A stretch of 64,000 bases of DNA from Burkholderiales bacterium RIFCSPLOWO2_12_FULL_61_40. GTDB taxonomy: Bacteria; Pseudomonadota; Gammaproteobacteria; Burkholderiales; Burkholderiaceae_C. The notes under the pieces are model-generated. The model did no database searches and was not told where the DNA came from. It worked only from the letters and a program-made list of their open reading frames with translations. Positions 1 through 64,000 of this stretch are shown here, one piece after another. Every line of letters starts with the position of its first letter. Position 1 is the stretch's first letter. The DNA lies in assembly GCA_001770935.1 (NCBI GenBank), contig MESI01000032.1, forward strand, positions 1-64,000, given 5' to 3'. The position numbers and the translations under genes are program-made.

Positions 1-132
1 AGCCAGTTCGCCAACGGTCTGAAGAAAGCGAATATCGAGATTGACCGCAAGGTTTTGAGCGATATCGCCATTCACGACATGGCGGCTTTTGCTGGCATTG
101 TGGATCAAGTCAAGGCCAAGTTGGCAGCTTGA
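1..132 (+). CDS. rplT: 50S ribosomal protein L20, C-terminal part
   Basis: This is the last 43 codons of ribosomal protein L20, which binds 23S rRNA early in assembly of the large subunit. The gene begins before the window. The visible residues ([20 protein letters not shown], then DIAIHD) are the typical L20 C-terminal helices, and the stop is TGA at 130-132. Being directly upstream of pheST is the common proteobacterial order infC-rpmI-rplT-pheS-pheT. A terminator-like hairpin follows at 182-217. Identification is firm although only about one third of the protein is seen. Confidence 0.93.
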
Positions 133-144
133 GTTCGCGGCGGT

Positions 145-191
145 TTGCTATTGTTTAAATAGCACTCTGCGCACCAGAAACAAGGGCTAGA
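145..191 (+). repeat. Dispersed palindromic repeat, copy 1 (intergenic)
   Basis: Starts with a small palindrome (TTGCTATTGTTTAAATAGC), then GCGC, and ends in AAGGGCTAGAG. The same layout recurs eight more times in the window; the best match is the reverse complement of 56310-56358. Here it lies between rplT and pheS, and its AAGGGCTAG end doubles as the left arm of the rplT terminator hairpin. Confidence 0.75.
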
Positions 192-217
192 GCTTGAAAA
201 GGCGCTAGCCCTTTTTC
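182..217 (+). terminator. Putative rho-independent terminator after rplT
   Basis: AAGGGCTAG (182-190) pairs perfectly with CTAGCCCTT (205-213) around a 14-nt loop, followed by a T-rich tract (TTTTTC). It would end or attenuate rplT transcription before pheS, whose start is 67 nt further on. Confidence 0.7.
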
Positions 218-283
218 AATGAAAACGCAGTTTCAAAGAAGACTGGTCTGTACTCAAGTTATGTCGGAACTACAAGAGAATTT

Positions 284-1354
284 ATGAACGAGTTGAATGC
301 CCTAGTCGACACCGCCAAAGGAGCTTTTGCCCAGGCGGTCACACCTGCTGATCTGGAAAACGCGAAAGCCTTGTTTTTGGGCAAGTCAGGCCGCATCACC
401 GAGTTGATGAAGGGCATGGCGGCGCTCAGCGTGGATGAGAAGAAATCCCGGGGTGCCGCGATCAATCTGGCCAAACAGGCCATCGAATCTGCACTCACCG
501 ACAGGCGTCAAGCATTGGCAGACGCGGAGTTGCAACTGCAGTTGCAGGCAGAGGCACTGGATGTCACCCTGCCAGGTCGCCAGCGTGGGCAAGGTGGTTT
601 ACATCCGGTATCGATCACCTTGGAGCGAATTGAAGCCATTTTCGGATCCATGGGGTTTGAGGTTGCGCAAGGCCCGGAAATTGAGTCCGACTGGTTCAAC
701 TTCACCGCACTGAACACGCCCGAGGACCACCCCGCGCGTTCCATGCATGACACGTTTTATGTTGAAGGTGGGTCAGAGTCTGCTCCCAACTTGCTGCGCA
801 CCCATACCAGCCCCATGCAAATTCGCTATGCGGTGCAGCATGTCAAAAAATACCGCGCATCTGCTCAGGCCGACAATTCTGTTTTGTTCGCTGGCGATAT
901 GCCAGAGATTCGCGTGATCGCCCCAGGCCGCACTTACCGTGTGGACAGCGATGCCACACATTCCCCCATGTTCCACCAGTGCGAAGGTCTTTGGGTCGGA
1001 GAGAATGTCAGCTTCAAGGACTTGAAGTTCGTGTTCACGGATTTTTGCCGTACATTTTTTGAAAGCGATGACTTGGTCCTGCGCTTTCGCCCCAGTTTCT
1101 TCCCGTTCACCGAGCCCAGCGCGGAAATCGATATTCAGTTCCAAAGCGGTCCTTTGGCAGGGCGTTGGCTGGAAGTGGCCGGATCCGGCCAGGTGCATCC
1201 TAACGTCATTCGAAACATGGGTCTGGACCCCGAAAAGTACATTGGATTCGCCTTTGGCATGGGTCCAGATCGCCTGACCATGCTGCGTTATGGTGTCAAT
1301 GATTTGCGCCTGTTTTTTGACGGCGACATTCGCTTTCTTTCGCAATTCCAATGA
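284..1354 (+). CDS. pheS: Phenylalanyl-tRNA synthetase, alpha subunit
   Basis: Catalytic alpha subunit of the alpha2beta2 enzyme that charges tRNA-Phe with phenylalanine. The 356-residue product is slightly longer than the E. coli protein (327). It has an N-terminal helical coiled-coil arm (about 1-90) for tRNA binding, then the class II synthetase core with [10 protein letters not shown] (motif 1 region), the FHQCEGLWV stretch (motif 2) and the C-terminal [20 protein letters not shown] (motif 3). The ATG at 284 is the first in-frame start after the upstream hairpin and keeps the usual N-terminus ([12 protein letters not shown]). pheT follows after 61 nt, so the two are almost certainly cotranscribed. 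Nothing unusual is seen. Confidence 0.97.
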
Positions 1355-1415
1355 CCAATTGCCGGTCAGACCTTTTGGCTTAGACGCAAGCTGTGTCCTC
1401 AACTGATTAAAGACA

Positions 1416-3851
1416 ATGCAATTCCCTGAATCCTGGCTGCGTGCTTTTTGCAATCCATCGCTTTCCACCCAACAACTGGCCGACACCCTCACCATGGCGG
1501 GGTTGGAGGTGGAAGAACTGAAACCGGTGGCGCCTGCGTTCACCCATATCGTGGTCGGTGAAATCAAGGAAGCCGAGCAACACCCCAACGCCGACCGCCT
1601 TCGCGTGTGCAAAGTGGACGTCGGGCAGGCGGAGTTGTTGAATATTGTGTGCGGTGCGCCCAATGCCCGTGTGGGTATTCGTATCCCCTGTGCATTGGTG
1701 GGCGCAGAGTTGCCTCCGGGCGAAGATGGCAAACCCTTCCTCATCAAGGTTGGTAAATTGCGTGGCATCGAAAGCCAAGGCATGTTGTGTTCCGCGCGCG
1801 AGTTGCAGCTGGCGGACGACCATGGCGGATTGCTGGAGTTGGCTGCCGATGCGCCTTTGGGCCAAGATATCCGCACGCACCTGAATCTGGACGACACTCT
1901 GTTCACCTTGAAGCTCACACCGAATCTGGCACATTGCCTGAGCGTGTATGGTGTGGCCCGTGAAGTGTCGGCCCTGACCGGTGCGCCTTTAATTGCCCCC
2001 ACTTTTGCTGGCGTGCCGGTGACTAACGCCGATAAATTGGCTGTCAAGATCAGTGCGCCGGACTTGTGCGGACGTTTCTCTGGCCGCGTGGTGCGCAACG
2101 TAAATCCCAAGGCACTTACGCCGCAGTGGATGGTGGACCGCCTGGCACGCTGTGGTCAGCGCAGTGTGACTCCCCTGGTCGATATCTCCAACTATGTGAT
2201 GTTTGAGCTAGGCCGCCCGTCGCATATTTTTGATCTGGACAAAATCAAAGGTGGCTTGGATGTGCGCTGGGGCAGGGTGGGCGAGCAGATCAAGCTGCTC
2301 AACGGAACCACTGTCACCGTCGACGAAAAAGTGGGCGTGATCGCCGATGATGCGCAAGTGGAATCCTTGGCTGGCATCATGGGCGGTGACGCCACGGCGG
2401 TGTCTGACGACACCCAGCATGTCTATGTGGAAGCAGCTTTTTGGTGGCCCAAATCCATTGCCGGGCGTTCACGCCGATTCAATTTTTCCACCGATGCCGG
2501 GCACCGCTTTGAGCGGGGTGTAGACCCCAGCCTGACGGTGGAGCATATCGAGCGCATCACGCAACTCATCATTGACATTTGCGGCACGGAGACTACCAGT
2601 TGCGGCCCGGTGGATGACACCCAAGCCAATATTCCCACCGCCATACCGGTTCGTTTGCGCGTTGCGCGTGCGGCCAAGGTTATTGGCATGCCTGTAACGC
2701 AAGTCCAGTGTGTAGGCGCCTTGGAGCGTTTGGGACTGCCAGTGTCTCAGACGGAAGGCGTGGTGACCGTGGTGCCACCATCCTACCGGTTCGATTTGCA
2801 GATTGAGGAAGACCTGATCGAAGAAGTGGCCCGCATGGTGGGTTACGACCACCTTCCGCATACACCGCCATTGGCCCCCATCACTGCCAAGATTCGGCCC
2901 GAGGCACAGCGCAGCCCCTTTGCGGTGCGCCGGATGCTGGCGGGGCTGGGTTACCAGGAAACCATCAATTTCAGTTTTGTGGAAGAGCGCTGGGAGCATG
3001 AACTGGCGGGTAACCCCAATCCCATCAAGCTGCTGAATCCGATCGCCAGCCAGATGAGCGTGATGCGTTCTTCACTCTTGGGCTCCTTGCTGCAGGTTTT
3101 GAAGTTCAACCAGGCGCGCAAGGCTCCGCGTGTCCGCATCTTTGAGTTGGGCCGTGTGTTCCTGCGTGATGCGACGGTGCAAAGTACGGACTCCACCGTA
3201 GAGGGATTTCACCAACCCATGCGTGTTGCTGGCTTGGCAAGTGGTGCCACGGATGTATTGCAGTGGGGCCGCAAAGAGCAAAGTTCCGATTTTTTTGACA
3301 TCAAAGGGGATGTAGAGGCGTTGTTGGCACCCCTGCAAGCCGAGTTTGCGCCTGGGAACCATCCCGCCATGCACCCTGGCCGTTGCGCGCATGTCATGGT
3401 CGGCGGGCAGTCCATCGGTTTTGTGGGAGAGTTGCATCCGAAATGGCGCCAAAGTTACGAACTGGCCCAAGCCCCCATTTTGTTTGAACTGGACCTTGAT
3501 TCCGTCATGCAACGTGCAGTACCAGTGTTTAAGCCAGTCGCCAAGTTCCAGCCGGTGCAGCGCGACATTGCCGTGGTGGTTGGCGACCAGGTGAGCCACG
3601 CGGCACTCATGCGTGCCATTTGGGCTGCACCGACCGGAGGCCTTTTGCGGGACGCGGGCTTGTTTGACATCTACCGTCCCAAGCACGGTGGCGATACCAT
3701 GGCTGCAGATGGCGCCCATGATCGCAGTCTGGCAGTACGCCTCACGCTCAACCATGAAGACGCCACCTTGACGGAGGAGCAAATTGAGTCCGTTGTCAAA
3801 GCGGTGGTCGGCCAGCTCACGTCGGATCTGGGCGCACGCCAACGTGTCTGA
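1416..3851 (+). CDS. pheT: Phenylalanyl-tRNA synthetase, beta subunit
   Basis: Beta subunit of phenylalanyl-tRNA synthetase, which binds tRNA-Phe and edits mischarged Tyr-tRNA-Phe. At 811 residues it is the normal proteobacterial length. Domains in order: an N-terminal EMAP/OB-fold tRNA-binding domain (about 39-150, with [15 protein letters not shown]), the B3/B4 editing domain, B5, the non-catalytic synthetase-like core, and a C-terminal ferredoxin-fold anticodon-binding domain ([12 protein letters not shown] to the end). The start [11 protein letters not shown] is the usual one. ihfA starts within 2 nt of the stop codon, giving a pheS-pheT-ihfA operon as in enterobacteria. Confidence 0.97.
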
Positions 3852-3852
3852 C

Positions 3853-4203
3853 ATGGGCGAAAAATCAACAATGAATCGAGCGATCATGGATTTTTCTGTC
3901 GAAAGCCTTGAGACCCCTGCTTTGACCAAAGCGCAATTGGCGGATCTTCTCTTTGATCAAATTGGACTCAACAAACGCGAGTCCAAAGACATGATTGACG
4001 CATTCTTTGACTTGATTTCCGCCAGTTTGGTGGATGGAACCGACGTCAAAATTTCTGGTTTTGGCAATTTTCAAATTCGCACCAAAGCACCGCGGCCTGG
4101 GCGCAACCCGCGCACGGGGGAGGCAATTCCCATCCAGGCGCGCCGGGTGGTCACGTTCCATGCCAGCCACAAGCTGAAAGAGCAAATTCAGGACGAGACT
4201 TAA
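3853..4203 (+). CDS. ihfA: Integration host factor, alpha subunit
   Basis: Alpha subunit of the IHF heterodimer, a nucleoid protein that bends DNA sharply at specific sites and assists recombination, replication and transcription. The core ([20 protein letters not shown] onward) carries the conserved beta-arm (FGNFQIR, then [10 protein letters not shown]) and the [12 protein letters not shown]-terminal helix. The start is uncertain: ATG at 3853, 3871 and 3886 are all in frame. 3853 is chosen because it follows the pheT stop at once (1-nt gap, translational coupling); 3871 is nearly as good. The extra 15-25 residues before [10 protein letters not shown] are typical of Burkholderiales IhfA. Last gene of the pheST operon before merR. 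Confidence 0.93.
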
Positions 4204-4281
4204 GCTGCTGCCGTTGTTAAAGCAACACCATTTGATTTTTTTAAATGGCAGGACAAACAGCCTTTGCACTGCGCCAAAACT

Positions 4282-4295
4282 TAGAGTAACCTCTA
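4282..4295 (+). promoter_or_regulatory. Small dyad before the MerR-type gene, possible operator
   Basis: TAGAG-TAAC-CTCTA is a perfect 5-bp inverted repeat ending 28 nt before the ATG of the MerR-type regulator. MerR proteins bind dyads lying in the promoter spacer, so this could be an autoregulatory site. The call is inference from position and symmetry only. Confidence 0.35.
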
Positions 4296-4323
4296 CGCTT
4301 TGCCTCGTACAGCATTGATTTAC

Positions 4324-4770
4324 ATGGAGAATACTCTCCCCCCCATTCCCGCAAAGCGCTACTTCACCATCGGTGAGGTTGGTGATCTTTGTGGTGTCAA
4401 ACCCCATGTGCTACGTTACTGGGAGCAGGAGTTCACACAACTGCGCCCGATGAAACGCCGTGGCAACCGCCGCTACTACCAGCACCATGAGGTGTTGATG
4501 ATCCGTCGCATTCGTGATTTGCTTTACGACCAAGGCTTCACGATCAGCGGCGCCCGCAACAAGATGCAGGAGTTGCTCCAGGGTGAGCGTGACAAGAAGC
4601 GCAATGACGAGGCCATGCTTGAAGGTCTGGATGTTCTGGAAGTGGACGATGCTGATATGGAAGAGTTTGAAGACAGCCTTCCTGCCGACGTACCTGAACC
4701 TGCTTTAGCCCAATTTGAGCAATTAAGGCGAGAATTATGTGAAATTAGGGAGCTGCTCACCACTGACTAA
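4324..4770 (+). CDS. MerR-family transcriptional regulator
   Basis: A 148-residue regulator with an N-terminal MerR winged helix-turn-helix (YFTIGEVGDLCGVKPHVLRY, then WEQEFTQLRPMKRRGNRRYY), followed by the dimerising helix and an acidic C-terminal tail of unknown role. No cysteine cluster typical of metal sensors is visible, so it is not a CueR/ZntR-like metalloregulator. The ATG at 4324 is preferred over a TTG 24 nt upstream because it precedes the conserved domain by the usual distance. A MerR-type gene between ihfA and tRNA-Pro is a conserved neighbourhood in betaproteobacteria. The target genes cannot be told from the sequence. Confidence 0.85.
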   Translation: MENTLPPIPAKRYFTIGEVGDLCGVKPHVLRYWEQEFTQLRPMKRRGNRRYYQHHEVLMIRRIRDLLYDQGFTISGARNKMQELLQGERDKKRNDEAMLEGLDVLEVDDADMEEFEDSLPADVPEPALAQFEQLRRELCEIRELLTTD

Positions 4771-4799
4771 TGCGAAAAGCCCTCAGCTCAGGTTATAAT
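4771..4799 (+). promoter_or_regulatory. Probable promoter of tRNA-Pro
   Basis: A perfect -10 box TATAAT (4794-4799) sits 12 nt before the mature 5' end of the tRNA. The -35 position (around 4771-4776, TGCGAA) is a poor match, so the call rests mainly on the -10 and its distance. Confidence 0.55.
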
Positions 4800-4811
4800 T
4801 TGAGGCTAGAT

Positions 4812-4888
4812 CGGTGTGTGGCGCAGCCTGGTAGCGCACTTGCATGGGGTGCAAGGGGTCGAAGGTTCGAATCCTTTCACACCGACCA
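4812..4888 (+). tRNA. tRNA-Pro (anticodon GGG)
   Basis: A 77-nt cloverleaf: acceptor arms CGGTGTG and CACACCG, D-arm GCGCAGCCTGGTAGCGC, anticodon stem CTTGC/GCAAG around loop ATGGGGT (anticodon GGG), variable loop GGGTC, T-arm with GGTTCGAATCC, and an encoded CCA end. It is very close to the E. coli proline tRNAs. It reads CCC and CCU codons. A TATAAT box lies just upstream and an intrinsic terminator 11 nt downstream, so it forms its own transcription unit. Confidence 0.97.
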
Positions 4889-4899
4889 TTAGATAAGAC

Positions 4900-4934
4900 A
4901 AAGGCCTCTAAGTAGCGATACCTAGAGGCCTTTT
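4900..4934 (+). terminator. Intrinsic terminator after tRNA-Pro
   Basis: AAAGGCCTCTA (4900-4910) pairs with TAGAGGCC plus TTTT (4923-4934) around a 12-nt loop, giving an 8-11 bp stem ending in a T run. The A-rich left arm would let it work in both directions. The following stretch, 4935-5085, shows no gene or clear signal. Confidence 0.88.
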
Positions 4935-5085
4935 CCATTGGGGAATCGATAGCTTACGCTGCAATTGCTAACCATCAATTCACTGTCATCAGCGTGAGCC
5001 GGTCGAGGTGCCGATGGTCAAATGCTCCATGGCCCGACAATGCCCCCGCGCCATACTGATCTCGTTTAATTTACAGAAAGAAAAA

Positions 5086-5328
5086 ATGTTTGATAAAAGC
5101 GGCCAATGGATTCATCTTGAAACGTTTGATGATTTTGACAACGGCCTGTCAGAATTGATTGATCTCTGGTCAAGTGCGGCAACCCAAACCGTCAAGGAAT
5201 CGGCACTCGCGCACTTTAAAGAAGACCTGGATGCAGCCGTACTCACCTGGATTGACAACAGAGCAAAGTCCAAAAAATACGCTTCCATTGGCAAAGAGTT
5301 AGCTGAGTTTGAAGAAGCATTGAAATAA
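5086..5328 (+). CDS. Small acidic protein of unknown function
   Basis: An 80-residue acidic protein (MFDKSGQWIHLETFDDFDNG onward) not recognised as a known family. It looks wholly alpha-helical, with no membrane segment or signal peptide; the C-terminal half (KESALAHFKEDLDAAVLTWI) could form an amphipathic helix pair. The ATG at 5086 is chosen because a purine-rich ribosome site (AGAAAGAAAAA) lies directly before it; an earlier in-frame start at 5008 would add 26 residues of untypical composition. It stands alone between the tRNA terminator and a convergent gene. Confidence 0.6.
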   Translation: MFDKSGQWIHLETFDDFDNGLSELIDLWSSAATQTVKESALAHFKEDLDAAVLTWIDNRAKSKKYASIGKELAEFEEALK

Positions 5329-5446
5329 GGCCCAGACATTGCCCCTGAGGCTGTGGAGCTTGGTCTGTGACGCAATGATCAAGCTGCCGCAGATCGAAGC
5401 CGGTGCCAGCGTATATGAATCCAGACCAGGCACCCACCTCAGAATC

Positions 5447-5755
5447 CTAAGCTTTTTTTCTCTTTCGGGAGTGCCGCCCGAGTTTTCTCACCGTGCTGGT
5501 TTTGCCGACAAGCTGCAATGGGATGTCGGTGCGCCTGCGTCCGAGGTTGCTGTCATTCAGTGTGCTGATGGCATCGAACTCGGAGCAGGCCTGTTTCAGC
5601 ATGGACATGGCCCTTACCGCCTTGGCTGTTGCATGGCGAATGGCGTCGTCGGTGTCGCCATTGCGGACGTGGTAAAGCGCCATGGACAAGGCATTTTCAA
5701 TGGCTTGTTGCTGCGCAATGGGGCTCGGACTGCCCCTGGTGGACTGGATGGTCAT
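5447..5755 (-). CDS. Small hypothetical protein
   Basis: A 102-residue protein with a helical middle (QQQAIENALSMALYHVRNGD, then AIRHATAKAVRAMSMLKQAC) and a basic tail (KLGRHSRKRKKA). No family is recognised. The minus strand is preferred over an overlapping plus-strand reading because a good Shine-Dalgarno (TAGGAG) lies about 9 nt before its ATG and its composition is more protein-like. No partner gene is evident; the next gene on the same strand is the GntR regulator 212 bp upstream. A perfect 19-bp palindrome lies 130 bp before its start. Confidence 0.5.
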   Translation of the reverse strand: MTIQSTRGSPSPIAQQQAIENALSMALYHVRNGDTDDAIRHATAKAVRAMSMLKQACSEFDAISTLNDSNLGRRRTDIPLQLVGKTSTVRKLGRHSRKRKKA

Positions 5756-5884
5756 GGTGTCGGGCTCCTATCAGAACTGTGAAAATCACCTTTTGCATTC
5801 TTGAGTATCGGCATGGCCTGCAGCAAGACAGGCAACTTGTGTGTCACTGTGCCGGGAGCGATACGGTCACAGCTTGTGAATTCT

Positions 5885-5903
5885 CAAATGCACGGTGCAT
5901 TTG
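5885..5903. promoter_or_regulatory. Perfect 19-bp palindrome
   Basis: CAAATGCAC-G-GTGCATTTG is a perfect inverted repeat of 9-bp arms around one base, in the gap between the small hypothetical gene and the GntR gene (both minus strand). It could be an operator upstream of the former or a weak 3' hairpin of the latter; no T run follows on either strand. Confidence 0.4.
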
Positions 5904-5967
5904 TTCTGCGTTTTCTCGCTTATTGGCGCGTTTCAATGGTATTTCGCAGCCTCTGGCGGGTGGCCGC

Positions 5968-6639
5968 TCAGCCAGCCGCTTCCAGTCCCCGGGTGAAATG
6001 TTCCTGCATGCGTTGGGTGCTCGCAATGGGGTCGCGTGCATTCAGGGCTTCGATGATGGCGCGGTGCTCTTGCACGGACTCGGCAATGCGCCCGTTCTTG
6101 AGGAGGGAGTTGTGGCGGTTGAGTTTCATGACCTTGCGCAGGTCGGCCACCATCTGGTCGCGCCAGCGGTTGTTGGCAATCTCCAGCAGCCGCATGTGAA
6201 AACGTTCGTTGATGGCAAAGAACTGGTCCGCGTTTTCCTTGCCGGGCAGCGCGGCTGCTTCCAGCTCGCGGTGCAACAGTTCCAATTCGCGTAATTCGAC
6301 ATTGCTGGCCTTGACGGCCACCACGCCTGCGGCATCGCTTTCCAGCAAGCTGAGCAGGTGGTACACATCGGCCAGATCCGTGGTCGACATTTCGGTCACA
6401 TAGGCGCCACGGCGCACTTTCATGGTCACCAGGCCTTCGGCGGCCAATACCTTGAGTGCTTCGCGCAAGGGGGTACGGCTGATGCCGTAGTCCTGGGCGA
6501 TTTTCAGCTCGTCGATCCAGGTACCGGGTTCCAGCTCACGTTTGAAGATGCGCTGACGCAGCAACTCAGCCACTTCTTCGTAAAGCGGGCGGGGAGACAG
6601 CGATTTGCTGACGCGGGGTGGTGAAGAAATTGCGTTCAT
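5968..6639 (-). CDS. GntR-family regulator (FCD type), probable regulator of the methylmalonyl-CoA block
   Basis: A 223-residue FadR-subfamily regulator: N-terminal winged helix-turn-helix (about 17-85, with SRTPLREALKVLAAEGLV) and a C-terminal helical FCD ligand domain whose Asp and His residues (NERFHMRLLEIANN, then VQEHRAIIEAL) usually hold a metal and a small organic acid. The ATG at 6639 gives MNAISSPPRVSKSLSPRPLY; an upstream in-frame start would add 27 residues running into the intergenic region. It is divergent from methylmalonyl-CoA mutase with a 123-bp AT-rich gap, which suggests it represses that gene and itself in response to a propionate or methylmalonate-related ligand. The ligand is inference. 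Confidence 0.87.
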   Translation of the reverse strand: MNAISSPPRVSKSLSPRPLYEEVAELLRQRIFKRELEPGTWIDELKIAQDYGISRTPLREALKVLAAEGLVTMKVRRGAYVTEMSTTDLADVYHLLSLLESDAAGVVAVKASNVELRELELLHRELEAAALPGKENADQFFAINERFHMRLLEIANNRWRDQMVADLRKVMKLNRHNSLLKNGRIAESVQEHRAIIEALNARDPIASTQRMQEHFTRGLEAAG

Positions 6640-6668
6640 TCCCAGAATTGTAAGCTGCAGTGAATATT

Positions 6669-6697
6669 TTGAATCAATAATTATAAATAATGTAAAC
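6669..6697. promoter_or_regulatory. AT-rich divergent promoter/operator region
   Basis: The gap between gntR and the mutase gene contains an AT-rich core with the palindrome ATAATTAT (6677-6684) and promoter-like boxes (TTGAAT, TATAAA). It is the only strongly AT-rich patch here and the likely site for both promoters and GntR binding. No precise operator can be claimed. Confidence 0.4.
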
Positions 6698-6762
6698 TCA
6701 CCGCAGATGCAGCGCACCATTCAAGGCGTGACTGTGACTTACGAGGCCTACCGGACATAGCC

Positions 6763-8943
<2,181 letters not shown>

Positions 8944-8949
8944 AGGTGG

Positions 8950-8978
8950 TTGGTATATATTATTGGTATGTATCAATT
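8950..8978 (+). promoter_or_regulatory. Possible vapBC promoter/operator
   Basis: Just after the mutase stop the sequence turns AT-rich, with a near direct repeat TTGGTATA / TTGGTATG and a TATATAT stretch, ending 15 nt before the antitoxin start. Antitoxins of this family usually autorepress at short repeats before their gene. The assignment is inferred from position. Confidence 0.35.
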
Positions 8979-8993
8979 GACAAGGGGCACACC

Positions 8994-9251
8994 ATGACTG
9001 CTTTAACACCCAGCATCGCCAAGGTGTTTACAACGGGCCGCAGCCAAGCCGTTCGGCTGCCGAAAGAGTTTCGGTTTAGCACCCAAGAGGTGTATATCGA
9101 ACGCAAAGGCAACACCGTCATCCTGCGCCCCAAACTGGACAAAGACCAGTGGTGGGCAGAGATGGAAAAAATTCTGGACAGCTTTGAAGGTATGCCCGAT
9201 GAAATTGACCGCGACCGTTCGGGCCTGAGCGACCCGGTCAGCTTCGACTGA
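8994..9251 (+). CDS. vapB: VapB-type antitoxin (SpoVT/AbrB fold)
   Basis: An 85-residue antitoxin. Its N-terminal swapped-hairpin DNA-binding domain (IAKVFTTGRSQAVRLPKEFR, then VYIERKGNTVILRPK) is typical of VapB/AbrB proteins, and the acidic C-terminal half (WWAEMEKILDSFEGMPDEID) is the part expected to wrap the toxin. The ATG at 8994 has a good ribosome site (AGGGG); an upstream in-frame GTG at 8946 would overlap the promoter-like region. It is followed 8 nt later by the toxin gene, the usual antitoxin-first order. Confidence 0.9.
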   Translation: MTALTPSIAKVFTTGRSQAVRLPKEFRFSTQEVYIERKGNTVILRPKLDKDQWWAEMEKILDSFEGMPDEIDRDRSGLSDPVSFD

Positions 9252-9259
9252 GGGCGGCC

Positions 9260-9658
9260 ATGTATTTGCTGGATACCAACATCTGTGCGTATTTCATGAC
9301 GCGCAAGTACCCCTCGGTCGAGAGCAAGTTCCGGGAACATGACCCGCAGGACTTATTTGTGTCTGCCATCACGGCAGGGGAGTTGGCCTATGGCGTGGAA
9401 AACAGCAGCCGCATCGAATCCAACCGCAAATGCCTGGAACTTTTTTTAGGAATGATGCAAATTCTTCCCTGGAATGAGGATGCCATGTGGCACTACGGCG
9501 TGCACAAAACACGCTTGAAAAAAGCCGGAACCAGGATTGGCGAAATCGACTTGTTGCTGGGTTGCCAGGCCCTGGCACTAGATGCCATCTTTGTAACCAA
9601 CAACACGCGGGAATTCGAACGTATCGACGGGCTGAAACTGGAGAACTGGGTTGCGTAA
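9260..9658 (+). CDS. vapC: VapC-type PIN-domain ribonuclease toxin
   Basis: A 132-residue PIN-domain endoribonuclease, expected to cut tRNA or rRNA when not held by its antitoxin. Likely metal-binding acidic residues are Asp5 (MYLLDTNICAYF), Glu41 (TAGELAYGVE) and Asp97 (GEIDLLLGCQAL), followed by the conserved FVTNNTREFERI strand. All key acidic residues are present, so the toxin looks intact. With vapB it forms a complete module lying between the mutase gene and its chaperone gene meaB. Confidence 0.92.
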   Translation: MYLLDTNICAYFMTRKYPSVESKFREHDPQDLFVSAITAGELAYGVENSSRIESNRKCLELFLGMMQILPWNEDAMWHYGVHKTRLKKAGTRIGEIDLLLGCQALALDAIFVTNNTREFERIDGLKLENWVA

Positions 9659-9704
9659 TTTTCAAGAATTTTCTCCGTTCTCCATGGCTGGGTAAGGGCT
9701 GAAA

Positions 9705-10712
9705 TTGTTCAATCTTCAAGATTCTTTGTTGGAAATCTGCGGTGAGCATTCGGCCAGGCAGCGCCGCGCCATTGCCAAAGCCATCACGCTGCTGGAGTCC
9801 ACCCGCGCAGACCATCGCGCGCAGGCGGATGAACTGCTCACGGCCTTGCTGCCGCACACCGGCCAGTCGTTTCGTTTAGGCATCAGCGGTGTGCCGGGGG
9901 TGGGAAAAAGTACGTTTATCGAGGCGCTGGGTGTGTACCTGATAACCCAAGGCCACCGCGTGGCGGTGTTGACCATCGACCCCTCCAGCACGGTGTCGGG
10001 CGGCTCCATTCTGGGCGACAAGACCCGCATGGAAAAGCTCTCGGTGCGGGAAGAAGCCTATATCCGCCCCAGCCCCAGCAGCGGCACCTTGGGCGGCGTG
10101 GCCGAAAAGACCCGCGAGGCCATGCTGGTCTGCGAGGCTGCCGGATACGACGTGGTGATTGTGGAAACCGTGGGGGTGGGCCAGTCTGAGACCGCCGTGG
10201 CCAATATGACCGATATGTTTGTGCTGCTGCAGTTGCCCAATGCGGGCGACGACCTGCAGGCGATCAAAAAAGGGGTCATGGAACTGGCCGATCTGGTGGT
10301 CATCAACAAGGCCGATATTGATGCCGACGCCGCCTTGCGGGCCCAGGCCCAAATCACCTCCAGCCTGCGGCTCCTGGGGCTGAACGGCAACCCGCACGAT
10401 CCCCACAGCCAGGCGTATTGGCGCCCGCAGGTCATTCGCCTCAGTGCCTTGCAGGCCCAAGGCGTGGATACCTTCTGGGACGCGGTGACCCAATTCAAAA
10501 CCCTGCAGACTTCCAATGGCCAGTGGGCCAGCCGCCGCCAAGGCCAGGCACTGACCTGGATGTGGGAGCGTATTGACGCGGGACTCAAGCAGGCCTTCAA
10601 GCGCAACCCCTACGTGCGTGAGCGTCTTCCCGTATTGACAGCCGCCGTGCAGTCAGGTCAGATAGCGGCCTCCACTGCAGCACGAAATCTGCTTGCAGCC
10701 CTTGACGGATAA
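9705..10712 (+). CDS. meaB: Methylmalonyl-CoA mutase GTPase chaperone MeaB
   Basis: G3E-family GTPase (MeaB, formerly annotated ArgK) that gates cofactor loading and protects methylmalonyl-CoA mutase. The 335 residues contain the Walker A loop GVPGVGKST (62-70), the switch region (VETVGVGQSETAV) and a base-specificity NKAD motif near residue 200. The start appears to be TTG at 9705, with a ribosome site (AAGGG) about 7 nt before it; no in-frame ATG or GTG gives the normal N-terminus. The last codons and the TAA stop lie inside a copy of the dispersed repeat at 10697-10743, so the C-terminal ALDG may derive from the repeat. Confidence 0.93.
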   Translation: MFNLQDSLLEICGEHSARQRRAIAKAITLLESTRADHRAQADELLTALLPHTGQSFRLGISGVPGVGKSTFIEALGVYLITQGHRVAVLTIDPSSTVSGGSILGDKTRMEKLSVREEAYIRPSPSSGTLGGVAEKTREAMLVCEAAGYDVVIVETVGVGQSETAVANMTDMFVLLQLPNAGDDLQAIKKGVMELADLVVINKADIDADAALRAQAQITSSLRLLGLNGNPHDPHSQAYWRPQVIRLSALQAQGVDTFWDAVTQFKTLQTSNGQWASRRQGQALTWMWERIDAGLKQAFKRNPYVRERLPVLTAAVQSGQIAASTAARNLLAALDG

Positions 10713-10743
10713 GCGCAAGCAGCTACCAAATCAATAGCAAAAG
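10697..10743 (-). repeat. Dispersed palindromic repeat, copy 2 (over the meaB stop)
   Basis: On the minus strand it reads TTGCTATTGATTTGGTAGC, then TGCTTGCGC, a spacer and AAGGGCTGCA. The plus-strand meaB stop codon (TAA, 10710-10712) is formed within the element, between its AGCCCTTGACGG end and its GCGC core. Confidence 0.75.
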
Positions 10744-10779
10744 TACAACCATCTCTTTAGTGACTGAAAGAAGGCAACC

Positions 10780-12312
10780 ATGCACGACATCCTTGAACAA
10801 CTCGAAGCCAAGCGCGAACTCGCGCGCCAGGGCGGCGGCGAAAAACGCATTGCCGCCCAGCACAAAAAAGGCAAACTTACCGCCCGCGAACGCCTGGAGC
10901 TGCTGCTGGATGAGGGCACGTTTGAAGAGTGGGACATGTTCGTCGAGCACCGCTGCGTCGATTTCGGCATGGCGGACCAGAAGATTCCCGGCGACGGCGT
11001 GGTCACCGGCTACGGCATGATCAACGGCCGCCTGGTGTTTGTGTTCAGCCAGGATTTCACCGTGTTTGGCGGCGCCTTGTCCGAAGCCCATGCCGAAAAA
11101 ATCTGCAAGGTGATGGACCAGGCCATGAAGGTGGGAGCTCCGGTGATCGGCCTGAATGACTCGGGCGGTGCGCGCATCCAGGAAGGTGTGGCCTCCCTGG
11201 GTGGCTACGCCGACGTGTTCCAGCGCAATGTGATGGCCAGCGGCGTCATCCCCCAGATCAGCATGATCATGGGCCCGTCGGCCGGTGGCGCGGTGTATTC
11301 ACCCGCCATGACCGACTTCATTTTCATGGTGAAAGACAGCTCCTACATGTTCGTCACCGGCCCCGAAGTCGTGAAAACCGTGACGCACGAGGAGGTGACC
11401 GCCGAAGAACTGGGCGGCGCCGTCACCCACACCACCAAGAGCGGCGTGGCCGACCTGGCGTTTGAGAACGATGTGGAAGCGCTGCTGATGCTGCGCCGCC
11501 TCTACAACTACCTGCCCCTGAGCAACCGCGAAAAAGCGCCGGTGCGCCAGAGCGGCGACCCGATTGACCGCATGGACAAGAGCCTGGACACCCTGGTGCC
11601 CGACAACGCCAACAAGCCCTACGACATGAAGGAGCTGATCGTCAAAACCGTGGACGATGGCGATTTCTTTGAGCTGCAGCCCGAATACGCCAAAAACATC
11701 CTGATCGGCTTTGCCCGCATGGACGGTCAGACGGTGGGCATCGTGGCCAACCAGCCGCTGGTGCTGGCCGGTTGCCTGGATATCAAGAGTTCCATCAAGG
11801 CGGCGCGTTTTGTGCGTTTCTGCGATGCGTTCAACATTCCCGTCATCACCTTTGTCGACGTGCCCGGCTTCATGCCTGGCACTTCTCAAGAGTACGGCGG
11901 CATCATCAAACACGGCGCCAAGCTGCTGTATGCGTATGCCGAGTGCACGGTGCCGAAGATCACCGTCATCACGCGCAAAGCCTACGGCGGTGCCTACGAC
12001 GTGATGGCCTCCAAGCACCTGCGCGGTGACGTTAACCTGGCCTGGCCCAATGCCGAGATTGCTGTGATGGGCGCCAAGGGCGCGGTGGAAATCATCTTCC
12101 GCGAGGACAAGGGTGACCCGGCCAAGCTGGCGGCCAAGGAAGCCGAATACAAGGCCCGCTTTGCCAACCCGTTCGTCGCTGGTGCCCGTGGCTTTATCGA
12201 CGACGTGATCCTGCCGCATGAAACCCGCAAGCGCATCTGCCGTTCGCTGGTGATGCTGAAAGACAAAAAGCTGGAAAACCCGTGGCGCAAGCACGGGAAC
12301 ATCCCGCTCTGA
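10780..12312 (+). CDS. pccB: Propionyl-CoA carboxylase, beta (carboxyltransferase) subunit
   Basis: Carboxyltransferase subunit that moves CO2 from carboxybiotin to propionyl-CoA, forming (S)-methylmalonyl-CoA. The 510 residues comprise two crotonase-fold halves: N-terminal acyl-CoA-binding half (about 25-260, with [20 protein letters not shown] and [13 protein letters not shown]) and C-terminal carboxybiotin half (about 270-500, with [20 protein letters not shown] and [18 protein letters not shown]). A good ribosome site (GAAAGAAGG) precedes the ATG. The alpha subunit follows, but only after a 397-bp gap filled with large hairpins. Confidence 0.95.
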
Positions 12313-12378
12313 GGATTGACGGGGATGCTGGGCTTCTGTGTTGGCTTGTTCTGTGCGCGATGGTGTTTGGTTCGCGCT

Positions 12379-12466
12379 GGATCGGGCTGTCCGGGTGCTC
12401 TGCTTCGTGTCCCCCGCGCTGCGCGCTCCTCCTTTACCTACGCAGAACACCCGGACAGCCCGATCC
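12379..12466. repeat. Large hairpin unit A (25-bp outer arms)
   Basis: Outer arms 12379-12403 and 12442-12466 are complementary with one mismatch (core CGGGCTGTCCGGGTG). They enclose a 36-nt inner segment (12404-12439) that begins TTCGTGTCCCCCG and ends CTCCTCCTTTACCT, with a CGC-TGC-GCG mini-hairpin in the middle. Confidence 0.85.
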
Positions 12467-12515
12467 CGGCCAATTGGTATTCCTGCGCGAATTACACAGG
12501 CAGCGCTTCGCAGCG

Positions 12516-12601
12516 GCAGGGTGGGGGTACCCGCCAAAGTGAGGTAAAGGAGGAGGCCGCAGGCCGGGGGACACGAACGGCGGCGGGTACCCCCACCCTG
12601 C
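12516..12601. repeat. Large hairpin unit B (20-bp outer arms)
   Basis: Outer arms 12516-12535 (GCAGGGTGGGGGTACCCGCC) and 12582-12601 are perfectly complementary and unrelated in sequence to the arms of unit A. The enclosed segment contains, at 12542-12577, the reverse complement of unit A's inner segment (32 of 36 identical). The four differences fall in the mini-hairpin and keep it paired (GCC-TGC-GGC). Confidence 0.85.
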
Positions 12602-12709
12602 TGCGGGCTCAGCAAAAAATGCGCCCCTTGTCCCTCGTCAGCCCTACAGCCAAAAACTTAGTTCTGTACTGAATTCAAATCTTGCCGACTTCACAAAGTT
12701 AGGAAACCT

Positions 12710-14758
12710 ATGTTCACAAAAATACTGATCGCCAACCGTGGCGAAATCGCCTGCCGCGTCATCACCACCGCCAAAAAAATGGGCATCAAAACCGTGGCGG
12801 TGTATTCGGACGCTGACAAGGATGCACGCTTTGTGCTGCTGGCCGACGAGGCCGTCCACATTGGTGCGCCCCCCAGCCGGGAGAGTTACCTGGTGGGCGA
12901 AAAAATCATCGCCGCGTGCAAACAAACCGGCGCGCAAGCCCTGCACCCCGGCTACGGCTTTTTGAGCGAAAACGCCGAATTTGCCAAGCGGGTGGAAGAA
13001 GAAGGCATCGTCTTCATCGGCCCCAAGCACTATTCCATGGCGGCCATGGGCGACAAGATCGAGTCTAAAAAACTCGCGGGCAGCGCCGGTGTGAACTGCA
13101 TCCCCGGTGTCAACAGCGCCATCGAGTCCGCCGAAAAAGCCGTGGAAATTGCCAAGGACATTGGCTACCCCGTCATGATCAAGGCCAGCGCCGGTGGTGG
13201 TGGCAAAGGCCTGCGCGTGGCCTACAACGACAAGGAAGCATTTGAAGGTTTTACCAGCTGCACCAACGAAGCCCGCAACAGCTTTGGCGACGACCGCGTG
13301 TTTGTGGAAAAGTTTGTGGAAGAACCCCGCCACATCGAAATCCAGCTGATTGGCGACAGTTTTGGCAATGTGGTCTACCTGAACGAGCGCGAATGCTCGA
13401 TCCAGCGGCGCCACCAAAAAGTCATTGAAGAAGCGCCCAGCCCCTTCATCACCGACGCGACCCGCAAAGCCATGGGTGAGCAGGCGGTGCAGCTGGCCAA
13501 GGCGGTGAAATACCAAAGCGCCGGCACCGTGGAGTTTGTGGTCGGCAAGGACCAGAGCTTCTACTTCCTGGAAATGAACACCCGCCTGCAGGTGGAGCAC
13601 CCGGTGACCGAATGTATTACCGGACTCGATTTGGTGGAGCTGATGATTCGCGTCGCCGCCGGTGAAAAGCTGCCGCTGACGCAAGCTGATGTCAAACGCA
13701 ATGGCTGGGCCATGGAGTGCCGCATCAACGCCGAGGACCCGTTCCGGAACTTCCTGCCTTCGACCGGACGCTTGGTGCGCTTTGCACCACCCGAGCAGAC
13801 CATGTTCCAGGCCAATACCCAGGACTGGCTGGGTGTGCGCGTGGACACCGGCGTGCAGGACGGTGGCGAGATTCCGATGTACTACGACTCGATGATCGCC
13901 AAGCTCATCGTGCACGGCACTGACCGCAATGACGCGATTGCCAAGATGCGCGAGGCGCTCAATGGTTTTGTCATTCGCGGCATTAGCAGCAACATCCCGT
14001 TCCAGGCCGCGCTGCTGGCGCATCCCAAGTTTGTGTCAGGGGACTTCAACACCGGTTTCATTGCCGAGAACTATGCCAAGGGCTTTTCGGCCGAAGACGT
14101 ACCGCACGAAGACCCCTCCTTCCTGCTGGCGCTGGCCGCGTTTGTGCGGCGCAAGTCGCGTGAACGCGCTGCCGGCATCAGTGGACAGCTGCCCGGCTAC
14201 GCGGTGAATGCGGGCAAGGACTATGTGGTGGTGTCGCTGGGGGCCGATGGCAGCAACAGCTACACCCCGGTGCATGTCGACGAATTTGTAGGCGAAACCG
14301 GCTCTGCGCGCGTACGGATGGGCGCAAGCAGCTATGAAATTCGTAGCAACTCGCGCTTGAACGACATCTGCATCCACGGCACCGTGAACGGCCAGCCCTT
14401 CACCGCGCAGGTGGAGCGTGGCACGCCCAAGAACCCGCTGGCGCTGCGCTTGCAGCACAACGGCACCCGCATCGATGCGCTGGTGGTGTCGCCCCGCATG
14501 GCCGAGCTGCATGCGCTGATGCCCTTCAAGGCCGCGCCCGACATGAGCCGTTATGTGCTGTCCCCCATGCCGGGATTGCTGGTGGACGTGGCGGTGGTGC
14601 CCGGCCAGAAGGTGCAGGCCGGTGAACGGGTGGCCGTCATTGAAGCCATGAAGATGGAAAACGTGCTGTTTGCGGCAGCCGATGGTGTGGTCGGCAAGGT
14701 GCTGGCGGCCAAGGGTGAGAGCCTGACGGTGGACCAGCCGATTGTGGAGTTTGTTTGA
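12710..14758 (+). CDS. pccA: Propionyl-CoA carboxylase, alpha (biotin carboxylase plus biotin carrier) subunit
   Basis: Carboxylates biotin with ATP and bicarbonate and carries it to PccB. The 682 residues hold a biotin carboxylase (about 1-450: pre-ATP-grasp [20 protein letters not shown]-grasp glycine loop [13 protein letters not shown] starting at Lys158, then [14 protein letters not shown]), a linker/BT-like region that binds the beta subunit, and a C-terminal biotinyl domain (about 610-682) with AMKM, in which Lys648 is the biotin site. The stop overlaps the next ATG (TGATG), coupling translation to the VOC gene. A copy of the dispersed repeat lies in frame at 14321-14349 in the linker. 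Confidence 0.95.
14321..14349 (-). repeat. Dispersed palindromic repeat, copy 3 (inside pccA)
   Basis: GGCGCAAGCAGCTATGAAAT followed by TCGTAGCAA matches the core of the reverse-orientation copies (GCGCAAGCAGCTA, short spacer, TAGCAA). It is read in frame as [10 protein letters not shown] in the linker region of PccA. The outer AGCCCTT part is not preserved. Confidence 0.6.
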
Positions 14759-15255
14759 TGCAGCGGCCATTTCAGGTACTGGGCGTTCAGCAAATCGCCA
14801 TTGGCGGCCCCGATAAAACCAAACTTCAAAAGCTGTGGGTGGACATGCTCGGCCTGGAGGTGACCGGCACCTTCAGGAGCGAGCGTGAAAACGTGGATGA
14901 AGACATTTGCGCCATGGGGCAGGGACCTTTCAAGGTCGAGGTGGATCTGATGCAGCCGCTGGACCCCGACAAAAAGCCCGCGGTGCACACCACACCGCTG
15001 AACCACGTCGGTTTGTGGATTGACGACCTGCCAACGGCCGTGCAGTGGCTCTCCGCACAGGGTGTTCGTTTCGCACCCGGCGGTATCCGCAAAGGGGCTG
15101 CGGGTTTTGACATCTGCTTTTTGCACCCGAAATCGAACGATGAATTTCCGATTGCGGGGGAGGGGGTGCTGATTGAGCTTGTACAAGCGCCTCCAGAAGT
15201 GGTAAAAGCTTTCGCCCAATTGACTGGAAACCACGAGATTTCGGGTTCACAATAG
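14758..15255 (+). CDS. VOC-superfamily protein, candidate methylmalonyl-CoA epimerase
   Basis: A 165-residue glyoxalase/bleomycin-resistance fold protein, coupled to pccA by a TGATG overlap. Its C-terminal half ([17 protein letters not shown], then [10 protein letters not shown]) closely resembles methylmalonyl-CoA epimerase, the enzyme needed between PccAB product and the mutase. By-eye alignment with the Propionibacterium epimerase places the metal ligands His12, Gln65, His91 and Glu141 at Gln12, Asp63, His83 and Glu140, so two of four are changed. It may be a divergent epimerase with altered metal site or another VOC enzyme. Genomic position favours epimerase; the ligand changes weaken it. 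Confidence 0.7.
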
Positions 15256-15326
15256 GGTCGAATATTTCCTGGGGTGCGTTCGCGACGAAAGACGTTGGTC
15301 ACAACTACAAGAAGGACAGGTTCCCT

Positions 15327-16859
15327 ATGTTTGGCAAGTTACTCGCTCCCGGACTGTGGCTGATGCGGCATCTCCGGTTTATCAACAAACTTGTGCTGTT
15401 GGCGGCCGTTTTGCTGGCACCATCGGGAGGCGTGCTGTTGCAGTACTTTCTGGCCGAGCAAGCGGGATCGGGCGCCAGCGCGGTGGCCGCATTGAGTGGC
15501 CTGTGCATGGTGCTGGCCATTTACCTTTTGCTGGCTTTTCACCAAAGTTTTTCCCAGGATCTGGAGCAAGTCACACAGGCCATGGACAAAATGGTTCAGG
15601 GGGATATGCGTCAAACTTTGGTGACTCGTGGTCAGGATGAATTGGGGGGGCTGACTTCGGCCACCCACAGGATCGGGTCTACGGTGTCAGCCATGGTGGC
15701 TAATGTGCGCAGCAACGCCGCCTTTGTGGCGTACTCGGGCAAGAGTCTGGCGCAGGGAAATCGCGAGTTGTCCGACCGCACCGAGCAGCAGGCTGCCAAC
15801 CTTGAGCAAACGGCTGCCAGTGTGGAGGAGTTGTCGTCTACCGTGCAAGAGAATGCGCAAACGGCCAGTCGTGCCAATGCCCAGGCAGCCAGTGTGCGTG
15901 ATGTGGCCGACCAGGGTGCGGCCACTATGGCCGAGGCGGTTGCGTCGGTGGAAGCCATTCAGAGCAGTGCGAAGCGAATGGACGAAATCGTGGCAGTGAT
16001 TGACGGTCTGGCTTTTCAAACCAATATCCTTGCACTCAATGCCGCAGTGGAGGCCGCCCGGGCGGGTGAGTCCGGCCGCGGGTTTGCAGTGGTTGCCAGT
16101 GAGGTCCGGTCGCTGGCCAAACGCTCGGCCGATTCGGCCAAGGAAATCCGGCAACTTATAGGCGCTTCATCGGCACAGGTCTTAACCAGTGTCCAAAAAA
16201 TTCGCACCGCAGGCGACAGTATCACCCAGATTGTGTCGGGCATACGCGATGTGGCGGCCAATATGTCGCTTATCTCGACATCCAGTGCCGAACAAAGTTC
16301 CAGCTTGACTGAAATTACCGCAGCCGTGCGTCAGCTGGATGAAATTACGCAGCGTAACGCCCTGATGGTCGAGCATGCGGTGACGCAGGCGAGCAACTTG
16401 GAGGGGAGGGCGTCGACCTTGGTGGACGCTGTGGCCGTCTTCAAGTTGCAGCAGGGTTCTGCGGAGGAAGCCATTGCCCTGGTGGAGCGTGCTGTGGCGC
16501 ATCGTCGGCGTTGCCCTTCGCAGGAGGCATTTTTGCGCGATGTGACGGACCCCACGCAAGGGTTTTATGACCGCGATATGTATGTCTTTGTGCTCGATCA
16601 CGAAAGAGGTACTTATGTGGCCTTCGGTGGCAACCCGGCCAAGGTGGGTACACGCGTACAGGATATTCCAGGCATTGACGGTGAAGGGCTGATGATTGAC
16701 ATCTTCAGACAAGCCAGTATGGAGCCCGGCTGGGTGGAGTACGACATCGCCAACCCGACCACTGGGCGTGTTCAGAGCAAAATGTCGTATGTTCGCCAGA
16801 GCGATGACCCAGGTTTTGTGGTTGGCTGTGGGGTTTACAAGAACTTGATGGTGGGTTAA
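15327..16859 (+). CDS. Methyl-accepting chemotaxis protein with C-terminal Cache-like domain
   Basis: A 510-residue chemoreceptor. Two hydrophobic segments (about 20-40 and 50-72) lie close together with almost no periplasmic loop, followed by a HAMP-like linker and the cytoplasmic signalling hairpin whose tip is [18 protein letters not shown]. After the hairpin, from about residue 375, comes an extra domain ([20 protein letters not shown], then [11 protein letters not shown] and [12 protein letters not shown]) that looks like a single Cache domain, normally extracytoplasmic and N-terminal. Sensing would therefore be cytoplasmic, beyond the kinase-control module. A good ribosome site (AAGGACAGG) precedes the ATG. 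No che genes are near. Confidence 0.88.
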
Positions 16860-16978
16860 TTCCAATTTCAGATCGATGGGAGAGTAGGCGCCCCGACGCA
16901 GGCAGTGCCTTAGCACGACAAGGAGGGGCAACGACCTATCGCATTGATATGAAAATGGAATAACTTGGGTGGCCTCCG

Positions 16979-17668
16979 TTAGGAGCCACCGTTGTCAGGC
17001 GTGCGTTTGGCCCGTGCACGGGCCAGAGCAGCTTCGATGACGGCCCTCTTTTTGTCCAGAATGGCCGGGTCGGTGTGTTGGGAGTGTGCGGGCAGGTCTG
17101 CGAGCTTGGTTAGGGCCTTTTCTTCAAGCCTTTTCGCGCTCTCGCCCTTGTCCCTATTGCGCCGGTAGCTACTAAATTCATAGCGATTGCGGGCTTGTCT
17201 GGCCAGGACGGGTGACCAGGCATTCCACCCCGTCGCCTCCCCGCTGACGTTTTCCAGCAAGATGCAGTCCACCGGGCACACCGGAAGGCAGAGTTCGCAC
17301 CCGGTGCAATAGGTTTCAATGACCGTGTGCATACGTTTGTTGCTGCCCACGATGGCGTCGGTCGGGCAGGCTTTGATGCACAGGGTGCAACCGATGCACC
17401 AGTCTTCGTCGATGAAGGCCACGGTGCGCGAGCCCTCTTGTCCGTATGCCGGGTCCAAAGGCTTGGCAGGCTGTCCCAGGATCTGGGCCAGCCGGGCAGC
17501 GCCTTCTTCTCCACCAGGGGGGCATTGGTTGGTGTCCGCCGTGCCTTCCGCCATGGCGTGCGCATAGCCCGCACAATCCGGGTAAGCGCAGCGGGTGCAC
17601 TGGGTTTGTGGCAGGGCATCCAGCAGACGGGCGGCAAGCCCGCCGCCCTGGGTTGCCCCGTGGGTCAC
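16979..17668 (-). CDS. RnfB-like iron-sulfur protein (soluble form)
   Basis: A 229-residue protein with three expected Fe-S sites: an N-terminal RnfB-type cluster (CTRCAYPDCAGYAHA plus a later NQCPP cysteine) and two ferredoxin [4Fe-4S] motifs (CIGCTLCIKACPTD and CTGCELCLPVCPVDC). Unlike RnfB of Rnf/Rsx complexes it has no N-terminal membrane helix; the protein starts almost directly at the Cys region. No other rnf genes are present, so it is probably a stand-alone electron carrier. It overlaps the end of phaZ by 4 nt (ATGA), implying cotranscription. A dispersed-repeat core is read in frame near the C-terminus (NRYEFSSYRRN). Confidence 0.85.
   Translation of the reverse strand: MTHGATQGGGLAARLLDALPQTQCTRCAYPDCAGYAHAMAEGTADTNQCPPGGEEGAARLAQILGQPAKPLDPAYGQEGSRTVAFIDEDWCIGCTLCIKACPTDAIVGSNKRMHTVIETYCTGCELCLPVCPVDCILLENVSGEATGWNAWSPVLARQARNRYEFSSYRRNRDKGESAKRLEEKALTKLADLPAHSQHTDPAILDKKRAVIEAALARARAKRTPDNGGS
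17159..17184 (-). repeat. Dispersed palindromic repeat, copy 4 (inside the rnfB-like gene)
   Basis: GCGCCGGTAGCTACTAAATT followed by CATAGCGA has the core layout of the reverse-orientation copies, with the outer arm lost. It encodes part of NRYEFSSYRRN in the C-terminal extension of the iron-sulfur protein. Confidence 0.55.
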
Positions 17669-19188
17669 TTTTTGCCGGAAATACGCTTGGTTGCTACTGT
17701 TTTTGTAGCTGTTCGCGCACTGTTCTTGCGGGCTGCAGCCGTTTTTGGCTGTTTTTCTGGCGCAGTTGCCTCTAAAATGGCGACTGCAGCAGGTTCGATG
17801 GCCGCCACTGGCACCTGGACTGGGGCCGCTATGGTGGTCACTTCCTCTGCAACGGGCTTCAGATTGGCGGGCACGGCCTGGCTGGGTGCAACCGGGCTTG
17901 GGACAACCGCTTTTTCTACAGCTGCCGTGTGGCAGGCCTTGATAAAAGCCTTGACCTCCGGGTACACCAGCTCGCGCCAGCGACGGCCAGAGAAGATGCC
18001 GTAGTGGCCTGCACCCTTGGCCTCAAAGTGTTTTTGCATCGTCTTGGGCACACCGGAACAAATGTCGTGCACCGCTTGGGTCTGTCCTGAGCCGGAAATG
18101 TCGTCCAACTCACCTTCTACGGACATCAGCGCGGTGGTTTGGATGTCTTCGGGGCGAACACGTTCCAGCTTGCCATTGACGCCCTTGACATCCCAGGTGC
18201 CGTTGACCAGATTGAATTCCTGGAAGACCACTTTGATGGTTTCCAGGTAGTAATCCGCATCCATGTCCAATACGGCGTTGTATTCGTCGTAGAACTTGCG
18301 GTGGGCCTCGGTGCTGGCGTCGTCGCCCTTGATCAGGTCCTTGAAATAGTCGTAATGGCTTTTCGCGTGGTTGCTGGGGTTCATGGCAACAAACCCGGTG
18401 TGCTGCAAAAATCCGGGGTAGACACGGCGTCCGGCCCCTGCAAAGTTGCTGGGCACGCGGTAGATCACGTTGTTTTCAAACCAGCTGTGGCTCTTGTTCA
18501 TGGCCAGATTGTTCACTGCCGTGGGGGATTTGCGGGCGTCAATGGGGCCACCCATCATGGTCATGGACAAGGGGGTGGTTTCGCCCCGGCTGGCCATGAG
18601 GGACACCGCCGCCAGCACGGGAACCGTAGGCTGGCACACGCTCATCACGTGGCAGTTGCCGTATTTGCCCTGAACGTGGCGGATGAACTCCTGTACGTAG
18701 TTGACGTAGTCGTCCAAGTGGAACTCTCCCTCGGACAGCGGAACCAGTCGTGCATTCTTCCAGTCGGTGATGTAGACCTTGTGGTCCTTGAGCATGGTCT
18801 TGACCGTGTCACGCAAAAGCGTGGCGTAGTGGCCTGAGAGGGGTGCCACGATGAGAACCGCAGGCTGGTTTTTGATTTTTTCCAGTGTGACGGTATCGTC
18901 GGTAAAGCGCTTGAAGCGCAACAATTCGCAAAATGGCTTGCTGATTTCTACCCGTTCGTGGATGGCAACGTCGACACCGTCCACATCAATGGTGCGCAGA
19001 CCAAACTCTGGTTTTTCGTAGTCTTTTCCCAAGCGGTGCATCAGGTCGTAGCCTGCGGAAATCCGTTGGGCGAACGGATTTTTTCCGGCGATGGACAGGG
19101 GATTGCCGTACGCCTTGGCCGCAGCCTGGGCCAAGTCGGTGAACGGCTCCATGAGGGAGCGCTGAGTTTCGTAGAGTTGGTAAAGCAT
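17665..19188 (-). CDS. phaZ: Intracellular polyhydroxybutyrate depolymerase
   Basis: Degrades stored polyhydroxyalkanoate granules in the cytoplasm. The first ~420 residues match the PhaZ1 type of Cupriavidus: alpha/beta-hydrolase core with nucleophile Cys185 in SVCQPTVP (Cys183 in the Cupriavidus enzyme) and a catalytic His in GAGHYGIFSG. No signal peptide. After residue ~425 there is an unusual 85-residue Ala/Pro/Lys-rich tail ending KTVATKRISGKK, resembling histone H1-like or PhaM/phasin tails that bind DNA or granules. A dispersed-repeat copy encodes part of that tail. The rnfB-like gene follows with a 4-nt overlap. Confidence 0.92.
   Translation of the reverse strand: MLYQLYETQRSLMEPFTDLAQAAAKAYGNPLSIAGKNPFAQRISAGYDLMHRLGKDYEKPEFGLRTIDVDGVDVAIHERVEISKPFCELLRFKRFTDDTVTLEKIKNQPAVLIVAPLSGHYATLLRDTVKTMLKDHKVYITDWKNARLVPLSEGEFHLDDYVNYVQEFIRHVQGKYGNCHVMSVCQPTVPVLAAVSLMASRGETTPLSMTMMGGPIDARKSPTAVNNLAMNKSHSWFENNVIYRVPSNFAGAGRRVYPGFLQHTGFVAMNPSNHAKSHYDYFKDLIKGDDASTEAHRKFYDEYNAVLDMDADYYLETIKVVFQEFNLVNGTWDVKGVNGKLERVRPEDIQTTALMSVEGELDDISGSGQTQAVHDICSGVPKTMQKHFEAKGAGHYGIFSGRRWRELVYPEVKAFIKACHTAAVEKAVVPSPVAPSQAVPANLKPVAEEVTTIAAPVQVPVAAIEPAAVAILEATAPEKQPKTAAARKNSARTATKTVATKRISGKK
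17691..17718 (+). repeat. Dispersed palindromic repeat, copy 5 (inside phaZ tail)
   Basis: TTGCTACTGTTTTTGTAGCT followed by GTTCGCGC has the forward core (TTGCTA, spacer, TAGCTG, GCGC). On the minus strand it is translated as part of ARTATKTVAT in the basic tail of PhaZ. Confidence 0.6.
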
Positions 19189-19241
19189 GGAAGCCTCGCT
19201 TTTGAAAAAATGTTGCAGTGCAATATAACAGTTTTGCGGTC

Positions 19242-20588
19242 CTATTGCTGATTGCTGGCTTTCAGGATGCTTCGTACGGCGTTGCGGGAGTGTGCACCAA
19301 GGTTGCCCAGCAGTTGCGCAACGGCACTGTCGAGCTGGGCTCGGCCAGCCGCATCGCGCCTGGACAATTCACTGACCATGCTGATGCCCGCTTCTTTGAC
19401 GCCAAAGTCAAACGAAGGGTCAGAAACAAACAGTTCAGGTACGGTGGCTACCAGGGTTTGTGCCAGGCGGGGGGCATAGGCTGCCGACTGTGCGCTGACC
19501 ACGTCACGCACGTAGCGGTCACTCCAATCGGGGTAGCTGCGGTCTTTTTCGGTGTTGTGCAAAGCCTTTTCAATGGCGGTGTCCTGCTTGCTGCTTGCTG
19601 CGTTTTGCAGCAGCTCTTTTTGGTACTTTTCTACCGCCAAATGGCGGTTGGAGAGCAACACCACCATGTCATCTTTCTTGCCACTCATGCCTGCCATGGC
19701 CAGTATATTGGCGCCCAGCAGTTGGAGGGTGGAGTTGCCGGGGGCCAGGCTGGCGTGGTAGGGCTGGGTGAGGTCCTGCAGGTAATGCAATGAAAGCCCC
19801 GCAAAGCGCCAGCCCCAGTAGGCGTGGCCGGTGCGAAATGCCAGTGCTGCCAGCGATCCATATTGGTAGGAGCGCAGCAAAGGGAACGTCCGCTTGATGA
19901 AGGGCGCGGCCATGTAAAGAATGCTGTCTTCATGGTAGAAGCCCATATGGAACGGGGCCTGGGTCGAGTAGTTGAGCGCAGGATTTCCAAATGGCAGCGG
20001 GCCAAAACCGTAGACCTTGCCCCAGTCCGAGGGGCTGTCCTCCCAGAGGTTGATGTCCAGGCCATAGTCGGGTTCATCGGAGGCGCTTGCAATCACCGCC
20101 AGTGGTGCGATTTGGTCGCCAGGCTTGAGCCCGATGAATTTGTAGCCCGAATTTTGGGGTTCGGGCAGGGTGTTGACGGCTGCGTACGCAATGCGGGTTC
20201 CGGTGATGTCTGGGAGTTGCGGGTCGGGCTGAATAAACAGCGCAAACTTGCTGTTAGGCGCCACCCGCAAGGCCATCAGGAAGGCGAGGCGGCGGGCATC
20301 GTCGGAGCGATCCGCGTTGGCAACAAAAGCCAGAGCGGCAGGGCGTGCGGGAAATTTTTCCAGATTGGCGGCTGCCCACGCTTCCTGGCTGGCCAAAAGG
20401 GCTTCAATCGTTTTTTCTTCCGCCTTCAAAAAAGCCTCCAGCGGCTCCACCGTGACCGGTGCTGCGTTGGCCAGTTCGGGCATTTGTTCCAGAGCCCGGT
20501 AGGTTGCAAAACTGTGGTTGCTCCAGGCAAATACTTGGGGTGCGGTAAAAACAAGGGCCAAAGTCAGGGCAGATGAAAAACGCTTCAC
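19242..20588 (-). CDS. Secreted zinc phospholipase C / P1-nuclease-like protein
   Basis: An exported protein of about 448 residues. With the GTG start at 20588 (ribosome site GGAG 8 nt before) it has a 21-residue signal peptide ending VFA, so the mature protein would begin with Trp22 (WSNHSF). An N-terminal Trp that binds zinc through its amino group is the hallmark of the zinc-dependent PLC/S1-P1 nuclease fold, and the later HYLQDLTQPYHAS matches the HxxxDxxxPxH zinc motif. An in-frame ATG at 20624 would lengthen the N-terminus by 12 residues and spoil the signal peptide. Substrate (phospholipid or nucleic acid) cannot be told. Confidence 0.75.
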   Translation of the reverse strand: MKRFSSALTLALVFTAPQVFAWSNHSFATYRALEQMPELANAAPVTVEPLEAFLKAEEKTIEALLASQEAWAAANLEKFPARPAALAFVANADRSDDARRLAFLMALRVAPNSKFALFIQPDPQLPDITGTRIAYAAVNTLPEPQNSGYKFIGLKPGDQIAPLAVIASASDEPDYGLDINLWEDSPSDWGKVYGFGPLPFGNPALNYSTQAPFHMGFYHEDSILYMAAPFIKRTFPLLRSYQYGSLAALAFRTGHAYWGWRFAGLSLHYLQDLTQPYHASLAPGNSTLQLLGANILAMAGMSGKKDDMVVLLSNRHLAVEKYQKELLQNAASSKQDTAIEKALHNTEKDRSYPDWSDRYVRDVVSAQSAAYAPRLAQTLVATVPELFVSDPSFDFGVKEAGISMVSELSRRDAAGRAQLDSAVAQLLGNLGAHSRNAVRSILKASNQQ

Positions 20589-20807
20589 GCAGTTGTCTCC
20601 AGTGTTTTTTGAGAGGTGACCCATCGGTAGATTCCAAGTCGCAAGCGACAGTGCGATGGTCGGCTGAAAGTAGATAGATTATGCGACTATCCCGCAGCGG
20701 CACGGGTTAAGGCCTGGCCACCCTAAAATTGCCGGATGGCCATGCGAGGTGGACATATCCGGGGTAGACATGGCACACGCCGTAGAAGACGACAAGGATG
20801 CTTTGGT

Positions 20808-21905
20808 ATGAAAAAACTGCTGTTGCGGTGGCTGGTGCTGGTGGTTTGCTGGGGGTGGGCTACGCATGTGGCCGCGTGTGCCATATGCGCGCCTTCGGAT
20901 CTGGAAAACACCTTGTCCCAACGCCTGTTTGCGGCCGATGTTGTGGTACTCGCCACGCCCACCCTGGATGGGGTTGGCTACCGTGCAGAGGAGGCCATCA
21001 AAGGAGAACTTCCCAAGGGCGTAATCCGGTTGCATGAGACGGTTATTGCGCCACCAACTGCGCCCTCCAAGGGGAGTGAACTCTTGCTTTACAGCGCGGG
21101 CTCGCAGACCTGGCGCACCGTGGGCGCATTGAAGACAGGGCGCGCCGATTGGGTGAAGCGTCTGTTGGCTTTGGGGCCGGTATCTGCGCTGAATGCCAGC
21201 GCGGTGACCGCAGCCTGGTTGCCTCGCCTGAGTTTTCTGGTCGCTGACCTGGAGAGTTCGGAGCCGCTGGTGGCGCAAACCGCGTATGAGGAAATTTCTC
21301 TCGCACCTTATGCGGCCATGCGTCCGCTCCAGCCCCACCTGGATGCGCACAAACTGGTACGTTGGCTGGACATACCTTCCTTGGCGGCGCGGCGCCCCTT
21401 GTATGCTTTGTTGCTGGGTATAGCGGGCGGCCAGGGCACGGCAGACGCATTGGAAACAAGGCTTCTTGCCGGATCGCAATGGCAGACCACGGCCGAACTG
21501 TCGGGCTTGTTTGCGGCTTACCTGGAACTGCGAGGGGCTGATGGGGTCGGGTGGCTGGAGCGCCATTACCTGGCCGACAGCAGGCGTAGCGAGTTGGAGA
21601 TACAGGCCGCCATTTTGGCCCTGAGCGTGCATGGCAACGGTGGTGGCGTGCGGGTGGGCAAAGATCGTGTGGTTCAGGCGTATGCGGTTCTGATTCAACA
21701 CAACAAGGCGCGGGCGGGTTTCGTGGCGTCGGATCTGGGCAATTGGGGACGTTGGGAGTTTGGCATGGACTATGCGGCCCTGCTGAAGTCCAGAGAACCG
21801 CAGGCGTTTGCATCGCGGTATGCCATGGTCTTGTTTTTGATGCGTAGCCCTGCGCCCGAGGCCCGTGCGGCGCTGGATGCCTTGCGTGCGGGTGGTTTCA
21901 TATGA
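20808..21905 (+). CDS. Exported protein of unknown function
   Basis: A 365-residue protein with a clear signal peptide (MKKLLLRWLVLVVCWGWATH, then VAAC), possibly a lipoprotein signal with Cys at the AAC site. The first half has a beta-rich section with a CAIC pair near the mature N-terminus; the second half is helical and repeat-like (armadillo/HEAT-type spacing is possible but not shown). The ATG at 20808 is preferred over one at 20736 because it starts the signal peptide directly and has a ribosome site (AAGGA). Divergent from the PLC-like gene. Family not recognised. Confidence 0.7.
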   Translation: MKKLLLRWLVLVVCWGWATHVAACAICAPSDLENTLSQRLFAADVVVLATPTLDGVGYRAEEAIKGELPKGVIRLHETVIAPPTAPSKGSELLLYSAGSQTWRTVGALKTGRADWVKRLLALGPVSALNASAVTAAWLPRLSFLVADLESSEPLVAQTAYEEISLAPYAAMRPLQPHLDAHKLVRWLDIPSLAARRPLYALLLGIAGGQGTADALETRLLAGSQWQTTAELSGLFAAYLELRGADGVGWLERHYLADSRRSELEIQAAILALSVHGNGGGVRVGKDRVVQAYAVLIQHNKARAGFVASDLGNWGRWEFGMDYAALLKSREPQAFASRYAMVLFLMRSPAPEARAALDALRAGGFI

Positions 21906-21947
21906 GAGCGCTAGCCATCGGATTCTGGCGTTGACTTTGCGGGGACA

Positions 21948-23144
21948 ATGCTACCCATGGTGAAAAATCTTTTGATTGTGGGGGGCGGCATTGGTGGTCT
22001 GGCGGCGGCGCTGGCCTGCACGCAGCGAGGCACCCCGGTGCATCTGCTGGAGCAAAGCCCGGTGTTTTCGGAGGTGGGTGCAGGCATTCAACTGGGACCC
22101 AATGTGGTCCGGGTGTTGGAAAGCTGGGGCTTGGCAGCGCAGCTCAAAGCGGTGGCTGCCTTTCCCTCGCAGCTGGAAGTGCGCAATGCCTTGAGTTCCA
22201 AACTGTTGGGGACCTTGCCACTGGGGGCGCAGATGGTGCAGCGCTACGGCGCGGCCTATGCATCCATTGCCCGAACAGACCTGCACCACCTCTTGTTAAC
22301 TGCGGTGTGCCAAGGCGGACTGGCGCACTTGATGCTGGGTTCGGATGTGACGGCTGTGACCCAGGATGAGCATGCGGTACAGGTGCAAATAGCGCGCCCG
22401 TCGGTGCAAGACGACGTGTTGCGCGCCGATGCGCTGGTGGGTGCCGATGGTCTATGGAGCCGTGTCCGCGCGCAGGTGTTGCACGGCGGCGGGCCCCGCG
22501 TGACCGGTCATCTGGCCTACCGCGCCATGCTGCCGCAACGTGACCTGCCATCGCCGTTGCGCAGCCAGGTGGTGAGAGCGTGGATGGGGCCCGATTTCCA
22601 TGTCGTCCAATACCCGGTGCGCGGTGGTGACTGGCTCAATGTGGTGGCCATTGTGCATGGCGAAGTGCCGGATGATCTGACCCATTGGGACCACAGCGGC
22701 AATGCCGCTGATTTGCGGATTCTTTTGGAGGGCGCGGGCGCACCGCTGCTGGATCTGGTCCATGCCATTCCCGACTGGCGCCTGTGGGCGCTGTGTGACC
22801 GCCCGCCCATGCGCAGTGCCGCCGAGCATGCGAATGGACGTATTGCCTTGTTGGGCGACGCGGCACACCCCATGCGGCCCTATTTGGCGCAAGGTGCTGG
22901 AATGGCCATTGAGGATGCGGCGGAGTTGGCACAAGCGTTGTCGGTGCCTGACCTGCCGGTTCCTGTGGCACTGCGGAACTACGCCGCCAGGCGTTGGCAG
23001 CGCAATGCGCGGGTGCAGGCACGGTCCATTCGCAATGGGGACATCTTCCACGCCAAAGGCATTGTCCGCCTGGGCCGCGACATGGCTTTGAAGGTATTGG
23101 GCCAGCGGATACTGGATGTGCCCTGGCTTTACCAGGGCGCGTAA
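21948..23144 (+). CDS. FAD-dependent aromatic monooxygenase
   Basis: A 398-residue flavoprotein hydroxylase of the UbiH/salicylate-hydroxylase group. It has the N-terminal dinucleotide fold (LLIVGGGIGGLAAALACTQR), the middle DG motif (ALVGADGLWSRVR) and the C-terminal FAD motif GDAAHPMRPYLAQGAGMAIE. Such enzymes use NAD(P)H and O2 to hydroxylate an aromatic ring; the motif spacing resembles salicylate and 3-hydroxybenzoate 6-hydroxylases. The substrate cannot be fixed from sequence and no ring-cleavage gene is adjacent. Two in-frame ATGs (21948, 21957) are possible starts. Confidence 0.88.
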   Translation: MLPMVKNLLIVGGGIGGLAAALACTQRGTPVHLLEQSPVFSEVGAGIQLGPNVVRVLESWGLAAQLKAVAAFPSQLEVRNALSSKLLGTLPLGAQMVQRYGAAYASIARTDLHHLLLTAVCQGGLAHLMLGSDVTAVTQDEHAVQVQIARPSVQDDVLRADALVGADGLWSRVRAQVLHGGGPRVTGHLAYRAMLPQRDLPSPLRSQVVRAWMGPDFHVVQYPVRGGDWLNVVAIVHGEVPDDLTHWDHSGNAADLRILLEGAGAPLLDLVHAIPDWRLWALCDRPPMRSAAEHANGRIALLGDAAHPMRPYLAQGAGMAIEDAAELAQALSVPDLPVPVALRNYAARRWQRNARVQARSIRNGDIFHAKGIVRLGRDMALKVLGQRILDVPWLYQGA

Positions 23145-23159
23145 AGCCTTGGCAAGGTA

Positions 23160-24626
23160 TCAATGGGGCTGAATATGGCGTGCCAGTGCGCCCGCTACCA
23201 GCGTCGGCCCAGCGGGCCACCGGTCAGCAGCCAGCCCATGGTGATAGACCGCCTGGCAAGCGGCTTCAAAGGCCTCCAATCCGCCCGCCAGGCGAGCACC
23301 CACCATGCCCGCCAGCACATCGCCGGTGCCAGCCGTGGCCAAGCGGGCGTCGCCGGTCGGGTTGATCACCGGCGTTTGCCCCGGTGCGGCGATGACCGTG
23401 CCAGAGCCTTTGAGCACCACGGTGCAGGCAAAACGGCTGGCCAGTTCCTGGGCGGCAGCCAAGCGATCTTGCTGTACCTGTGCAGTGGTGACGCCTAACA
23501 ACCGTGCTGCTTCCAGCGGATGGGGAGTCAGCACCGTGTCCGCCTGGCGTTGGCAACGGGCCGTGAGCAAGACTTGGAGCGGTGTGTTGCTTGCAATGGC
23601 GTTGAGGGCGTCTGCATCCAGGACGGCACGGGCCGATACTGACAAAATCGGCGCCAAATACCCGCTCATCACTTCACCGCCGCCACAGCCGCAAACCACC
23701 GCCATGGCGGAAAAATCCAAAGTCTGAACCGGTCTGAACATCAGCTCAGGCCGCTGGGGGTCTGCGCTCAAGGAGCCTCCATCGAGCAATCCCACAAAGA
23801 CCCGGCCTGCGCCCGCGTGCAGGGCTGCTGACGCGGCCAGCAGTGCGGCCCCTGTCATTCCCGGCCCACCGCCAACCACGGCCACGTCGCCAAAACGTCC
23901 TTTGTGGGAGGCATGGGGGCGTGGCGGAATGGAAGGCCAACCCGCCAGCCACGCGCTGGGTCCGGTGGTTGGCTGGCAGGCACCTGCTTCACCGGTGGTA
24001 TCCAGATCATGGAACCACACCAGGCCTGCAGCATCCCGTCCGTGGGCGGTGAACAGTCCGGGTTTCAGGGTGAGCAGGCTCAGGGTATGGCTGGCTTTCA
24101 CGCTGTGCAGCGTCGCATGGCCGGTGTCCGCGTGCAAGCCGGTCGGCAAGTCGACGGCCAGCACGGGTGCCAATCCCGCATTGAGTTGGGTGATCCATGC
24201 GGCCATGCGGCCTTCGGGAGCGCGGGAATGGGCGCCCACACCAAGGAGGGCGTCAATACATAAATCGCAGTGATTGGGGGGTGTTTCGGCGAAACAGACT
24301 CCCGCGTCCACTGCACGCTGGTACGACGCTACGGCGTCGGGAGGCGCTGTGTCGGGCTTGCCCAGCCAGGTCACCACGGGTGCCTTGCCCCAACGCTGCA
24401 GGTGCAGGGCAGCTTCCAGGCCATCTCCGCCGTTGTTGCCCGGTCCACAGGCAATCCAGACAGTTCGGGCGTGGGGGGCGATGGCGAGGGACAGTTGCGC
24501 CACAGCCAGTCCGGCACGTTGCATCAGGGTATGGGGGGGCAGGATCGCTTGCACCGCCTGTTCAATGCTGCGCGTCGCGGCTACGCCGTGCAAAGCCTGG
24601 CGCACACGAAAGTCAACGGGGTGCAT
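23160..24626 (-). CDS. nnr: Bifunctional NAD(P)HX epimerase / ADP-dependent NAD(P)HX dehydratase
   Basis: Repairs hydrated NADH and NADPH. The 488 residues fuse a YjeF_N epimerase domain (about 1-210, with the phosphate loop CGPGNNGGDGLEAALHL) to a ribokinase-like dehydratase (about 240-485, with HKGRFGDVAVVGG, TPHPLEAARLL and GTGDVLAGMVGA). This is the usual bacterial fusion. The ATG at 24626 gives MHPVDFRVRQALHGVAATRS; an earlier in-frame start would add 47 Pro/Arg-rich residues overlapping the neighbouring gene. The upstream gene (MBL-fold hydrolase) ends 5 nt before it, so they are probably cotranscribed. Confidence 0.93.
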   Translation of the reverse strand: MHPVDFRVRQALHGVAATRSIEQAVQAILPPHTLMQRAGLAVAQLSLAIAPHARTVWIACGPGNNGGDGLEAALHLQRWGKAPVVTWLGKPDTAPPDAVASYQRAVDAGVCFAETPPNHCDLCIDALLGVGAHSRAPEGRMAAWITQLNAGLAPVLAVDLPTGLHADTGHATLHSVKASHTLSLLTLKPGLFTAHGRDAAGLVWFHDLDTTGEAGACQPTTGPSAWLAGWPSIPPRPHASHKGRFGDVAVVGGGPGMTGAALLAASAALHAGAGRVFVGLLDGGSLSADPQRPELMFRPVQTLDFSAMAVVCGCGGGEVMSGYLAPILSVSARAVLDADALNAIASNTPLQVLLTARCQRQADTVLTPHPLEAARLLGVTTAQVQQDRLAAAQELASRFACTVVLKGSGTVIAAPGQTPVINPTGDARLATAGTGDVLAGMVGARLAGGLEAFEAACQAVYHHGLAADRWPAGPTLVAGALARHIQPH

Positions 24627-24631
24627 GGGTT

Positions 24632-25519
24632 TTAAAACTCGTAGGCTTCGCCTTCGCGGGCCAATCGGTATTCGGGGCCACCGGCGTGGGGCGGGTTGGC
24701 GGCCAGGGCCTGCTGGAAGACGGCTTCCAATGCATCGTCGCTGCGGGTGGGTTCGTGGTGGGTGCAAAAAAGGACCTTGGCACCGGCGTCTTGGGCGTAG
24801 CGCATGCCATGGTCGAAGGTGCCGTGGCCCCAGCCCTTTTTGGCGGGGTATTCCTGTGCGGTGTAGGAGCAGTCCGCAATCAGCACGTCCACACCGCGCA
24901 TGGCCTGCAAAATGCTCTGGGCCTTTTCATCCACAAAGGTCTGGTACTCGGCGTAGCCCTCCTCGCCGGGTTCGTAAATGTTCAGCGGAGGTTCATGGTC
25001 ACCCGTGAAAAAAACCGATTTTCCGTTGGCTTCAATCCGGTAGCCAAAGTCGATGACCGGATGGTTCATGAGGTAAGGGGTGACCGTGGCAGAGCCAATC
25101 TGAATGCTCTGTTCTGGTGCCAGGGTGACATATTCAATGCGTGCCTTCATCTCGGCCTCGCGCACGGGGAAGTAGCTGTATTGCAATTGCACCGACATCA
25201 CCTGTTCGACCCCTTTGCCGGTTACCGGATCAAAGGCACCATGCAGCCGCAGAAGATTGCCTGGTATGAAATTGGGAATGAAAAATGGCAAGCCCTGGAT
25301 GTGGTCCCAGTGTGAATGGGTCATGAGCACATTGGCGGTCAATGGAAGTTCGGTCAACAGGGTTTGGGACAGAGGAAAAATGCCGGTGCCTGCATCGATG
25401 ATGAGCAACTCATTGTTGTCGGTACGGATCTCAATGCAGGTGGTGTTTCCACCATAACGCACCGTGTTCGGGCCGGGGGATGCAATGGAACCCCGTACAC
25501 CCCAAAATTTGACTTTCAT
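24632..25519 (-). CDS. Metallo-beta-lactamase-fold hydrolase
   Basis: A 295-residue cytoplasmic metallohydrolase. It contains the fold's metal motif HSHWDH, further ligands in MNHPVIDFGY, FFTGDHEPP and CTHHEP, and the N-terminal signature MKVKFWGVRGSIASPGPNT shared by a group of PhnP/RNase Z-like proteins, some fused to or acting with signalling domains. The precise substrate is unknown. The ATG at 25519 has a ribosome site (AAGGG); it lies 5 nt upstream of the NAD(P)HX repair gene on the same strand. The upstream neighbour on this strand is a PAS-domain histidine kinase. Confidence 0.85.
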   Translation of the reverse strand: MKVKFWGVRGSIASPGPNTVRYGGNTTCIEIRTDNNELLIIDAGTGIFPLSQTLLTELPLTANVLMTHSHWDHIQGLPFFIPNFIPGNLLRLHGAFDPVTGKGVEQVMSVQLQYSYFPVREAEMKARIEYVTLAPEQSIQIGSATVTPYLMNHPVIDFGYRIEANGKSVFFTGDHEPPLNIYEPGEEGYAEYQTFVDEKAQSILQAMRGVDVLIADCSYTAQEYPAKKGWGHGTFDHGMRYAQDAGAKVLFCTHHEPTRSDDALEAVFQQALAANPPHAGGPEYRLAREGEAYEF

Positions 25520-25585
25520 GTGTTGCCCTTGGTATTTCGAAAACATCTTAGCGTTTTCAAATACGGATGCAAAGCTTGCGCCTCG

Positions 25586-27235
25586 CTATTGGGGCAACTC
25601 TGTCAGCGTATCCGGCGTGCCCTGGATGGGTAGCCAGACCCGAAAGCGGGTGCCCACGCCGGGCGTGCTGAATACTTCAATGCGTCCACCGTGTTTGCTG
25701 ATGATGCCGTAAGACACCGAGAGGCCCAGGCCCGTACCCTGGCCAATGGGTTTGGTGGTGAAGAAGGGTTCAAAAATGCGCTTTTGCACTTGTTCGCTCA
25801 TGCCGCAGCCCGTGTCTTCTATTTCGAACCACGCCATGGTTTCGTCATGGCCCGTGCGGATCGTGATGAGGCCTTGGGTGTCAATCGCGTGGCCCGCATT
25901 GACCAGCAAATTCAAAACCACCTGGTTGATTTGGGCGGCATTGCACAAAACCTCAGGCAGCTCGCCCCACGCGAACTCCACTTTTGCCTTGAACTTGATT
26001 TCGTTCCAGACCACATTGAGCGTGCTTTTGATGCAGGCGTTGAGGTTAACTGCCATCCATTGGCCCGTGTCCACATGGGAGAAGTCCTTCAAGTCCTGAA
26101 CAATTTGGCGTACCCGGTTCAGTCCGTCACCCGACTCGTGCAGCAACTCCTTCAGATCCTGGCGCAGGTAGTCAATTTCCACCGCTTGCAGTGTCGATTG
26201 CAGCGCTGCCGCTGCGTCGGTCGGCAAATGCACCCGGGCGACTGCCGCGGCGTAGGCATCAATCAGGCGCAGCAAATCGTCGGTGTACGTGGACAAGGTA
26301 CGCATGTTGGAGCTGACGAAACCAATCGGGTTGTTGATCTCGTGCGCCACACCGGCTGCCAGTTGACCAATAGACGCCAACTTTTCGGACTGCAACAGTT
26401 GGTTTTGCGCATCCTCCAGGCGCCGGTTGGTTTCCTTGAGCTGCAGCAGGTTCTCTTGCAGAGCGTCCTCGGCTTGCTTGAAGGCGCTACGGTCTTCGGC
26501 CAGCCAGATGGTGCCTTTGGCCGGTTCCCTGGGGTCGATCAAATAACCAATGAGGTTAGCCCACAAACTGCTGCCATCGGCGCGGCGCATAAACAGTTCG
26601 CCTTTGAATGGTTTTCCCTGCGACAAAAGCGGAAAGGCCTGGCGGCCAATTTCGGCGTAATCTTCGTCGCTGTGGTACAGAATACGGGCCGGCTGCCCGA
26701 TGATGCCGTCCCTTGCGTAGCCAAACAACTCGGCGAACTTGGGATTGCAGCGTGTGACTTGGCGGTTTTGGGTAAACAAAATAGCCACTGATGCGTTGTC
26801 CATGATGGCCTGCATCTCTGCCAGCGCTTGCCCATGTTCCAGCGCAGTCTGGCGTGCCTGCGTCACGTCTTCCAGAATCCATACGGTTCCCTGGTCTGTG
26901 TGTTGCGGATCTACCGCACGCCCATAGACATGGCACCAAATCAACTGGCCGTCTCGGCGTTTGTATTGCCAGTCGGTTTCAAATGCCTGCCCCGCAGAGA
27001 GCAAGGGGCTCGCTTGGCGTCCCACCTCGTCGTAGCTCTCTTGTGAGGGGTAGATGGTGATACCGGGCAAGCCCTCCAGTTCACCTGGACCATAGCCCAG
27101 TAGTTCCAAACTGCGGCGGTTGCAGCGGTAGAACACGCGGTTACGGGTATACATAATGGCAACGGCTGCGTTGTCAAAGATGGCTTGGTATTCCAGTAGC
27201 TCGTGTTCCTTATCCGTATCGAAGCAAGGGGGCAT
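25586..27235 (-). CDS. Cytoplasmic PAS-PAS sensor histidine kinase
   Basis: A 549-residue kinase without membrane segments. Two PAS domains that resemble each other (first with AIFDNAAVAIMYTRNRVFYR, second with AIMDNASVAILFTQNRQVTR) are followed by a coiled coil, a dimerisation/phosphoacceptor helix (GQLAAGVAHEINNPIGFV; His in the H-box) and an ATPase domain (N-box LNLLVNAGHAID, G1 DTGCGM, G2 GTGLGLS). It resembles hybrid-free NtrB-like kinases. The ATG at 27235 has a GGAG ribosome site 7 nt upstream. No response regulator lies beside it; kynureninase is the nearest upstream gene. Confidence 0.88.
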   Translation of the reverse strand: MPPCFDTDKEHELLEYQAIFDNAAVAIMYTRNRVFYRCNRRSLELLGYGPGELEGLPGITIYPSQESYDEVGRQASPLLSAGQAFETDWQYKRRDGQLIWCHVYGRAVDPQHTDQGTVWILEDVTQARQTALEHGQALAEMQAIMDNASVAILFTQNRQVTRCNPKFAELFGYARDGIIGQPARILYHSDEDYAEIGRQAFPLLSQGKPFKGELFMRRADGSSLWANLIGYLIDPREPAKGTIWLAEDRSAFKQAEDALQENLLQLKETNRRLEDAQNQLLQSEKLASIGQLAAGVAHEINNPIGFVSSNMRTLSTYTDDLLRLIDAYAAAVARVHLPTDAAAALQSTLQAVEIDYLRQDLKELLHESGDGLNRVRQIVQDLKDFSHVDTGQWMAVNLNACIKSTLNVVWNEIKFKAKVEFAWGELPEVLCNAAQINQVVLNLLVNAGHAIDTQGLITIRTGHDETMAWFEIEDTGCGMSEQVQKRIFEPFFTTKPIGQGTGLGLSVSYGIISKHGGRIEVFSTPGVGTRFRVWLPIQGTPDTLTELPQ

Positions 27236-27331
27236 GCATAAACTCCGTGGACTGCAAGGCAGCGTCATGGGCCATGATGCACAAAAACCACTCCGGAGGC
27301 AATACTGACGGACGGGCCTTGCGTATGGTGT

Positions 27332-28606
27332 TCAGGTCACCGCGTCTTTTTGGTGGAACTGGGCTTGCTGCCATTCGCCAGTCTCCAGTACCTGGTGCAA
27401 CTGCTCCACCGCGTTCCACACGTCTTCAAAACCGATGTACAGCGGCGTGAAGCCAAAGCGCAGGATGTCCTGGTGGCCTTGGCCGTCCCCGGCGCGGTAG
27501 TCGCCAATCACGCCGCGTGCAATCAGCGCCTGCACAATGGCAAAGGCGCCCGATGCACGGGTCAGGCAAACCTGCGAGCCCCGTTGGCCATGCTCCCTGG
27601 GGGTTGCCAGGCCCAGGCCGTGGCCTGCACAGCGCTGCTCGACCAGTGCGATGAACAGGTCCGTCAATGCCAATGACTTGCTGCGCAAGGCTGCCATGCC
27701 GCCCAGGGGCTGGGCAGCCTCGAAGCCCTCCAGTCCACATTCCAGCAGGGACATGCTCACAATGGGCTGGGTACCGCACAGGTAGCGGGTGATGCCGACG
27801 GCAGGCTGGTAGTCGGGGGTGAACTCAAACGGCGTGGCATGGCCCCACCAGCCGGACAGGGGTTGCCAGAAGCGCTCGGCGTGTCGGGGGTTGACCCAGA
27901 CAAACGCTGGTGCGCCGGGCCCTCCGTTCAGGTATTTGTAGCCGCAGCCAATGGAGAAATCGGCCTGCGCAGCGATCAGGTCCACCGGCACTGCGCCGGC
28001 ACTGTGGGCCAGATCCCACACCACCAAGGCCCCGGCCGCATGGGCGGCGGCCGTGACGGCTGGCATGTCGTGCATGGCGCCGGTGCGGTAGTTCACATGG
28101 GTGAGCATCAAAATGGCTACTTCAGCGGTCAGGGACGCTGCAATCTCCATGGGCTCCACCAGTTTCAGGGTGTAGCCACGCTCCTTGCACAGACCCTCCG
28201 CAATATAGAGGTCGGTAGGAAAGTTGCTGCGCTCACTGACGATGATGCGGCGCTGCGGCGCGTCCTGGGCCGCCATGGACAGGGCCGCAGAGAGCACCTT
28301 GTACAGGTTGACAGAGGTGCTGTCGGTGGTGACGACCTGGTTTTGTCCTGCGCCAATGAGCGGCGCAATCCTGTTGCCCAGGCGCTGTGGCAGGCTGAAC
28401 CAGCCAGCGGTGTTCCAGGATCGGATCAGGCCTTGCCCCCACTCCTGGGTGATGACCTCAGCGGCCCGTGTGGCAGCGGCCTTGGGCATGGCGCCCAATG
28501 AATTGCCATCGAGGTAAATGACATCGGGGGGAATCGAAAACAAGTCGCGCAGGCTTTGGAGCGGGTCCGCAACGTCGCGTTGTCGGCAGTCTTGCAAAGT
28601 GATCAT
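27332..28606 (-). CDS. kynU: Kynureninase
   Basis: PLP enzyme that cleaves L-kynurenine to anthranilate and alanine in tryptophan catabolism. The 424-residue chain has [11 protein letters not shown] near the N-terminus, the cofactor region [25 protein letters not shown] (Asp/His contacts to PLP) and the Schiff-base lysine in [14 protein letters not shown]. The ATG at 28606 gives [11 protein letters not shown]; a longer in-frame start would run into the leader. The leader carries a 44-nt element (28636-28679) almost identical to one before tryptophanase at 58857. Other kyn genes (kynA, kynB) are not adjacent, so kynU stands alone here. Confidence 0.95.
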
Positions 28607-28635
28607 GGTGGGGCTCTTTTGTTCAATGAACCGCA

Positions 28636-28679
28636 AAGTTAACACCGGTCAATTTGCCGTGGTGTCGGTTATTTCCAAC
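28636..28679 (-). promoter_or_regulatory. Conserved 44-nt leader element upstream of kynU
   Basis: On the minus strand it begins GTTGGAAATAACCGAC, continues ACCACGG, and ends CCGGTG-TTAACTT, finishing 29 nt before the kynU ATG. 39 of 44 positions match the element before tryptophanase (58781-58824), in the same orientation to the gene. Two small stems can be drawn: GTTGG/CCGAC, and CACC(AC)GG/CCGGTG around an 8-nt loop. It may be a shared operator or a structured leader. Confidence 0.7.
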
Positions 28680-28713
28680 GATCAGTGCAAATGCTGTCGA
28701 TCTTGCAGTGCGG

Positions 28714-29019
28714 TCAATCCAGGTACGGCAGCTTGTGCCGCGTGCGGGCGCGCTGGCAGGCATCGCTGCCTTCTGCAAACTCCCGGCAAGGGGAGGGGCG
28801 CCATTCGTAGATGCCGCAGCCGACGGTGTCACCGATCTTGCCTGTCAGCGCTGCGCAGCGCACCGGCAAATGGTCGGTGCCCCGCATGCGGCAGGTGCTG
28901 TGGTTGACTTCCACCGCCAGCCCCGACGGTACCTGTCCACCCATGTCCTCCAGCTCGCAAACCGAAAAGTCCACGGAGTAGCTGGCGCAGCAGGCTCCGC
29001 AGCGGGGGCAGGCATTCAT
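28714..29019 (-). CDS. YkgJ-family Cys-cluster protein
   Basis: A 101-residue protein of the YkgJ/UPF0153 type, with conserved cysteines probably binding a metal or Fe-S cluster: CPRCGACC near the N-terminus, then CxMRGT, RCAAL, GCGIYEWRPSPCREF. The function of the family is unknown. The ATG at 29019 gives MNACPRCGACCASY; the ribosome site is weak. It starts 13 nt after the end of argF on the same strand, so it is probably the last gene of the argD-argF operon, upstream of kynU and its separate leader. Confidence 0.82.
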   Translation of the reverse strand: MNACPRCGACCASYSVDFSVCELEDMGGQVPSGLAVEVNHSTCRMRGTDHLPVRCAALTGKIGDTVGCGIYEWRPSPCREFAEGSDACQRARTRHKLPYLD

Positions 29020-29032
29020 GGGGCTGGCGTGC

Positions 29033-30007
29033 TCAGCTCTGGCGGCCCAGCAGCAGGTATTCCATGAGTGCCTTTTGCACATGCATGCGGTTCTCGGCCT
29101 CTTCCCACACCACGGATTGCGGGCCATCAATGACTTCGGCTTCCACTTCTTCGCCGCGGTGGGCGGGCAGGCAGTGCATGAACAGGGCGTCCGGCGCGGC
29201 GACGGCCATCATGTCGCGGTTGACGCACCAGGCGGCAAAGGCGGTGCGGCGGGCTTCGTTCTCGGCCTCATACCCCATGCTGGTCCATACGTCGGTGGTG
29301 ACGAGGTCCGCGCCGCGGCAGGCATCCAGAGGGTTGCTATAAGTTTGATAGCTGCTTGCGCCCGTTCCTAAAGGGGCGGCGGCTGTTTTTTCATTGACTT
29401 CATAGCCGCTGGGGGTGCTCACGCGCAGGTGAAAACCCAGCAAGGCCGCAGCTTGCAGCCAGGTGTTGGCCATGTTGTTGCCGTCGCCCACCCAGGCCAC
29501 TGTTTTGCCGGCAATGGGGCCACGGTGCTCGATGTAGGTAAAGATGTCTGCCAGTATCTGGCAGGGGTGAAATTCATTGGTCAGGCCGTTGATGACGGGC
29601 ACGCGGGAGTTGGCGGCAAAGCGCTCCAGCTTGGTCTGCTCAAAGGTGCGGATCATCACGATGTCCGTCATGCGGCTGATGACCTTGGCACTGTCTTCAA
29701 TCGGCTCGGATCGGCCCAATTGGCTGTCGCCCGTGGTGAGGTGCACCACACTGCCACCCAGCTGGTACATGCCCGCCTCAAAACTCACCCGGGTGCGGGT
29801 GGACGCTTTCTCAAAAATCATGGCCAGGGTGCGGTCCACCAGCGGGTGGTGGCGCACATAGGTTTTGAATTTGTTTTTGATAAATGCGGCGCGCTCCAGC
29901 AGGTAGTGGTATTCCTCGGTGCTGAAATCGGCAAACTGCAGGTAGTGCCGAACGGGCGGCGCACCCTGGGGGACGGTGGTGGCGATGCCTTGGGGTGCGG
30001 TGCTCAT
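29033..30007 (-). CDS. argF: Ornithine carbamoyltransferase
   Basis: Forms citrulline from ornithine and carbamoyl phosphate in arginine biosynthesis. The 324 residues show the carbamoyl-phosphate loop STRTRVSFE, the NGLTNEFHPCQ region, the ornithine loop MHCLPAHRGEEV and the FMHCLPAHRG catalytic Cys. The ATG at 30007 overlaps the argD stop by ATGA, so translation is coupled. A copy of the dispersed repeat is read in frame at 29334-29381, giving about 18 extra residues (208-225, around APLGTGASSYQTYSN) in a variable surface stretch between the two domains' conserved motifs. The enzyme otherwise looks intact. Confidence 0.95.
   Translation of the reverse strand: MSTAPQGIATTVPQGAPPVRHYLQFADFSTEEYHYLLERAAFIKNKFKTYVRHHPLVDRTLAMIFEKASTRTRVSFEAGMYQLGGSVVHLTTGDSQLGRSEPIEDSAKVISRMTDIVMIRTFEQTKLERFAANSRVPVINGLTNEFHPCQILADIFTYIEHRGPIAGKTVAWVGDGNNMANTWLQAAALLGFHLRVSTPSGYEVNEKTAAAPLGTGASSYQTYSNPLDACRGADLVTTDVWTSMGYEAENEARRTAFAAWCVNRDMMAVAAPDALFMHCLPAHRGEEVEAEVIDGPQSVVWEEAENRMHVQKALMEYLLLGRQS
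29334..29381 (+). repeat. Dispersed palindromic repeat, copy 6 (inside argF)
   Basis: TTGCTATAAGTTTGATAGCT, then GCTTGCGC, a short spacer and AAAGGGGCGGCGG. Core and spacing match the full-length copies; the outer arm is altered from AAGGGCTAGAG. It is in frame in argF on the opposite strand. Confidence 0.75.
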
Positions 30008-31224
30008 GCGGTTTCCTTCAATAGGGTGGAAATCAGGGGGGCCAAGATGGCGACCACTTGGTCTGCTTCGGCTTGGCTCAAGATCAGCGGCGGCACCAGG
30101 CGCACAACGGTATCTGCCGTCACGCTGATCAGCAAACCCTGGTCGGCGGCCTGCTGCACCAGTGCTCCGCAAGGCTTGGCCAGGTCAATGCCCAGCATCA
30201 GACCCTGACCGCGAATTTCCTTCACACCACCGTTTTCCACGTGTTCTGCCAGTGCGGTGTGCAGCGCATTCTTGAGGTGTGCGCCGACGGTGGCGGCATT
30301 GGCCAGCAAGTTTTCTTCTTCCATGATGCGGATGGTTTCAATGCCGGCGCGCATGGCCAGCGGATTGCCGCCAAAGGTGCTTCCGTGGTTGCCGGGTGCG
30401 AAAATGTGGGCTGCTTTGGGGCCTGCCACCACGGCGCCAACCGGCACGCCAGAGCCCAGTCCTTTGGCCAATGGCATCACGTCTGGCTGGATGCCCGCCC
30501 ATTGGTGGGCAAACCACTTGCCGGTGCGGCCCATGCCGCATTGCACCTCGTCAATCATCAAGAGCCAGTCGCTGGCGTCACACAAGGCGCGCACTTCGCG
30601 CAGGTATTCCATGTGCATGGTATTGACGCCGCCTTCGCCTTGAATGGCTTCCATGAAGACCGCGACCACATTGGGATTGCCAACGGTTGCCGCTTTCAGG
30701 GCGGCAATATTGTTGGCAGGCACCCGAATGAATCCATCGACCAAAGGGCCAAAGCCGGCCTGCACCTTGGGATTGCCGGTGGCGCTCAGGGTGGCAATGC
30801 TGCGGCCATGGAAGGCTTTTTCATAAACCACCACTTCAGGGCGTTCTATGCCTTTGTCGTGGCCGAATTTGCGCGCCAATTTGAGTGCCGCTTCATTGGC
30901 TTCCAGGCCCGTGGAGCAAAAGAAAACATTGCGCATGCCCGAGCGCTCCACCAGCATGGCGGCCAGCGTCTCCTGGTGGGGGATGTGGTAGTAGTTGGAA
31001 GTGTGGATCAGCTTGGTGAGCTGGTCTTGCAGGGCAGGCACCAGTTTGGGGTGGTTGTGCCCCAGTGTGTTGACGGCAATGCCACCTAATGCATCGAGGT
31101 ACTCGCGGCCGTTCACATCCCACACGCGGCAGCCCTGGCCGTGCGACAAGGCAATCGGCAGTCGGCCATAGGTGTTCATCACATGGGGTGAAGACGGTGT
31201 AGCGGGTGGCTTGGCGGCGGTCAT
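30004..31224 (-). CDS. argD: Acetylornithine / succinyldiaminopimelate aminotransferase
   Basis: Class III PLP aminotransferase converting N-acetylglutamate semialdehyde to N-acetylornithine; many also serve lysine synthesis. The 406 residues carry the class III signature (LLMIDEVQCGMGRTGKWFAH) and the PLP lysine in PLAKGLGSGVPVGA. The ATG at 31224 gives MTAAKPPATPSSPHVMNTYG; a second ATG in that stretch is another possible start. First gene of argD-argF. The DUF3579 gene is divergent with a 232-bp gap that should contain both promoters. Confidence 0.94.
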   Translation of the reverse strand: MTAAKPPATPSSPHVMNTYGRLPIALSHGQGCRVWDVNGREYLDALGGIAVNTLGHNHPKLVPALQDQLTKLIHTSNYYHIPHQETLAAMLVERSGMRNVFFCSTGLEANEAALKLARKFGHDKGIERPEVVVYEKAFHGRSIATLSATGNPKVQAGFGPLVDGFIRVPANNIAALKAATVGNPNVVAVFMEAIQGEGGVNTMHMEYLREVRALCDASDWLLMIDEVQCGMGRTGKWFAHQWAGIQPDVMPLAKGLGSGVPVGAVVAGPKAAHIFAPGNHGSTFGGNPLAMRAGIETIRIMEEENLLANAATVGAHLKNALHTALAEHVENGGVKEIRGQGLMLGIDLAKPCGALVQQAADQGLLISVTADTVVRLVPPLILSQAEADQVVAILAPLISTLLKETA

Positions 31225-31456
31225 GTAAAAGCTCCGGGTTTGGCTCAAAAACAAATCGACCCAAGCGAGGCTGGGCCGTTGAGGTTTTATTTTAGGCGCA
31301 TCGCCTACGGCGTTTCGTGACCATTTGGCATCACAGCAATGCATGCAGATGTGCAAGCTTTGTCATTTACATGAAAGGTGACAGGTTAAAATTCCGGCGC
31401 GGTTTAACAGCATCACGGCATGTCGCAAACATGCTGCCGCGATTAGCTCCCACCCG

Positions 31457-31780
31457 ATGGATTCCTCTTCCTCCAAAAAACTTTACATCCTGGGATTGAC
31501 CCGGCAAGGCAAAACGTTCCGTCCTAGCGATTGGGCTGAGCGTTTGGCAGGGGTCATGAGCCAGTTTCGTCCAGGCGGACCACAGCCCGGCAGCCACTTG
31601 GCCTATTCGCCCTGGTGTATTCCCACCTCTGTGGGGGCGGTCAAGTGTGTGATCGTGCACAGTGATTTGCGTGACCATGAGGTGATGGCATGGGACTTTT
31701 GCATGAGCTTTGCAAAAGACAACGATCTGCAGGTGAGTGACAGCCTGCCGTTGGTGGATACCGGTTCGCACAAACCCTGA
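31457..31780 (+). CDS. DUF3579 family protein
   Basis: A 107-residue protein matching what I recall of DUF3579 (FRPSDWAERLAGVMSQF, then GVKCVIVHSDL and AWDFCMSFAKDNDLQV), a small family found mainly in betaproteobacteria and often next to arginine genes, as here. Function unknown. No signal peptide or membrane segment. The start ATG at 31457 is the only reasonable one. It is divergent from argD. Confidence 0.8.
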   Translation: MDSSSSKKLYILGLTRQGKTFRPSDWAERLAGVMSQFRPGGPQPGSHLAYSPWCIPTSVGAVKCVIVHSDLRDHEVMAWDFCMSFAKDNDLQVSDSLPLVDTGSHKP

Positions 31781-31807
31781 GCCGGTGTTCGGCCCAGGGG
31801 GAAGACA

Positions 31808-33676
31808 TTACCCGCCGTTGCGCAGGTACCAGACGGTCACGGCCGCCACAGCCAAGCCCAATACCATGGCAACCAACGGCCAGCGGGAGGACTTTTCAGC
31901 GTAGGGGTCTGAAAGGGAGCGTTCCGCGTTCGTCGGCAGCTGTGCCAGTTCTGTGAGTGAGGTGCCAAACGGAATATTGATGCGCGCCCGCGCGTTGATG
32001 GCCCAGCCATTGGCGTCCAGAATGGGCCCCAAATTGCGGCTGCGCAATTTGAACCATGCCAACACCACGGCAGGCCCGGAGATGGCCAGCAGCAGTCCGG
32101 CAAAAACCAGCGGAATTTGCCACCATGCCAGAGTAAAAAGGCCCGTAACGGCAGAAGCGATGGCGGTTCCAATCGCTCCCACGGCCAAGCCAATGGCTGC
32201 AAAAATACCAGCGAATTTGCCTACGTCGAAGGGGGGCGGTGCAGCGGGCTTGGTGGGAGGTGGCAATGGCCCTCCTTTTTTTACGGATTCAAGTACCGAC
32301 GCCGACAGCTTGCTTTCCGACTCCTGCGCTTTGCTGGCGGCGACTTTTTGCAATTGCGTTGCCACCATGCGCGAGAGTTGTTTGTAGGGCGACCAAAATG
32401 CCTGGCGCAGGCTGATCGGGTGGTCCACGATCTTGATAATCGTGGCATCCCAATCGCGGCCACGGCGGTCGTAAAACACCCCGTTTCTGCCAACCATGAG
32501 TTGGTCCGAGTCGCCTGCGGTGAAGGCTGCGGCGATAGTCATTCTTTGAGTGCCCCGTACGCATTCACAGTAGACCAAACACATACGCGCCAAGGTGGCA
32601 AGGGCAGCATGCTTTCCTGCATCGTTCACGGCGACACAGAAGTCACAGGACCGTCCGTCGAGGTAAAGTGTTCCCACCTGAAAAGTCGCCTTGCCCTGGC
32701 GGGTGTAAAAGTCCTTGAAAGCCACAAAATTGTTGGCCAATACCAACAGGTCACGCACATAGCGCGAGATTTTTTCCAGCTCGCGTACCCCGCTGCTTTC
32801 CAGTTTGGGATCGGGTTTGGAAACCAGCCAACTGCTGTAGGGGGCGAATTGGTCTTTGAGTGCTTGCCACTGCGTGGCCGTTAACGCGTCCTGTTGGCCC
32901 AAGAGCGGCGCGACCACCAGGTTCCTCAAAGCGGCGATGCGGGTGGCCCAGGCCGGATTGCCTGCGGAAGACAAGGGCAGTGTCGCCTCTGGCGTGATGC
33001 GCGCAAGCGGCAGTTGGGCAATCGCCTCGGTGCCAGACTGCAATGCACCGGGGGCCAGTGCTTTGAATGCATCTTCGGAGGCGTTGAGGGCGTCACCGGC
33101 CCGCGTGTCAAAGGCGGCCAGCTGGCAGCGAACGAAATAGTCCTCCACTTTGTCGGCTATCGCGGTGAGGGCTTCGTAGGCGGCTTGAGTCGCCTCGCCC
33201 ATGGGCTTGGCATTTGCTCCGGCAACTTCCCAGGCGCTGAGTGCACGGCTGGCAAAACTGGCCTGCGCCGTGCTGGTTTCCGCTACTGTGAGAATGTCAG
33301 TCTCGGTCTTTCCCAGGTCTGCAGCCAGTGTGAGCGCGGCGGTTTTGATGCGTTGCCCTTCTTCGTCGTCTGTACGAATGGCACCAATCGGGATGCCGTC
33401 CAGCTTTTGTGCCAGCACATCCGGGTCGAGCAAGCGGGTCTTGGCCCAATGCACGGCGCTGATCAACTCGGCGGCACGGATGTGCCCATCGGCATCGTTG
33501 TCAATGAATTCCAGGGTGCGTGGGTCGAACTCAATGCCGTTGACCGGGCAGGACAGGGCAACCCATAGTTTCTGGTCCAGTTCATCAATGGCCAGCAGTT
33601 CGGCTGCCGTGTCAAGTCTGACCTGGTCAAAGCCGCCAGCCCGGAAAAAACGCCATCGGTGCAACCCTGTGCTCAT
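31808..33676 (-). CDS. Large membrane-anchored protein with an EF-hand loop, function unknown
   Basis: A 622-residue protein of unknown family. Near the N-terminus residues 59-70 (DNDADGHIRAAE) form a canonical EF-hand calcium loop (Asp at 1, 3, 5, Gly 6, Ile 8, Glu 12). The long middle is soluble and helical. A Pro-rich linker (LPPPTKPAAPPPFD) leads to two adjacent hydrophobic segments (about 500-560), and a last one lies at the C-terminus (PLVAMVLGLAVAAVTVWYLR). The ATG at 33676 gives MSTGLHRWRFFRAGGFDQVR; earlier in-frame starts run into the rpsT terminator. No enzymatic motif is recognised. Confidence 0.78.
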   Translation of the reverse strand: MSTGLHRWRFFRAGGFDQVRLDTAAELLAIDELDQKLWVALSCPVNGIEFDPRTLEFIDNDADGHIRAAELISAVHWAKTRLLDPDVLAQKLDGIPIGAIRTDDEEGQRIKTAALTLAADLGKTETDILTVAETSTAQASFASRALSAWEVAGANAKPMGEATQAAYEALTAIADKVEDYFVRCQLAAFDTRAGDALNASEDAFKALAPGALQSGTEAIAQLPLARITPEATLPLSSAGNPAWATRIAALRNLVVAPLLGQQDALTATQWQALKDQFAPYSSWLVSKPDPKLESSGVRELEKISRYVRDLLVLANNFVAFKDFYTRQGKATFQVGTLYLDGRSCDFCVAVNDAGKHAALATLARMCLVYCECVRGTQRMTIAAAFTAGDSDQLMVGRNGVFYDRRGRDWDATIIKIVDHPISLRQAFWSPYKQLSRMVATQLQKVAASKAQESESKLSASVLESVKKGGPLPPPTKPAAPPPFDVGKFAGIFAAIGLAVGAIGTAIASAVTGLFTLAWWQIPLVFAGLLLAISGPAVVLAWFKLRSRNLGPILDANGWAINARARINIPFGTSLTELAQLPTNAERSLSDPYAEKSSRWPLVAMVLGLAVAAVTVWYLRNGG

Positions 33677-33757
33677 GGTTTGTCCTTGTTTGAAGAAAGT
33701 GGGAAATAGTACAGGCAGATAAACAACGATGGGCCGACGCAAAAATGTTCCGGCAAC

Positions 33758-33785
33758 AAAAAAGCCGTCTTGCGACGGCTTTTTT
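33758..33785 (-). terminator. Bidirectional-looking intrinsic terminator downstream of rpsT
   Basis: AAAAAAGCCGTC (33758-33769) pairs with GACGGCTTTTTT (33774-33785) around TTGC: a 12-bp stem with A and T runs. It ends minus-strand transcription from rpsT before the EF-hand protein gene. The stretch from there to rpsT (33786-33907) shows no gene. Confidence 0.88.
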
Positions 33786-33907
33786 GCTTTGCTGGTAGCG
33801 CACCCGTTACAAACGGCGAATCTTGGGATTTTGCGGGATAGACCGTAGCGGCAAGGCCGCAAGCTCTGTCCTCAACGCATCCAAAGATTCGTGCGTGTTG
33901 CCTAAAA

Positions 33908-34207
33908 TTAGGCTGCGAGAGCCAAGGCTTTCACCTTGGTAGCCAAACGGCTCTTGTCGCGTGCTGCTTTGTTTTTGTGGAAAATGCCTTTGTCAGCCAC
34001 GGTGTCCACCACGGCTTGCATTTTGGCAAACAGTTCAGCGGCTTTGGTCTTGTCACCAGCCACGACTGCTTTTTCCACATTCTTCACCGCGGTGCGGTAT
34101 TTGGAACGCAGGGAAGTGTTCGCTGCGTTGATTTTGACGTCCTGACGAACGCGTTTACGGCCCGACGCCAGGCGCGGGTTCTTTTTCTTGGGTTTTCCAG
34201 ATGCCAT
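33908..34207 (-). CDS. rpsT: 30S ribosomal protein S20
   Basis: Primary 16S rRNA-binding protein of the small subunit. The 99 residues are Lys/Arg/Ala-rich with the classic start [20 protein letters not shown] and the helical remainder ([32 protein letters not shown]). A strong terminator lies about 120 bp downstream. It is divergent from murJ, an arrangement common in Burkholderiales. Confidence 0.97.
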
Positions 34208-34301
34208 AGTAATAGTTCCTTGTGTCTGTGGATGTTGCCAGCAAAGCCCGCGATTGTACCAGCCCGGAAAAGAGGTGTCCCGGTCGGGCTACACTGTGGT
34301 G

Positions 34302-35867
34302 GTGAGTCTTATTAAATCCGCTTCTACCGTATCCTTGTGGACCCTGGCTTCCCGCATCACTGGCTTGGCGCGTGAGTTGCTGGTGGCGTCCACCTTTGGC
34401 GCCAGCGCCATGACCGACGCTTTCAACGTGGCGTTTCGTATTCCCAACCTGTTCCGGCGGCTTTTTGCCGAAGGCGCCTTCAGCCAGGCTTTTGTGCCCG
34501 TTCTTGCGACCAGCAAAGCACAACACGGTGAGCAGGCGACCAAGCAACTGATAGACAAGGTGGCAACGCTGCTGGCTTGGGCGCTGGTGCTGACCTGCGT
34601 GGCCGGAGTGATGGTGGCGCCTTGGTTGGTGTGGGCGATGGCCAGCGGGCTGCAAAAGGACCCGCGTGGTTACAACGCGGCGATTGTCATGACACGGTAT
34701 ATGTTTCCCTATATTGGCTTCATGTCCATGGTCGCACTGGCGTCGGGTGTCCTCAATACCTGGAAGCGTTTCGCCGTGCCTGCAGCCACTCCGGTGCTGC
34801 TGAATGTGGCGATGATTTCGGCAGCATGGCTGCTGGCGCCATGGCTCAAGTCGCAGGGGGTGGAGCCCATATACGCCATGGGCGCGGGCGTCATGCTGGG
34901 CGGCGTATTGCAGTTGGGCTTGCAGGTGCCCGTGCTCAAGCGCATGGGTTTGCTGCCCCGGATCGCTTTGCGTTGGCAAGATGTAAAGGGGGCGTGGGCG
35001 GACCCTGACACACAACGCATCTCCAGGCTCATGGTTCCGGCCTTGTTGGGTGTCAGCGTGGCCCAGATTTCTTTGCTGATCAACACGCAAATTGCATCGT
35101 ATTTGCCTGCAGGCAGTGTGAGCTGGCTGACCTATGCAGACCGCCTGATGGAGTTTCCGACCGCCATGCTGGGTGTGGCACTGGGGGTTGTTTTGATGCC
35201 GCAGCTGGCCGCTGCCCGTGCAGCGGGTGATGCGAACCGATATTCCACTTTGCTGGATTGGGGACTGCGCATTGTGGTGTTGATGTCGGTTCCGTGTGCA
35301 ATTGGCCTGTTGATTTTTGCCAAGCCCCTGGTTGCGGTGCTGTACCACTATGGTGCATTTACTGAGCTGGATGTGCAACAAACCACATTGGCTTTGATGG
35401 GGTGGGGTGCGGGTTTGGTGGGTATTGTGGCCATCAAGGTGCTCGCACCAGGCTACTATGCCAGTCAGGATATCAAGACCCCTGTACGTATTGCGGTGGT
35501 GGTGTTGGTCCTGACGCAATTGCTCAATGTGGCATTGGTGCCCTTGTTCAAACATGCAGGTTTGGCCCTGTCCATTGGGCTGGGTGCCGTGATCAATGCT
35601 TCGTGGCTGTTGTTCGGCTTGCTCAGGCGAAAAAGCTACGTTCCCGAGTCAGGGTGGGGATTGTTTATGTTGCAAGTGCTGGCCGGCAGTGCCTTGTTGG
35701 CGATTTATTTGTTGTGGGCGTCCAGTGCATTTGCCTGGATTGAGTTGCGTAGCGAAAGTCTTAAACGTATCGGTCTGCTGGCGATGGTCATGGTCGGTGC
35801 CGGTGTGGTCTATTTGGGGGCGGTGTGGGCCGCTGGCTTGAATCCGCGACAATTTTTACGGCGCTGA
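34302..35867 (+). CDS. murJ: Lipid II flippase MurJ
   Basis: Polytopic inner-membrane protein that flips lipid II for peptidoglycan synthesis. The 521 residues have about 14 hydrophobic segments and the family's N-terminus (SLIKSASTVSLWTLASRITG, then FGASAMTDAFNVAFRIPNLF, with the RRLFAEGAFSQAF motif). The start is taken as GTG at 34302, the third of three consecutive GTG codons, because it gives the conserved MSLIKSAS N-terminus. It is divergent from rpsT and followed 18 nt later by the SirB1-like gene. Confidence 0.95.
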   Translation: MSLIKSASTVSLWTLASRITGLARELLVASTFGASAMTDAFNVAFRIPNLFRRLFAEGAFSQAFVPVLATSKAQHGEQATKQLIDKVATLLAWALVLTCVAGVMVAPWLVWAMASGLQKDPRGYNAAIVMTRYMFPYIGFMSMVALASGVLNTWKRFAVPAATPVLLNVAMISAAWLLAPWLKSQGVEPIYAMGAGVMLGGVLQLGLQVPVLKRMGLLPRIALRWQDVKGAWADPDTQRISRLMVPALLGVSVAQISLLINTQIASYLPAGSVSWLTYADRLMEFPTAMLGVALGVVLMPQLAAARAAGDANRYSTLLDWGLRIVVLMSVPCAIGLLIFAKPLVAVLYHYGAFTELDVQQTTLALMGWGAGLVGIVAIKVLAPGYYASQDIKTPVRIAVVVLVLTQLLNVALVPLFKHAGLALSIGLGAVINASWLLFGLLRRKSYVPESGWGLFMLQVLAGSALLAIYLLWASSAFAWIELRSESLKRIGLLAMVMVGAGVVYLGAVWAAGLNPRQFLRR

Positions 35868-35885
35868 TACTTTGCGAGGTCCGGT

Positions 35886-36737
35886 ATGAACCTGTCTTTT
35901 GCCGTTCCCACACCGCTGGACCACTTCGCGATGCTGGTGGACAGTGACGCTGATTTTTCCCTGTTTGAAGCAGCTGTCAGTTTGGCGCAGGATGACTATC
36001 CAGAAGTCGATGTGCAGTCTATTCTGTCGGAAGTGGACCAGTTGCTGGCACGGATTCGGCGTCGCATCCCTGCGGATGCGGGCGCGTTGCAAAAGCTCCA
36101 AATTCTCAACCAATTCTTTTTCGTCGATCTGAAATTTGGCGGTAACGTCAACAACTACTACGACCCGGACAACAGTTTCGTCAATGTGCTTTTACGCACG
36201 CGACGTGGCATCCCAATTTCCCTGGGGGTTTTATGGATGGAACTGGCACAGGGGCTTGGCCTTACCGTATGGGGCATTGGCTTTCCGGGGCATTTCATGG
36301 TCAAGGCCAATCTGCCCATGGGGCAAGCCGTCATGGATCCGCTCAGTGGCAAGTCGCTGAGTCGGGAGGCTTTGCTTGAGTTGCTGGCGCCTTACCACAG
36401 ACCTGATGGGCAGGGGGGCGAATTCGAGGCTCCGCTGGAGATGTACCTGCGGGCCTTGACGCCAAGAGACATCATTGCCCGCATGCTGCACAACCTCAAG
36501 GAAATTCACCAATCCCAGGATGATTGGCCGCGCCTGCTGGCAGTTCAGGAACGGCTGATTGTGCTGCTTCCCGAATCGTGGCCGGAGTACCGTGACCGCG
36601 GGTTAACCCATGCTGCTTTGGGAAATACGGCGCAGGCCGTGGCGGATCTGGAGTGTTACCTGGTGCACGCCGACGACGTAGTGGACAGCGATGCGATTGC
36701 CGAACGGGTAGATGCCTTGCGAGGCCAGCACGGCTGA
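35886..36737 (+). CDS. SirB1-family transglutaminase-like/TPR protein
   Basis: A 283-residue protein of the SirB1 type: an N-terminal transglutaminase-like domain (YYDPDNSFVNVLLRTRRGIP, WGIGFPGHFMVK) followed by a short TPR-like helical C-terminus (DRGLTHAALGNTAQAVADLE). The Cys of true transglutaminases is replaced, as usual in this family (RGIPISLGVLW), so it is probably not catalytic. Function unknown. It shares an operon-like spacing with murJ (18 nt). Confidence 0.85.
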   Translation: MNLSFAVPTPLDHFAMLVDSDADFSLFEAAVSLAQDDYPEVDVQSILSEVDQLLARIRRRIPADAGALQKLQILNQFFFVDLKFGGNVNNYYDPDNSFVNVLLRTRRGIPISLGVLWMELAQGLGLTVWGIGFPGHFMVKANLPMGQAVMDPLSGKSLSREALLELLAPYHRPDGQGGEFEAPLEMYLRALTPRDIIARMLHNLKEIHQSQDDWPRLLAVQERLIVLLPESWPEYRDRGLTHAALGNTAQAVADLECYLVHADDVVDSDAIAERVDALRGQHG

Positions 36738-36763
36738 AGGCCACACGCCTGCAGGCAGACGAG

Positions 36764-36783
36764 TCCGGGTGAGTGGACCCGGA
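36764..36783 (+). terminator. Small stem-loop between convergent genes
   Basis: TCCGGGT (36764-36770) pairs perfectly with ACCCGGA (36777-36783) around GAGTGG, between the stop of the SirB1-like gene and the stop of purM. There is no T run on either side, so it is only a weak terminator candidate. Confidence 0.4.
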
Positions 36784-36795
36784 TGCATGGCAGTG

Positions 36796-37839
36796 TCAGG
36801 CGACGATCACGGCGGCGTCCTCACCGCGGGCGGCGATGGTGCCAATTTGGTAGACCATTTCACCTGCGGAGCGCAAGGTTTGGGCGCAGGCTTGTGCCTC
36901 TGCGGCGGCAATCACCACCACCATGCCTATACCGTTGTTGAAGGTGCGGTTCATTTCAAAGTCATCGATACCCGCCGTGGCTTGCAGCCAGGCAAAGAGT
37001 TCGGTTTGCGGCCAGCTGCCTTTTTGCAGATGGGCCGCAGTGCCGTCGGGCAGCACCCGTGGAATATTTTCCAGCAAGCCACCACCAGTGATGTGGGCCA
37101 GCGCCTTGATCGGATGTGCGGCCAGGGCGGCCAGCACGTTTTTAACGTACAGACGGGTCGGCTCCATGACAGCCTGTTTGAAGGGCTTGCCATCCAGCGT
37201 GGCGGGGAGTTCGTTGCCAGCGCGTTCGATGCATTTGCGCACCAGGCTGAATCCGTTGGAATGCACGCCGCTGCTGGCCAGGCCCAACACGACGTCGCCC
37301 GGTTGGACATCGGCGCCTGTCAAGATTTTTGATTTTTCAACCGCACCCACCGCAAAACCAGCCAGGTCGTATTCACCGGCCGGGTACATGCCGGGCATTT
37401 CGGCGGTTTCGCCGCCGATCAGCGCACAGCCTGACAGTTCACAGCCTTTGGCAATACCGCCCACCACCGCTGCGGCGGTGTCCACATCGAGCTTGCCACA
37501 GGCAAAATAGTCCAGAAAAAACAGGGGTTCGGCGCCTTGCACCAGCACATCGTTGACACTCATGGCGACCAGATCAATGCCCACGGTGTCATGCATATTC
37601 CATTCAAACGCCAGCTTGAGCTTGGTGCCCACACCATCGGTGCCGCTCACCAAAACGGGTTCTTTGTAACGCTTGGGCACTTCGAACAAAGCACCGAATC
37701 CGCCAATGCCGGCCAATACGCCTTCGCGCATGGTTTTCTTTGCCAGCGGTTTAATGCGCTCCACCAGGGCATCGCCGGCGTCGATATCAACACCGGCATC
37801 TTTGTAGGACAGAGGGGAGGGGGAAGCTGTTTGGGTCAT
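36796..37839 (-). CDS. purM: Phosphoribosylformylglycinamidine cyclo-ligase
   Basis: Purine-biosynthesis enzyme making aminoimidazole ribonucleotide with ATP. The 347 residues include the N-terminal [20 protein letters not shown], the FGALFEVP and [16 protein letters not shown] motifs, and the [17 protein letters not shown] and [14 protein letters not shown] regions of the PurM/ThiL ATP-binding fold. Start and length are normal. It is divergent from the permease gene with an 80-bp gap; hda beyond it is the standard Burkholderiales neighbourhood purM-permease-hda. Confidence 0.97.
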
Positions 37840-37919
37840 TTGAATTGGCTTGTGGCTGCTGCACCGGCAGAGCCCTATAGAATTTGCCCAGATTTTAAGG
37901 GTTCCCCAATCGTTTCTGT

Positions 37920-39014
37920 ATGCAATTTACGTCCACTCAAAAAAGTTTTACCGCCTGGAGCCTGATTGCCGCGCTCCTGGCCGGTGTGTTGTGGCTGTTG
38001 GCCCCGGTGCTGGCGCCCTTCGTTGTCGCGGCGGTATTGGCTTACGCGTTGACGCCCTTGGTGAATTGGCTGGACGACTTGGGGCGTGGCCGCATTCCCC
38101 GCCTGTTGGCGGTGCTGATTGTGGAAGTGGTGTTCGTCGTGCTGTTCTTGGGGGTGCTGCTTTTGATTGTTCCCATTCTGGCCAAGGAAATGCCTTTGAT
38201 GCGCGAGCAGTTGCCGGTGTTGCTGGACAGTGCGAATACTGCGTTGGCGCCGCTGCTCAAGCAGTGGGGTATTCCCTTTTCCCTGGATGTGGGCAATATC
38301 AAGGCGTTTGTTCTCAAATACCTCAACGCCAACTTTGAAGATGCCTTTGGGTCCGTGATTGCATCGCTCAAACTGGGTGGCAGTGTGGCCTTTGCCCTGA
38401 TTGGCAATGCCATTTTGATCCCGGTGTCCTTGTTTTACCTGTTGATGGAATGGGATCTGTTTGTGGGGCAGGTTCGTGAGTTGGTACCCCCGCGCCTGCG
38501 GGCCGCCAATGACAGCTTTATGCAGGAGGCGGATGCCGTGTTGGGCCAGTACCTGCGGGGGCAGTTGCTGGTCATGGGCATTCTGGCGGTGTATTACAGC
38601 GTGGGCTTGGCCCTGTTCGGGCTGGACCTGGCCCTGCCGATTGGAATATTTACCGGGTTGGCCATTTTTGTTCCCTATCTTGGGTTCGGCTTGGGTCTGA
38701 TTCTGGCAATTTTTGCCGGTTTGTTGGAATTTTCTGCCAATTCTGGCGTGGGCTACACCGTGGCGATGGTCGGCGTTGTGTATGGTGTGGGGCAGGTGGT
38801 GGAGAGCCTTTTCTTGACGCCACGTCTGGTTGGCGAGCGCATTGGCTTGCATCCCCTGGCGGTCATTTTTGCCTTGTTGGCCTTTGGTCAGTTGCTCGGG
38901 TTTGTGGGTGTGCTGATTGCGCTGCCTGTCAGCGCCGTGCTGCTGGTGGCGATACGCCGGCTAAAAGCAGGGTACTTGGCCAGCCGCCTGTACCAGGGCG
39001 CCAACAACAGCTGA
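37920..39014 (+). CDS. AI-2E/PerM-family membrane transporter
   Basis: A 364-residue polytopic inner-membrane protein of the AI-2E (PerM) family with about eight hydrophobic segments; typical are [20 protein letters not shown] near the start and the C-terminal [20 protein letters not shown]. Family members have been linked to signal-molecule export or ion antiport; the substrate here is unknown. hda begins 11 nt downstream, so the two genes likely share a transcript. Confidence 0.9.
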
Positions 39015-39025
39015 TAGACAGATTT

Positions 39026-39712
39026 ATGAAACAGATTGCGTTGGACATTGGTTTGTTTGCAGGCCCCACATTGGCAAATTTTTGTGCCGGACCGAATGAG
39101 GCAGCCCTTCAACACCTGCAGTTGTGGGTGGGGGCCAAAGCCAGTGCACACAGCCGATCGCCGGTTCCCACCTATTTTTGGGGGCCCGGTGGAAGCGGTA
39201 AAAGCCATTTGCTCAAGGCCGCCCGCGAGGCGCTGCGAGAGCAAGGCGCACGGGTGGGCTGGCTGGATGCCTCGGTGCAGGATGCACCCGAATTCAGTGA
39301 GTCCTGGGCCGCCGTGGTGCTGGACGATGTGCACCTGTACACGGCCGAGCAGCAGCAGACCGCGTTCAATTGGTTTGTCCACGCGCAGACCTACCAACGC
39401 CCCGTGCTGGCGGCCGGTGAATTTCCGCCGGTGGAGCTTAAATTGCGGGACGATCTTCGTACCCGCCTGGGGTGGGGCCACATTTTTGGAATGCAACTGC
39501 TGGGCGAGCCTGAACGCCGGTCCGTGCTGCGCCAGGCGGCGGACGAGCGTGGTGTGTTTTTGAGCGACGAGGTCATGGACTTCATGCTGACACGCTTCAG
39601 CCGCGACCTCGGTAGCCTGATGGAATTATTGGAATTGCTGGATGGATACGCTTTGCAAACCAAACGGGCGATCACCATCCCCCTGATCAAATCTATGATG
39701 GAAAACGTATGA
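39026..39712 (+). CDS. hda: DnaA regulatory inactivator Hda
   Basis: AAA+ protein that, with the sliding clamp, stimulates ATP hydrolysis by DnaA to limit re-initiation. The 228-residue chain is DnaA-like: N-terminal clamp-binding stretch (QIALDIGLF), Walker A GPGGSGKSH, Walker B VVLDDVH and the sensor/arginine region (LRDDLRTRLGWG). The stop overlaps the start of the HAD gene by ATGA, giving translational coupling. Confidence 0.93.
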   Translation: MKQIALDIGLFAGPTLANFCAGPNEAALQHLQLWVGAKASAHSRSPVPTYFWGPGGSGKSHLLKAAREALREQGARVGWLDASVQDAPEFSESWAAVVLDDVHLYTAEQQQTAFNWFVHAQTYQRPVLAAGEFPPVELKLRDDLRTRLGWGHIFGMQLLGEPERRSVLRQAADERGVFLSDEVMDFMLTRFSRDLGSLMELLELLDGYALQTKRAITIPLIKSMMENV

Positions 39713-40395
39713 CGCTTCGCAAACTGGCGCTTTTTGACCTTGACCATACGCTGATTCCCCTCGATTCGGACCACGCCTGGGGCGAGTTCAGCACCGCACG
39801 CGGTTGGACCGATTCGATTGGCTTCAAGCGCCAAAATGACGCGTTTTACGCGCAGTACCAAGCCGGAACACTGGATGTCGCGGCCTATGTACGCTTTGCA
39901 ACCGCAGCGGTGGTTCGCCAGGGTGCTATCAATTCAATAGCTGCCCACGCTGATTTCATGCGGACCGTGATTCAAATGGCCATACAACCCCAAGCGCTGG
40001 AGCTGGTGCGCCAGCACCAGCGGGCGGGGGATACGGTGATCATCGTGACTGCCACCAATGAATTTGTTACGCGTCCGATTGCCCAGGCGTTCGGCGTGGA
40101 TGAGCTGATTGCCGTGGAGCTGGAGCGCGATACCAGCCCTGGCGGAACGGGCTGGTTCACCGGTGCCATACAGGGGGTACCCTCTTTTCGCGAGGGCAAG
40201 GTGACCCGGGTGACGCAGTGGTTGCACACCCATGGGTTGGATTGGGGTGCGGTGCACACGACGTTTTATTCTGATTCCATCAACGATCTGCCCCTGATGG
40301 AGAAGGCCACGGTGCCGGTGGCCACCAATCCGGATGACCGCCTGCGTGCGATTGCCCAGGAGCGGCAATGGCGCATACTCAACCTGTTTACCTGA
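39709..40395 (+). CDS. HAD-superfamily (subfamily IB) phosphatase, SerB-like
   Basis: A 228-residue HAD hydrolase with all four motifs: LFDLDHTLIP (Asp nucleophile and acid/base), VTATN (motif II), the Lys in REGKVTRV (motif III) and YSDSINDLPLM (motif IV). It resembles phosphoserine phosphatase-like proteins of unknown substrate. The stop of hda overlaps its start. A dispersed-repeat copy is read in frame at 39924-39950 (GAINSIAAHA) in the helical cap region between motifs I and II. Confidence 0.9.
   Translation: MTLRKLALFDLDHTLIPLDSDHAWGEFSTARGWTDSIGFKRQNDAFYAQYQAGTLDVAAYVRFATAAVVRQGAINSIAAHADFMRTVIQMAIQPQALELVRQHQRAGDTVIIVTATNEFVTRPIAQAFGVDELIAVELERDTSPGGTGWFTGAIQGVPSFREGKVTRVTQWLHTHGLDWGAVHTTFYSDSINDLPLMEKATVPVATNPDDRLRAIAQERQWRILNLFT
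39924..39950 (+). repeat. Dispersed palindromic repeat, copy 7 (inside the HAD gene)
   Basis: GTGCTATCAATTCAATAGCT followed by GCCCACGC: the palindromic core (GCTATCAATTCAATAGC) is well preserved and the GCGC part is changed to CACGC. It is translated as GAINSIAAHA. Confidence 0.6.
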
Positions 40396-40426
40396 GCTGC
40401 GGCTTGTCCCATAATTTTCAAAAATA

Positions 40427-42040
40427 ATGATTAAAAAATTCATCGATAAACTCATCGACAAGTCAGCCACTGCATTGGGGCGCGGCAAAAAGCCGCGGTT
40501 CGGCAAACGGGTCGAAGTACCCGTGCAAATCCATGGTATTGATCCCTCCTTGGTGGACGACCGTGCCAATAACGTGGTGCATACCCTCAAACAGGCGGGT
40601 TTTGAAGCCTATATCGTGGGCGGTGCGGTGCGTGATCTGCTGGTGGGTTTGGGCCCCAAAGATTTTGATGTGGCCACCAATGCCACACCGGAGCAGGTGA
40701 AAAGCCTGTTTCGGCGTGCCTTCATCATTGGGCGGCGTTTTCGCATCGTTCATGTGGTGTATGGCCGGGGCCGTGAACACGAAGTGATTGAAGTGTCCAC
40801 CTTCCGCGCCTACCTGAACAATGCTGCCGCCGAACAGGTGGCGGGCAACGAGAAAACCAGCAAGAGCGAACTGGCCGGCATGAAGCACGCGGTGGACTCC
40901 ACCGGGCGTGTCTTGCGCGACAACGTCTGGGGGCCCCAGGAAGAGGACGCGGTGCGGCGTGACTTTACGGTCAACGCGATGTACTACGACCCCGAAACCC
41001 AGATTGTGGTGGATTACCACGGCGGCCTCAAAGACGCCAAAAATCTGACCCTGCGCATGATTGGGGACCCGGCCACCCGTTACCGCGAAGACCCGGTGCG
41101 CATCATCCGGGCCGTGCGTTTTGCCGCCAAACTGAGTCCTTTGGGCTTCAAGTTAGAAGCCAAAACGGCGGCTCCCCTGGTGAAGTCGCAGCAATTGCTG
41201 GCCGACGTGCCGCAAAGCCGCCTGTTTGATGAAATGCTCAAGCTGCTGCAGACCGGGCACTCCCTGGCCTCCATTGCGCAGCTCAAGCTCCTGGGGATGG
41301 CAACGGGCATCTACCCGCTGCTGGATGTGGTGGTGGAACGTGCCGAGCAGGTTTTTGTGAATGCCGCGTTGCGGGACACGGACCGTCGTATTGCCGAAGG
41401 CAAGCCCGTGGCACCCAGCTTCCTGTTGGCCTGTGTGCTGTGGGCCGATGTGCGCGAAGGCTGGGCCAAGCGCATCAATGAGCGCCAGCACGCGCACCCC
41501 GCGCTCCAGGATGCCATTGACGATGTGTTCAACGCGCGTATCGGTGATGTCTCCGGGCGTGGAAAACTGGCCGGCGACATGCGCGAGATCTGGATGATGC
41601 AGCCCCGTTTTGAAAAGCGGGTGGGCAGTACACCGTTTGGCCTGGCCGAACAAGCCCGGTTTCGGGCGGCGTTTGACTTTATGCGATTGCGTGCTGAAGC
41701 CGGTGAAATTGATGAAGTGCTGGCCGACTGGTGGCAAGAGTTCAGCATGGCCAGCGATACGCTGCGCCAGGACATGGTGGACCAGGTGCGTGAAGAGCAA
41801 CACCAACGCCAGCGGGCGCCACGGGTGCACCGCGCACCCCGACCGCAGACGCAGGCCGAATCCGGGTTACAGCCCCCGGCGGCCTCTGACGCGCCCGCGT
41901 TGAAACCCTCCGAAACGCAAGACGACATGGGCGATGGTGGGGCGCCCCGCAAGCGCCGTCGCCGTCGCCGCTCAGGTGCCGCCAAAGATTCCGGCGCCCC
42001 AGGCAATGGCTCTGGCGGTGGCGCGGAGAACGGCGCTTAA
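40427..42040 (+). CDS. pcnB: Poly(A) polymerase I
   Basis: Adds poly(A) tails to RNA 3' ends, promoting decay. The 537 residues have the class II nucleotidyltransferase head (YIVGGAVRDLLVGLGPKDFD; catalytic Asp pair in DFD), the EVSTFR strand, the RDFTVNAMYYD motif and the RNA-binding helical domain. The C-terminus is a long basic tail (PRKRRRRRRSGAAK) preceded by a Pro-rich linker, typical of PcnB but more extended than E. coli's. folK follows after 8 nt, the pcnB-folK order seen in many proteobacteria. Confidence 0.95.
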   Translation: MIKKFIDKLIDKSATALGRGKKPRFGKRVEVPVQIHGIDPSLVDDRANNVVHTLKQAGFEAYIVGGAVRDLLVGLGPKDFDVATNATPEQVKSLFRRAFIIGRRFRIVHVVYGRGREHEVIEVSTFRAYLNNAAAEQVAGNEKTSKSELAGMKHAVDSTGRVLRDNVWGPQEEDAVRRDFTVNAMYYDPETQIVVDYHGGLKDAKNLTLRMIGDPATRYREDPVRIIRAVRFAAKLSPLGFKLEAKTAAPLVKSQQLLADVPQSRLFDEMLKLLQTGHSLASIAQLKLLGMATGIYPLLDVVVERAEQVFVNAALRDTDRRIAEGKPVAPSFLLACVLWADVREGWAKRINERQHAHPALQDAIDDVFNARIGDVSGRGKLAGDMREIWMMQPRFEKRVGSTPFGLAEQARFRAAFDFMRLRAEAGEIDEVLADWWQEFSMASDTLRQDMVDQVREEQHQRQRAPRVHRAPRPQTQAESGLQPPAASDAPALKPSETQDDMGDGGAPRKRRRRRRSGAAKDSGAPGNGSGGGAENGA

Positions 42041-42048
42041 GGCCTGTT

Positions 42049-42519
42049 GTGCGCGAGTGGGTGACCGTCTTTGTCGGTATCGGGGCCAATTTGGGGGAGC
42101 CCTGTGCCGCTGTTCTGAATGCGGTGCAAGAAATGGCCGGTCTCGATGGTGTGGCGGCTGTTCGCCGGTCCTCCCTGTATGCCAGTACGCCCATCGAGTC
42201 CAGCGGCCCAGACTACGTGAATGCCGTCGTGGAACTCAAGACTAGCCTGACGGCTCTGGAATTGTTGGCGCAACTTCAGGCCATCGAATCCAAGGCGGGC
42301 CGCGAACGTCCCTACCGCAATGCGCCGCGCACCCTGGACCTCGATCTCTTGCTGTTTGGAGATTCCGTCATCCAGAGTGCCACCTTGACCGTTCCCCATC
42401 CCCGCATGTGGGAGCGTGCCTTTGTGCTGTTGCCATTGGTAGAAATTGCACCGGAAATCGTTGGTGCGACCGCGCTTGCACAGGTTCAGGGCCAAACCGT
42501 GCATCGCATCGTCAGCTGA
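42049..42519 (+). CDS. folK: 2-amino-4-hydroxy-6-hydroxymethyldihydropteridine pyrophosphokinase
   Basis: Folate-pathway kinase that pyrophosphorylates the pterin. The 156 residues carry the family's FVGIGANLGEP start, the ASTPIESSGPDYVNAVVELK stretch and the signature RPYRNAPRTLDLDLLLFGD with the two metal-binding Asp residues. The start is GTG at 42049, with AAGG just before; GTG at 42061 (giving MTVFVGIGANLG) is an equally likely start. Cotranscribed with pcnB. Confidence 0.93.
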   Translation: MREWVTVFVGIGANLGEPCAAVLNAVQEMAGLDGVAAVRRSSLYASTPIESSGPDYVNAVVELKTSLTALELLAQLQAIESKAGRERPYRNAPRTLDLDLLLFGDSVIQSATLTVPHPRMWERAFVLLPLVEIAPEIVGATALAQVQGQTVHRIVS

Positions 42520-42642
42520 AGCCGACCCCTTGCACCTCAGCGGGAAAGCCGCGTATTCCAAGGGTTTGCCCTAGCTGAAACTTTGCCTGTTCTGCGCAAT
42601 GCTATGCGGGTAATGATTACAAAATAATTAAAGGACTTGGAC

Positions 42643-44253
42643 ATGCAATTGGACAGACTTCGACTGGCAACCAAGCTGTGGCTCTCGATGGGCGCCATGA
42701 TTGTAGTTTTGGCAATGATTGTTGGTTATGCCGCTGTGGCTTCCGGCAAATCGCGTGCGGATTACGCCGCTGCCAATGCGGCCATGCTGATGCGTATCAA
42801 GGCTGCAAACCAGTGGGCTGCCTTGGCAGACGTCAATGCCACGCGCTCCTATGCGGTCGTGGTGTCCGTGGACCCTGGCGTTGCCACCGCTTTCAAAGGG
42901 GAAATTCAGGAATCCAATGGCAAAATTGACGAGCTCCAGAAATCAATTGAGGCGATGAACTTGTCGGCGCAAGACACTGCGCAAATTGCAAAAATCACTG
43001 AATTCCGTAAAAAGGTGCTGGAAATCAGCGGCCAGACCGCCTTGCTGAAGGTCACCAAGCCCGACGACCTGCCTGCGCTGATCGAGACACAGTACCGCCC
43101 TTCAGTACTGGCAGTACAAGGTGCTTTCAAGGAGTTCGTGGCCATGCAAGATGCGTCCTACGAAAGCATGCGCCTCGCCTACGAGGGGCGGGGGCAGCGC
43201 CTGGTGCTGTCGGCCGGTGTGGCGGTCACGGTGATGATGGCTTGTATTTTGGTGGGGGCGGCCTTTTTGATCCGTTCCATCAAACAGCCCTTGCTGCACG
43301 CCAATGCATTGGCCTCCCGGATCGCCCAGGGCGATCTGAGTGCCCATGTGGACGAGTCACGGGCGGATGAATTCGGCGATTTGATGCGCTCACTGGGCGC
43401 CATGAACCGTTCGCTGGGTCGCATGGTGTCGGAGGTGCGTGGTAGCACCGACAGCATCGCCACCGCCAGTGCCGAGATCGCCAGCGGCAACAACGACCTG
43501 GCCCAACGCACCGAGCAAACGTCGAGCAACCTGCAATCCACCGCATCCAGCATGGATGCGCTGACCTCCATGGTGCAGCACAGTGCGGACAATGCCCGCC
43601 AGGCCAGTACATTGGCGGCCAGTGCGTCCTCGGTGGCCCAGCGGGGTGGCGCAGTGGTGACGCAGGTGGTGGCCACCATGCAGGAAATCGATGCCAGCAG
43701 CAAAAAGATCTCGGACATCATTGGGGTCATTGATGGCATTGCCTTCCAGACCAATATTCTGGCTTTGAACGCCGCAGTCGAAGCCGCCCGCGCGGGTGAG
43801 CAGGGGCGCGGTTTTGCGGTGGTGGCCAGCGAAGTGCGCAGCTTGGCCCAGCGCAGTGCCGATGCCGCCAAGGAGATCAAAGGTCTGATCGGCACCTCGG
43901 TGGCCAAAGTGCAGTCCGGCACCAAACTGGTAACCGACGCCGGTACCACCATGGATGAAATTGTGCAGTCGGTTCGCCGCGTGGCGGACGTTGTCTCCGA
44001 AATCACGGCCGCTGCCTCGGAGCAGAGTTCTGGCATTGCGGGTGTCAACCAGTCCATTGGAAACCTGGACCAGATGACGCAGCAAAACGCCGCTCTGGTG
44101 GAGCAAAGCGCCGCCGCAGCGGAAAGTCTGCGTGAGCAGGCCGACCGCATGAAGCAGGCCGTGGCGGTGTTTAAGGTGGCAGACAGTTACCACCAGGTCG
44201 ATCGGGGGAACCCATCGGGCCATAGAGCGCAGGCTATTGCGTATACCAAGTAA
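42643..44253 (+). CDS. Methyl-accepting chemotaxis protein (four-helix-bundle sensor)
   Basis: A 536-residue chemoreceptor. TM1 (about 10-32) and TM2 (about 185-210) bracket a periplasmic helical sensor (about 35-185) of the four-helix-bundle/CHASE3-like type, rich in Ala and Gln. HAMP follows ([20 protein letters not shown]), then the methylation helices and the hairpin tip [18 protein letters not shown]. The end lacks a CheR pentapeptide. The ATG at 42643 with ribosome site AAAGGAC is preferred over a TTG 6 nt earlier. The neighbouring kinase and HD-GYP regulator suggest a shared signalling theme. Confidence 0.92.
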
Positions 44254-44317
44254 CTGGGGTATGTTTCACCCGGGCCAGGGGTGTTGTGCGGGATGCTTTG
44301 GGCTGTAGGGGTACCAA

Positions 44318-45880
44318 ATGAATTCCATCCGAATTAGGCTGATTGTCCTGTTCATCGTCGTGACGGCAACGACGCTGACTGTGTTTGGCATGTATGCGCG
44401 TTTTCAGCTGTCTCGCACGCTGGAAAATCGCTTCTCGCAACTGACCCATGCCACATTGACGCGGCTGGAAATCAGCGTATCGGAGCCCATGTGGAATTTC
44501 GATGCCAGTGGCATTTTCAGCATCCTGGAAGCTGAGATGCTGCAATCGGAGGTGAATGCCATCCAGGTGTTTGATTCCCAAATGCGCCCCTTCGTCAGTG
44601 CTGCGCGGGACAGTCAGGGCCATATTGTTGCGGGTTCCGCACTCGGTTCAAGCCAGGGTGTATCCGTGGAAACGGAGTTGTTCCGTGGCGGCCGGGATGC
44701 GGTTTCCGCACTGCCTGCCGGAACCCAACGCAAGCCCTTGGGGCATGTGGTGGTCTATTTTTCACGCGATCACATTGACGAGGCATTGCATGCGGATGCC
44801 GTGCGCTGGATTTCCGAGGCGCTGGTCATTGATACGGTGCTGGTGTTGGCCTTGACACTGAGCCTGGGCATGGTGTTCAAGCCCTTGCGGCGATTGCGCG
44901 ATGCCTTGTTTGATCTGGCACGCCAAGGCGGAGACGAAGTCCAGGAGCTTCCAGAAACCGAACGCACCGAATTTGGCGAAGTGATCCAGGGCTTTAACCA
45001 AACCCAGCGCAAGCTCAAACAGGTCATGCTCAGGCATTCGCAGGCCGAAGAAGCGGCCCGCACGGCAGCCGCCAAGACAGAGCAAGCCTACGCGGAACTG
45101 CAGTCTGCGCAGCAGTCATTGCTGCAGTCTGAAAAGCTCGCCAGTTTGGGCTCCCTGGTGGCGGGTGTGGCGCACGAAATCAATACCCCGGTAGGCATTA
45201 CCCTGACCAGCGCCTCGGTGCTTCTCGAATCGACGCAGAAGCTGCAAAATACGCTGGCAAGCGGTGTCATTCGAAAATCCGAGATTGTTGCTTATACCGA
45301 GTTGGCTACAGAGAGTGTGCAACTGATCGTCAGCAACGCCGAGCGTGCCGCCCACTTGATCCAAAGCTTCAAACAGGTCGCGGTCGACCAGACCAGTGAG
45401 CAGCGGCGCCAGTATGCTTTGAAGTCTTACCTGGACGAGGTCATGTCCAGCCTACACCCTGTGCTGCGAAAGGCGCGGGCCCAGGTCACGATTACGTGCC
45501 CGTCCACCATTTTTCTGGATGGTTATCCAGGTGCCATGGCGCAGGTGCTGACCAATTTGACGATGAACGCCCTGACCCATGCGTTCAAGGACGAAGCGGG
45601 CGGAAAGATTGAAATTCTGGCGGAGCTGGAGGGCGAGACGGTCTGCATGCGTTTTTGCGATGACGGCTGCGGCATTGCACCGGAGCACCTTGGCAAGGTT
45701 TTCGATCCATTTTTCACCACGCGCCGCGGATTGGGGGGGACAGGGCTGGGGCTCAATATCGTCTTTAACATCATGGTCAAGCAGTTTGGCGGAACAATCA
45801 CCGTCAACAGTGCGTTAGGAAAAGGCAGCTGCTTTGTTTTGCAGTTTCCGCGCATTAGCCCGGTGACCGCACAAAAATGA
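44318..45880 (+). CDS. Membrane sensor histidine kinase
   Basis: A 520-residue kinase with TM1 (about 7-27) and TM2 (about 168-185) around a ~140-residue periplasmic sensor, a HAMP-like linker (FKPLRRLRDALFDLARQGGD), a coiled coil, the H-box (GSLVAGVAHEINTPVGITLT), and an HATPase domain (N-box LTNLTMNALTHAFKD, G1 DDGCGI, G2 GTGLGLN). It is followed 30 nt later by a response regulator with an HD-GYP output, so the two very likely form a two-component pair. Confidence 0.9.
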   Translation: MNSIRIRLIVLFIVVTATTLTVFGMYARFQLSRTLENRFSQLTHATLTRLEISVSEPMWNFDASGIFSILEAEMLQSEVNAIQVFDSQMRPFVSAARDSQGHIVAGSALGSSQGVSVETELFRGGRDAVSALPAGTQRKPLGHVVVYFSRDHIDEALHADAVRWISEALVIDTVLVLALTLSLGMVFKPLRRLRDALFDLARQGGDEVQELPETERTEFGEVIQGFNQTQRKLKQVMLRHSQAEEAARTAAAKTEQAYAELQSAQQSLLQSEKLASLGSLVAGVAHEINTPVGITLTSASVLLESTQKLQNTLASGVIRKSEIVAYTELATESVQLIVSNAERAAHLIQSFKQVAVDQTSEQRRQYALKSYLDEVMSSLHPVLRKARAQVTITCPSTIFLDGYPGAMAQVLTNLTMNALTHAFKDEAGGKIEILAELEGETVCMRFCDDGCGIAPEHLGKVFDPFFTTRRGLGGTGLGLNIVFNIMVKQFGGTITVNSALGKGSCFVLQFPRISPVTAQK

Positions 45881-45910
45881 ACGGGACTGAATTGCAACGG
45901 GAGACTATGT

Positions 45911-47506
45911 ATGGAAAACGGCCCTTCCTCCACTGAGGACGATTGGATCATTGACGATGACGGCATGCCGCCAGCCGCGGTGACGCCCGACACGCTGCCT
46001 TGGCGGATTTTGATCGTCGACGACGAGGCCGATATCCATGCGGTGACACGGCTGGTTTTGGGCGGGGTGACCTTCAAGGGGCGCTCTGTGGAGCTCTTGT
46101 CTGCTTACAGCGGTGCCGAAGGCTTTCAGGTGCTGGCCAAGGAGCCCGACATTGCCTTGGTTTTGCTGGATGTGGTGATGGAGTCGGACGATGCCGGCCT
46201 CAAGCTGGCCCAGCGGATTCGTGGTGAGTTGAATAACTCATTGGTCCGCATTGTTCTGCGCACCGGACAGCCCGGTCAGGCCCCGGAAGAGCGGGTCATT
46301 GTTGATTTTGACATTAACGATTACAAGTCCAAAACCGAGCTGACCAAGCAAAAGCTGTTCACCACCGTCATTGCGTCTTTGCGGGCTTATGAAGGGCTGG
46401 TGACCATAGAGCGCAACCGCGTGGGCCTGAGCAAAATCCTGCGCGGAGCCAGCAATTTGTACCAGCTGCGGTCGTTACAGGAGTTCGCTTCTGGTGTGCT
46501 GAACCAGGTCAATGCCATTCTGGATATGGGCTCGCATGGTGAACTGTGCGTTTTGCAAAATGACCGTGTGGATGAACCGGACGGCCCTGCCGTGCTGGCT
46601 GGAACGGGGCCGTATGCAGTGCTGGCAGAGCAGAAAGTGCTGCCACCGGACCATGCTTGGTCCGCCATGATTTCTCAGGTGTTACGTGACAAACAAAGCA
46701 TGTTCAAGGCGACGGTGGATGCCCTGTACATCAGCGCCTCGCAGGGGCGTGAGTTTGTCATTGTCCTGACCCCGCCTTGGCCTTTGGGCGAGTTGCAGCG
46801 CAACTTGCTGGGTGTGTTTTGCGAGCGCATAGCGGCAGCCTTTGACAACCTGCAAATGTACGACCAGGTGCAAAAAGCCCAGGAAGCCACCGTATCGGCG
46901 CTGGCAGATCTGGTCGAATCACGCGATATTGAAACGGGAGGCCATATCCACCGGGTCGCCAAACTGACGGACGCGATTGCATTGCGCCTGCACGCGGGTG
47001 GCAAGTATCCCGACGAATTTGTGCCCCACTTTCTCACGCACGTCGGCCTGGCCAGCATGCTCCATGATGTGGGCAAGGTGGCAACGCCGGATGCGGTGCT
47101 GCTCAAGCCGGGCTTGCTCACAGCGCAAGAGCGCGTCATCATGGACCTGCATGTGGCGACCGGGGAACTGGTTTTGCGGCGTGCGGCGCAGCGGGTGGAT
47201 GGCGTCAGCTACCTGACCTTTGGTGCGCAGATCGCTGGCGGTCACCACGAGCATTTTGATGGCAATGGATACCCGAATCGCCTGAAAGGCACCGAGATTC
47301 CCTTGAGTGCGCGCATTGTCGCCGTGGTCGATGTGTTTGATGCCCTGCTGCACCGCCGCCCTTACAAAGCGCCTTGGGCTTTGCCCGCCGTCATTGCCTA
47401 TCTGAAGGATCGAAGCGGTAAACAGTTCGATCCCGAGGTGGTGGATGCGTTGCTCGATTTTTTGGAAACGGAACAGCCGGATTGGTTGATCGGAGACGGA
47501 CACTGA
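45911..47506 (+). CDS. Response regulator with DUF3369 and HD-GYP c-di-GMP phosphodiesterase domain
   Basis: A 531-residue three-domain regulator. The receiver (about 32-160) has the acidic pair Asp37/Asp38 and phosphoacceptor Asp87 (VLLDVVM), with Lys in YKSKTELTKQK. A DUF3369 (GAF-like) middle domain follows (about 165-320). The C-terminal HD-GYP domain (about 325-520) has LHDVGKVATPD and GHHEHFDGNGYP, all residues expected for hydrolysis of c-di-GMP. It is thus predicted to lower c-di-GMP on the signal of the upstream kinase, probably favouring motility. Confidence 0.92.
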   Translation: MENGPSSTEDDWIIDDDGMPPAAVTPDTLPWRILIVDDEADIHAVTRLVLGGVTFKGRSVELLSAYSGAEGFQVLAKEPDIALVLLDVVMESDDAGLKLAQRIRGELNNSLVRIVLRTGQPGQAPEERVIVDFDINDYKSKTELTKQKLFTTVIASLRAYEGLVTIERNRVGLSKILRGASNLYQLRSLQEFASGVLNQVNAILDMGSHGELCVLQNDRVDEPDGPAVLAGTGPYAVLAEQKVLPPDHAWSAMISQVLRDKQSMFKATVDALYISASQGREFVIVLTPPWPLGELQRNLLGVFCERIAAAFDNLQMYDQVQKAQEATVSALADLVESRDIETGGHIHRVAKLTDAIALRLHAGGKYPDEFVPHFLTHVGLASMLHDVGKVATPDAVLLKPGLLTAQERVIMDLHVATGELVLRRAAQRVDGVSYLTFGAQIAGGHHEHFDGNGYPNRLKGTEIPLSARIVAVVDVFDALLHRRPYKAPWALPAVIAYLKDRSGKQFDPEVVDALLDFLETEQPDWLIGDGH

Positions 47507-47541
47507 CGGTCAGCCGCATTTAAAAACCACCGGCTGACCGT
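47506..47541 (+). terminator. Putative terminator hairpin between convergent genes
   Basis: ACGGTCAGCCG (47506-47516) pairs perfectly with CGGCTGACCGT (47531-47541) around a 14-nt A-rich loop. It begins at the stop of the HD-GYP gene and faces the end of ridA. T content after the stem is modest (TGTTTC). Confidence 0.65.
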
Positions 47542-47558
47542 TGTTTCACCCCGTGGCC

Positions 47559-48014
47559 TTAGGCCAGTTCGGCAATCAGTTCAATTTCGACGCAGGCGCC
47601 CATGGGAATTTGTGCCACGCCAAAGGCGCTGCGGGCATGTGCACCCTTGGCCCCGAAAACTTCGCCAATCAGCTCACTGGCCCCATTGGTGACCAGGTGC
47701 TGCTCGGTGAATTCACCGGTGGAGTTCACCAGCGACATGAGTTTGACAATACGGGTGACGCGGTTGAGGTCGCCCACGGCGGCGTGCAAGGTACCCATCA
47801 GGTCGATGGCAATGGCGCGGGCAGCGGCTTTGCCTTCTTCGGTGCTCATGGTTTTACCGAGCTGACCGACCCAGGGTTTGCCGTCTTTTTTGGCGATGTG
47901 GCCGCTCAAAAAAACCAAATTTCCGGTTTGGACAAAGGGGACGTAGGCGGCGGCAGGAATGGCCACAGGGGGCAGGGAGATGGAAAGTTCTGTGAGTTTG
48001 TCGTAAACGCTCAT
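47559..48014 (-). CDS. RidA/YjgF-family enamine/imine deaminase
   Basis: A 151-residue RidA-family protein (LVFLSGHIAKKDGKPWVGQL, AARAIAIDLMGTLHAAVGDL, and the C-terminal RSAFGVAQIPMGACVEIE). Family members hydrolyse reactive 2-aminoacrylate intermediates or related imines; the Arg in HARSAFGV is the conserved substrate-binding residue. The length (about 150) is that of the longer YjgF/RutC-like subgroup, so the in vivo substrate may differ from RidA itself. Confidence 0.9.
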   Translation of the reverse strand: MSVYDKLTELSISLPPVAIPAAAYVPFVQTGNLVFLSGHIAKKDGKPWVGQLGKTMSTEEGKAAARAIAIDLMGTLHAAVGDLNRVTRIVKLMSLVNSTGEFTEQHLVTNGASELIGEVFGAKGAHARSAFGVAQIPMGACVEIELIAELA

Positions 48015-48051
48015 GGTGTGTCCTTCAGGAATTATTTTAAATAAAATTGGC

Positions 48052-48100
48052 CTCTAGCCCGCATGCAATAAGCGCAAGCAGCTATCAAAACAATAGCAAA
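48052..48100 (-). repeat. Dispersed palindromic repeat, copy 8 (intergenic)
   Basis: Reads CTCTAGCCCGCATGCAATAA, then GCGCAAGCAGCTATCAAAAC and AATAGCAAA. It is a full-length copy in reverse orientation, occupying most of the gap between ridA and the transglutaminase gene. Confidence 0.75.
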
Positions 48101-49087
48101 TCACCTCTGAGACTGGCCGTGGTCCTGGAATGGATGGATGCCAGAGCCTGGAGTTGACGCTTGCGATGGCTGCAATTGGGGTCCCGTATTGTCGCCGCCC
48201 GCAGCCTCCACCGTGACACCAACCTGCAAGGTGTGGCGGGCGCCCCCGTGGATGACACCCCGCAAAGGGGAGACGTCGCCAAAATCACGCCCCACGGCCA
48301 CCGTCACATAGTCCTCGCCCGGAGCATGCCAACCCCAACGGTTGTTGGTGGGGTCAAAGTCGCACCAGCGCGCGCCTGCGGGCAAATCGGCCACATACAC
48401 ACTGACCCACGCGTGTGAGGCGTCGCTGCCTACCAGCTTGGCGGTGCCGGGAGCGGGAGCTGTCAGCAGGTAGCCGCTGACGTAGCGTGCGGGCAGTCCC
48501 ATGGTGCGCAGGCAGGCCAGCATGATGTGGGCAAAATCCTGGCACACGCCTTTGCGTTGCGCCAGCGCCTGCAGGGCGGGGGTGTTGATCTGGGTGCTCT
48601 GGCTTTCATAGACAAAGTCCGAGTGGATGCGCTGCATCAGATGGAGGGCCACATCCAGCACAGAGGCGCCCGAGCCCAAACTGGGCCGGGCATAGGCGGC
48701 AAAGTCGGCATGGTGCGGCACAAACGGCGAAGCAAATACAAATTCGGTGGCGGCGTCGAATGTCCCATGGGCACGGTAGCGCATGCGCTCCTGCACCTGC
48801 TCCCATGGCAGCGTGCTGGTGGGGGTGCCATGTGCTTGGGTGCTGACCAGACTGCGCGCCACTACGGAGAGGTCTTCATGGGGCGCCTGCAAGGAAAAGT
48901 AGCAACGCACATTGCCGTACACATCGGGCACCTCACGCAGTTGGGCGGGCTGCGGGTGGACGCTGAGCGTGTGGCTGAGCAGGTGTTGCGCGGCATGGGT
49001 GCGGGGGCGCAGGTAGGCCATGTGCTGCGCGGTTTCGACCACCGGTTGGTAGTGGTAGCGGGTTTCGTGGATGACTTGCAGCCGCAT
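48101..49087 (-). CDS. Transglutaminase-like cysteine protease
   Basis: A 328-residue protein with an N-terminal beta domain (VIHETRYHYQPVVETAQHMA) and a transglutaminase core with the catalytic triad Cys182 (RKGVCQDFAHIML), His225 (SDASHAWVSVYV) and Asp245 (WCDFDPTNN). It is coupled (TGATG) to the upstream ATP-grasp/alpha-E gene, a conserved pairing attributed in the comparative literature to a peptide-ligation and cleavage system. Some genomes carry an Anbu proteasome-like gene with it; none is visible here. The ATG at 49087 is the only start consistent with the domain. The C-terminal 40 residues are low-complexity. Confidence 0.9.
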   Translation of the reverse strand: MRLQVIHETRYHYQPVVETAQHMAYLRPRTHAAQHLLSHTLSVHPQPAQLREVPDVYGNVRCYFSLQAPHEDLSVVARSLVSTQAHGTPTSTLPWEQVQERMRYRAHGTFDAATEFVFASPFVPHHADFAAYARPSLGSGASVLDVALHLMQRIHSDFVYESQSTQINTPALQALAQRKGVCQDFAHIMLACLRTMGLPARYVSGYLLTAPAPGTAKLVGSDASHAWVSVYVADLPAGARWCDFDPTNNRWGWHAPGEDYVTVAVGRDFGDVSPLRGVIHGGARHTLQVGVTVEAAGGDNTGPQLQPSQASTPGSGIHPFQDHGQSQR

Positions 49088-51726
49088 CAGGTCCCCATGC
49101 TTTGCTTGGTTGGCCCGGCGTGGGTGAAGTAGGTGGCGCTGATGTCTTCCGACACGGCGTAGGCCGCGCTGCCAAGGGACCGCAGCAAACCCATCAAAGC
49201 AGGAGGCGCTGCATTTTCCAAAGGCGTCGCGCACAAGGTGGCGAGGTCCCATGTGTCAGGGGCGGGCACGCGCAAGGCCAGCGAGCTGGGCACACCGCTG
49301 GCCAGGCCCGCCAGCTTGTCCAAACTTTCCCGCAGGGTGCGGGCCACCCATGCCAGTGAACGGGGGTTGTCGCGGTCCAGCACCAGCAACTCCACCAGGG
49401 CCGCCACGTTGCGGCTTTGCTGGTATTGGGCGTGGAAGGCAATGGCACTGTCAAACAGCGCCAGCATGGCTTCAAACCCGCCATTGCTGTGCACTGCGCA
49501 GGTCGCGGCCCCGGTTTCAAAACCACGCGCCAGAGAGCCCGCCAGGAACTGCAGGCGTTCAACATGGCGGCCGATGCCCAGCAGGCGCCAGCCGTCATCG
49601 CGGGTCATGCAGTCGGTCTGCGCACCGGTAATGGCGGCCAACTGGCCGCTGGCGGATTGGAGCACACGCAAGGCCGAGAGCGAGGTGTAGTCACCCCTGG
49701 CTGTGTGTTGGGTGCAGCGCGCAAAAAATTCCTTTTCAGCGCCCACAATCACGCTCCAGTGCTCTGGTGACAGGCGTTCACGCACGGTGGCGGCCGCCAT
49801 CTTGAGGGCGCGCAGGTTGTAGCCCACGCTGGTAGCGCCGTCGGACGCACCCAGGCTGGACACCAAAGAGTGCTCAAAACCCCGGCCAACCTGCAGGGCC
49901 GATGGCGTGCCTGGCAGCACCAGCGTATGGGCCAGTGCCATGGTGGTGAGCCAGTGCAATAGCGGGGGCGAATGCTGTTCTTCGCCGTTCAGGGCGTCCA
50001 GGGTCAACTGCGCCAGGCGGACCGAGTTTTCCGCGCGCTCGGTGTAGCGGCCCAGCCAATACAGGTTTTCTGCGGCGCGGCTGGTGACCAGGCGTTTGCG
50101 CTGGGCGAGCACGGCCGGGGTGAGTGCGGCTGGCAGCAAGGTGGTCGTATCGACCTCGCCCTGGGTCAGGGCCCACACATCGGCACTGCTGCCGCCGCGC
50201 TGCATGGAGGCTACATCGGTGCTGGCGTTGGCCACGCGCACCAAACCACCGGGCAGCACGCGCCAACGGTGGGACCCTGACGCCATGTCCGATACGGCAA
50301 ATACGCGCAATAAACTGGAGCGGGCGACCATTTCACCGGCCCGCGCCTGCGCATTGGATGAATCTGCTTGTTGCCAGATTGGCAATTGCGACAGGGGTAC
50401 ATACGCTTGTACGGTGTACTCACCGCTCTGGTCCTGGATGCGTTGCCGCCAGGCGTCCAAAGCGCTGGGCGCCAATGTGGGGCACAGCACGGCATCAAAA
50501 CTTCCATGCAACGCTGAACCGGGGTAGGTCGGCTTGATGGTGTGTTGGCCCAGGTGTGTTAAGGCTTGCTCCAGGGCGCTGCGCTCACCGCACCACCAGG
50601 TGGGGGCGGCGGGCAACAGCAATTCTTCGTGCAAAACCTGCCGTGCCAAGGCGGGCAAAAATCCCAAAAGCGCGGGCGACTCCAGAAATGCGGAGCCGGG
50701 GGCGTTGGCCACCAGCACATTGCCCGCCCGGATCGCCTGGAGCAAGCCCGGTACACCCAAGGTGGAATCCGGGCGCAGCTCCAAGGGGTCTAGGTACTGG
50801 TCGTCTACGCGCTTGAGCAAGCCATGCACGGGCACCAGGCCGCGCAGGGTCTTGAGGAAGAGGCGCTCGTCACGCACGGTCAGGTCGCAGCCCTCTACCA
50901 GACTCAGGCCCAGGTAGCGGGCAAGGTAGGCGTGTTCGAAATAGGTTTCGTTGTACGGGCCGGGGGTCAACAAGGCAATATGGGCGTCGGGACCCGCCGG
51001 GCTTGCAGTCTTGAGGCTGTCCACCAGCGCCTGGTAGGTGCCCGCCAGACCCTGTACCCGCAAGGCCTGAAATGCCTGCGGAAACTGCCGTGATACGGCC
51101 AGCCGGTTTTCCAGCAGATACCCCAGGCCCGAAGGGGCCTGGCAGCGTTGGCTTAGCAGCCACCAGTTGCCATCGGGCCCATGGGCCAGATCGAACGCGA
51201 CGACATGCAAATGCATGCCCCCCACGGGTCGGATTCCGTGCATGGGGCGCAGGTAGCCGGGGTGGCCCTGCACCAGGGCGGGCGGCAGCAGCCCCTGGGT
51301 TAAAAAGGCTTGCGGCCCATACACATCGGCCATCACCGCTTCGAGCAGGCGCATGCGCTGTTGTATACCGGCTTCAATGTGCGACCAACCGGGTGCGTCA
51401 ATGATCAGGGGAAACAGATCCAGGGACCAGGGGCGCTGCGGGCCCTCGGAATCGGTGTAGACGTTGTAGGTCACCCCGTTGTCATGGATTTGCCGCTGCA
51501 GACTGTGGGCGCGCTGGTCCAGATCAGCGCCGCTTTGGGCCTGGATAGGGGCAAAAAATTGCGCCCAGGCTTCGGTGAACGCTGCGTCCGAAGCGGCGTT
51601 GGTGGCGCTGTGTCCACGCAGCTCGTCAAAGTGGCCAGGGCTGGCGCAGCACGCCCTGGCGACGGTCAGCAGCGCGGAGGGCGGGGCAGCCTGCGCAAAG
51701 GGGAGGGAGTCGGCGGAGTCTTTCAC
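49087..51726 (-). CDS. Fused circularly permuted ATP-grasp and alpha-E protein
   Basis: An 879-residue protein. The N-terminal ~490 residues are a type 2 circularly permuted ATP-grasp domain (DNGVTYNVYTDSEGPQRPWS, then LLTPGPYNETYFEHAYLARY, DDQYLDPLELR, NVLVANAPGSAFLESPAL), predicted to ligate amino acids or peptides. The last ~310 residues are an alpha-E (DUF403) helical domain (AAENLYWLGRYTERAENSVR). The two are often separate genes; here they are fused. The upstream gene on this strand starts 39 nt before, and the transglutaminase gene overlaps the end by 1 nt. The substrate of such systems is unknown. Confidence 0.88.
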   Translation of the reverse strand: MKDSADSLPFAQAAPPSALLTVARACCASPGHFDELRGHSATNAASDAAFTEAWAQFFAPIQAQSGADLDQRAHSLQRQIHDNGVTYNVYTDSEGPQRPWSLDLFPLIIDAPGWSHIEAGIQQRMRLLEAVMADVYGPQAFLTQGLLPPALVQGHPGYLRPMHGIRPVGGMHLHVVAFDLAHGPDGNWWLLSQRCQAPSGLGYLLENRLAVSRQFPQAFQALRVQGLAGTYQALVDSLKTASPAGPDAHIALLTPGPYNETYFEHAYLARYLGLSLVEGCDLTVRDERLFLKTLRGLVPVHGLLKRVDDQYLDPLELRPDSTLGVPGLLQAIRAGNVLVANAPGSAFLESPALLGFLPALARQVLHEELLLPAAPTWWCGERSALEQALTHLGQHTIKPTYPGSALHGSFDAVLCPTLAPSALDAWRQRIQDQSGEYTVQAYVPLSQLPIWQQADSSNAQARAGEMVARSSLLRVFAVSDMASGSHRWRVLPGGLVRVANASTDVASMQRGGSSADVWALTQGEVDTTTLLPAALTPAVLAQRKRLVTSRAAENLYWLGRYTERAENSVRLAQLTLDALNGEEQHSPPLLHWLTTMALAHTLVLPGTPSALQVGRGFEHSLVSSLGASDGATSVGYNLRALKMAAATVRERLSPEHWSVIVGAEKEFFARCTQHTARGDYTSLSALRVLQSASGQLAAITGAQTDCMTRDDGWRLLGIGRHVERLQFLAGSLARGFETGAATCAVHSNGGFEAMLALFDSAIAFHAQYQQSRNVAALVELLVLDRDNPRSLAWVARTLRESLDKLAGLASGVPSSLALRVPAPDTWDLATLCATPLENAAPPALMGLLRSLGSAAYAVSEDISATYFTHAGPTKQSMGT

Positions 51727-51765
51727 TGGCCAAGAGTATGCCAGCGTGGCCCTGCGCCGTACTCC

Positions 51766-53292
51766 TTAGTTGACGGTTTCTACGGGGGGCACAGCTTTGC
51801 GTTTTGGCGCGACACGCTTGCTGGCGATGGTTTTGGGATGCGCCCAGTTTGCCGCCGTGGGACGGGTTTTTCGGCGGACGACGGGGCGCGCCAAAGCCAG
51901 GTATTCCTGAAAACTGTCGCGCAGGCATTGGGCAAATACTTCGGGGTCCGGCAGTTGCTCATAACAAGCGGTGAACGAAACCACAATGGTGCCGTTGTAG
52001 CCGGTTACCGAAAACACCAGTCCCATGCCATCGGAAATGGGCATGATGGCCGACAGGTAGGTCAGACGGGCGCCTTGCAGGTACAGCGGAACCTGCGATC
52101 CCGGCACATTGGTGATGGCGCAGTTGGCCAGCGGAGCCCAGTCGCCCAGCAGCGCCGAGGCCGAGCGCAGCATTTTGCTGGTGGCGGCTATGGCCACCGA
52201 CGGCGCGTATTGGGCCAGGTTGGTCAATTCACGGGCACTGATGGCCTGGGCCATCACGGCAGACGATGAACTGGCGGTCTGAATGGCCACCAGGCGCTGC
52301 ACCGGGTCGGCAATATCGGTGCCCAGCGCGACGCGCACCCAGGAAAAATTGGATTGCTGATCAGAATCGGGCTCGCCGTGGATGGCAATGGGGGCTGCGG
52401 CGACCAGACTGTCGTCGGGCAATTCACCCTGCAGATCCAGGTAGCGGCGCAAACCACCCGCGCAGACCGCCAACACCGCGTCGTTCACGGTGGCCTCGGG
52501 GGCCAAGCCGCGAATGGCCTTGAAGTCTTCCAACGCAAAACGGCGTGTTTCAAATACGCGGTGTGGCGACACTTCGGAGTTGAAGCGTGTCATGGGGAAG
52601 GGGTGTGGCCGCCCGATAAATTCGCCCACAAAGGTTTTGACGGTGGATTTGAGTGCGCTCCAACCGCTGCCCAGCGGCTGCGCAATGCGCAGTGGAAAGG
52701 TGGCCAGGTTGAGGCTGGCCATCAGCAGCAACACCAGGTTTCCGGGGGCGGATTCGGGAAACCAGGGCGCAGGCGGCACAGGCGCAGGTGAAACGGCGGT
52801 GAGATCGTGCAGCAAGGTGGTGATCTCACTGCCGTGCGCGACATCGATCACGGCATGGTGCACCTTCATGAGCACGGCGAAGCTGCCGACCGGCAAATCG
52901 AGAAAACTGTCCAGGCCTTCGATGACATACATCTCCCACAAAGGCCGTTGCAGGTCCAGCGGACGGGCGTGGATGCGCGAGGCCTGGATGCAAAACTGGC
53001 GCCAGTCGCCCGGTTTGGGCAGGGCGATATGGCGAACGTGGTATTCGATATTGAAGTTCTCGTCCGCGACCCAATAGGGGTAATCCAGGTCCAGGGGGAC
53101 GCGCAAAATCTTTTCACGGAAATTCGGCAACTGGCCCAGACGGCTTTCGACGTGGGCCAGTATCTGCTTGAACCGGACCATGCCGCCGGGCGCGGTGGAC
53201 TGGTCGTAGATATGCAGCAGGGTGACGTTTGAGTTGGCGTGGGCACTGTCTGAATAGATAAAGGCCGCGTCGTGTTCACTCAGTTGTCGCAT
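51766..53292 (-). CDS. Wax ester synthase / diacylglycerol acyltransferase (WS/DGAT)
   Basis: A 508-residue enzyme of the WS/DGAT family, which makes storage wax esters or triacylglycerols from acyl-CoA. The N-terminal half has the active-site region VHHAVIDVAHG with His145, His146 and Asp150; the usual HHxxxDG is changed to HHxxxDV, the Gly being Val. The C-terminal half has the NDAVLAVCAGGLRRYL and NVPGSQVPLYLQGARL motifs. It lies 22 nt downstream of an alpha/beta hydrolase gene on the same strand, an association seen for lipid-storage genes. Basic Pro/Arg/Lys tail at the C-terminus. Confidence 0.9.
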   Translation of the reverse strand: MRQLSEHDAAFIYSDSAHANSNVTLLHIYDQSTAPGGMVRFKQILAHVESRLGQLPNFREKILRVPLDLDYPYWVADENFNIEYHVRHIALPKPGDWRQFCIQASRIHARPLDLQRPLWEMYVIEGLDSFLDLPVGSFAVLMKVHHAVIDVAHGSEITTLLHDLTAVSPAPVPPAPWFPESAPGNLVLLLMASLNLATFPLRIAQPLGSGWSALKSTVKTFVGEFIGRPHPFPMTRFNSEVSPHRVFETRRFALEDFKAIRGLAPEATVNDAVLAVCAGGLRRYLDLQGELPDDSLVAAAPIAIHGEPDSDQQSNFSWVRVALGTDIADPVQRLVAIQTASSSSAVMAQAISARELTNLAQYAPSVAIAATSKMLRSASALLGDWAPLANCAITNVPGSQVPLYLQGARLTYLSAIMPISDGMGLVFSVTGYNGTIVVSFTACYEQLPDPEVFAQCLRDSFQEYLALARPVVRRKTRPTAANWAHPKTIASKRVAPKRKAVPPVETVN

Positions 53293-53314
53293 GATTTTTC
53301 TTTCTTGGGGAGAT

Positions 53315-54160
53315 TCAAGCCGCAGCAGGCGGCGTGTTTTTTGGCGGTGCGCCGGATGTCAGGCGCCAAACACGCCCCAGCAAACCTTCGGGTTCAAAGG
53401 GTTGCCAGTCCTGTTCGGGCTGCGCCAGCCGGTTGGCCACGATGGAGAGCACGATGCCGTTAAAGCCCAGCCCAATGTGGCTTCCGGCCACCTGGATGTT
53501 TTCATGCAGGGCCGGGTCGCCATCGATGGTGGCTTCTTGCGGAGGCACCACGCCATCGGTCAGCGAGTACAGGCAACTGGTGGGAATTGCCAGGCGGCGA
53601 CGTTCCCGCATGGCTTTGGCGCGGGGTTGCATCATGTGCGCCGAAGCGCCCAAGCGGTGGGACACCAGGCGGTACAGCGCCTTCATGGTGGAAGGAGACT
53701 GGCTTCCAGAGGTGTCAACGCTCACCGGACTGCCCAGCGTAATGATGGAGCGCACGCATTCCTGCGTGCTTTCGGCGCCGTAAAACGAGAATACGCCACC
53801 CAGACTCCAGCCCACCAGACTCACTTTGCGCCCGGTGACGTGGTGCAGATAGCGAATTTTTTGCGGCAAGGCGTTGGCATGTTTGCTGCGAAAGCCCACG
53901 TTGCGCCCCAGCCCCCAGGTGTGCACGTCATAGCCTTTGTTTTGCAGGAACAGTTTGAGGGCGATCAGGGTGGATTCGCCTGCCAGGAAGCCGGGCACCA
54001 GCAGCACGGGATGCCCGTCGCCCCGCGGTGCGTTCATCAGCAGAGGCAAGGAAGCGGGCAACAAGGCCATCTCCAGAAACGCGCGGGCTTCCAGGAGTGA
54101 ACTCAGCGGATGGGGCGAGCCCACATGGGCATGGCGGACAACGGGTTTGGGGCGATGCAT
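53315..54160 (-). CDS. Alpha/beta hydrolase (lipase/esterase-like)
   Basis: A 281-residue alpha/beta hydrolase with the HPVLLVPGFLAGESTLIALK oxyanion region, the nucleophile elbow GWSLGG (Ser119) and a likely His in GSHIGLGFN. The ATG at 54160 has a near-ideal ribosome site (AGGAG) and is preferred over an in-frame TTG 24 nt upstream. Its placement just before the WS/DGAT gene suggests a role in lipid turnover, perhaps lipase or acyl-donor handling; the substrate is inference. Confidence 0.85.
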   Translation of the reverse strand: MHRPKPVVRHAHVGSPHPLSSLLEARAFLEMALLPASLPLLMNAPRGDGHPVLLVPGFLAGESTLIALKLFLQNKGYDVHTWGLGRNVGFRSKHANALPQKIRYLHHVTGRKVSLVGWSLGGVFSFYGAESTQECVRSIITLGSPVSVDTSGSQSPSTMKALYRLVSHRLGASAHMMQPRAKAMRERRRLAIPTSCLYSLTDGVVPPQEATIDGDPALHENIQVAGSHIGLGFNGIVLSIVANRLAQPEQDWQPFEPEGLLGRVWRLTSGAPPKNTPPAAA

Positions 54161-54345
54161 ATGACGGGCTCCTGTGATGCTCAACGGCGCTCAGTGCATA
54201 GCACAACGGCGTGCCAATGTGTTGAGCTTTCCGTTGTTGTGGCATGTAACTCAGTGTAAAAGGGAATGGAGGCGGGAAATTTAGGAGCTTTGCCTAATGA
54301 TGTCCAAGGCCCAGGCGTATTTGTCACGCAGGTGACTCCGCGGGG

Positions 54346-55560
54346 TCAAAAAGCGTAGAAAGGGCCGGTTCCTGCCGAGGATGACTGTTGCTCAATGCCG
54401 ATGAAGACGCGCCGCCCGTAAAAAAACGGCAAACCCCAGTCAAAGGTCTGCGCATCCCCCACGGGACCGGACAGGGTGGGGAGTACCGAATTACCGCCGG
54501 AGAAGAGTGTTAAGGCATTGTCAATGGAAAAAGTGACGCCGGTACTCGCTAAGTTGTTGTCCAACAGTGTGGCGGAAAGCTGGGTCCGTGTACTGGGACA
54601 ATAAAAGCCGGAGGCTCCCACGCCGCAGGGCGGTATCGCACTTGAATCAAAAAACAGCGCATTGGACCCCGTATCCAGAAAACTTCGGTTCAAACTTCGA
54701 CCTGCGAACAGGGCGGTAAAGTTGCCCGTGCTGGTTTTTAAAACGGTGCCGGACGTGAACTGGTTATTCGATTGGGTTGCGATGCCGAACACGACAGAGC
54801 CGTTCAGGCTGGCGGCGCCACTGGAAGCCACCGCCGGCAGGTCAATCAACAGGCCGTTGTTGTCGGACGCAAACAGGGGAACGGGGTTTTTAAGTTGCTG
54901 GCTGGTGCTTGCGGCACTGGCGAGTGTGGCCGAACACGCTCCGTCGGAGCAGCTGTAATACACCCCATTGGCGGCATTGGATGCGCAGGGGGACCCACAG
55001 TCTTCCTTGAACAAGCCTATCCCCAGTATGCCTTTCGCCCCCAATGTGCTTACGCTGCTGAGTGCCACCCCCGAGGAGCAGCTTGCGGCGAGGTGATTGG
55101 ACACGGGGTCTGCGATCAGCTGGATGGGTACAGCGGCGGCTTTTTTGCCGCCCAGTGCCATATCTACGGTGACCACCGGGCCCCAGGCAAAGCTGTTGTC
55201 CAGAAATTGTGCGCAATTGAGCAGGGTGCCGCCGCTGCTGGTGGTGGTCCGGCTCAGATTCAAACCCGGCGCCACAACGCTGGACAGCAACCTCAGGCCC
55301 GTGGAGCCGGTGTCGACCAGCACATGGTCAATGGTTTGGCAGTTGGTGGTACTGCCGGGTTGGCAGATGGTGACTGCGGCGTACAGCGTATTGACGGCAT
55401 TGCCATTGGGGCCGGACTCCACGGTGACGCTCAGCACGTTGTCCGCAGTGGGCTGCTTGGACGTTGGCGCTGCGCCACCACCACCGCCACCACAGGCGGC
55501 CACCACCACCGTCAACCAGGCCAGCGCCAGGGCGCGGCGGATGCGCTTACTGCAGTACAT
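54346..55560 (-). CDS. DUF3443 lipoprotein with two DTGS motifs
   Basis: A 404-residue lipoprotein (signal LALAWLTVVVAAC with lipidated Cys23, then a Gly run). It resembles what I recall as DUF3443. Two motifs DTGST (Asp83, HVLVDTGSTGLR) and DTGSN (Asp296, SFLDTGSNALFF) look like the paired aspartates of pepsin-type aspartic proteases, about 213 residues apart, the spacing of a two-lobed pepsin fold. Many Cys residues suggest disulfides in the periplasm. It overlaps the end of the DUF2844 gene by 14 bp, so the pair is coexpressed. Confidence 0.75.
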   Translation of the reverse strand: MYCSKRIRRALALAWLTVVVAACGGGGGGAAPTSKQPTADNVLSVTVESGPNGNAVNTLYAAVTICQPGSTTNCQTIDHVLVDTGSTGLRLLSSVVAPGLNLSRTTTSSGGTLLNCAQFLDNSFAWGPVVTVDMALGGKKAAAVPIQLIADPVSNHLAASCSSGVALSSVSTLGAKGILGIGLFKEDCGSPCASNAANGVYYSCSDGACSATLASAASTSQQLKNPVPLFASDNNGLLIDLPAVASSGAASLNGSVVFGIATQSNNQFTSGTVLKTSTGNFTALFAGRSLNRSFLDTGSNALFFDSSAIPPCGVGASGFYCPSTRTQLSATLLDNNLASTGVTFSIDNALTLFSGGNSVLPTLSGPVGDAQTFDWGLPFFYGRRVFIGIEQQSSSAGTGPFYAF

Positions 55561-56062
55561 CGGCAATCACCACCCCGGCCGGGACCAGTTCCGGGGCGTA
55601 GGCGTGCCCAAAAAAATTGCGCATGCGGCCATTGGAGCGGATGACCAGGTCTTGGCGCTCAATGTTCACCGGCGAGCCATGCCGGCCCAAGGTCCGAGCC
55701 TGTGCTGTTTCCTGGTGAAAGACCTTGAAATAGTCGCCCAGCAGATGGCCCAGGTCGGGCAACACCGGGCCACGCCATTGGACCGCAAAAACCACACCGG
55801 CGGGTGTTGCAAATTCCCAGACCGTGGTGCCGCTGTCCAGCTGGATTTCATGGCGCGTGTACAGGCTGGACTGCACCGTGGGCGCGGTGGCCAACTGCTT
55901 TGCGTTTGGCGAAGAGGAGGGCGCCGACGAGGCGGTCGGCAGGGACGGTTTTTGTCCTAGCGCAGCCCATGTTGTCCCCGCGTTGACGGTCAGCACCCCA
56001 CAGACGAGCACCACACGGGCGGGATGGGCGCAATAAAAAGGCAGTTTTTGCAACACAGACAT
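55547..56062 (-). CDS. DUF2844-type exported protein
   Basis: A 171-residue protein with an N-terminal signal-like hydrophobic segment (ARVVLVCGVLTVNAGTTWAA), then a compact beta-rich domain (YTRHEIQLDSGTTVWEFATP, VFAVQWRGPVLPDLGHLLGD). It fits DUF2844, whose genes usually sit directly before DUF3443 genes, as here. Function unknown; the pairing suggests it is a partner or inhibitor of the pepsin-like lipoprotein. The ATG at 56062 is taken because it precedes the signal segment; earlier in-frame starts give improbable sequence. Confidence 0.72.
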   Translation of the reverse strand: MSVLQKLPFYCAHPARVVLVCGVLTVNAGTTWAALGQKPSLPTASSAPSSSPNAKQLATAPTVQSSLYTRHEIQLDSGTTVWEFATPAGVVFAVQWRGPVLPDLGHLLGDYFKVFHQETAQARTLGRHGSPVNIERQDLVIRSNGRMRNFFGHAYAPELVPAGVVIADVLQ

Positions 56063-56171
56063 CACGCTTGTAAATCGAGGCGTGCGTTGATTATGGCCAT
56101 AGTTGGGAGATGCGGGGGCCGAGTGCCGCACCTCCGCATGGCATGCCTTGGGGGCCGGGTAGCATGGGGCC

Positions 56172-58730
56172 ATGTACACGGTGTTCAAGCTCCCTGTTGG
56201 TCTGGCCCGAACCGGCTTCGTTGCCTTGCTCGGCACGGTGCTGGGTGCGGCTTTGCAGCTGCAGCAAGAAGCGCTTTGGCAGGGAGTATTTTATGCATCA
56301 TTTGTGCTTCTAGCCCTTGTAGGATATGCGCAAGCAGCTACTAAAAATATAGCAAAAGTGTGGCCGGTCGCGGGCGTGGTGCTGTGCACGGCCCTGCTGG
56401 GCTTTGGCGCCACAGGGCTGCGCGCTGCCTTGTTTGCGGCGCACGCACTGAACCCGGCGCTGGAAGGGCGCGATGTACTGGTCACGGGTGTCGTCACCGA
56501 TATGCCACAACGCAGCGCTGCAGGCTTGCGGTTTCGCATGGCAGTGGAGGCCGCCACCCTGGACGGCCAAGTTGCCATCGTGCCGCCCCGCATGGATGTG
56601 GGGTGGTACGGTGGCGTTTACCCGACAGGGACCGAGTTGGCCGGCCTGCAACGCCAGCCCGGCGAAGTCCAGGCCGGTGAGCGTTGGCAAATGACCTTGC
56701 GCCTGAAAGCACCCCACGGCAACAGCAACCCCCATGGTTTTGATTACGAGTTGTGGATGTGGGAGCAGGGCGTGCAGGCCAGCGCCTATGTGCGCGTCGG
56801 CCCGCACGACCCAACGCCCCAGCGTCTGGCGCAAACCTGGCGGCACCCGGTGGCGCTGGCCCGCCAGACGGTGCGGGAACGCATCTACACCCGGGTGAAA
56901 GACCGGCAACTGGCGGGCATGATCGCCGCACTGGTGGTGGGCGACCAAGGCGCCATTGAGCGTGCGGACTGGGAGGTGTTCCGTGCCACCGGCGTGGCGC
57001 ACCTGGTCAGCATTTCAGGTTTGCACATCACCATGTTCGCCTGGGGTGCGGCGCTGCTGGTGGGCTGGCTGTGGCGGCGCTCCATGCGCCTGTGCCTGGC
57101 GCTGCCCGCGCCCACTGCGGCGCTGGTGGGCGGCGTGGCGCTGGCGGCGGCCTACGCCCTGTTTTCCGGTTGGGGCGTGCCCGCGCAGCGCACCTGTGTG
57201 ATGCTGGCGACCGTGGCGCTCTTGCGCCTGGCGGGTGTGCGCTGGCCCTGGCCGCAGGTGTGGATGCTGGCCTGTGCGGTGGTGGTGGCCTTTGACCCGT
57301 GGGCCTTGCTGCAGCCGGGGTTCTGGTTGAGTTTTGTCGCGGTGGGGGTGTTGTTTGCTACCGATTTGGGCTCGGTCCGAGAGCACACCTTGCGCGCCGC
57401 CGGGCCGCCCCAAGGCGCGAGGGCCCCCCTGGGGGGCAGTGCAGTACACGAAGTGACAAACGTGGGGGCTACTTTCATGAGCGCCGCCGGGCCGCCCCAT
57501 GGCGCGAGGGCCCCCCTGGGGGGCAGCGTAGCACGCGCAGCGACCAGCGTGGGGGCTATGTTCCGGGAGCAGTGGGTGATTACCGTGGCGCTTACGCCTT
57601 TGACATTGCTGCTGTTCGGGCAGGTCTCGGTCGTCGGCCTGGTGGCCAACGCGCTGGCCATTCCCTGGGTGACCCTGGTGATCACGCCGCTGGCCATGCT
57701 GGGCGTGTTGCTGCCTGTGGTGTGGGATGGGGCGGCCGGGGCCATTGGGCTGCTGCTGGTGTGGCTGCAGTGGCTGGCCTCATTTCCCTGGGCATCGGTC
57801 TCGGTGGCCATGCCACCGCTGTGGGCTGGCATGGCAGGCGCCTTGGGTGGGGTGGTGCTGGTGTTTCCCTGGTCCTGGCGCATGCGCATTCTGGGGGTAC
57901 CTTTGCTGCTGCCGGTCTTGCTGTGGCAGGCGCCCAGCCCGCCGCCGGGGCAGTTTGAGTTGCTGGCGGCCGACATCGGCCAAGGCAATGCCGTGCTGGT
58001 GCGCACCGCCCACCACGCCCTGCTGTTTGACGCCGGGCCGCGCTACAGCCTGGAAAGTGATGCCGGGCACCGGGTGCTGGTGCCCCTGCTGCAGGCCCTG
58101 CACACCCGGCTGGACCGGGTGGTTTTGAGCCACCGCGATACTGACCATGTGGGCGGTGCACCCGCCGTGCTGGCCATGCAGCCGCAGGCTGATGTGTTCA
58201 GCTCCATCGAGGCGGAGCATGCGCTGCAAGCCCTGCGCCCGGCGCAGCGCTGTGTGGCCGGGCAGCACTGGGATTGGGATGGTGTGGCCTTTGACGTGCT
58301 GCACCCGATGGAGAAGGACTACGCCAGTAAGTCCAAACCGAACGCCCTGAGTTGTACTGTGCGCATTTCCAACGGCACCCAGACCGCTTTGCTGGCAGGT
58401 GATATCGAAAAGGAGCAGGAGGCACGCCTGGTGGCGGATGGGGCGGCTATCCGGGCGGACGTGCTGCTGGTGCCGCACCATGGCAGCAAAACCTCCAGCA
58501 GCGCTGCGTTTTTAGATGCGGTACAGCCACAGATTGCACTGGTGCAGTCGGGTTACCGCAACCGCTTTGGCCATCCGGTGTCGGCTGTTTTGGCGCGTTA
58601 TACCGAGCGTGGTATTCGCGTGGTCGATTCGCCCCATTGTGGAGCGGCGACATGGCAATCCAGCCAGCCCGAGGCGGTGCAATGCCAGCGGGAACTGGGG
58701 CTGCGCTACTGGCACCACCACGCACCCTGA
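56172..58730 (+). CDS. comEC: DNA uptake channel ComEC/Rec2
   Basis: Inner-membrane channel for transforming DNA. The 852 residues have an N-terminal DUF4131 region, a polytopic Competence domain (about 220-540, with VSISGLHITMFAWGAALLVG and SGWGVPAQRTCVMLA), and a C-terminal metallo-beta-lactamase-like domain with SHRDTDHVGG (about 650 on) and VPHHGSKTSSS. Two in-frame repeats are present: a dispersed-repeat copy at residues ~47-62 and a duplicated 87-bp unit at ~408-465 in a loop between membrane helices. Both keep the frame open, so the gene looks functional. Other competence genes are not in the window. Confidence 0.93.
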   Translation: MYTVFKLPVGLARTGFVALLGTVLGAALQLQQEALWQGVFYASFVLLALVGYAQAATKNIAKVWPVAGVVLCTALLGFGATGLRAALFAAHALNPALEGRDVLVTGVVTDMPQRSAAGLRFRMAVEAATLDGQVAIVPPRMDVGWYGGVYPTGTELAGLQRQPGEVQAGERWQMTLRLKAPHGNSNPHGFDYELWMWEQGVQASAYVRVGPHDPTPQRLAQTWRHPVALARQTVRERIYTRVKDRQLAGMIAALVVGDQGAIERADWEVFRATGVAHLVSISGLHITMFAWGAALLVGWLWRRSMRLCLALPAPTAALVGGVALAAAYALFSGWGVPAQRTCVMLATVALLRLAGVRWPWPQVWMLACAVVVAFDPWALLQPGFWLSFVAVGVLFATDLGSVREHTLRAAGPPQGARAPLGGSAVHEVTNVGATFMSAAGPPHGARAPLGGSVARAATSVGAMFREQWVITVALTPLTLLLFGQVSVVGLVANALAIPWVTLVITPLAMLGVLLPVVWDGAAGAIGLLLVWLQWLASFPWASVSVAMPPLWAGMAGALGGVVLVFPWSWRMRILGVPLLLPVLLWQAPSPPPGQFELLAADIGQGNAVLVRTAHHALLFDAGPRYSLESDAGHRVLVPLLQALHTRLDRVVLSHRDTDHVGGAPAVLAMQPQADVFSSIEAEHALQALRPAQRCVAGQHWDWDGVAFDVLHPMEKDYASKSKPNALSCTVRISNGTQTALLAGDIEKEQEARLVADGAAIRADVLLVPHHGSKTSSSAAFLDAVQPQIALVQSGYRNRFGHPVSAVLARYTERGIRVVDSPHCGAATWQSSQPEAVQCQRELGLRYWHHHAP
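56310..56358 (-). repeat. Dispersed palindromic repeat, copy 9 (inside comEC)
   Basis: CTAGCCCTTGTAGGATATGC, then GCAAGCAGCTACTAAAAATA and TAGCAAAAG: a full-length copy in reverse orientation, best match to copy 1 (145-191). It is translated in frame as LALVGYAQAATKNIAK inside a hydrophobic stretch of ComEC. Confidence 0.8.
57394..57567 (+). repeat. Tandem 87-bp in-frame duplication in comEC
   Basis: Two adjacent units (57394-57480 and 57481-57567) begin GCGCCGCCGGGCCGCCCCA and share GGCGCGAGGGCCCCCCTGGG and later CGTGGGGGCTA. Each contains the palindrome GCCCCCCTGGGGGGC. The period is 29 codons, so the frame is kept; the products (AAGPPQGARAPLGGSA and AAGPPHGARAPLGGSV) form a Gly/Pro/Ala-rich loop. 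Confidence 0.88.
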
Positions 58731-58780
58731 AAGGCAGCGTTGCAACCCGAAGAGGACGATTCGACGACTTTTTAGCCGGT

Positions 58781-58824
58781 GTTGGAAATAACCGACACCA
58801 CGGTATTTTGTCCGGTGATAACTT
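58781..58824 (+). promoter_or_regulatory. Conserved 44-nt leader element upstream of tryptophanase
   Basis: Begins GTTGGAAATAACCGAC, continues ACCACGG, and ends CCGGTG-ATAACTT, 32 nt before the ATG. 39 of 44 positions match the kynU element (28636-28679). Four of the five differences fall in the 8-nt stretch between CACCACGG and CCGGTG, the predicted loop of the second stem. No clear Shine-Dalgarno lies between element and start. Confidence 0.7.
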
Positions 58825-58856
58825 CCATCCCTTCAAGCAACTACCACTGAGACACC

Positions 58857-60227
58857 ATGCCAAAAACCCTGATTGAACCCTTCCGCATCAAGAGCATCGA
58901 ACCCATCCGCATGACCTCGCGCGAAGAGCGCGTGCAACTGCTGGAGACCGCCAAACTCAACGTTTTCAAACTGCGCGCAGAAGACGTGCTGATCGACTGG
59001 CTGACCGACTCCGGCACCGGCGCCATGTCCTCCAAGCAATGGGGCGCCATCATGGAAGGCGACGAGAGCTACGCCGGAGCGCGCAGCTTCTACCGCCTGG
59101 AAGCCGTCATTCAAGACATCACCGGCATGCAGTATTTTGTGCCCACGCACCAAGGCCGTGCCGCGGAAAAAGTGCTGTTCACCGCCGTGTGCAAAAAAGG
59201 CGATGTGGTGCCCAACAACTGCCACTTCGACACCACCCGCGCCAACCTGGAGTACCTGGGCATTGAGGCGCTGGACCTGGTCATTGCCGAAGGCCTGCAG
59301 CCCGCGCTGATCTATCCCTTCAAGGGCAATATCGATCTGGCGCGGGTTGAGGCTTTGCTGAAGGAGCAGGGCGACCGTATCCCCTTTGGCATGCTCACGG
59401 TGACCAACAACACCGGGGGCGGACAACCGGTGTCCATGGCCAATATCCGCGGCTACGCGGCGCTGCTGAAGAAATTTGGCAAGCCCTTCATTCTGGACGT
59501 GTGCCGCTTTGCCGAAAACGCCATGTTCATCAAGATGCGCGAACCCGGCTACGAGAACACCTCCATCAAGGACATCGTCAAGGAAATGTTCTCCTACTGC
59601 GACGGCTGCACCATGAGCGCCAAGAAAGACGGCATGGTCAACATCGGCGGCTTCATCGTCTTGCGCAGCGAAGAGTGGATGGACGCGGTGCGCAATGTGC
59701 TGATCATGACCGAAGGCTTCCCCACCTACGGCGGCCTGGCCGGGCGCGACCTGGAAGCGCTGGCCGTGGGCCTGGTGGAAGGCATGGACGAAGACTACCT
59801 GCGCTACCGCCTGCGCACCGCCGAATACCTGGGCGAACGGCTGGAGGCCTCGGGTATCGGCTTTGTCAAACCCACGGGCGGCCACGCGGTCTACATCGAC
59901 GCCAAAACGGTGTTGCCAAACATGCCCGTGGAACACTACCCGGCCTGGGCCTTGTGCAATGCCCTGTACCTGGAAGGCGGCATCCGTGGGGTGGAAATCG
60001 GCTCAGTCATGTTTGGCAAACGCCTGGCCGACGGCACCGAGACTTACCACAGCATGGAACTGGTGCGCCTGGCCTTCCCACGGCGTATGTACACCCAAAG
60101 CCACTTTGACTACGCGGCGGAAGTGATCGACGAAGTGAAGCAAAAAGCCGCCAGCATCCGGGGTGTGAAGATCACCAAACAGCCGCAGTACCTGCGGCAT
60201 TTCACTTGTGAGTGTGCTTGGGTTTAA
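58857..60227 (+). CDS. tnaA: Tryptophanase (tryptophan indole-lyase)
   Basis: PLP beta-eliminating lyase that converts tryptophan to indole, pyruvate and ammonia. The 456 residues align over their length with TnaA and tyrosine phenol-lyase (TPL): PTHQGRAAEKVL, GGGQPVSMAN and MSAKKDGMVNIGGF with the Schiff-base Lys257. Two discriminating positions favour tryptophanase: FDTT has Asp125 (Asp137 in E. coli TnaA, Thr124 in TPL), and RGVEIGS has Ile where TPL has the substrate-binding Arg381. Overall similarity is nevertheless closer to TPL in several stretches, so substrate testing matters. It has the shared leader element; no tnaB or tnaC is adjacent. Confidence 0.85.
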   Translation: MPKTLIEPFRIKSIEPIRMTSREERVQLLETAKLNVFKLRAEDVLIDWLTDSGTGAMSSKQWGAIMEGDESYAGARSFYRLEAVIQDITGMQYFVPTHQGRAAEKVLFTAVCKKGDVVPNNCHFDTTRANLEYLGIEALDLVIAEGLQPALIYPFKGNIDLARVEALLKEQGDRIPFGMLTVTNNTGGGQPVSMANIRGYAALLKKFGKPFILDVCRFAENAMFIKMREPGYENTSIKDIVKEMFSYCDGCTMSAKKDGMVNIGGFIVLRSEEWMDAVRNVLIMTEGFPTYGGLAGRDLEALAVGLVEGMDEDYLRYRLRTAEYLGERLEASGIGFVKPTGGHAVYIDAKTVLPNMPVEHYPAWALCNALYLEGGIRGVEIGSVMFGKRLADGTETYHSMELVRLAFPRRMYTQSHFDYAAEVIDEVKQKAASIRGVKITKQPQYLRHFTCECAWV

Positions 60228-60530
60228 CTGGTGTCTTTGTGAAAAAAAGCGCCTGAGTTCGGTGGTTGCCGGGCTTGGGCGTGGTGGGTTCGGGTTTCAA
60301 ACAGCTTTTTTTATCACTCAGTTCTTTGCGGTTGTGCACGCTGCGATCAGAGAGTGAATGGCTGGTTGGGGTCAAGCGGCCAGCCGCTGCGAGATAGAGC
60401 AGTCATTCGCTTGAGATATCAGTTACAGACAATGGGCATTCGCTATTCATACATAGCTTTCACCCATTACCCTGTTAGACTTTGAACGATTTAAGACGAC
60501 TATGAAGGTCATCGCCCGAGTCACAATGCC
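60228..60530. other. 303-bp gap between tnaA and the restriction locus
   Basis: No gene is visible. A short inverted repeat GGCTGG / CCAGCC (near 60360-60387) and an AT-rich patch (60480-60510) just before the helix-turn-helix gene are the only notable features; the latter may hold its promoter. This is the boundary between core and accessory DNA. Confidence 0.6.
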
Positions 60531-60764
60531 ATGAACACCGAACCGTGGGTCACTGCCGAGCAAGTTTCCCAACACTTGGGCGTGGTGAAAGACACCGTCT
60601 ACCGCTGGCGCGAGCGCAAGGGCCTGCCTGCACACAAGATCGGGCGGTTGTGGAAATTCCAGTTGTCCGAGGTTGATGAGTGGGTGCGTGTGGGTGGCGC
60701 GGATGAAGATTCTGAACGCAAAAGCCTGGATCACGCAGCTGAGCCAGAGGCAGATAAAGCATGA
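60531..60764 (+). CDS. Excisionase-like helix-turn-helix DNA-binding protein
   Basis: A 77-residue protein of the excisionase/MerR-like helix-turn-helix family (WVTAEQVSQHLGVVKDTVYR, then WRERKGLPAHKIGRLWKFQL), with an acidic tail. Its stop overlaps the hsdR start (ATGA), so it is the first gene of the restriction operon. Small DNA-binding proteins at the head of type I restriction operons can act as expression controllers, but a direct regulator role here is inference. Confidence 0.85.
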   Translation: MNTEPWVTAEQVSQHLGVVKDTVYRWRERKGLPAHKIGRLWKFQLSEVDEWVRVGGADEDSERKSLDHAAEPEADKA

Positions 60765-63559
60765 GAAAAACCGAGGCGCAAACCCGTTCTGAGCTCATTG
60801 ACCAGCATCTCGCGCAGTCCGGCTGGAATGTCAAAGACCCCACTCAGGTCATAGAAGAATTCGACATTCTGACCGCATTGCCACTAGGTGTTGCGGAGCC
60901 CCGCACACCCTACGAAGGCCACCAATTCAGTGACTACGTGTTGCTGGGCAAGGATCGCAAACCCCTCGCCGTTGTTGAGGCCAAAAAGTCCAGCAAGGAC
61001 GCCGCCATTGGCCGCGAGCAGGCCAAACAATATTGCTACAACATTCAGACTCAACTCGGCGGAGAGTTGCCATTCTGCTTTTACACCAACGGACTCGAAA
61101 CGCATTTCTGGGACCTGGGGAGCTACCCACCGCGCAAAGTCGTTGGTTTCCCGACCAGAGATGATTTGGAGCGCTTCGCCTACATCCGCCGCAACCGCAA
61201 GCCGCTCACCCAAGAATTCATCAACACGTCGATTGCCGGACGCGACTACCAGATTCGCGCTATTCGTGCGGTACTGGAAGGCATCGAACAACAAAAGCGC
61301 GATTTTTTGCTGGTCATGGCCACCGGCACTGGAAAAACCCGCACTTGTATTGCCATGGCGGATGCACTGATGCGCGCTGGCCATGCCGAAAAAATCCTGT
61401 TCCTCGTGGACCGTATCGCACTGCGCGAGCAGGCGCTGGCCGCCTTCAAGGAGCATCTGCCCAACGAACCGCGCTGGCCCAATGTTGGTGAAAAACTGAT
61501 TGCCAAAGACCGTCGCATCTATGTCGCCACCTACCCGACGATGCTCAACATTATTCGTGACGAGTCTCAAACCCTCTCGCCACATTTTTTTGATTTCATC
61601 GTGGTCGATGAAAGCCATCGCTCCATCTACAACACCTACGGCGAGGTGCTGGACTATTTCAAAACCATCACGTTGGGTTTGACGGCAACACCTACCGACA
61701 TCATCGATCACAACACCTTCCAGCTCTTCCATTGCGAAGATGGCCTGCCGACCTTTGCCTACACCTATGAAGAGGCCGTGAACAACGTGCCGCCTTACCT
61801 CTGCAATTTTCAAGTCATGAAAATTCAGACCAAGTTCCAGATGGAAGGCATCAGCAAGCGGACCATTTCATTGGACGATCAAAAAAAGCTGATCCTGCAA
61901 GGCAAGGAGGTTGAAGAAATCAACTTCGAAGGCTCGCAGCTCGAAAAGCAGGTGATCAACAAGGGCACCAACACCTTGATCGTCCGGGAGTTCATGGAGG
62001 AATCCATCAAGGACGCCAACGGCGTGCTGCCCGGCAAGACCATCTTCTTCTGCGCCACCAAGGCGCACGCCCGGCGGCTGGAAGAAATTTTTGACAAGCT
62101 CTACCCGCAACACAAAGGCGAGTTGGCCAAGGTCCTTGTATCCGACGATCCGCGCGTGTATGGCAAGGGCGGCTTGCTAGATCAATTCACCAACAACGAT
62201 ATGCCGCGCATTGCCATCAGTGTGGACATGCTCGATACCGGCATCGACGTGCGCGAGATTGTCAACCTCGTGTTCGCCAAGCCGGTGTATTCCTACACCA
62301 AGTTCTGGCAAATGGTCGGACGCGGCACGCGCTTGCTAGAAACCAGCAAACCTAAGCCCTGGTGTACCGACAAGGACGTGTTCCTGATTCTCGATTGCTG
62401 GGACAACTTCGATTACTTCAAGCTCAACCCCAAGGGCAAAGAGCTCAAACCCCAGTTGCCGCTACCCGTGCGGCTGGTTGGCCTGCGCCTGGACAAGATT
62501 GAGAAGGCCAACGACAGCGGCCTTGCCGACATCGCCGCGCGTGAAATCGCCAAGCTCCGCCTGCAGATTGCCACGCTGCCCAAGGAGTCCGTGGTGATCA
62601 AAGAGGCCGCAACAGCACTAGTGCGCCTTGAAGAAGAAAACTTCTGGATCAGCCTCACGCACCCGAAAATTGAATTCCTACGCGCCGAGATCAAGCCGCT
62701 GTTTCGCACCGTGTCAGAGGCTGATTTTAAAGCGATGTGCTTTGAGCGCGACCTGCTGGAATACTCTCTCGCCCTGCTCAATGAAGACAAAGAACAAGCC
62801 GACACCCTCAAGGAAGGTATCGTGGAGCAAATCAGCGAGCTGCCACTCTCAGTCAGTTTTGTGAAGCAGGAAGAAACCCTGATCCGAGCGGCGCAAACCA
62901 CGCACTATTGGGCCAAGGCTGACGAAGACGCCTTCGACGAGCTCACGGTAAAACTTGGCCCGCTGATGAAGTTTCGCGAACCAACCACCGGCCAAGACCA
63001 AATGCATCTTGATCTGGCGGATGAACTTCACAAGAAGGAATGGGTGGAATTCGGCCCGCAGCACGAGGCTGTTAGCGTCAGCCGTTACCGTGAAATGGTC
63101 GAGGCGTTGATCGTAGAGCTGACCGAGCACAACACCGTGCTGCAGAAAATCAAGGGCGGGGAATCGGTCACGCCCGACGAAGCCAACGAACTGGCCGAGT
63201 TGCTGCATGAAGAGCACCCCCACATCACTGAGGCCCTGCTGCGCCAGGTCTACAAAAACCGCAAAGCGCACTTCATCCAGTTCATTCGCCACATTCTCGG
63301 CATCGAGGTTCTGCAAAGCTTTCCCGATACCGTCAGCGCCGCCTTTGATCGATTCATCCGCGCGCACACCACCCTTAACGGCCGCCAGTTGGAGTTTCTC
63401 GGCTTGCTGAAAAATTTCATCGTTGAGCGCGAAAAGGTGGAAAAGCGGGACCTCATCAACACGCCCTTTACGGTCATCCACCCGCAGGGCATACGCGGTG
63501 TTTTCAGCCCGGCCGAAATCAACGAAATCCTGCAACTCACCGAACGCTTGGCCGCGTAA
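60761..63559 (+). CDS. hsdR: Type I restriction enzyme, R (endonuclease/translocase) subunit
   Basis: A 932-residue HsdR. The N-terminal nuclease domain has the PD-(D/E)xK residues Asp58 (FSDYVLLG), Glu73 and Lys75 (VVEAKKSS). The superfamily 2 helicase core follows with Walker A MATGTGKT (185-192), the DESH box (282-285), motif III LGLTATPTD and motif VI QMVGRGTRL. The C-terminal helical domain is of the EcoEI type. All catalytic residues are present, so it looks active. hsdM and hsdS are expected downstream, beyond the window end. Coupled to the upstream HTH gene. Confidence 0.95.
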   Translation: MRKTEAQTRSELIDQHLAQSGWNVKDPTQVIEEFDILTALPLGVAEPRTPYEGHQFSDYVLLGKDRKPLAVVEAKKSSKDAAIGREQAKQYCYNIQTQLGGELPFCFYTNGLETHFWDLGSYPPRKVVGFPTRDDLERFAYIRRNRKPLTQEFINTSIAGRDYQIRAIRAVLEGIEQQKRDFLLVMATGTGKTRTCIAMADALMRAGHAEKILFLVDRIALREQALAAFKEHLPNEPRWPNVGEKLIAKDRRIYVATYPTMLNIIRDESQTLSPHFFDFIVVDESHRSIYNTYGEVLDYFKTITLGLTATPTDIIDHNTFQLFHCEDGLPTFAYTYEEAVNNVPPYLCNFQVMKIQTKFQMEGISKRTISLDDQKKLILQGKEVEEINFEGSQLEKQVINKGTNTLIVREFMEESIKDANGVLPGKTIFFCATKAHARRLEEIFDKLYPQHKGELAKVLVSDDPRVYGKGGLLDQFTNNDMPRIAISVDMLDTGIDVREIVNLVFAKPVYSYTKFWQMVGRGTRLLETSKPKPWCTDKDVFLILDCWDNFDYFKLNPKGKELKPQLPLPVRLVGLRLDKIEKANDSGLADIAAREIAKLRLQIATLPKESVVIKEAATALVRLEEENFWISLTHPKIEFLRAEIKPLFRTVSEADFKAMCFERDLLEYSLALLNEDKEQADTLKEGIVEQISELPLSVSFVKQEETLIRAAQTTHYWAKADEDAFDELTVKLGPLMKFREPTTGQDQMHLDLADELHKKEWVEFGPQHEAVSVSRYREMVEALIVELTEHNTVLQKIKGGESVTPDEANELAELLHEEHPHITEALLRQVYKNRKAHFIQFIRHILGIEVLQSFPDTVSAAFDRFIRAHTTLNGRQLEFLGLLKNFIVEREKVEKRDLINTPFTVIHPQGIRGVFSPAEINEILQLTERLAA

Positions 63560-63588
63560 TAACGGAACAGAAAAGACAAGAGAACACC

Positions 63589-64000
63589 ATGGAATCAAAA
63601 GCCATAGAACTGATGAAAAGCCATTTCGATGCCTTGAGCCATACCAGCCCGGAGGAAGGCGTCGAATTCTGGTTTGCCCGCGATCTGATGGAGCCGCTTG
63701 GCTATGCCCGCTGGGAAAACTTCCAGACCGCCATCAAACGGGCTATCGAATCATGCGAAACAACGGGATATGCGGCGGGGGATCATTTTCGTGGCGTCAC
63801 GAAAATGATCGAGATCGGCAAGGGGGGGCAGCGGCCCGTAGACGATTTCATGCTCACCCGCTATGCCTGTTACCTCATCGCCCAGAACGGCGACCCGCGC
63901 AAGGAACCCATCGCCTTTGCCCAAAGCTACTTTGCCATCCAGACGCGCAAGCAGGAACTGATCGAGGATCGCATGCGCCTGCAGGCCCGGCTGGACGCCC
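63589..64000 (+). CDS. dinD: DinD-family protein (BRO-N-like), N-terminal part
   Basis: The first 137 codons of a DinD-like (DNA-damage-inducible protein D) gene cut by the window end. The BRO-N-like domain is recognisable (VEFWFARDLMEPLGYARWEN, DDFMLTRYACYLIAQNGDP, YFAIQTRKQELIEDRMR). In E. coli DinD interferes with RecA filaments and is SOS-induced. It lies 29 bp after hsdR on the same strand, a placement seen in other type I restriction loci. No LexA box (CTGT-N8-ACAG) is visible before it. A perfect hairpin lies in the coding sequence at 63781-63810. Confidence 0.87.
   Translation, partial: MESKAIELMKSHFDALSHTSPEEGVEFWFARDLMEPLGYARWENFQTAIKRAIESCETTGYAAGDHFRGVTKMIEIGKGGQRPVDDFMLTRYACYLIAQNGDPRKEPIAFAQSYFAIQTRKQELIEDRMRLQARLDA
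63781..63810 (+). repeat. Perfect 13-bp inverted repeat inside dinD
   Basis: GATCATTTTCGTG (63781-63793) and CACGAAAATGATC (63798-63810) are perfectly complementary around GCGT. The stretch encodes DHFRGVTKMI, a conserved part of the family, so codon use rather than an insertion creates the hairpin. Confidence 0.85.

Follow-up and report, generated by a model that had tools for sequence, protein, structure and literature searches.

A candidate operator–promoter element common to kynurenine and tryptophanase genes in a large bacterial family

The Escherichia coli tnaA gene is controlled through the tnaC leader-peptide mechanism, which operates in RNA. Two further systems provide points of reference for the present work: TyrR boxes have the spacing TGT-N12-ACA, and CRP bound at −41.5 defines a class II activator-dependent promoter. 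For the kyn genes, passages of two reports describe control by the Lrp/AsnC regulator KynR in Pseudomonas aeruginosa and Cupriavidus necator (PMC8707732, PMC7057948), and the relevant part of a third source likewise treats KynR as an Lrp/AsnC regulator of these genes (PMC12451312). Predicted regulons, in the section of PMC5343134 that concerns these pathways, place the tdo–kyn genes of Shewanellaceae under TyrR and tnaAB of Vibrionales under TrpR. In the open-licence literature, we found no report of the element described below or of joint kyn–tna control in Comamonadaceae.

Here we analyse a 64,000-nucleotide (nt) stretch of DNA (hereafter referred to as the window) from Burkholderiales bacterium RIFCSPLOWO2_12_FULL_61_40, in which near-identical 44-nt elements precede the tryptophanase gene tnaA and the kynureninase gene kynU. 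The system resembles the KynR regulon in that the same kyn genes are concerned and kynR adjoins kyn genes in some relatives. It differs in that KynR-linked loci among these relatives lack an intact element, no KynR was found in the genome of the window, and tnaA carries the same promoter as the kyn genes. In the TyrR and TrpR systems, as in the arrangement that we propose, one aromatic amino acid regulator reaches kyn or tna genes. The element also has the spacing of a TyrR box; however, its half-site is TGTTGG, and the TyrR-type domain model TIGR04381, which matches in an E. coli control, has no match in the genome of the window. The predicted layout is like that of CRP-dependent class II promoters, with a site near −42.5, no −35 hexamer and AT-rich DNA near −60 (positions that are inferred here), whereas the site itself is an 18-bp TGTTGG-N6-CCGACA sequence. 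As in the tnaC system, tnaA would be under tryptophan-related control, but tnaC acts in RNA, whereas the element lies upstream of the predicted transcription start.

The element and its genes in the window

The element before tnaA (58857–60227, + strand) occupies positions 58781–58824 (+) and comprises an operator, a spacer and a −10-like hexamer; the element before kynU (27332–28606, −) occupies positions 28636–28679 (−). Both were located by sequence and pattern match, and the coordinates agree with those of the earlier note, from which this analysis started. On recounting, the two copies are identical at 39 of 44 positions, including all of the first 23, and they lie 32 nt from the tnaA start codon (ATG 58857) and 29 nt from that of kynU (ATG 28606), again as that note had reported. 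A pattern joining the two copies matches the window twice and is absent from 100 dinucleotide-preserving shuffles, and a repeat search of the window recovered the same pair independently (44 nt, 89%). The genome of the window (G000, a draft of 93% completeness) holds only these two full copies; its 20-nt core, at up to three mismatches, has one further match there, which lacks the remainder of the element. An open reading frame (ORF) beginning at a GTG codon runs into the kynU element, but the kynU start at ATG 28606 agrees with the starts in relatives.

The identities that had been assigned to the two genes were borne out. KynU exceeds the cut-off of the kynureninase model TIGR01814 (321 bits versus 246). 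TnaA exceeds the cut-off of the tryptophanase subfamily model NF009709 and falls under those of both equivalog models (tryptophanase, 491.7; tyrosine phenol-lyase, 514.7), so that the equivalog scores give no decision between these two enzymes. Five residues separate tryptophanase from tyrosine phenol-lyase in the portion of PMC5805759 that treats them, and in our alignments, with the residues placed by eye, all five are of the tryptophanase type in TnaA. In the same draft genome, the models for tryptophan 2,3-dioxygenase (kynA) and KynB-type formamidase have no match. Thus, kynU appears there without its usual partners, and kynurenine would need an outside source or another enzyme.

The window also contains other repeats. 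An intergenic-type repeat (GCGCAAGCAGCTAT...ATAGCAA) occurs in one orientation at 10713–10743, 14322–14352, 17159–17189, 48072–48102 and 56328–56358, with at least one inverted copy within 29333–29388. An 86-nt GC-rich tandem unit (57391–57563, 86% alike) lies inside a long ORF (56172–58730) that we take to be a comEC-type gene; by eye, a GC-rich repeat resembling this unit also lies between the element and kynB at two loci in relatives (L056 and L084).

Reach and gene context of the element

In the genus sample, tnaA is present in 17 of 100 genomes, and all 18 tnaA genes with a start present carry the element 76–78 nt before the ATG, in a weaker form in G023; a tnaA fragment without a start (L217) was excluded from this count. 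Promoter sharing between kyn and tna genes is therefore a rule in the genus sample and not an accident of one genome. Five tnaA-bearing genomes (G493, G061, G492, G015 and G031) have no element at kynU. At L044 and L045, kynU and kynA lie in another operon without the element, preceded by what are presumably ABC-transporter and acyl-CoA dehydrogenase genes.

The 20-nt core, at up to three mismatches, is present in 64 of 149 relatives, and a reversed control of the same core also matches often, so the short core alone proves little. Among 32 core loci, 19 have the whole element, before kynU (10), tnaA (8) or kynB (1), and 13 are unrelated. An order-wide search found the core in 51 of 399 genomes; 30 of these loci comprise 8 before kynB or kynU, 4 within the kynU coding region and 18 elsewhere. 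The earlier note had proposed that many hits away from tryptophan genes would mark the element as a generic repeat. When this search was run, unrelated matches arose only for the short core (13 of 32 loci; 22 of 30 order-wide), mostly in coding sequence, and all without the remainder of the element. In 17 of a further 20 regions the site precedes kyn or tna genes; the three exceptions are L155, L156 and L159.

We then represented the whole element as a 48-position, sequence-only profile built from 61 promoters, all of kyn or tna genes. At E ≤ 0.01, a threshold that should let through a few chance matches, this profile has matches in 208 of 397 family genomes, which represent 78 of 126 genera. 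Among the matches listed, all 49 contexts examined lie before kynB, kynU or tnaA. These were 30 loci from the search (kynB, 19; kynU, 6; tnaA, 5) and 19 chosen loci (kynB, 13; tnaA, 4; kynU, 2), the latter taking in the nine other genomes that have multiple matches, together with some matches of low rank. Ten genomes have at least two profile matches, and the second site was placed, among the matches listed, in the genome of the window, G647 and G776. In G647 and G776, the second copy lies ahead of an aromatic amino acid transaminase gene situated between the kynB and kynA genes (L278, 7624; L279, 7340), a position at which kynU was not found in either locus; the protein encoded at L278 scores 575 bits against NF006719.

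A scan of named genomes yielded 80 kynureninase loci, with labels mostly of Comamonadaceae genera. By a fixed rule, which scores the first 23 positions at no more than 400 nt from the first kyn gene, the element is present at 60 of these loci and at none of the other 20. In 53 of the 60 element-bearing loci kynB lies upstream of kynU, usually with kynA next, and in one genome (L157) the element precedes kynA, as identified by model TIGR03036. Beyond the family, the full element stands before kynB in two genomes (L154; L126/L171). The proposal of a tryptophan-catabolism operator is strongly supported by this family-wide placement of the full element before kynB, kynU, kynA or tnaA, and we regard the element, as judged from genomic sequence, as a real operator–promoter of tryptophan breakdown that is common across the family.

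Promoter anatomy and proposed mechanism

The conserved positions read TGTTGG-N6-CCGACA-CCAC, followed by a partly T-rich spacer and GGTGnTAMCTT. In the window, the operators, which are conserved in relatives, are TGTTGGAAATAACCGACA before tnaA (58780–58797, +) and CGTTGGAAATAACCGACA before kynU (28663–28680, −). To describe the geometry, we used 66 promoters, excluding 12 of 78 sites with no clear −10 or more than one mismatch. The six outer position pairs of the palindrome are complementary in 56, 66, 66, 1, 66 and 62 of the 66 promoters, with one T–G mismatch in 65, and the right half together with CCAC is conserved further than the left half. This mismatch and the unequal conservation make a plain symmetric dimer site uncertain.

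The distance from the palindrome to the hexamer is nearly constant: TAMCTT starts 39 positions past the palindrome start in 61 of 66 promoters, 40 in three and 38 in two, and TG precedes the hexamer in 58, forming an extended −10. Before tnaA, the predicted −10-like hexamer is TAACTT at 58819–58824 (+), preceded by TGA and located at the offset found in the 61 promoters; before kynU, promoter comparison predicts TAACTT at 28636–28641 (−), preceded by TGT. No −35 hexamer was found: at spacings of 15–19, the best match to TTGACA reaches 2/6 in 53 and 3/6 in 13 of the 66 promoters, which is below the level in shuffled versions of that stretch. In 62 promoters, AT content is highest between 11 and 7 positions ahead of the palindrome, which corresponds to about −62 to −58. 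When the window is set against the family profile, a T-tract (58769–58773, +) before tnaA falls at the place of this T-rich peak, about −60, as does an ATTT (28689–28692, −) before kynU, which is weak alone. Assuming a transcription start 7 nt past the hexamer, the palindrome would be centred at −42.5. Class II activator-dependent promoters are laid out in this way, with a site near −42.5, no −35 hexamer and AT-rich DNA near −60.

In 41 of 42 kynB promoters with a clear −10, the start codon lies 6–9 nt past it, on the basis of an in-frame ATG upstream of the first-called start in two of the 41. An auxiliary palindrome, TTTAGNNCTRAA (up to two mismatches), accompanies 25 of 75 promoters (for example, L122, L080 and L014), about 29–31 bp upstream from the centre of the operator; it was found at neither of the two promoters in the window and is not counted as part of the core.

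We consider it likely that the element is a regulated promoter with an activator dimer and an extended −10, which would place both tryptophan routes under one regulator. An activator dimer would bind TGTTGG-N6-CCGACA, centred about 42.5 bp before the transcription start, and RNA polymerase would use the extended −10 (TGnTAMCTT) with no −35 hexamer; its alpha subunits, placed on the T-rich DNA near −60, would probably assist. The same promoter is found ahead of the first gene of the kynurenine operon, be it kynB, kynU or kynA, and ahead of tryptophanase, so that one regulator would switch on both routes. Weighing against this reading, 20 of the 80 named loci and 7 of 20 kynU loci of genus genomes lacking KynR have no element.

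The same palindrome could instead be a repressor operator that covers the promoter, with the repressor leaving in the presence of tryptophan or a product. A palindrome-like site over the −35 region suits a repressor equally well, but these promoters offer a repressor no −35 hexamer to occlude, keep an almost constant distance to the −10 and have T-rich DNA at the place where alpha subunits bind in activated promoters. We therefore hold repression to be unlikely, and suggest that the regulator is an activator.

The regulator, its signal and other readings

KynR is the obvious candidate from the described systems. In the genus sample, KynR (72–73% identical) occurs in 12 of 100 genomes, in each case adjoining kynU by coordinates. 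Counted in the best 30 of 83 genomes, the element is present at 0 of 10 kynU loci of KynR-bearing genomes versus 13 of 20 others. Among the 80 named loci, KynR lies near the kyn genes in nine, of which seven have no site and two have a degenerate site without the usual −10; the mutual avoidance of element and linked KynR has a Fisher P value of 6 × 10⁻⁴, uncorrected for relatedness. Comparison between genomes shows the conservation, fixed geometry and gene context of the element, as well as its separation from KynR. Given this separation, and with no KynR ortholog found in the genome of the window, the site is probably read by a protein other than KynR.

Alternatively, the site could be read by KynR, or by a different Lrp/AsnC regulator, with its gene at another place in the genome. 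The genome of the window has 11 Lrp/AsnC matches, and an AsnC group 46–53% identical to KynR occurs in 14 genomes, all of them element-bearing, and in none of the 12 KynR genomes. However, no KynR ortholog was found in the 93% complete draft (best match, at most 46% identity), and element and linked KynR avoid each other. Moreover, two element-bearing genomes of 100% completeness (G032 and G077) have no match at the strength of the AsnC group. In the main type of this group, 9 of 11 copies (12 regions) adjoin what we take to be a methionine gamma-lyase gene, which points to a probable role in methionine breakdown; given this neighbour and the absence from G032 and G077, we take the link between the AsnC group and the element to be incidental. 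Overall, a reader of the KynR or Lrp/AsnC type seems improbable. The Lrp/AsnC genes of the genome of the window were considered as readers and set aside, none being a KynR ortholog.

Apart from linked KynR, no regulator gene recurs among the neighbours of the kyn genes and tnaA. Single cases are what we assume to be a GntR gene before kynU (L055), LysR-like genes (L123, L285 and, after kynA, L044) and a Crp/Fnr-like gene a few genes from tnaA (L170 and L173). A looser palindrome (up to two mismatches), searched in 26 genomes, did not recur before a regulator gene in 20 regions among the matches listed; its 25 matches, counted strand-wise, fall inside genes in 17 cases and between genes called by a crude gene caller in 8, one of the latter being the known kynB site. 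With no regulator gene found repeatedly next to the targets, the promoter seems to be read by an unlinked regulator, with its gene presumably elsewhere in the genome.

The earlier note had also offered a structured leader, that is, a riboswitch or attenuator common to both transcripts. CACC at columns 17–20 could pair with GGTG at columns 35–38 (90.1% of cells pair), but we found no compensatory changes in the predicted helix or in CACC/GGTG, and comparison of the window with Rfam at gathering scores returned a tRNA only. The element, furthermore, ends beside the kynB start codon: with the ATG 6–9 nt past the −10, transcription would start on or next to the ATG, so that the element would not be part of the RNA. 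With the predicted transcription start downstream of the element, this proposal fell away as very improbable, and the variable 8-nt 'loop' described in that note is instead the promoter spacer. A generic repeat, or a recent copy of one sequence, would account for near-identical copies within one genome, but with two full copies only in that genome and one gene context over the family we give this reading practically no weight.

Returning to the activated promoter, its distribution bears on the signal. Four genomes (G008, G012, G043 and G052) have the element with tnaA and no kynU match, which argues against kynurenine alone as the signal, and others, including G048 and G062, have the element before kynU and no tnaA match, which argues against indole. 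Tryptophan is the simplest common signal because it feeds both routes, and we infer that it is the signal, the first four genomes being drafts of 66–95% completeness. A broader proposal, which we judge to be evenly poised between right and wrong, is that an undescribed tryptophan-sensing activator, unlinked to its targets, has replaced KynR over much of the family. Through a single stereotyped promoter, which is nearly leaderless at kynB, this activator would drive the kynurenine and indole routes and, in at least two genomes, an aromatic aminotransferase gene located where kynU is missing.

The conserved site offers a direct handle for finding the regulator, and a low-copy tryptophan-responsive promoter would be a candidate sensor part. 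The occurrence of KynR-linked and element-bearing loci in one genus provides a natural case of regulator replacement. Collectively, the kynurenine and indole routes of tryptophan breakdown appear to be under one control signal in a large bacterial family.
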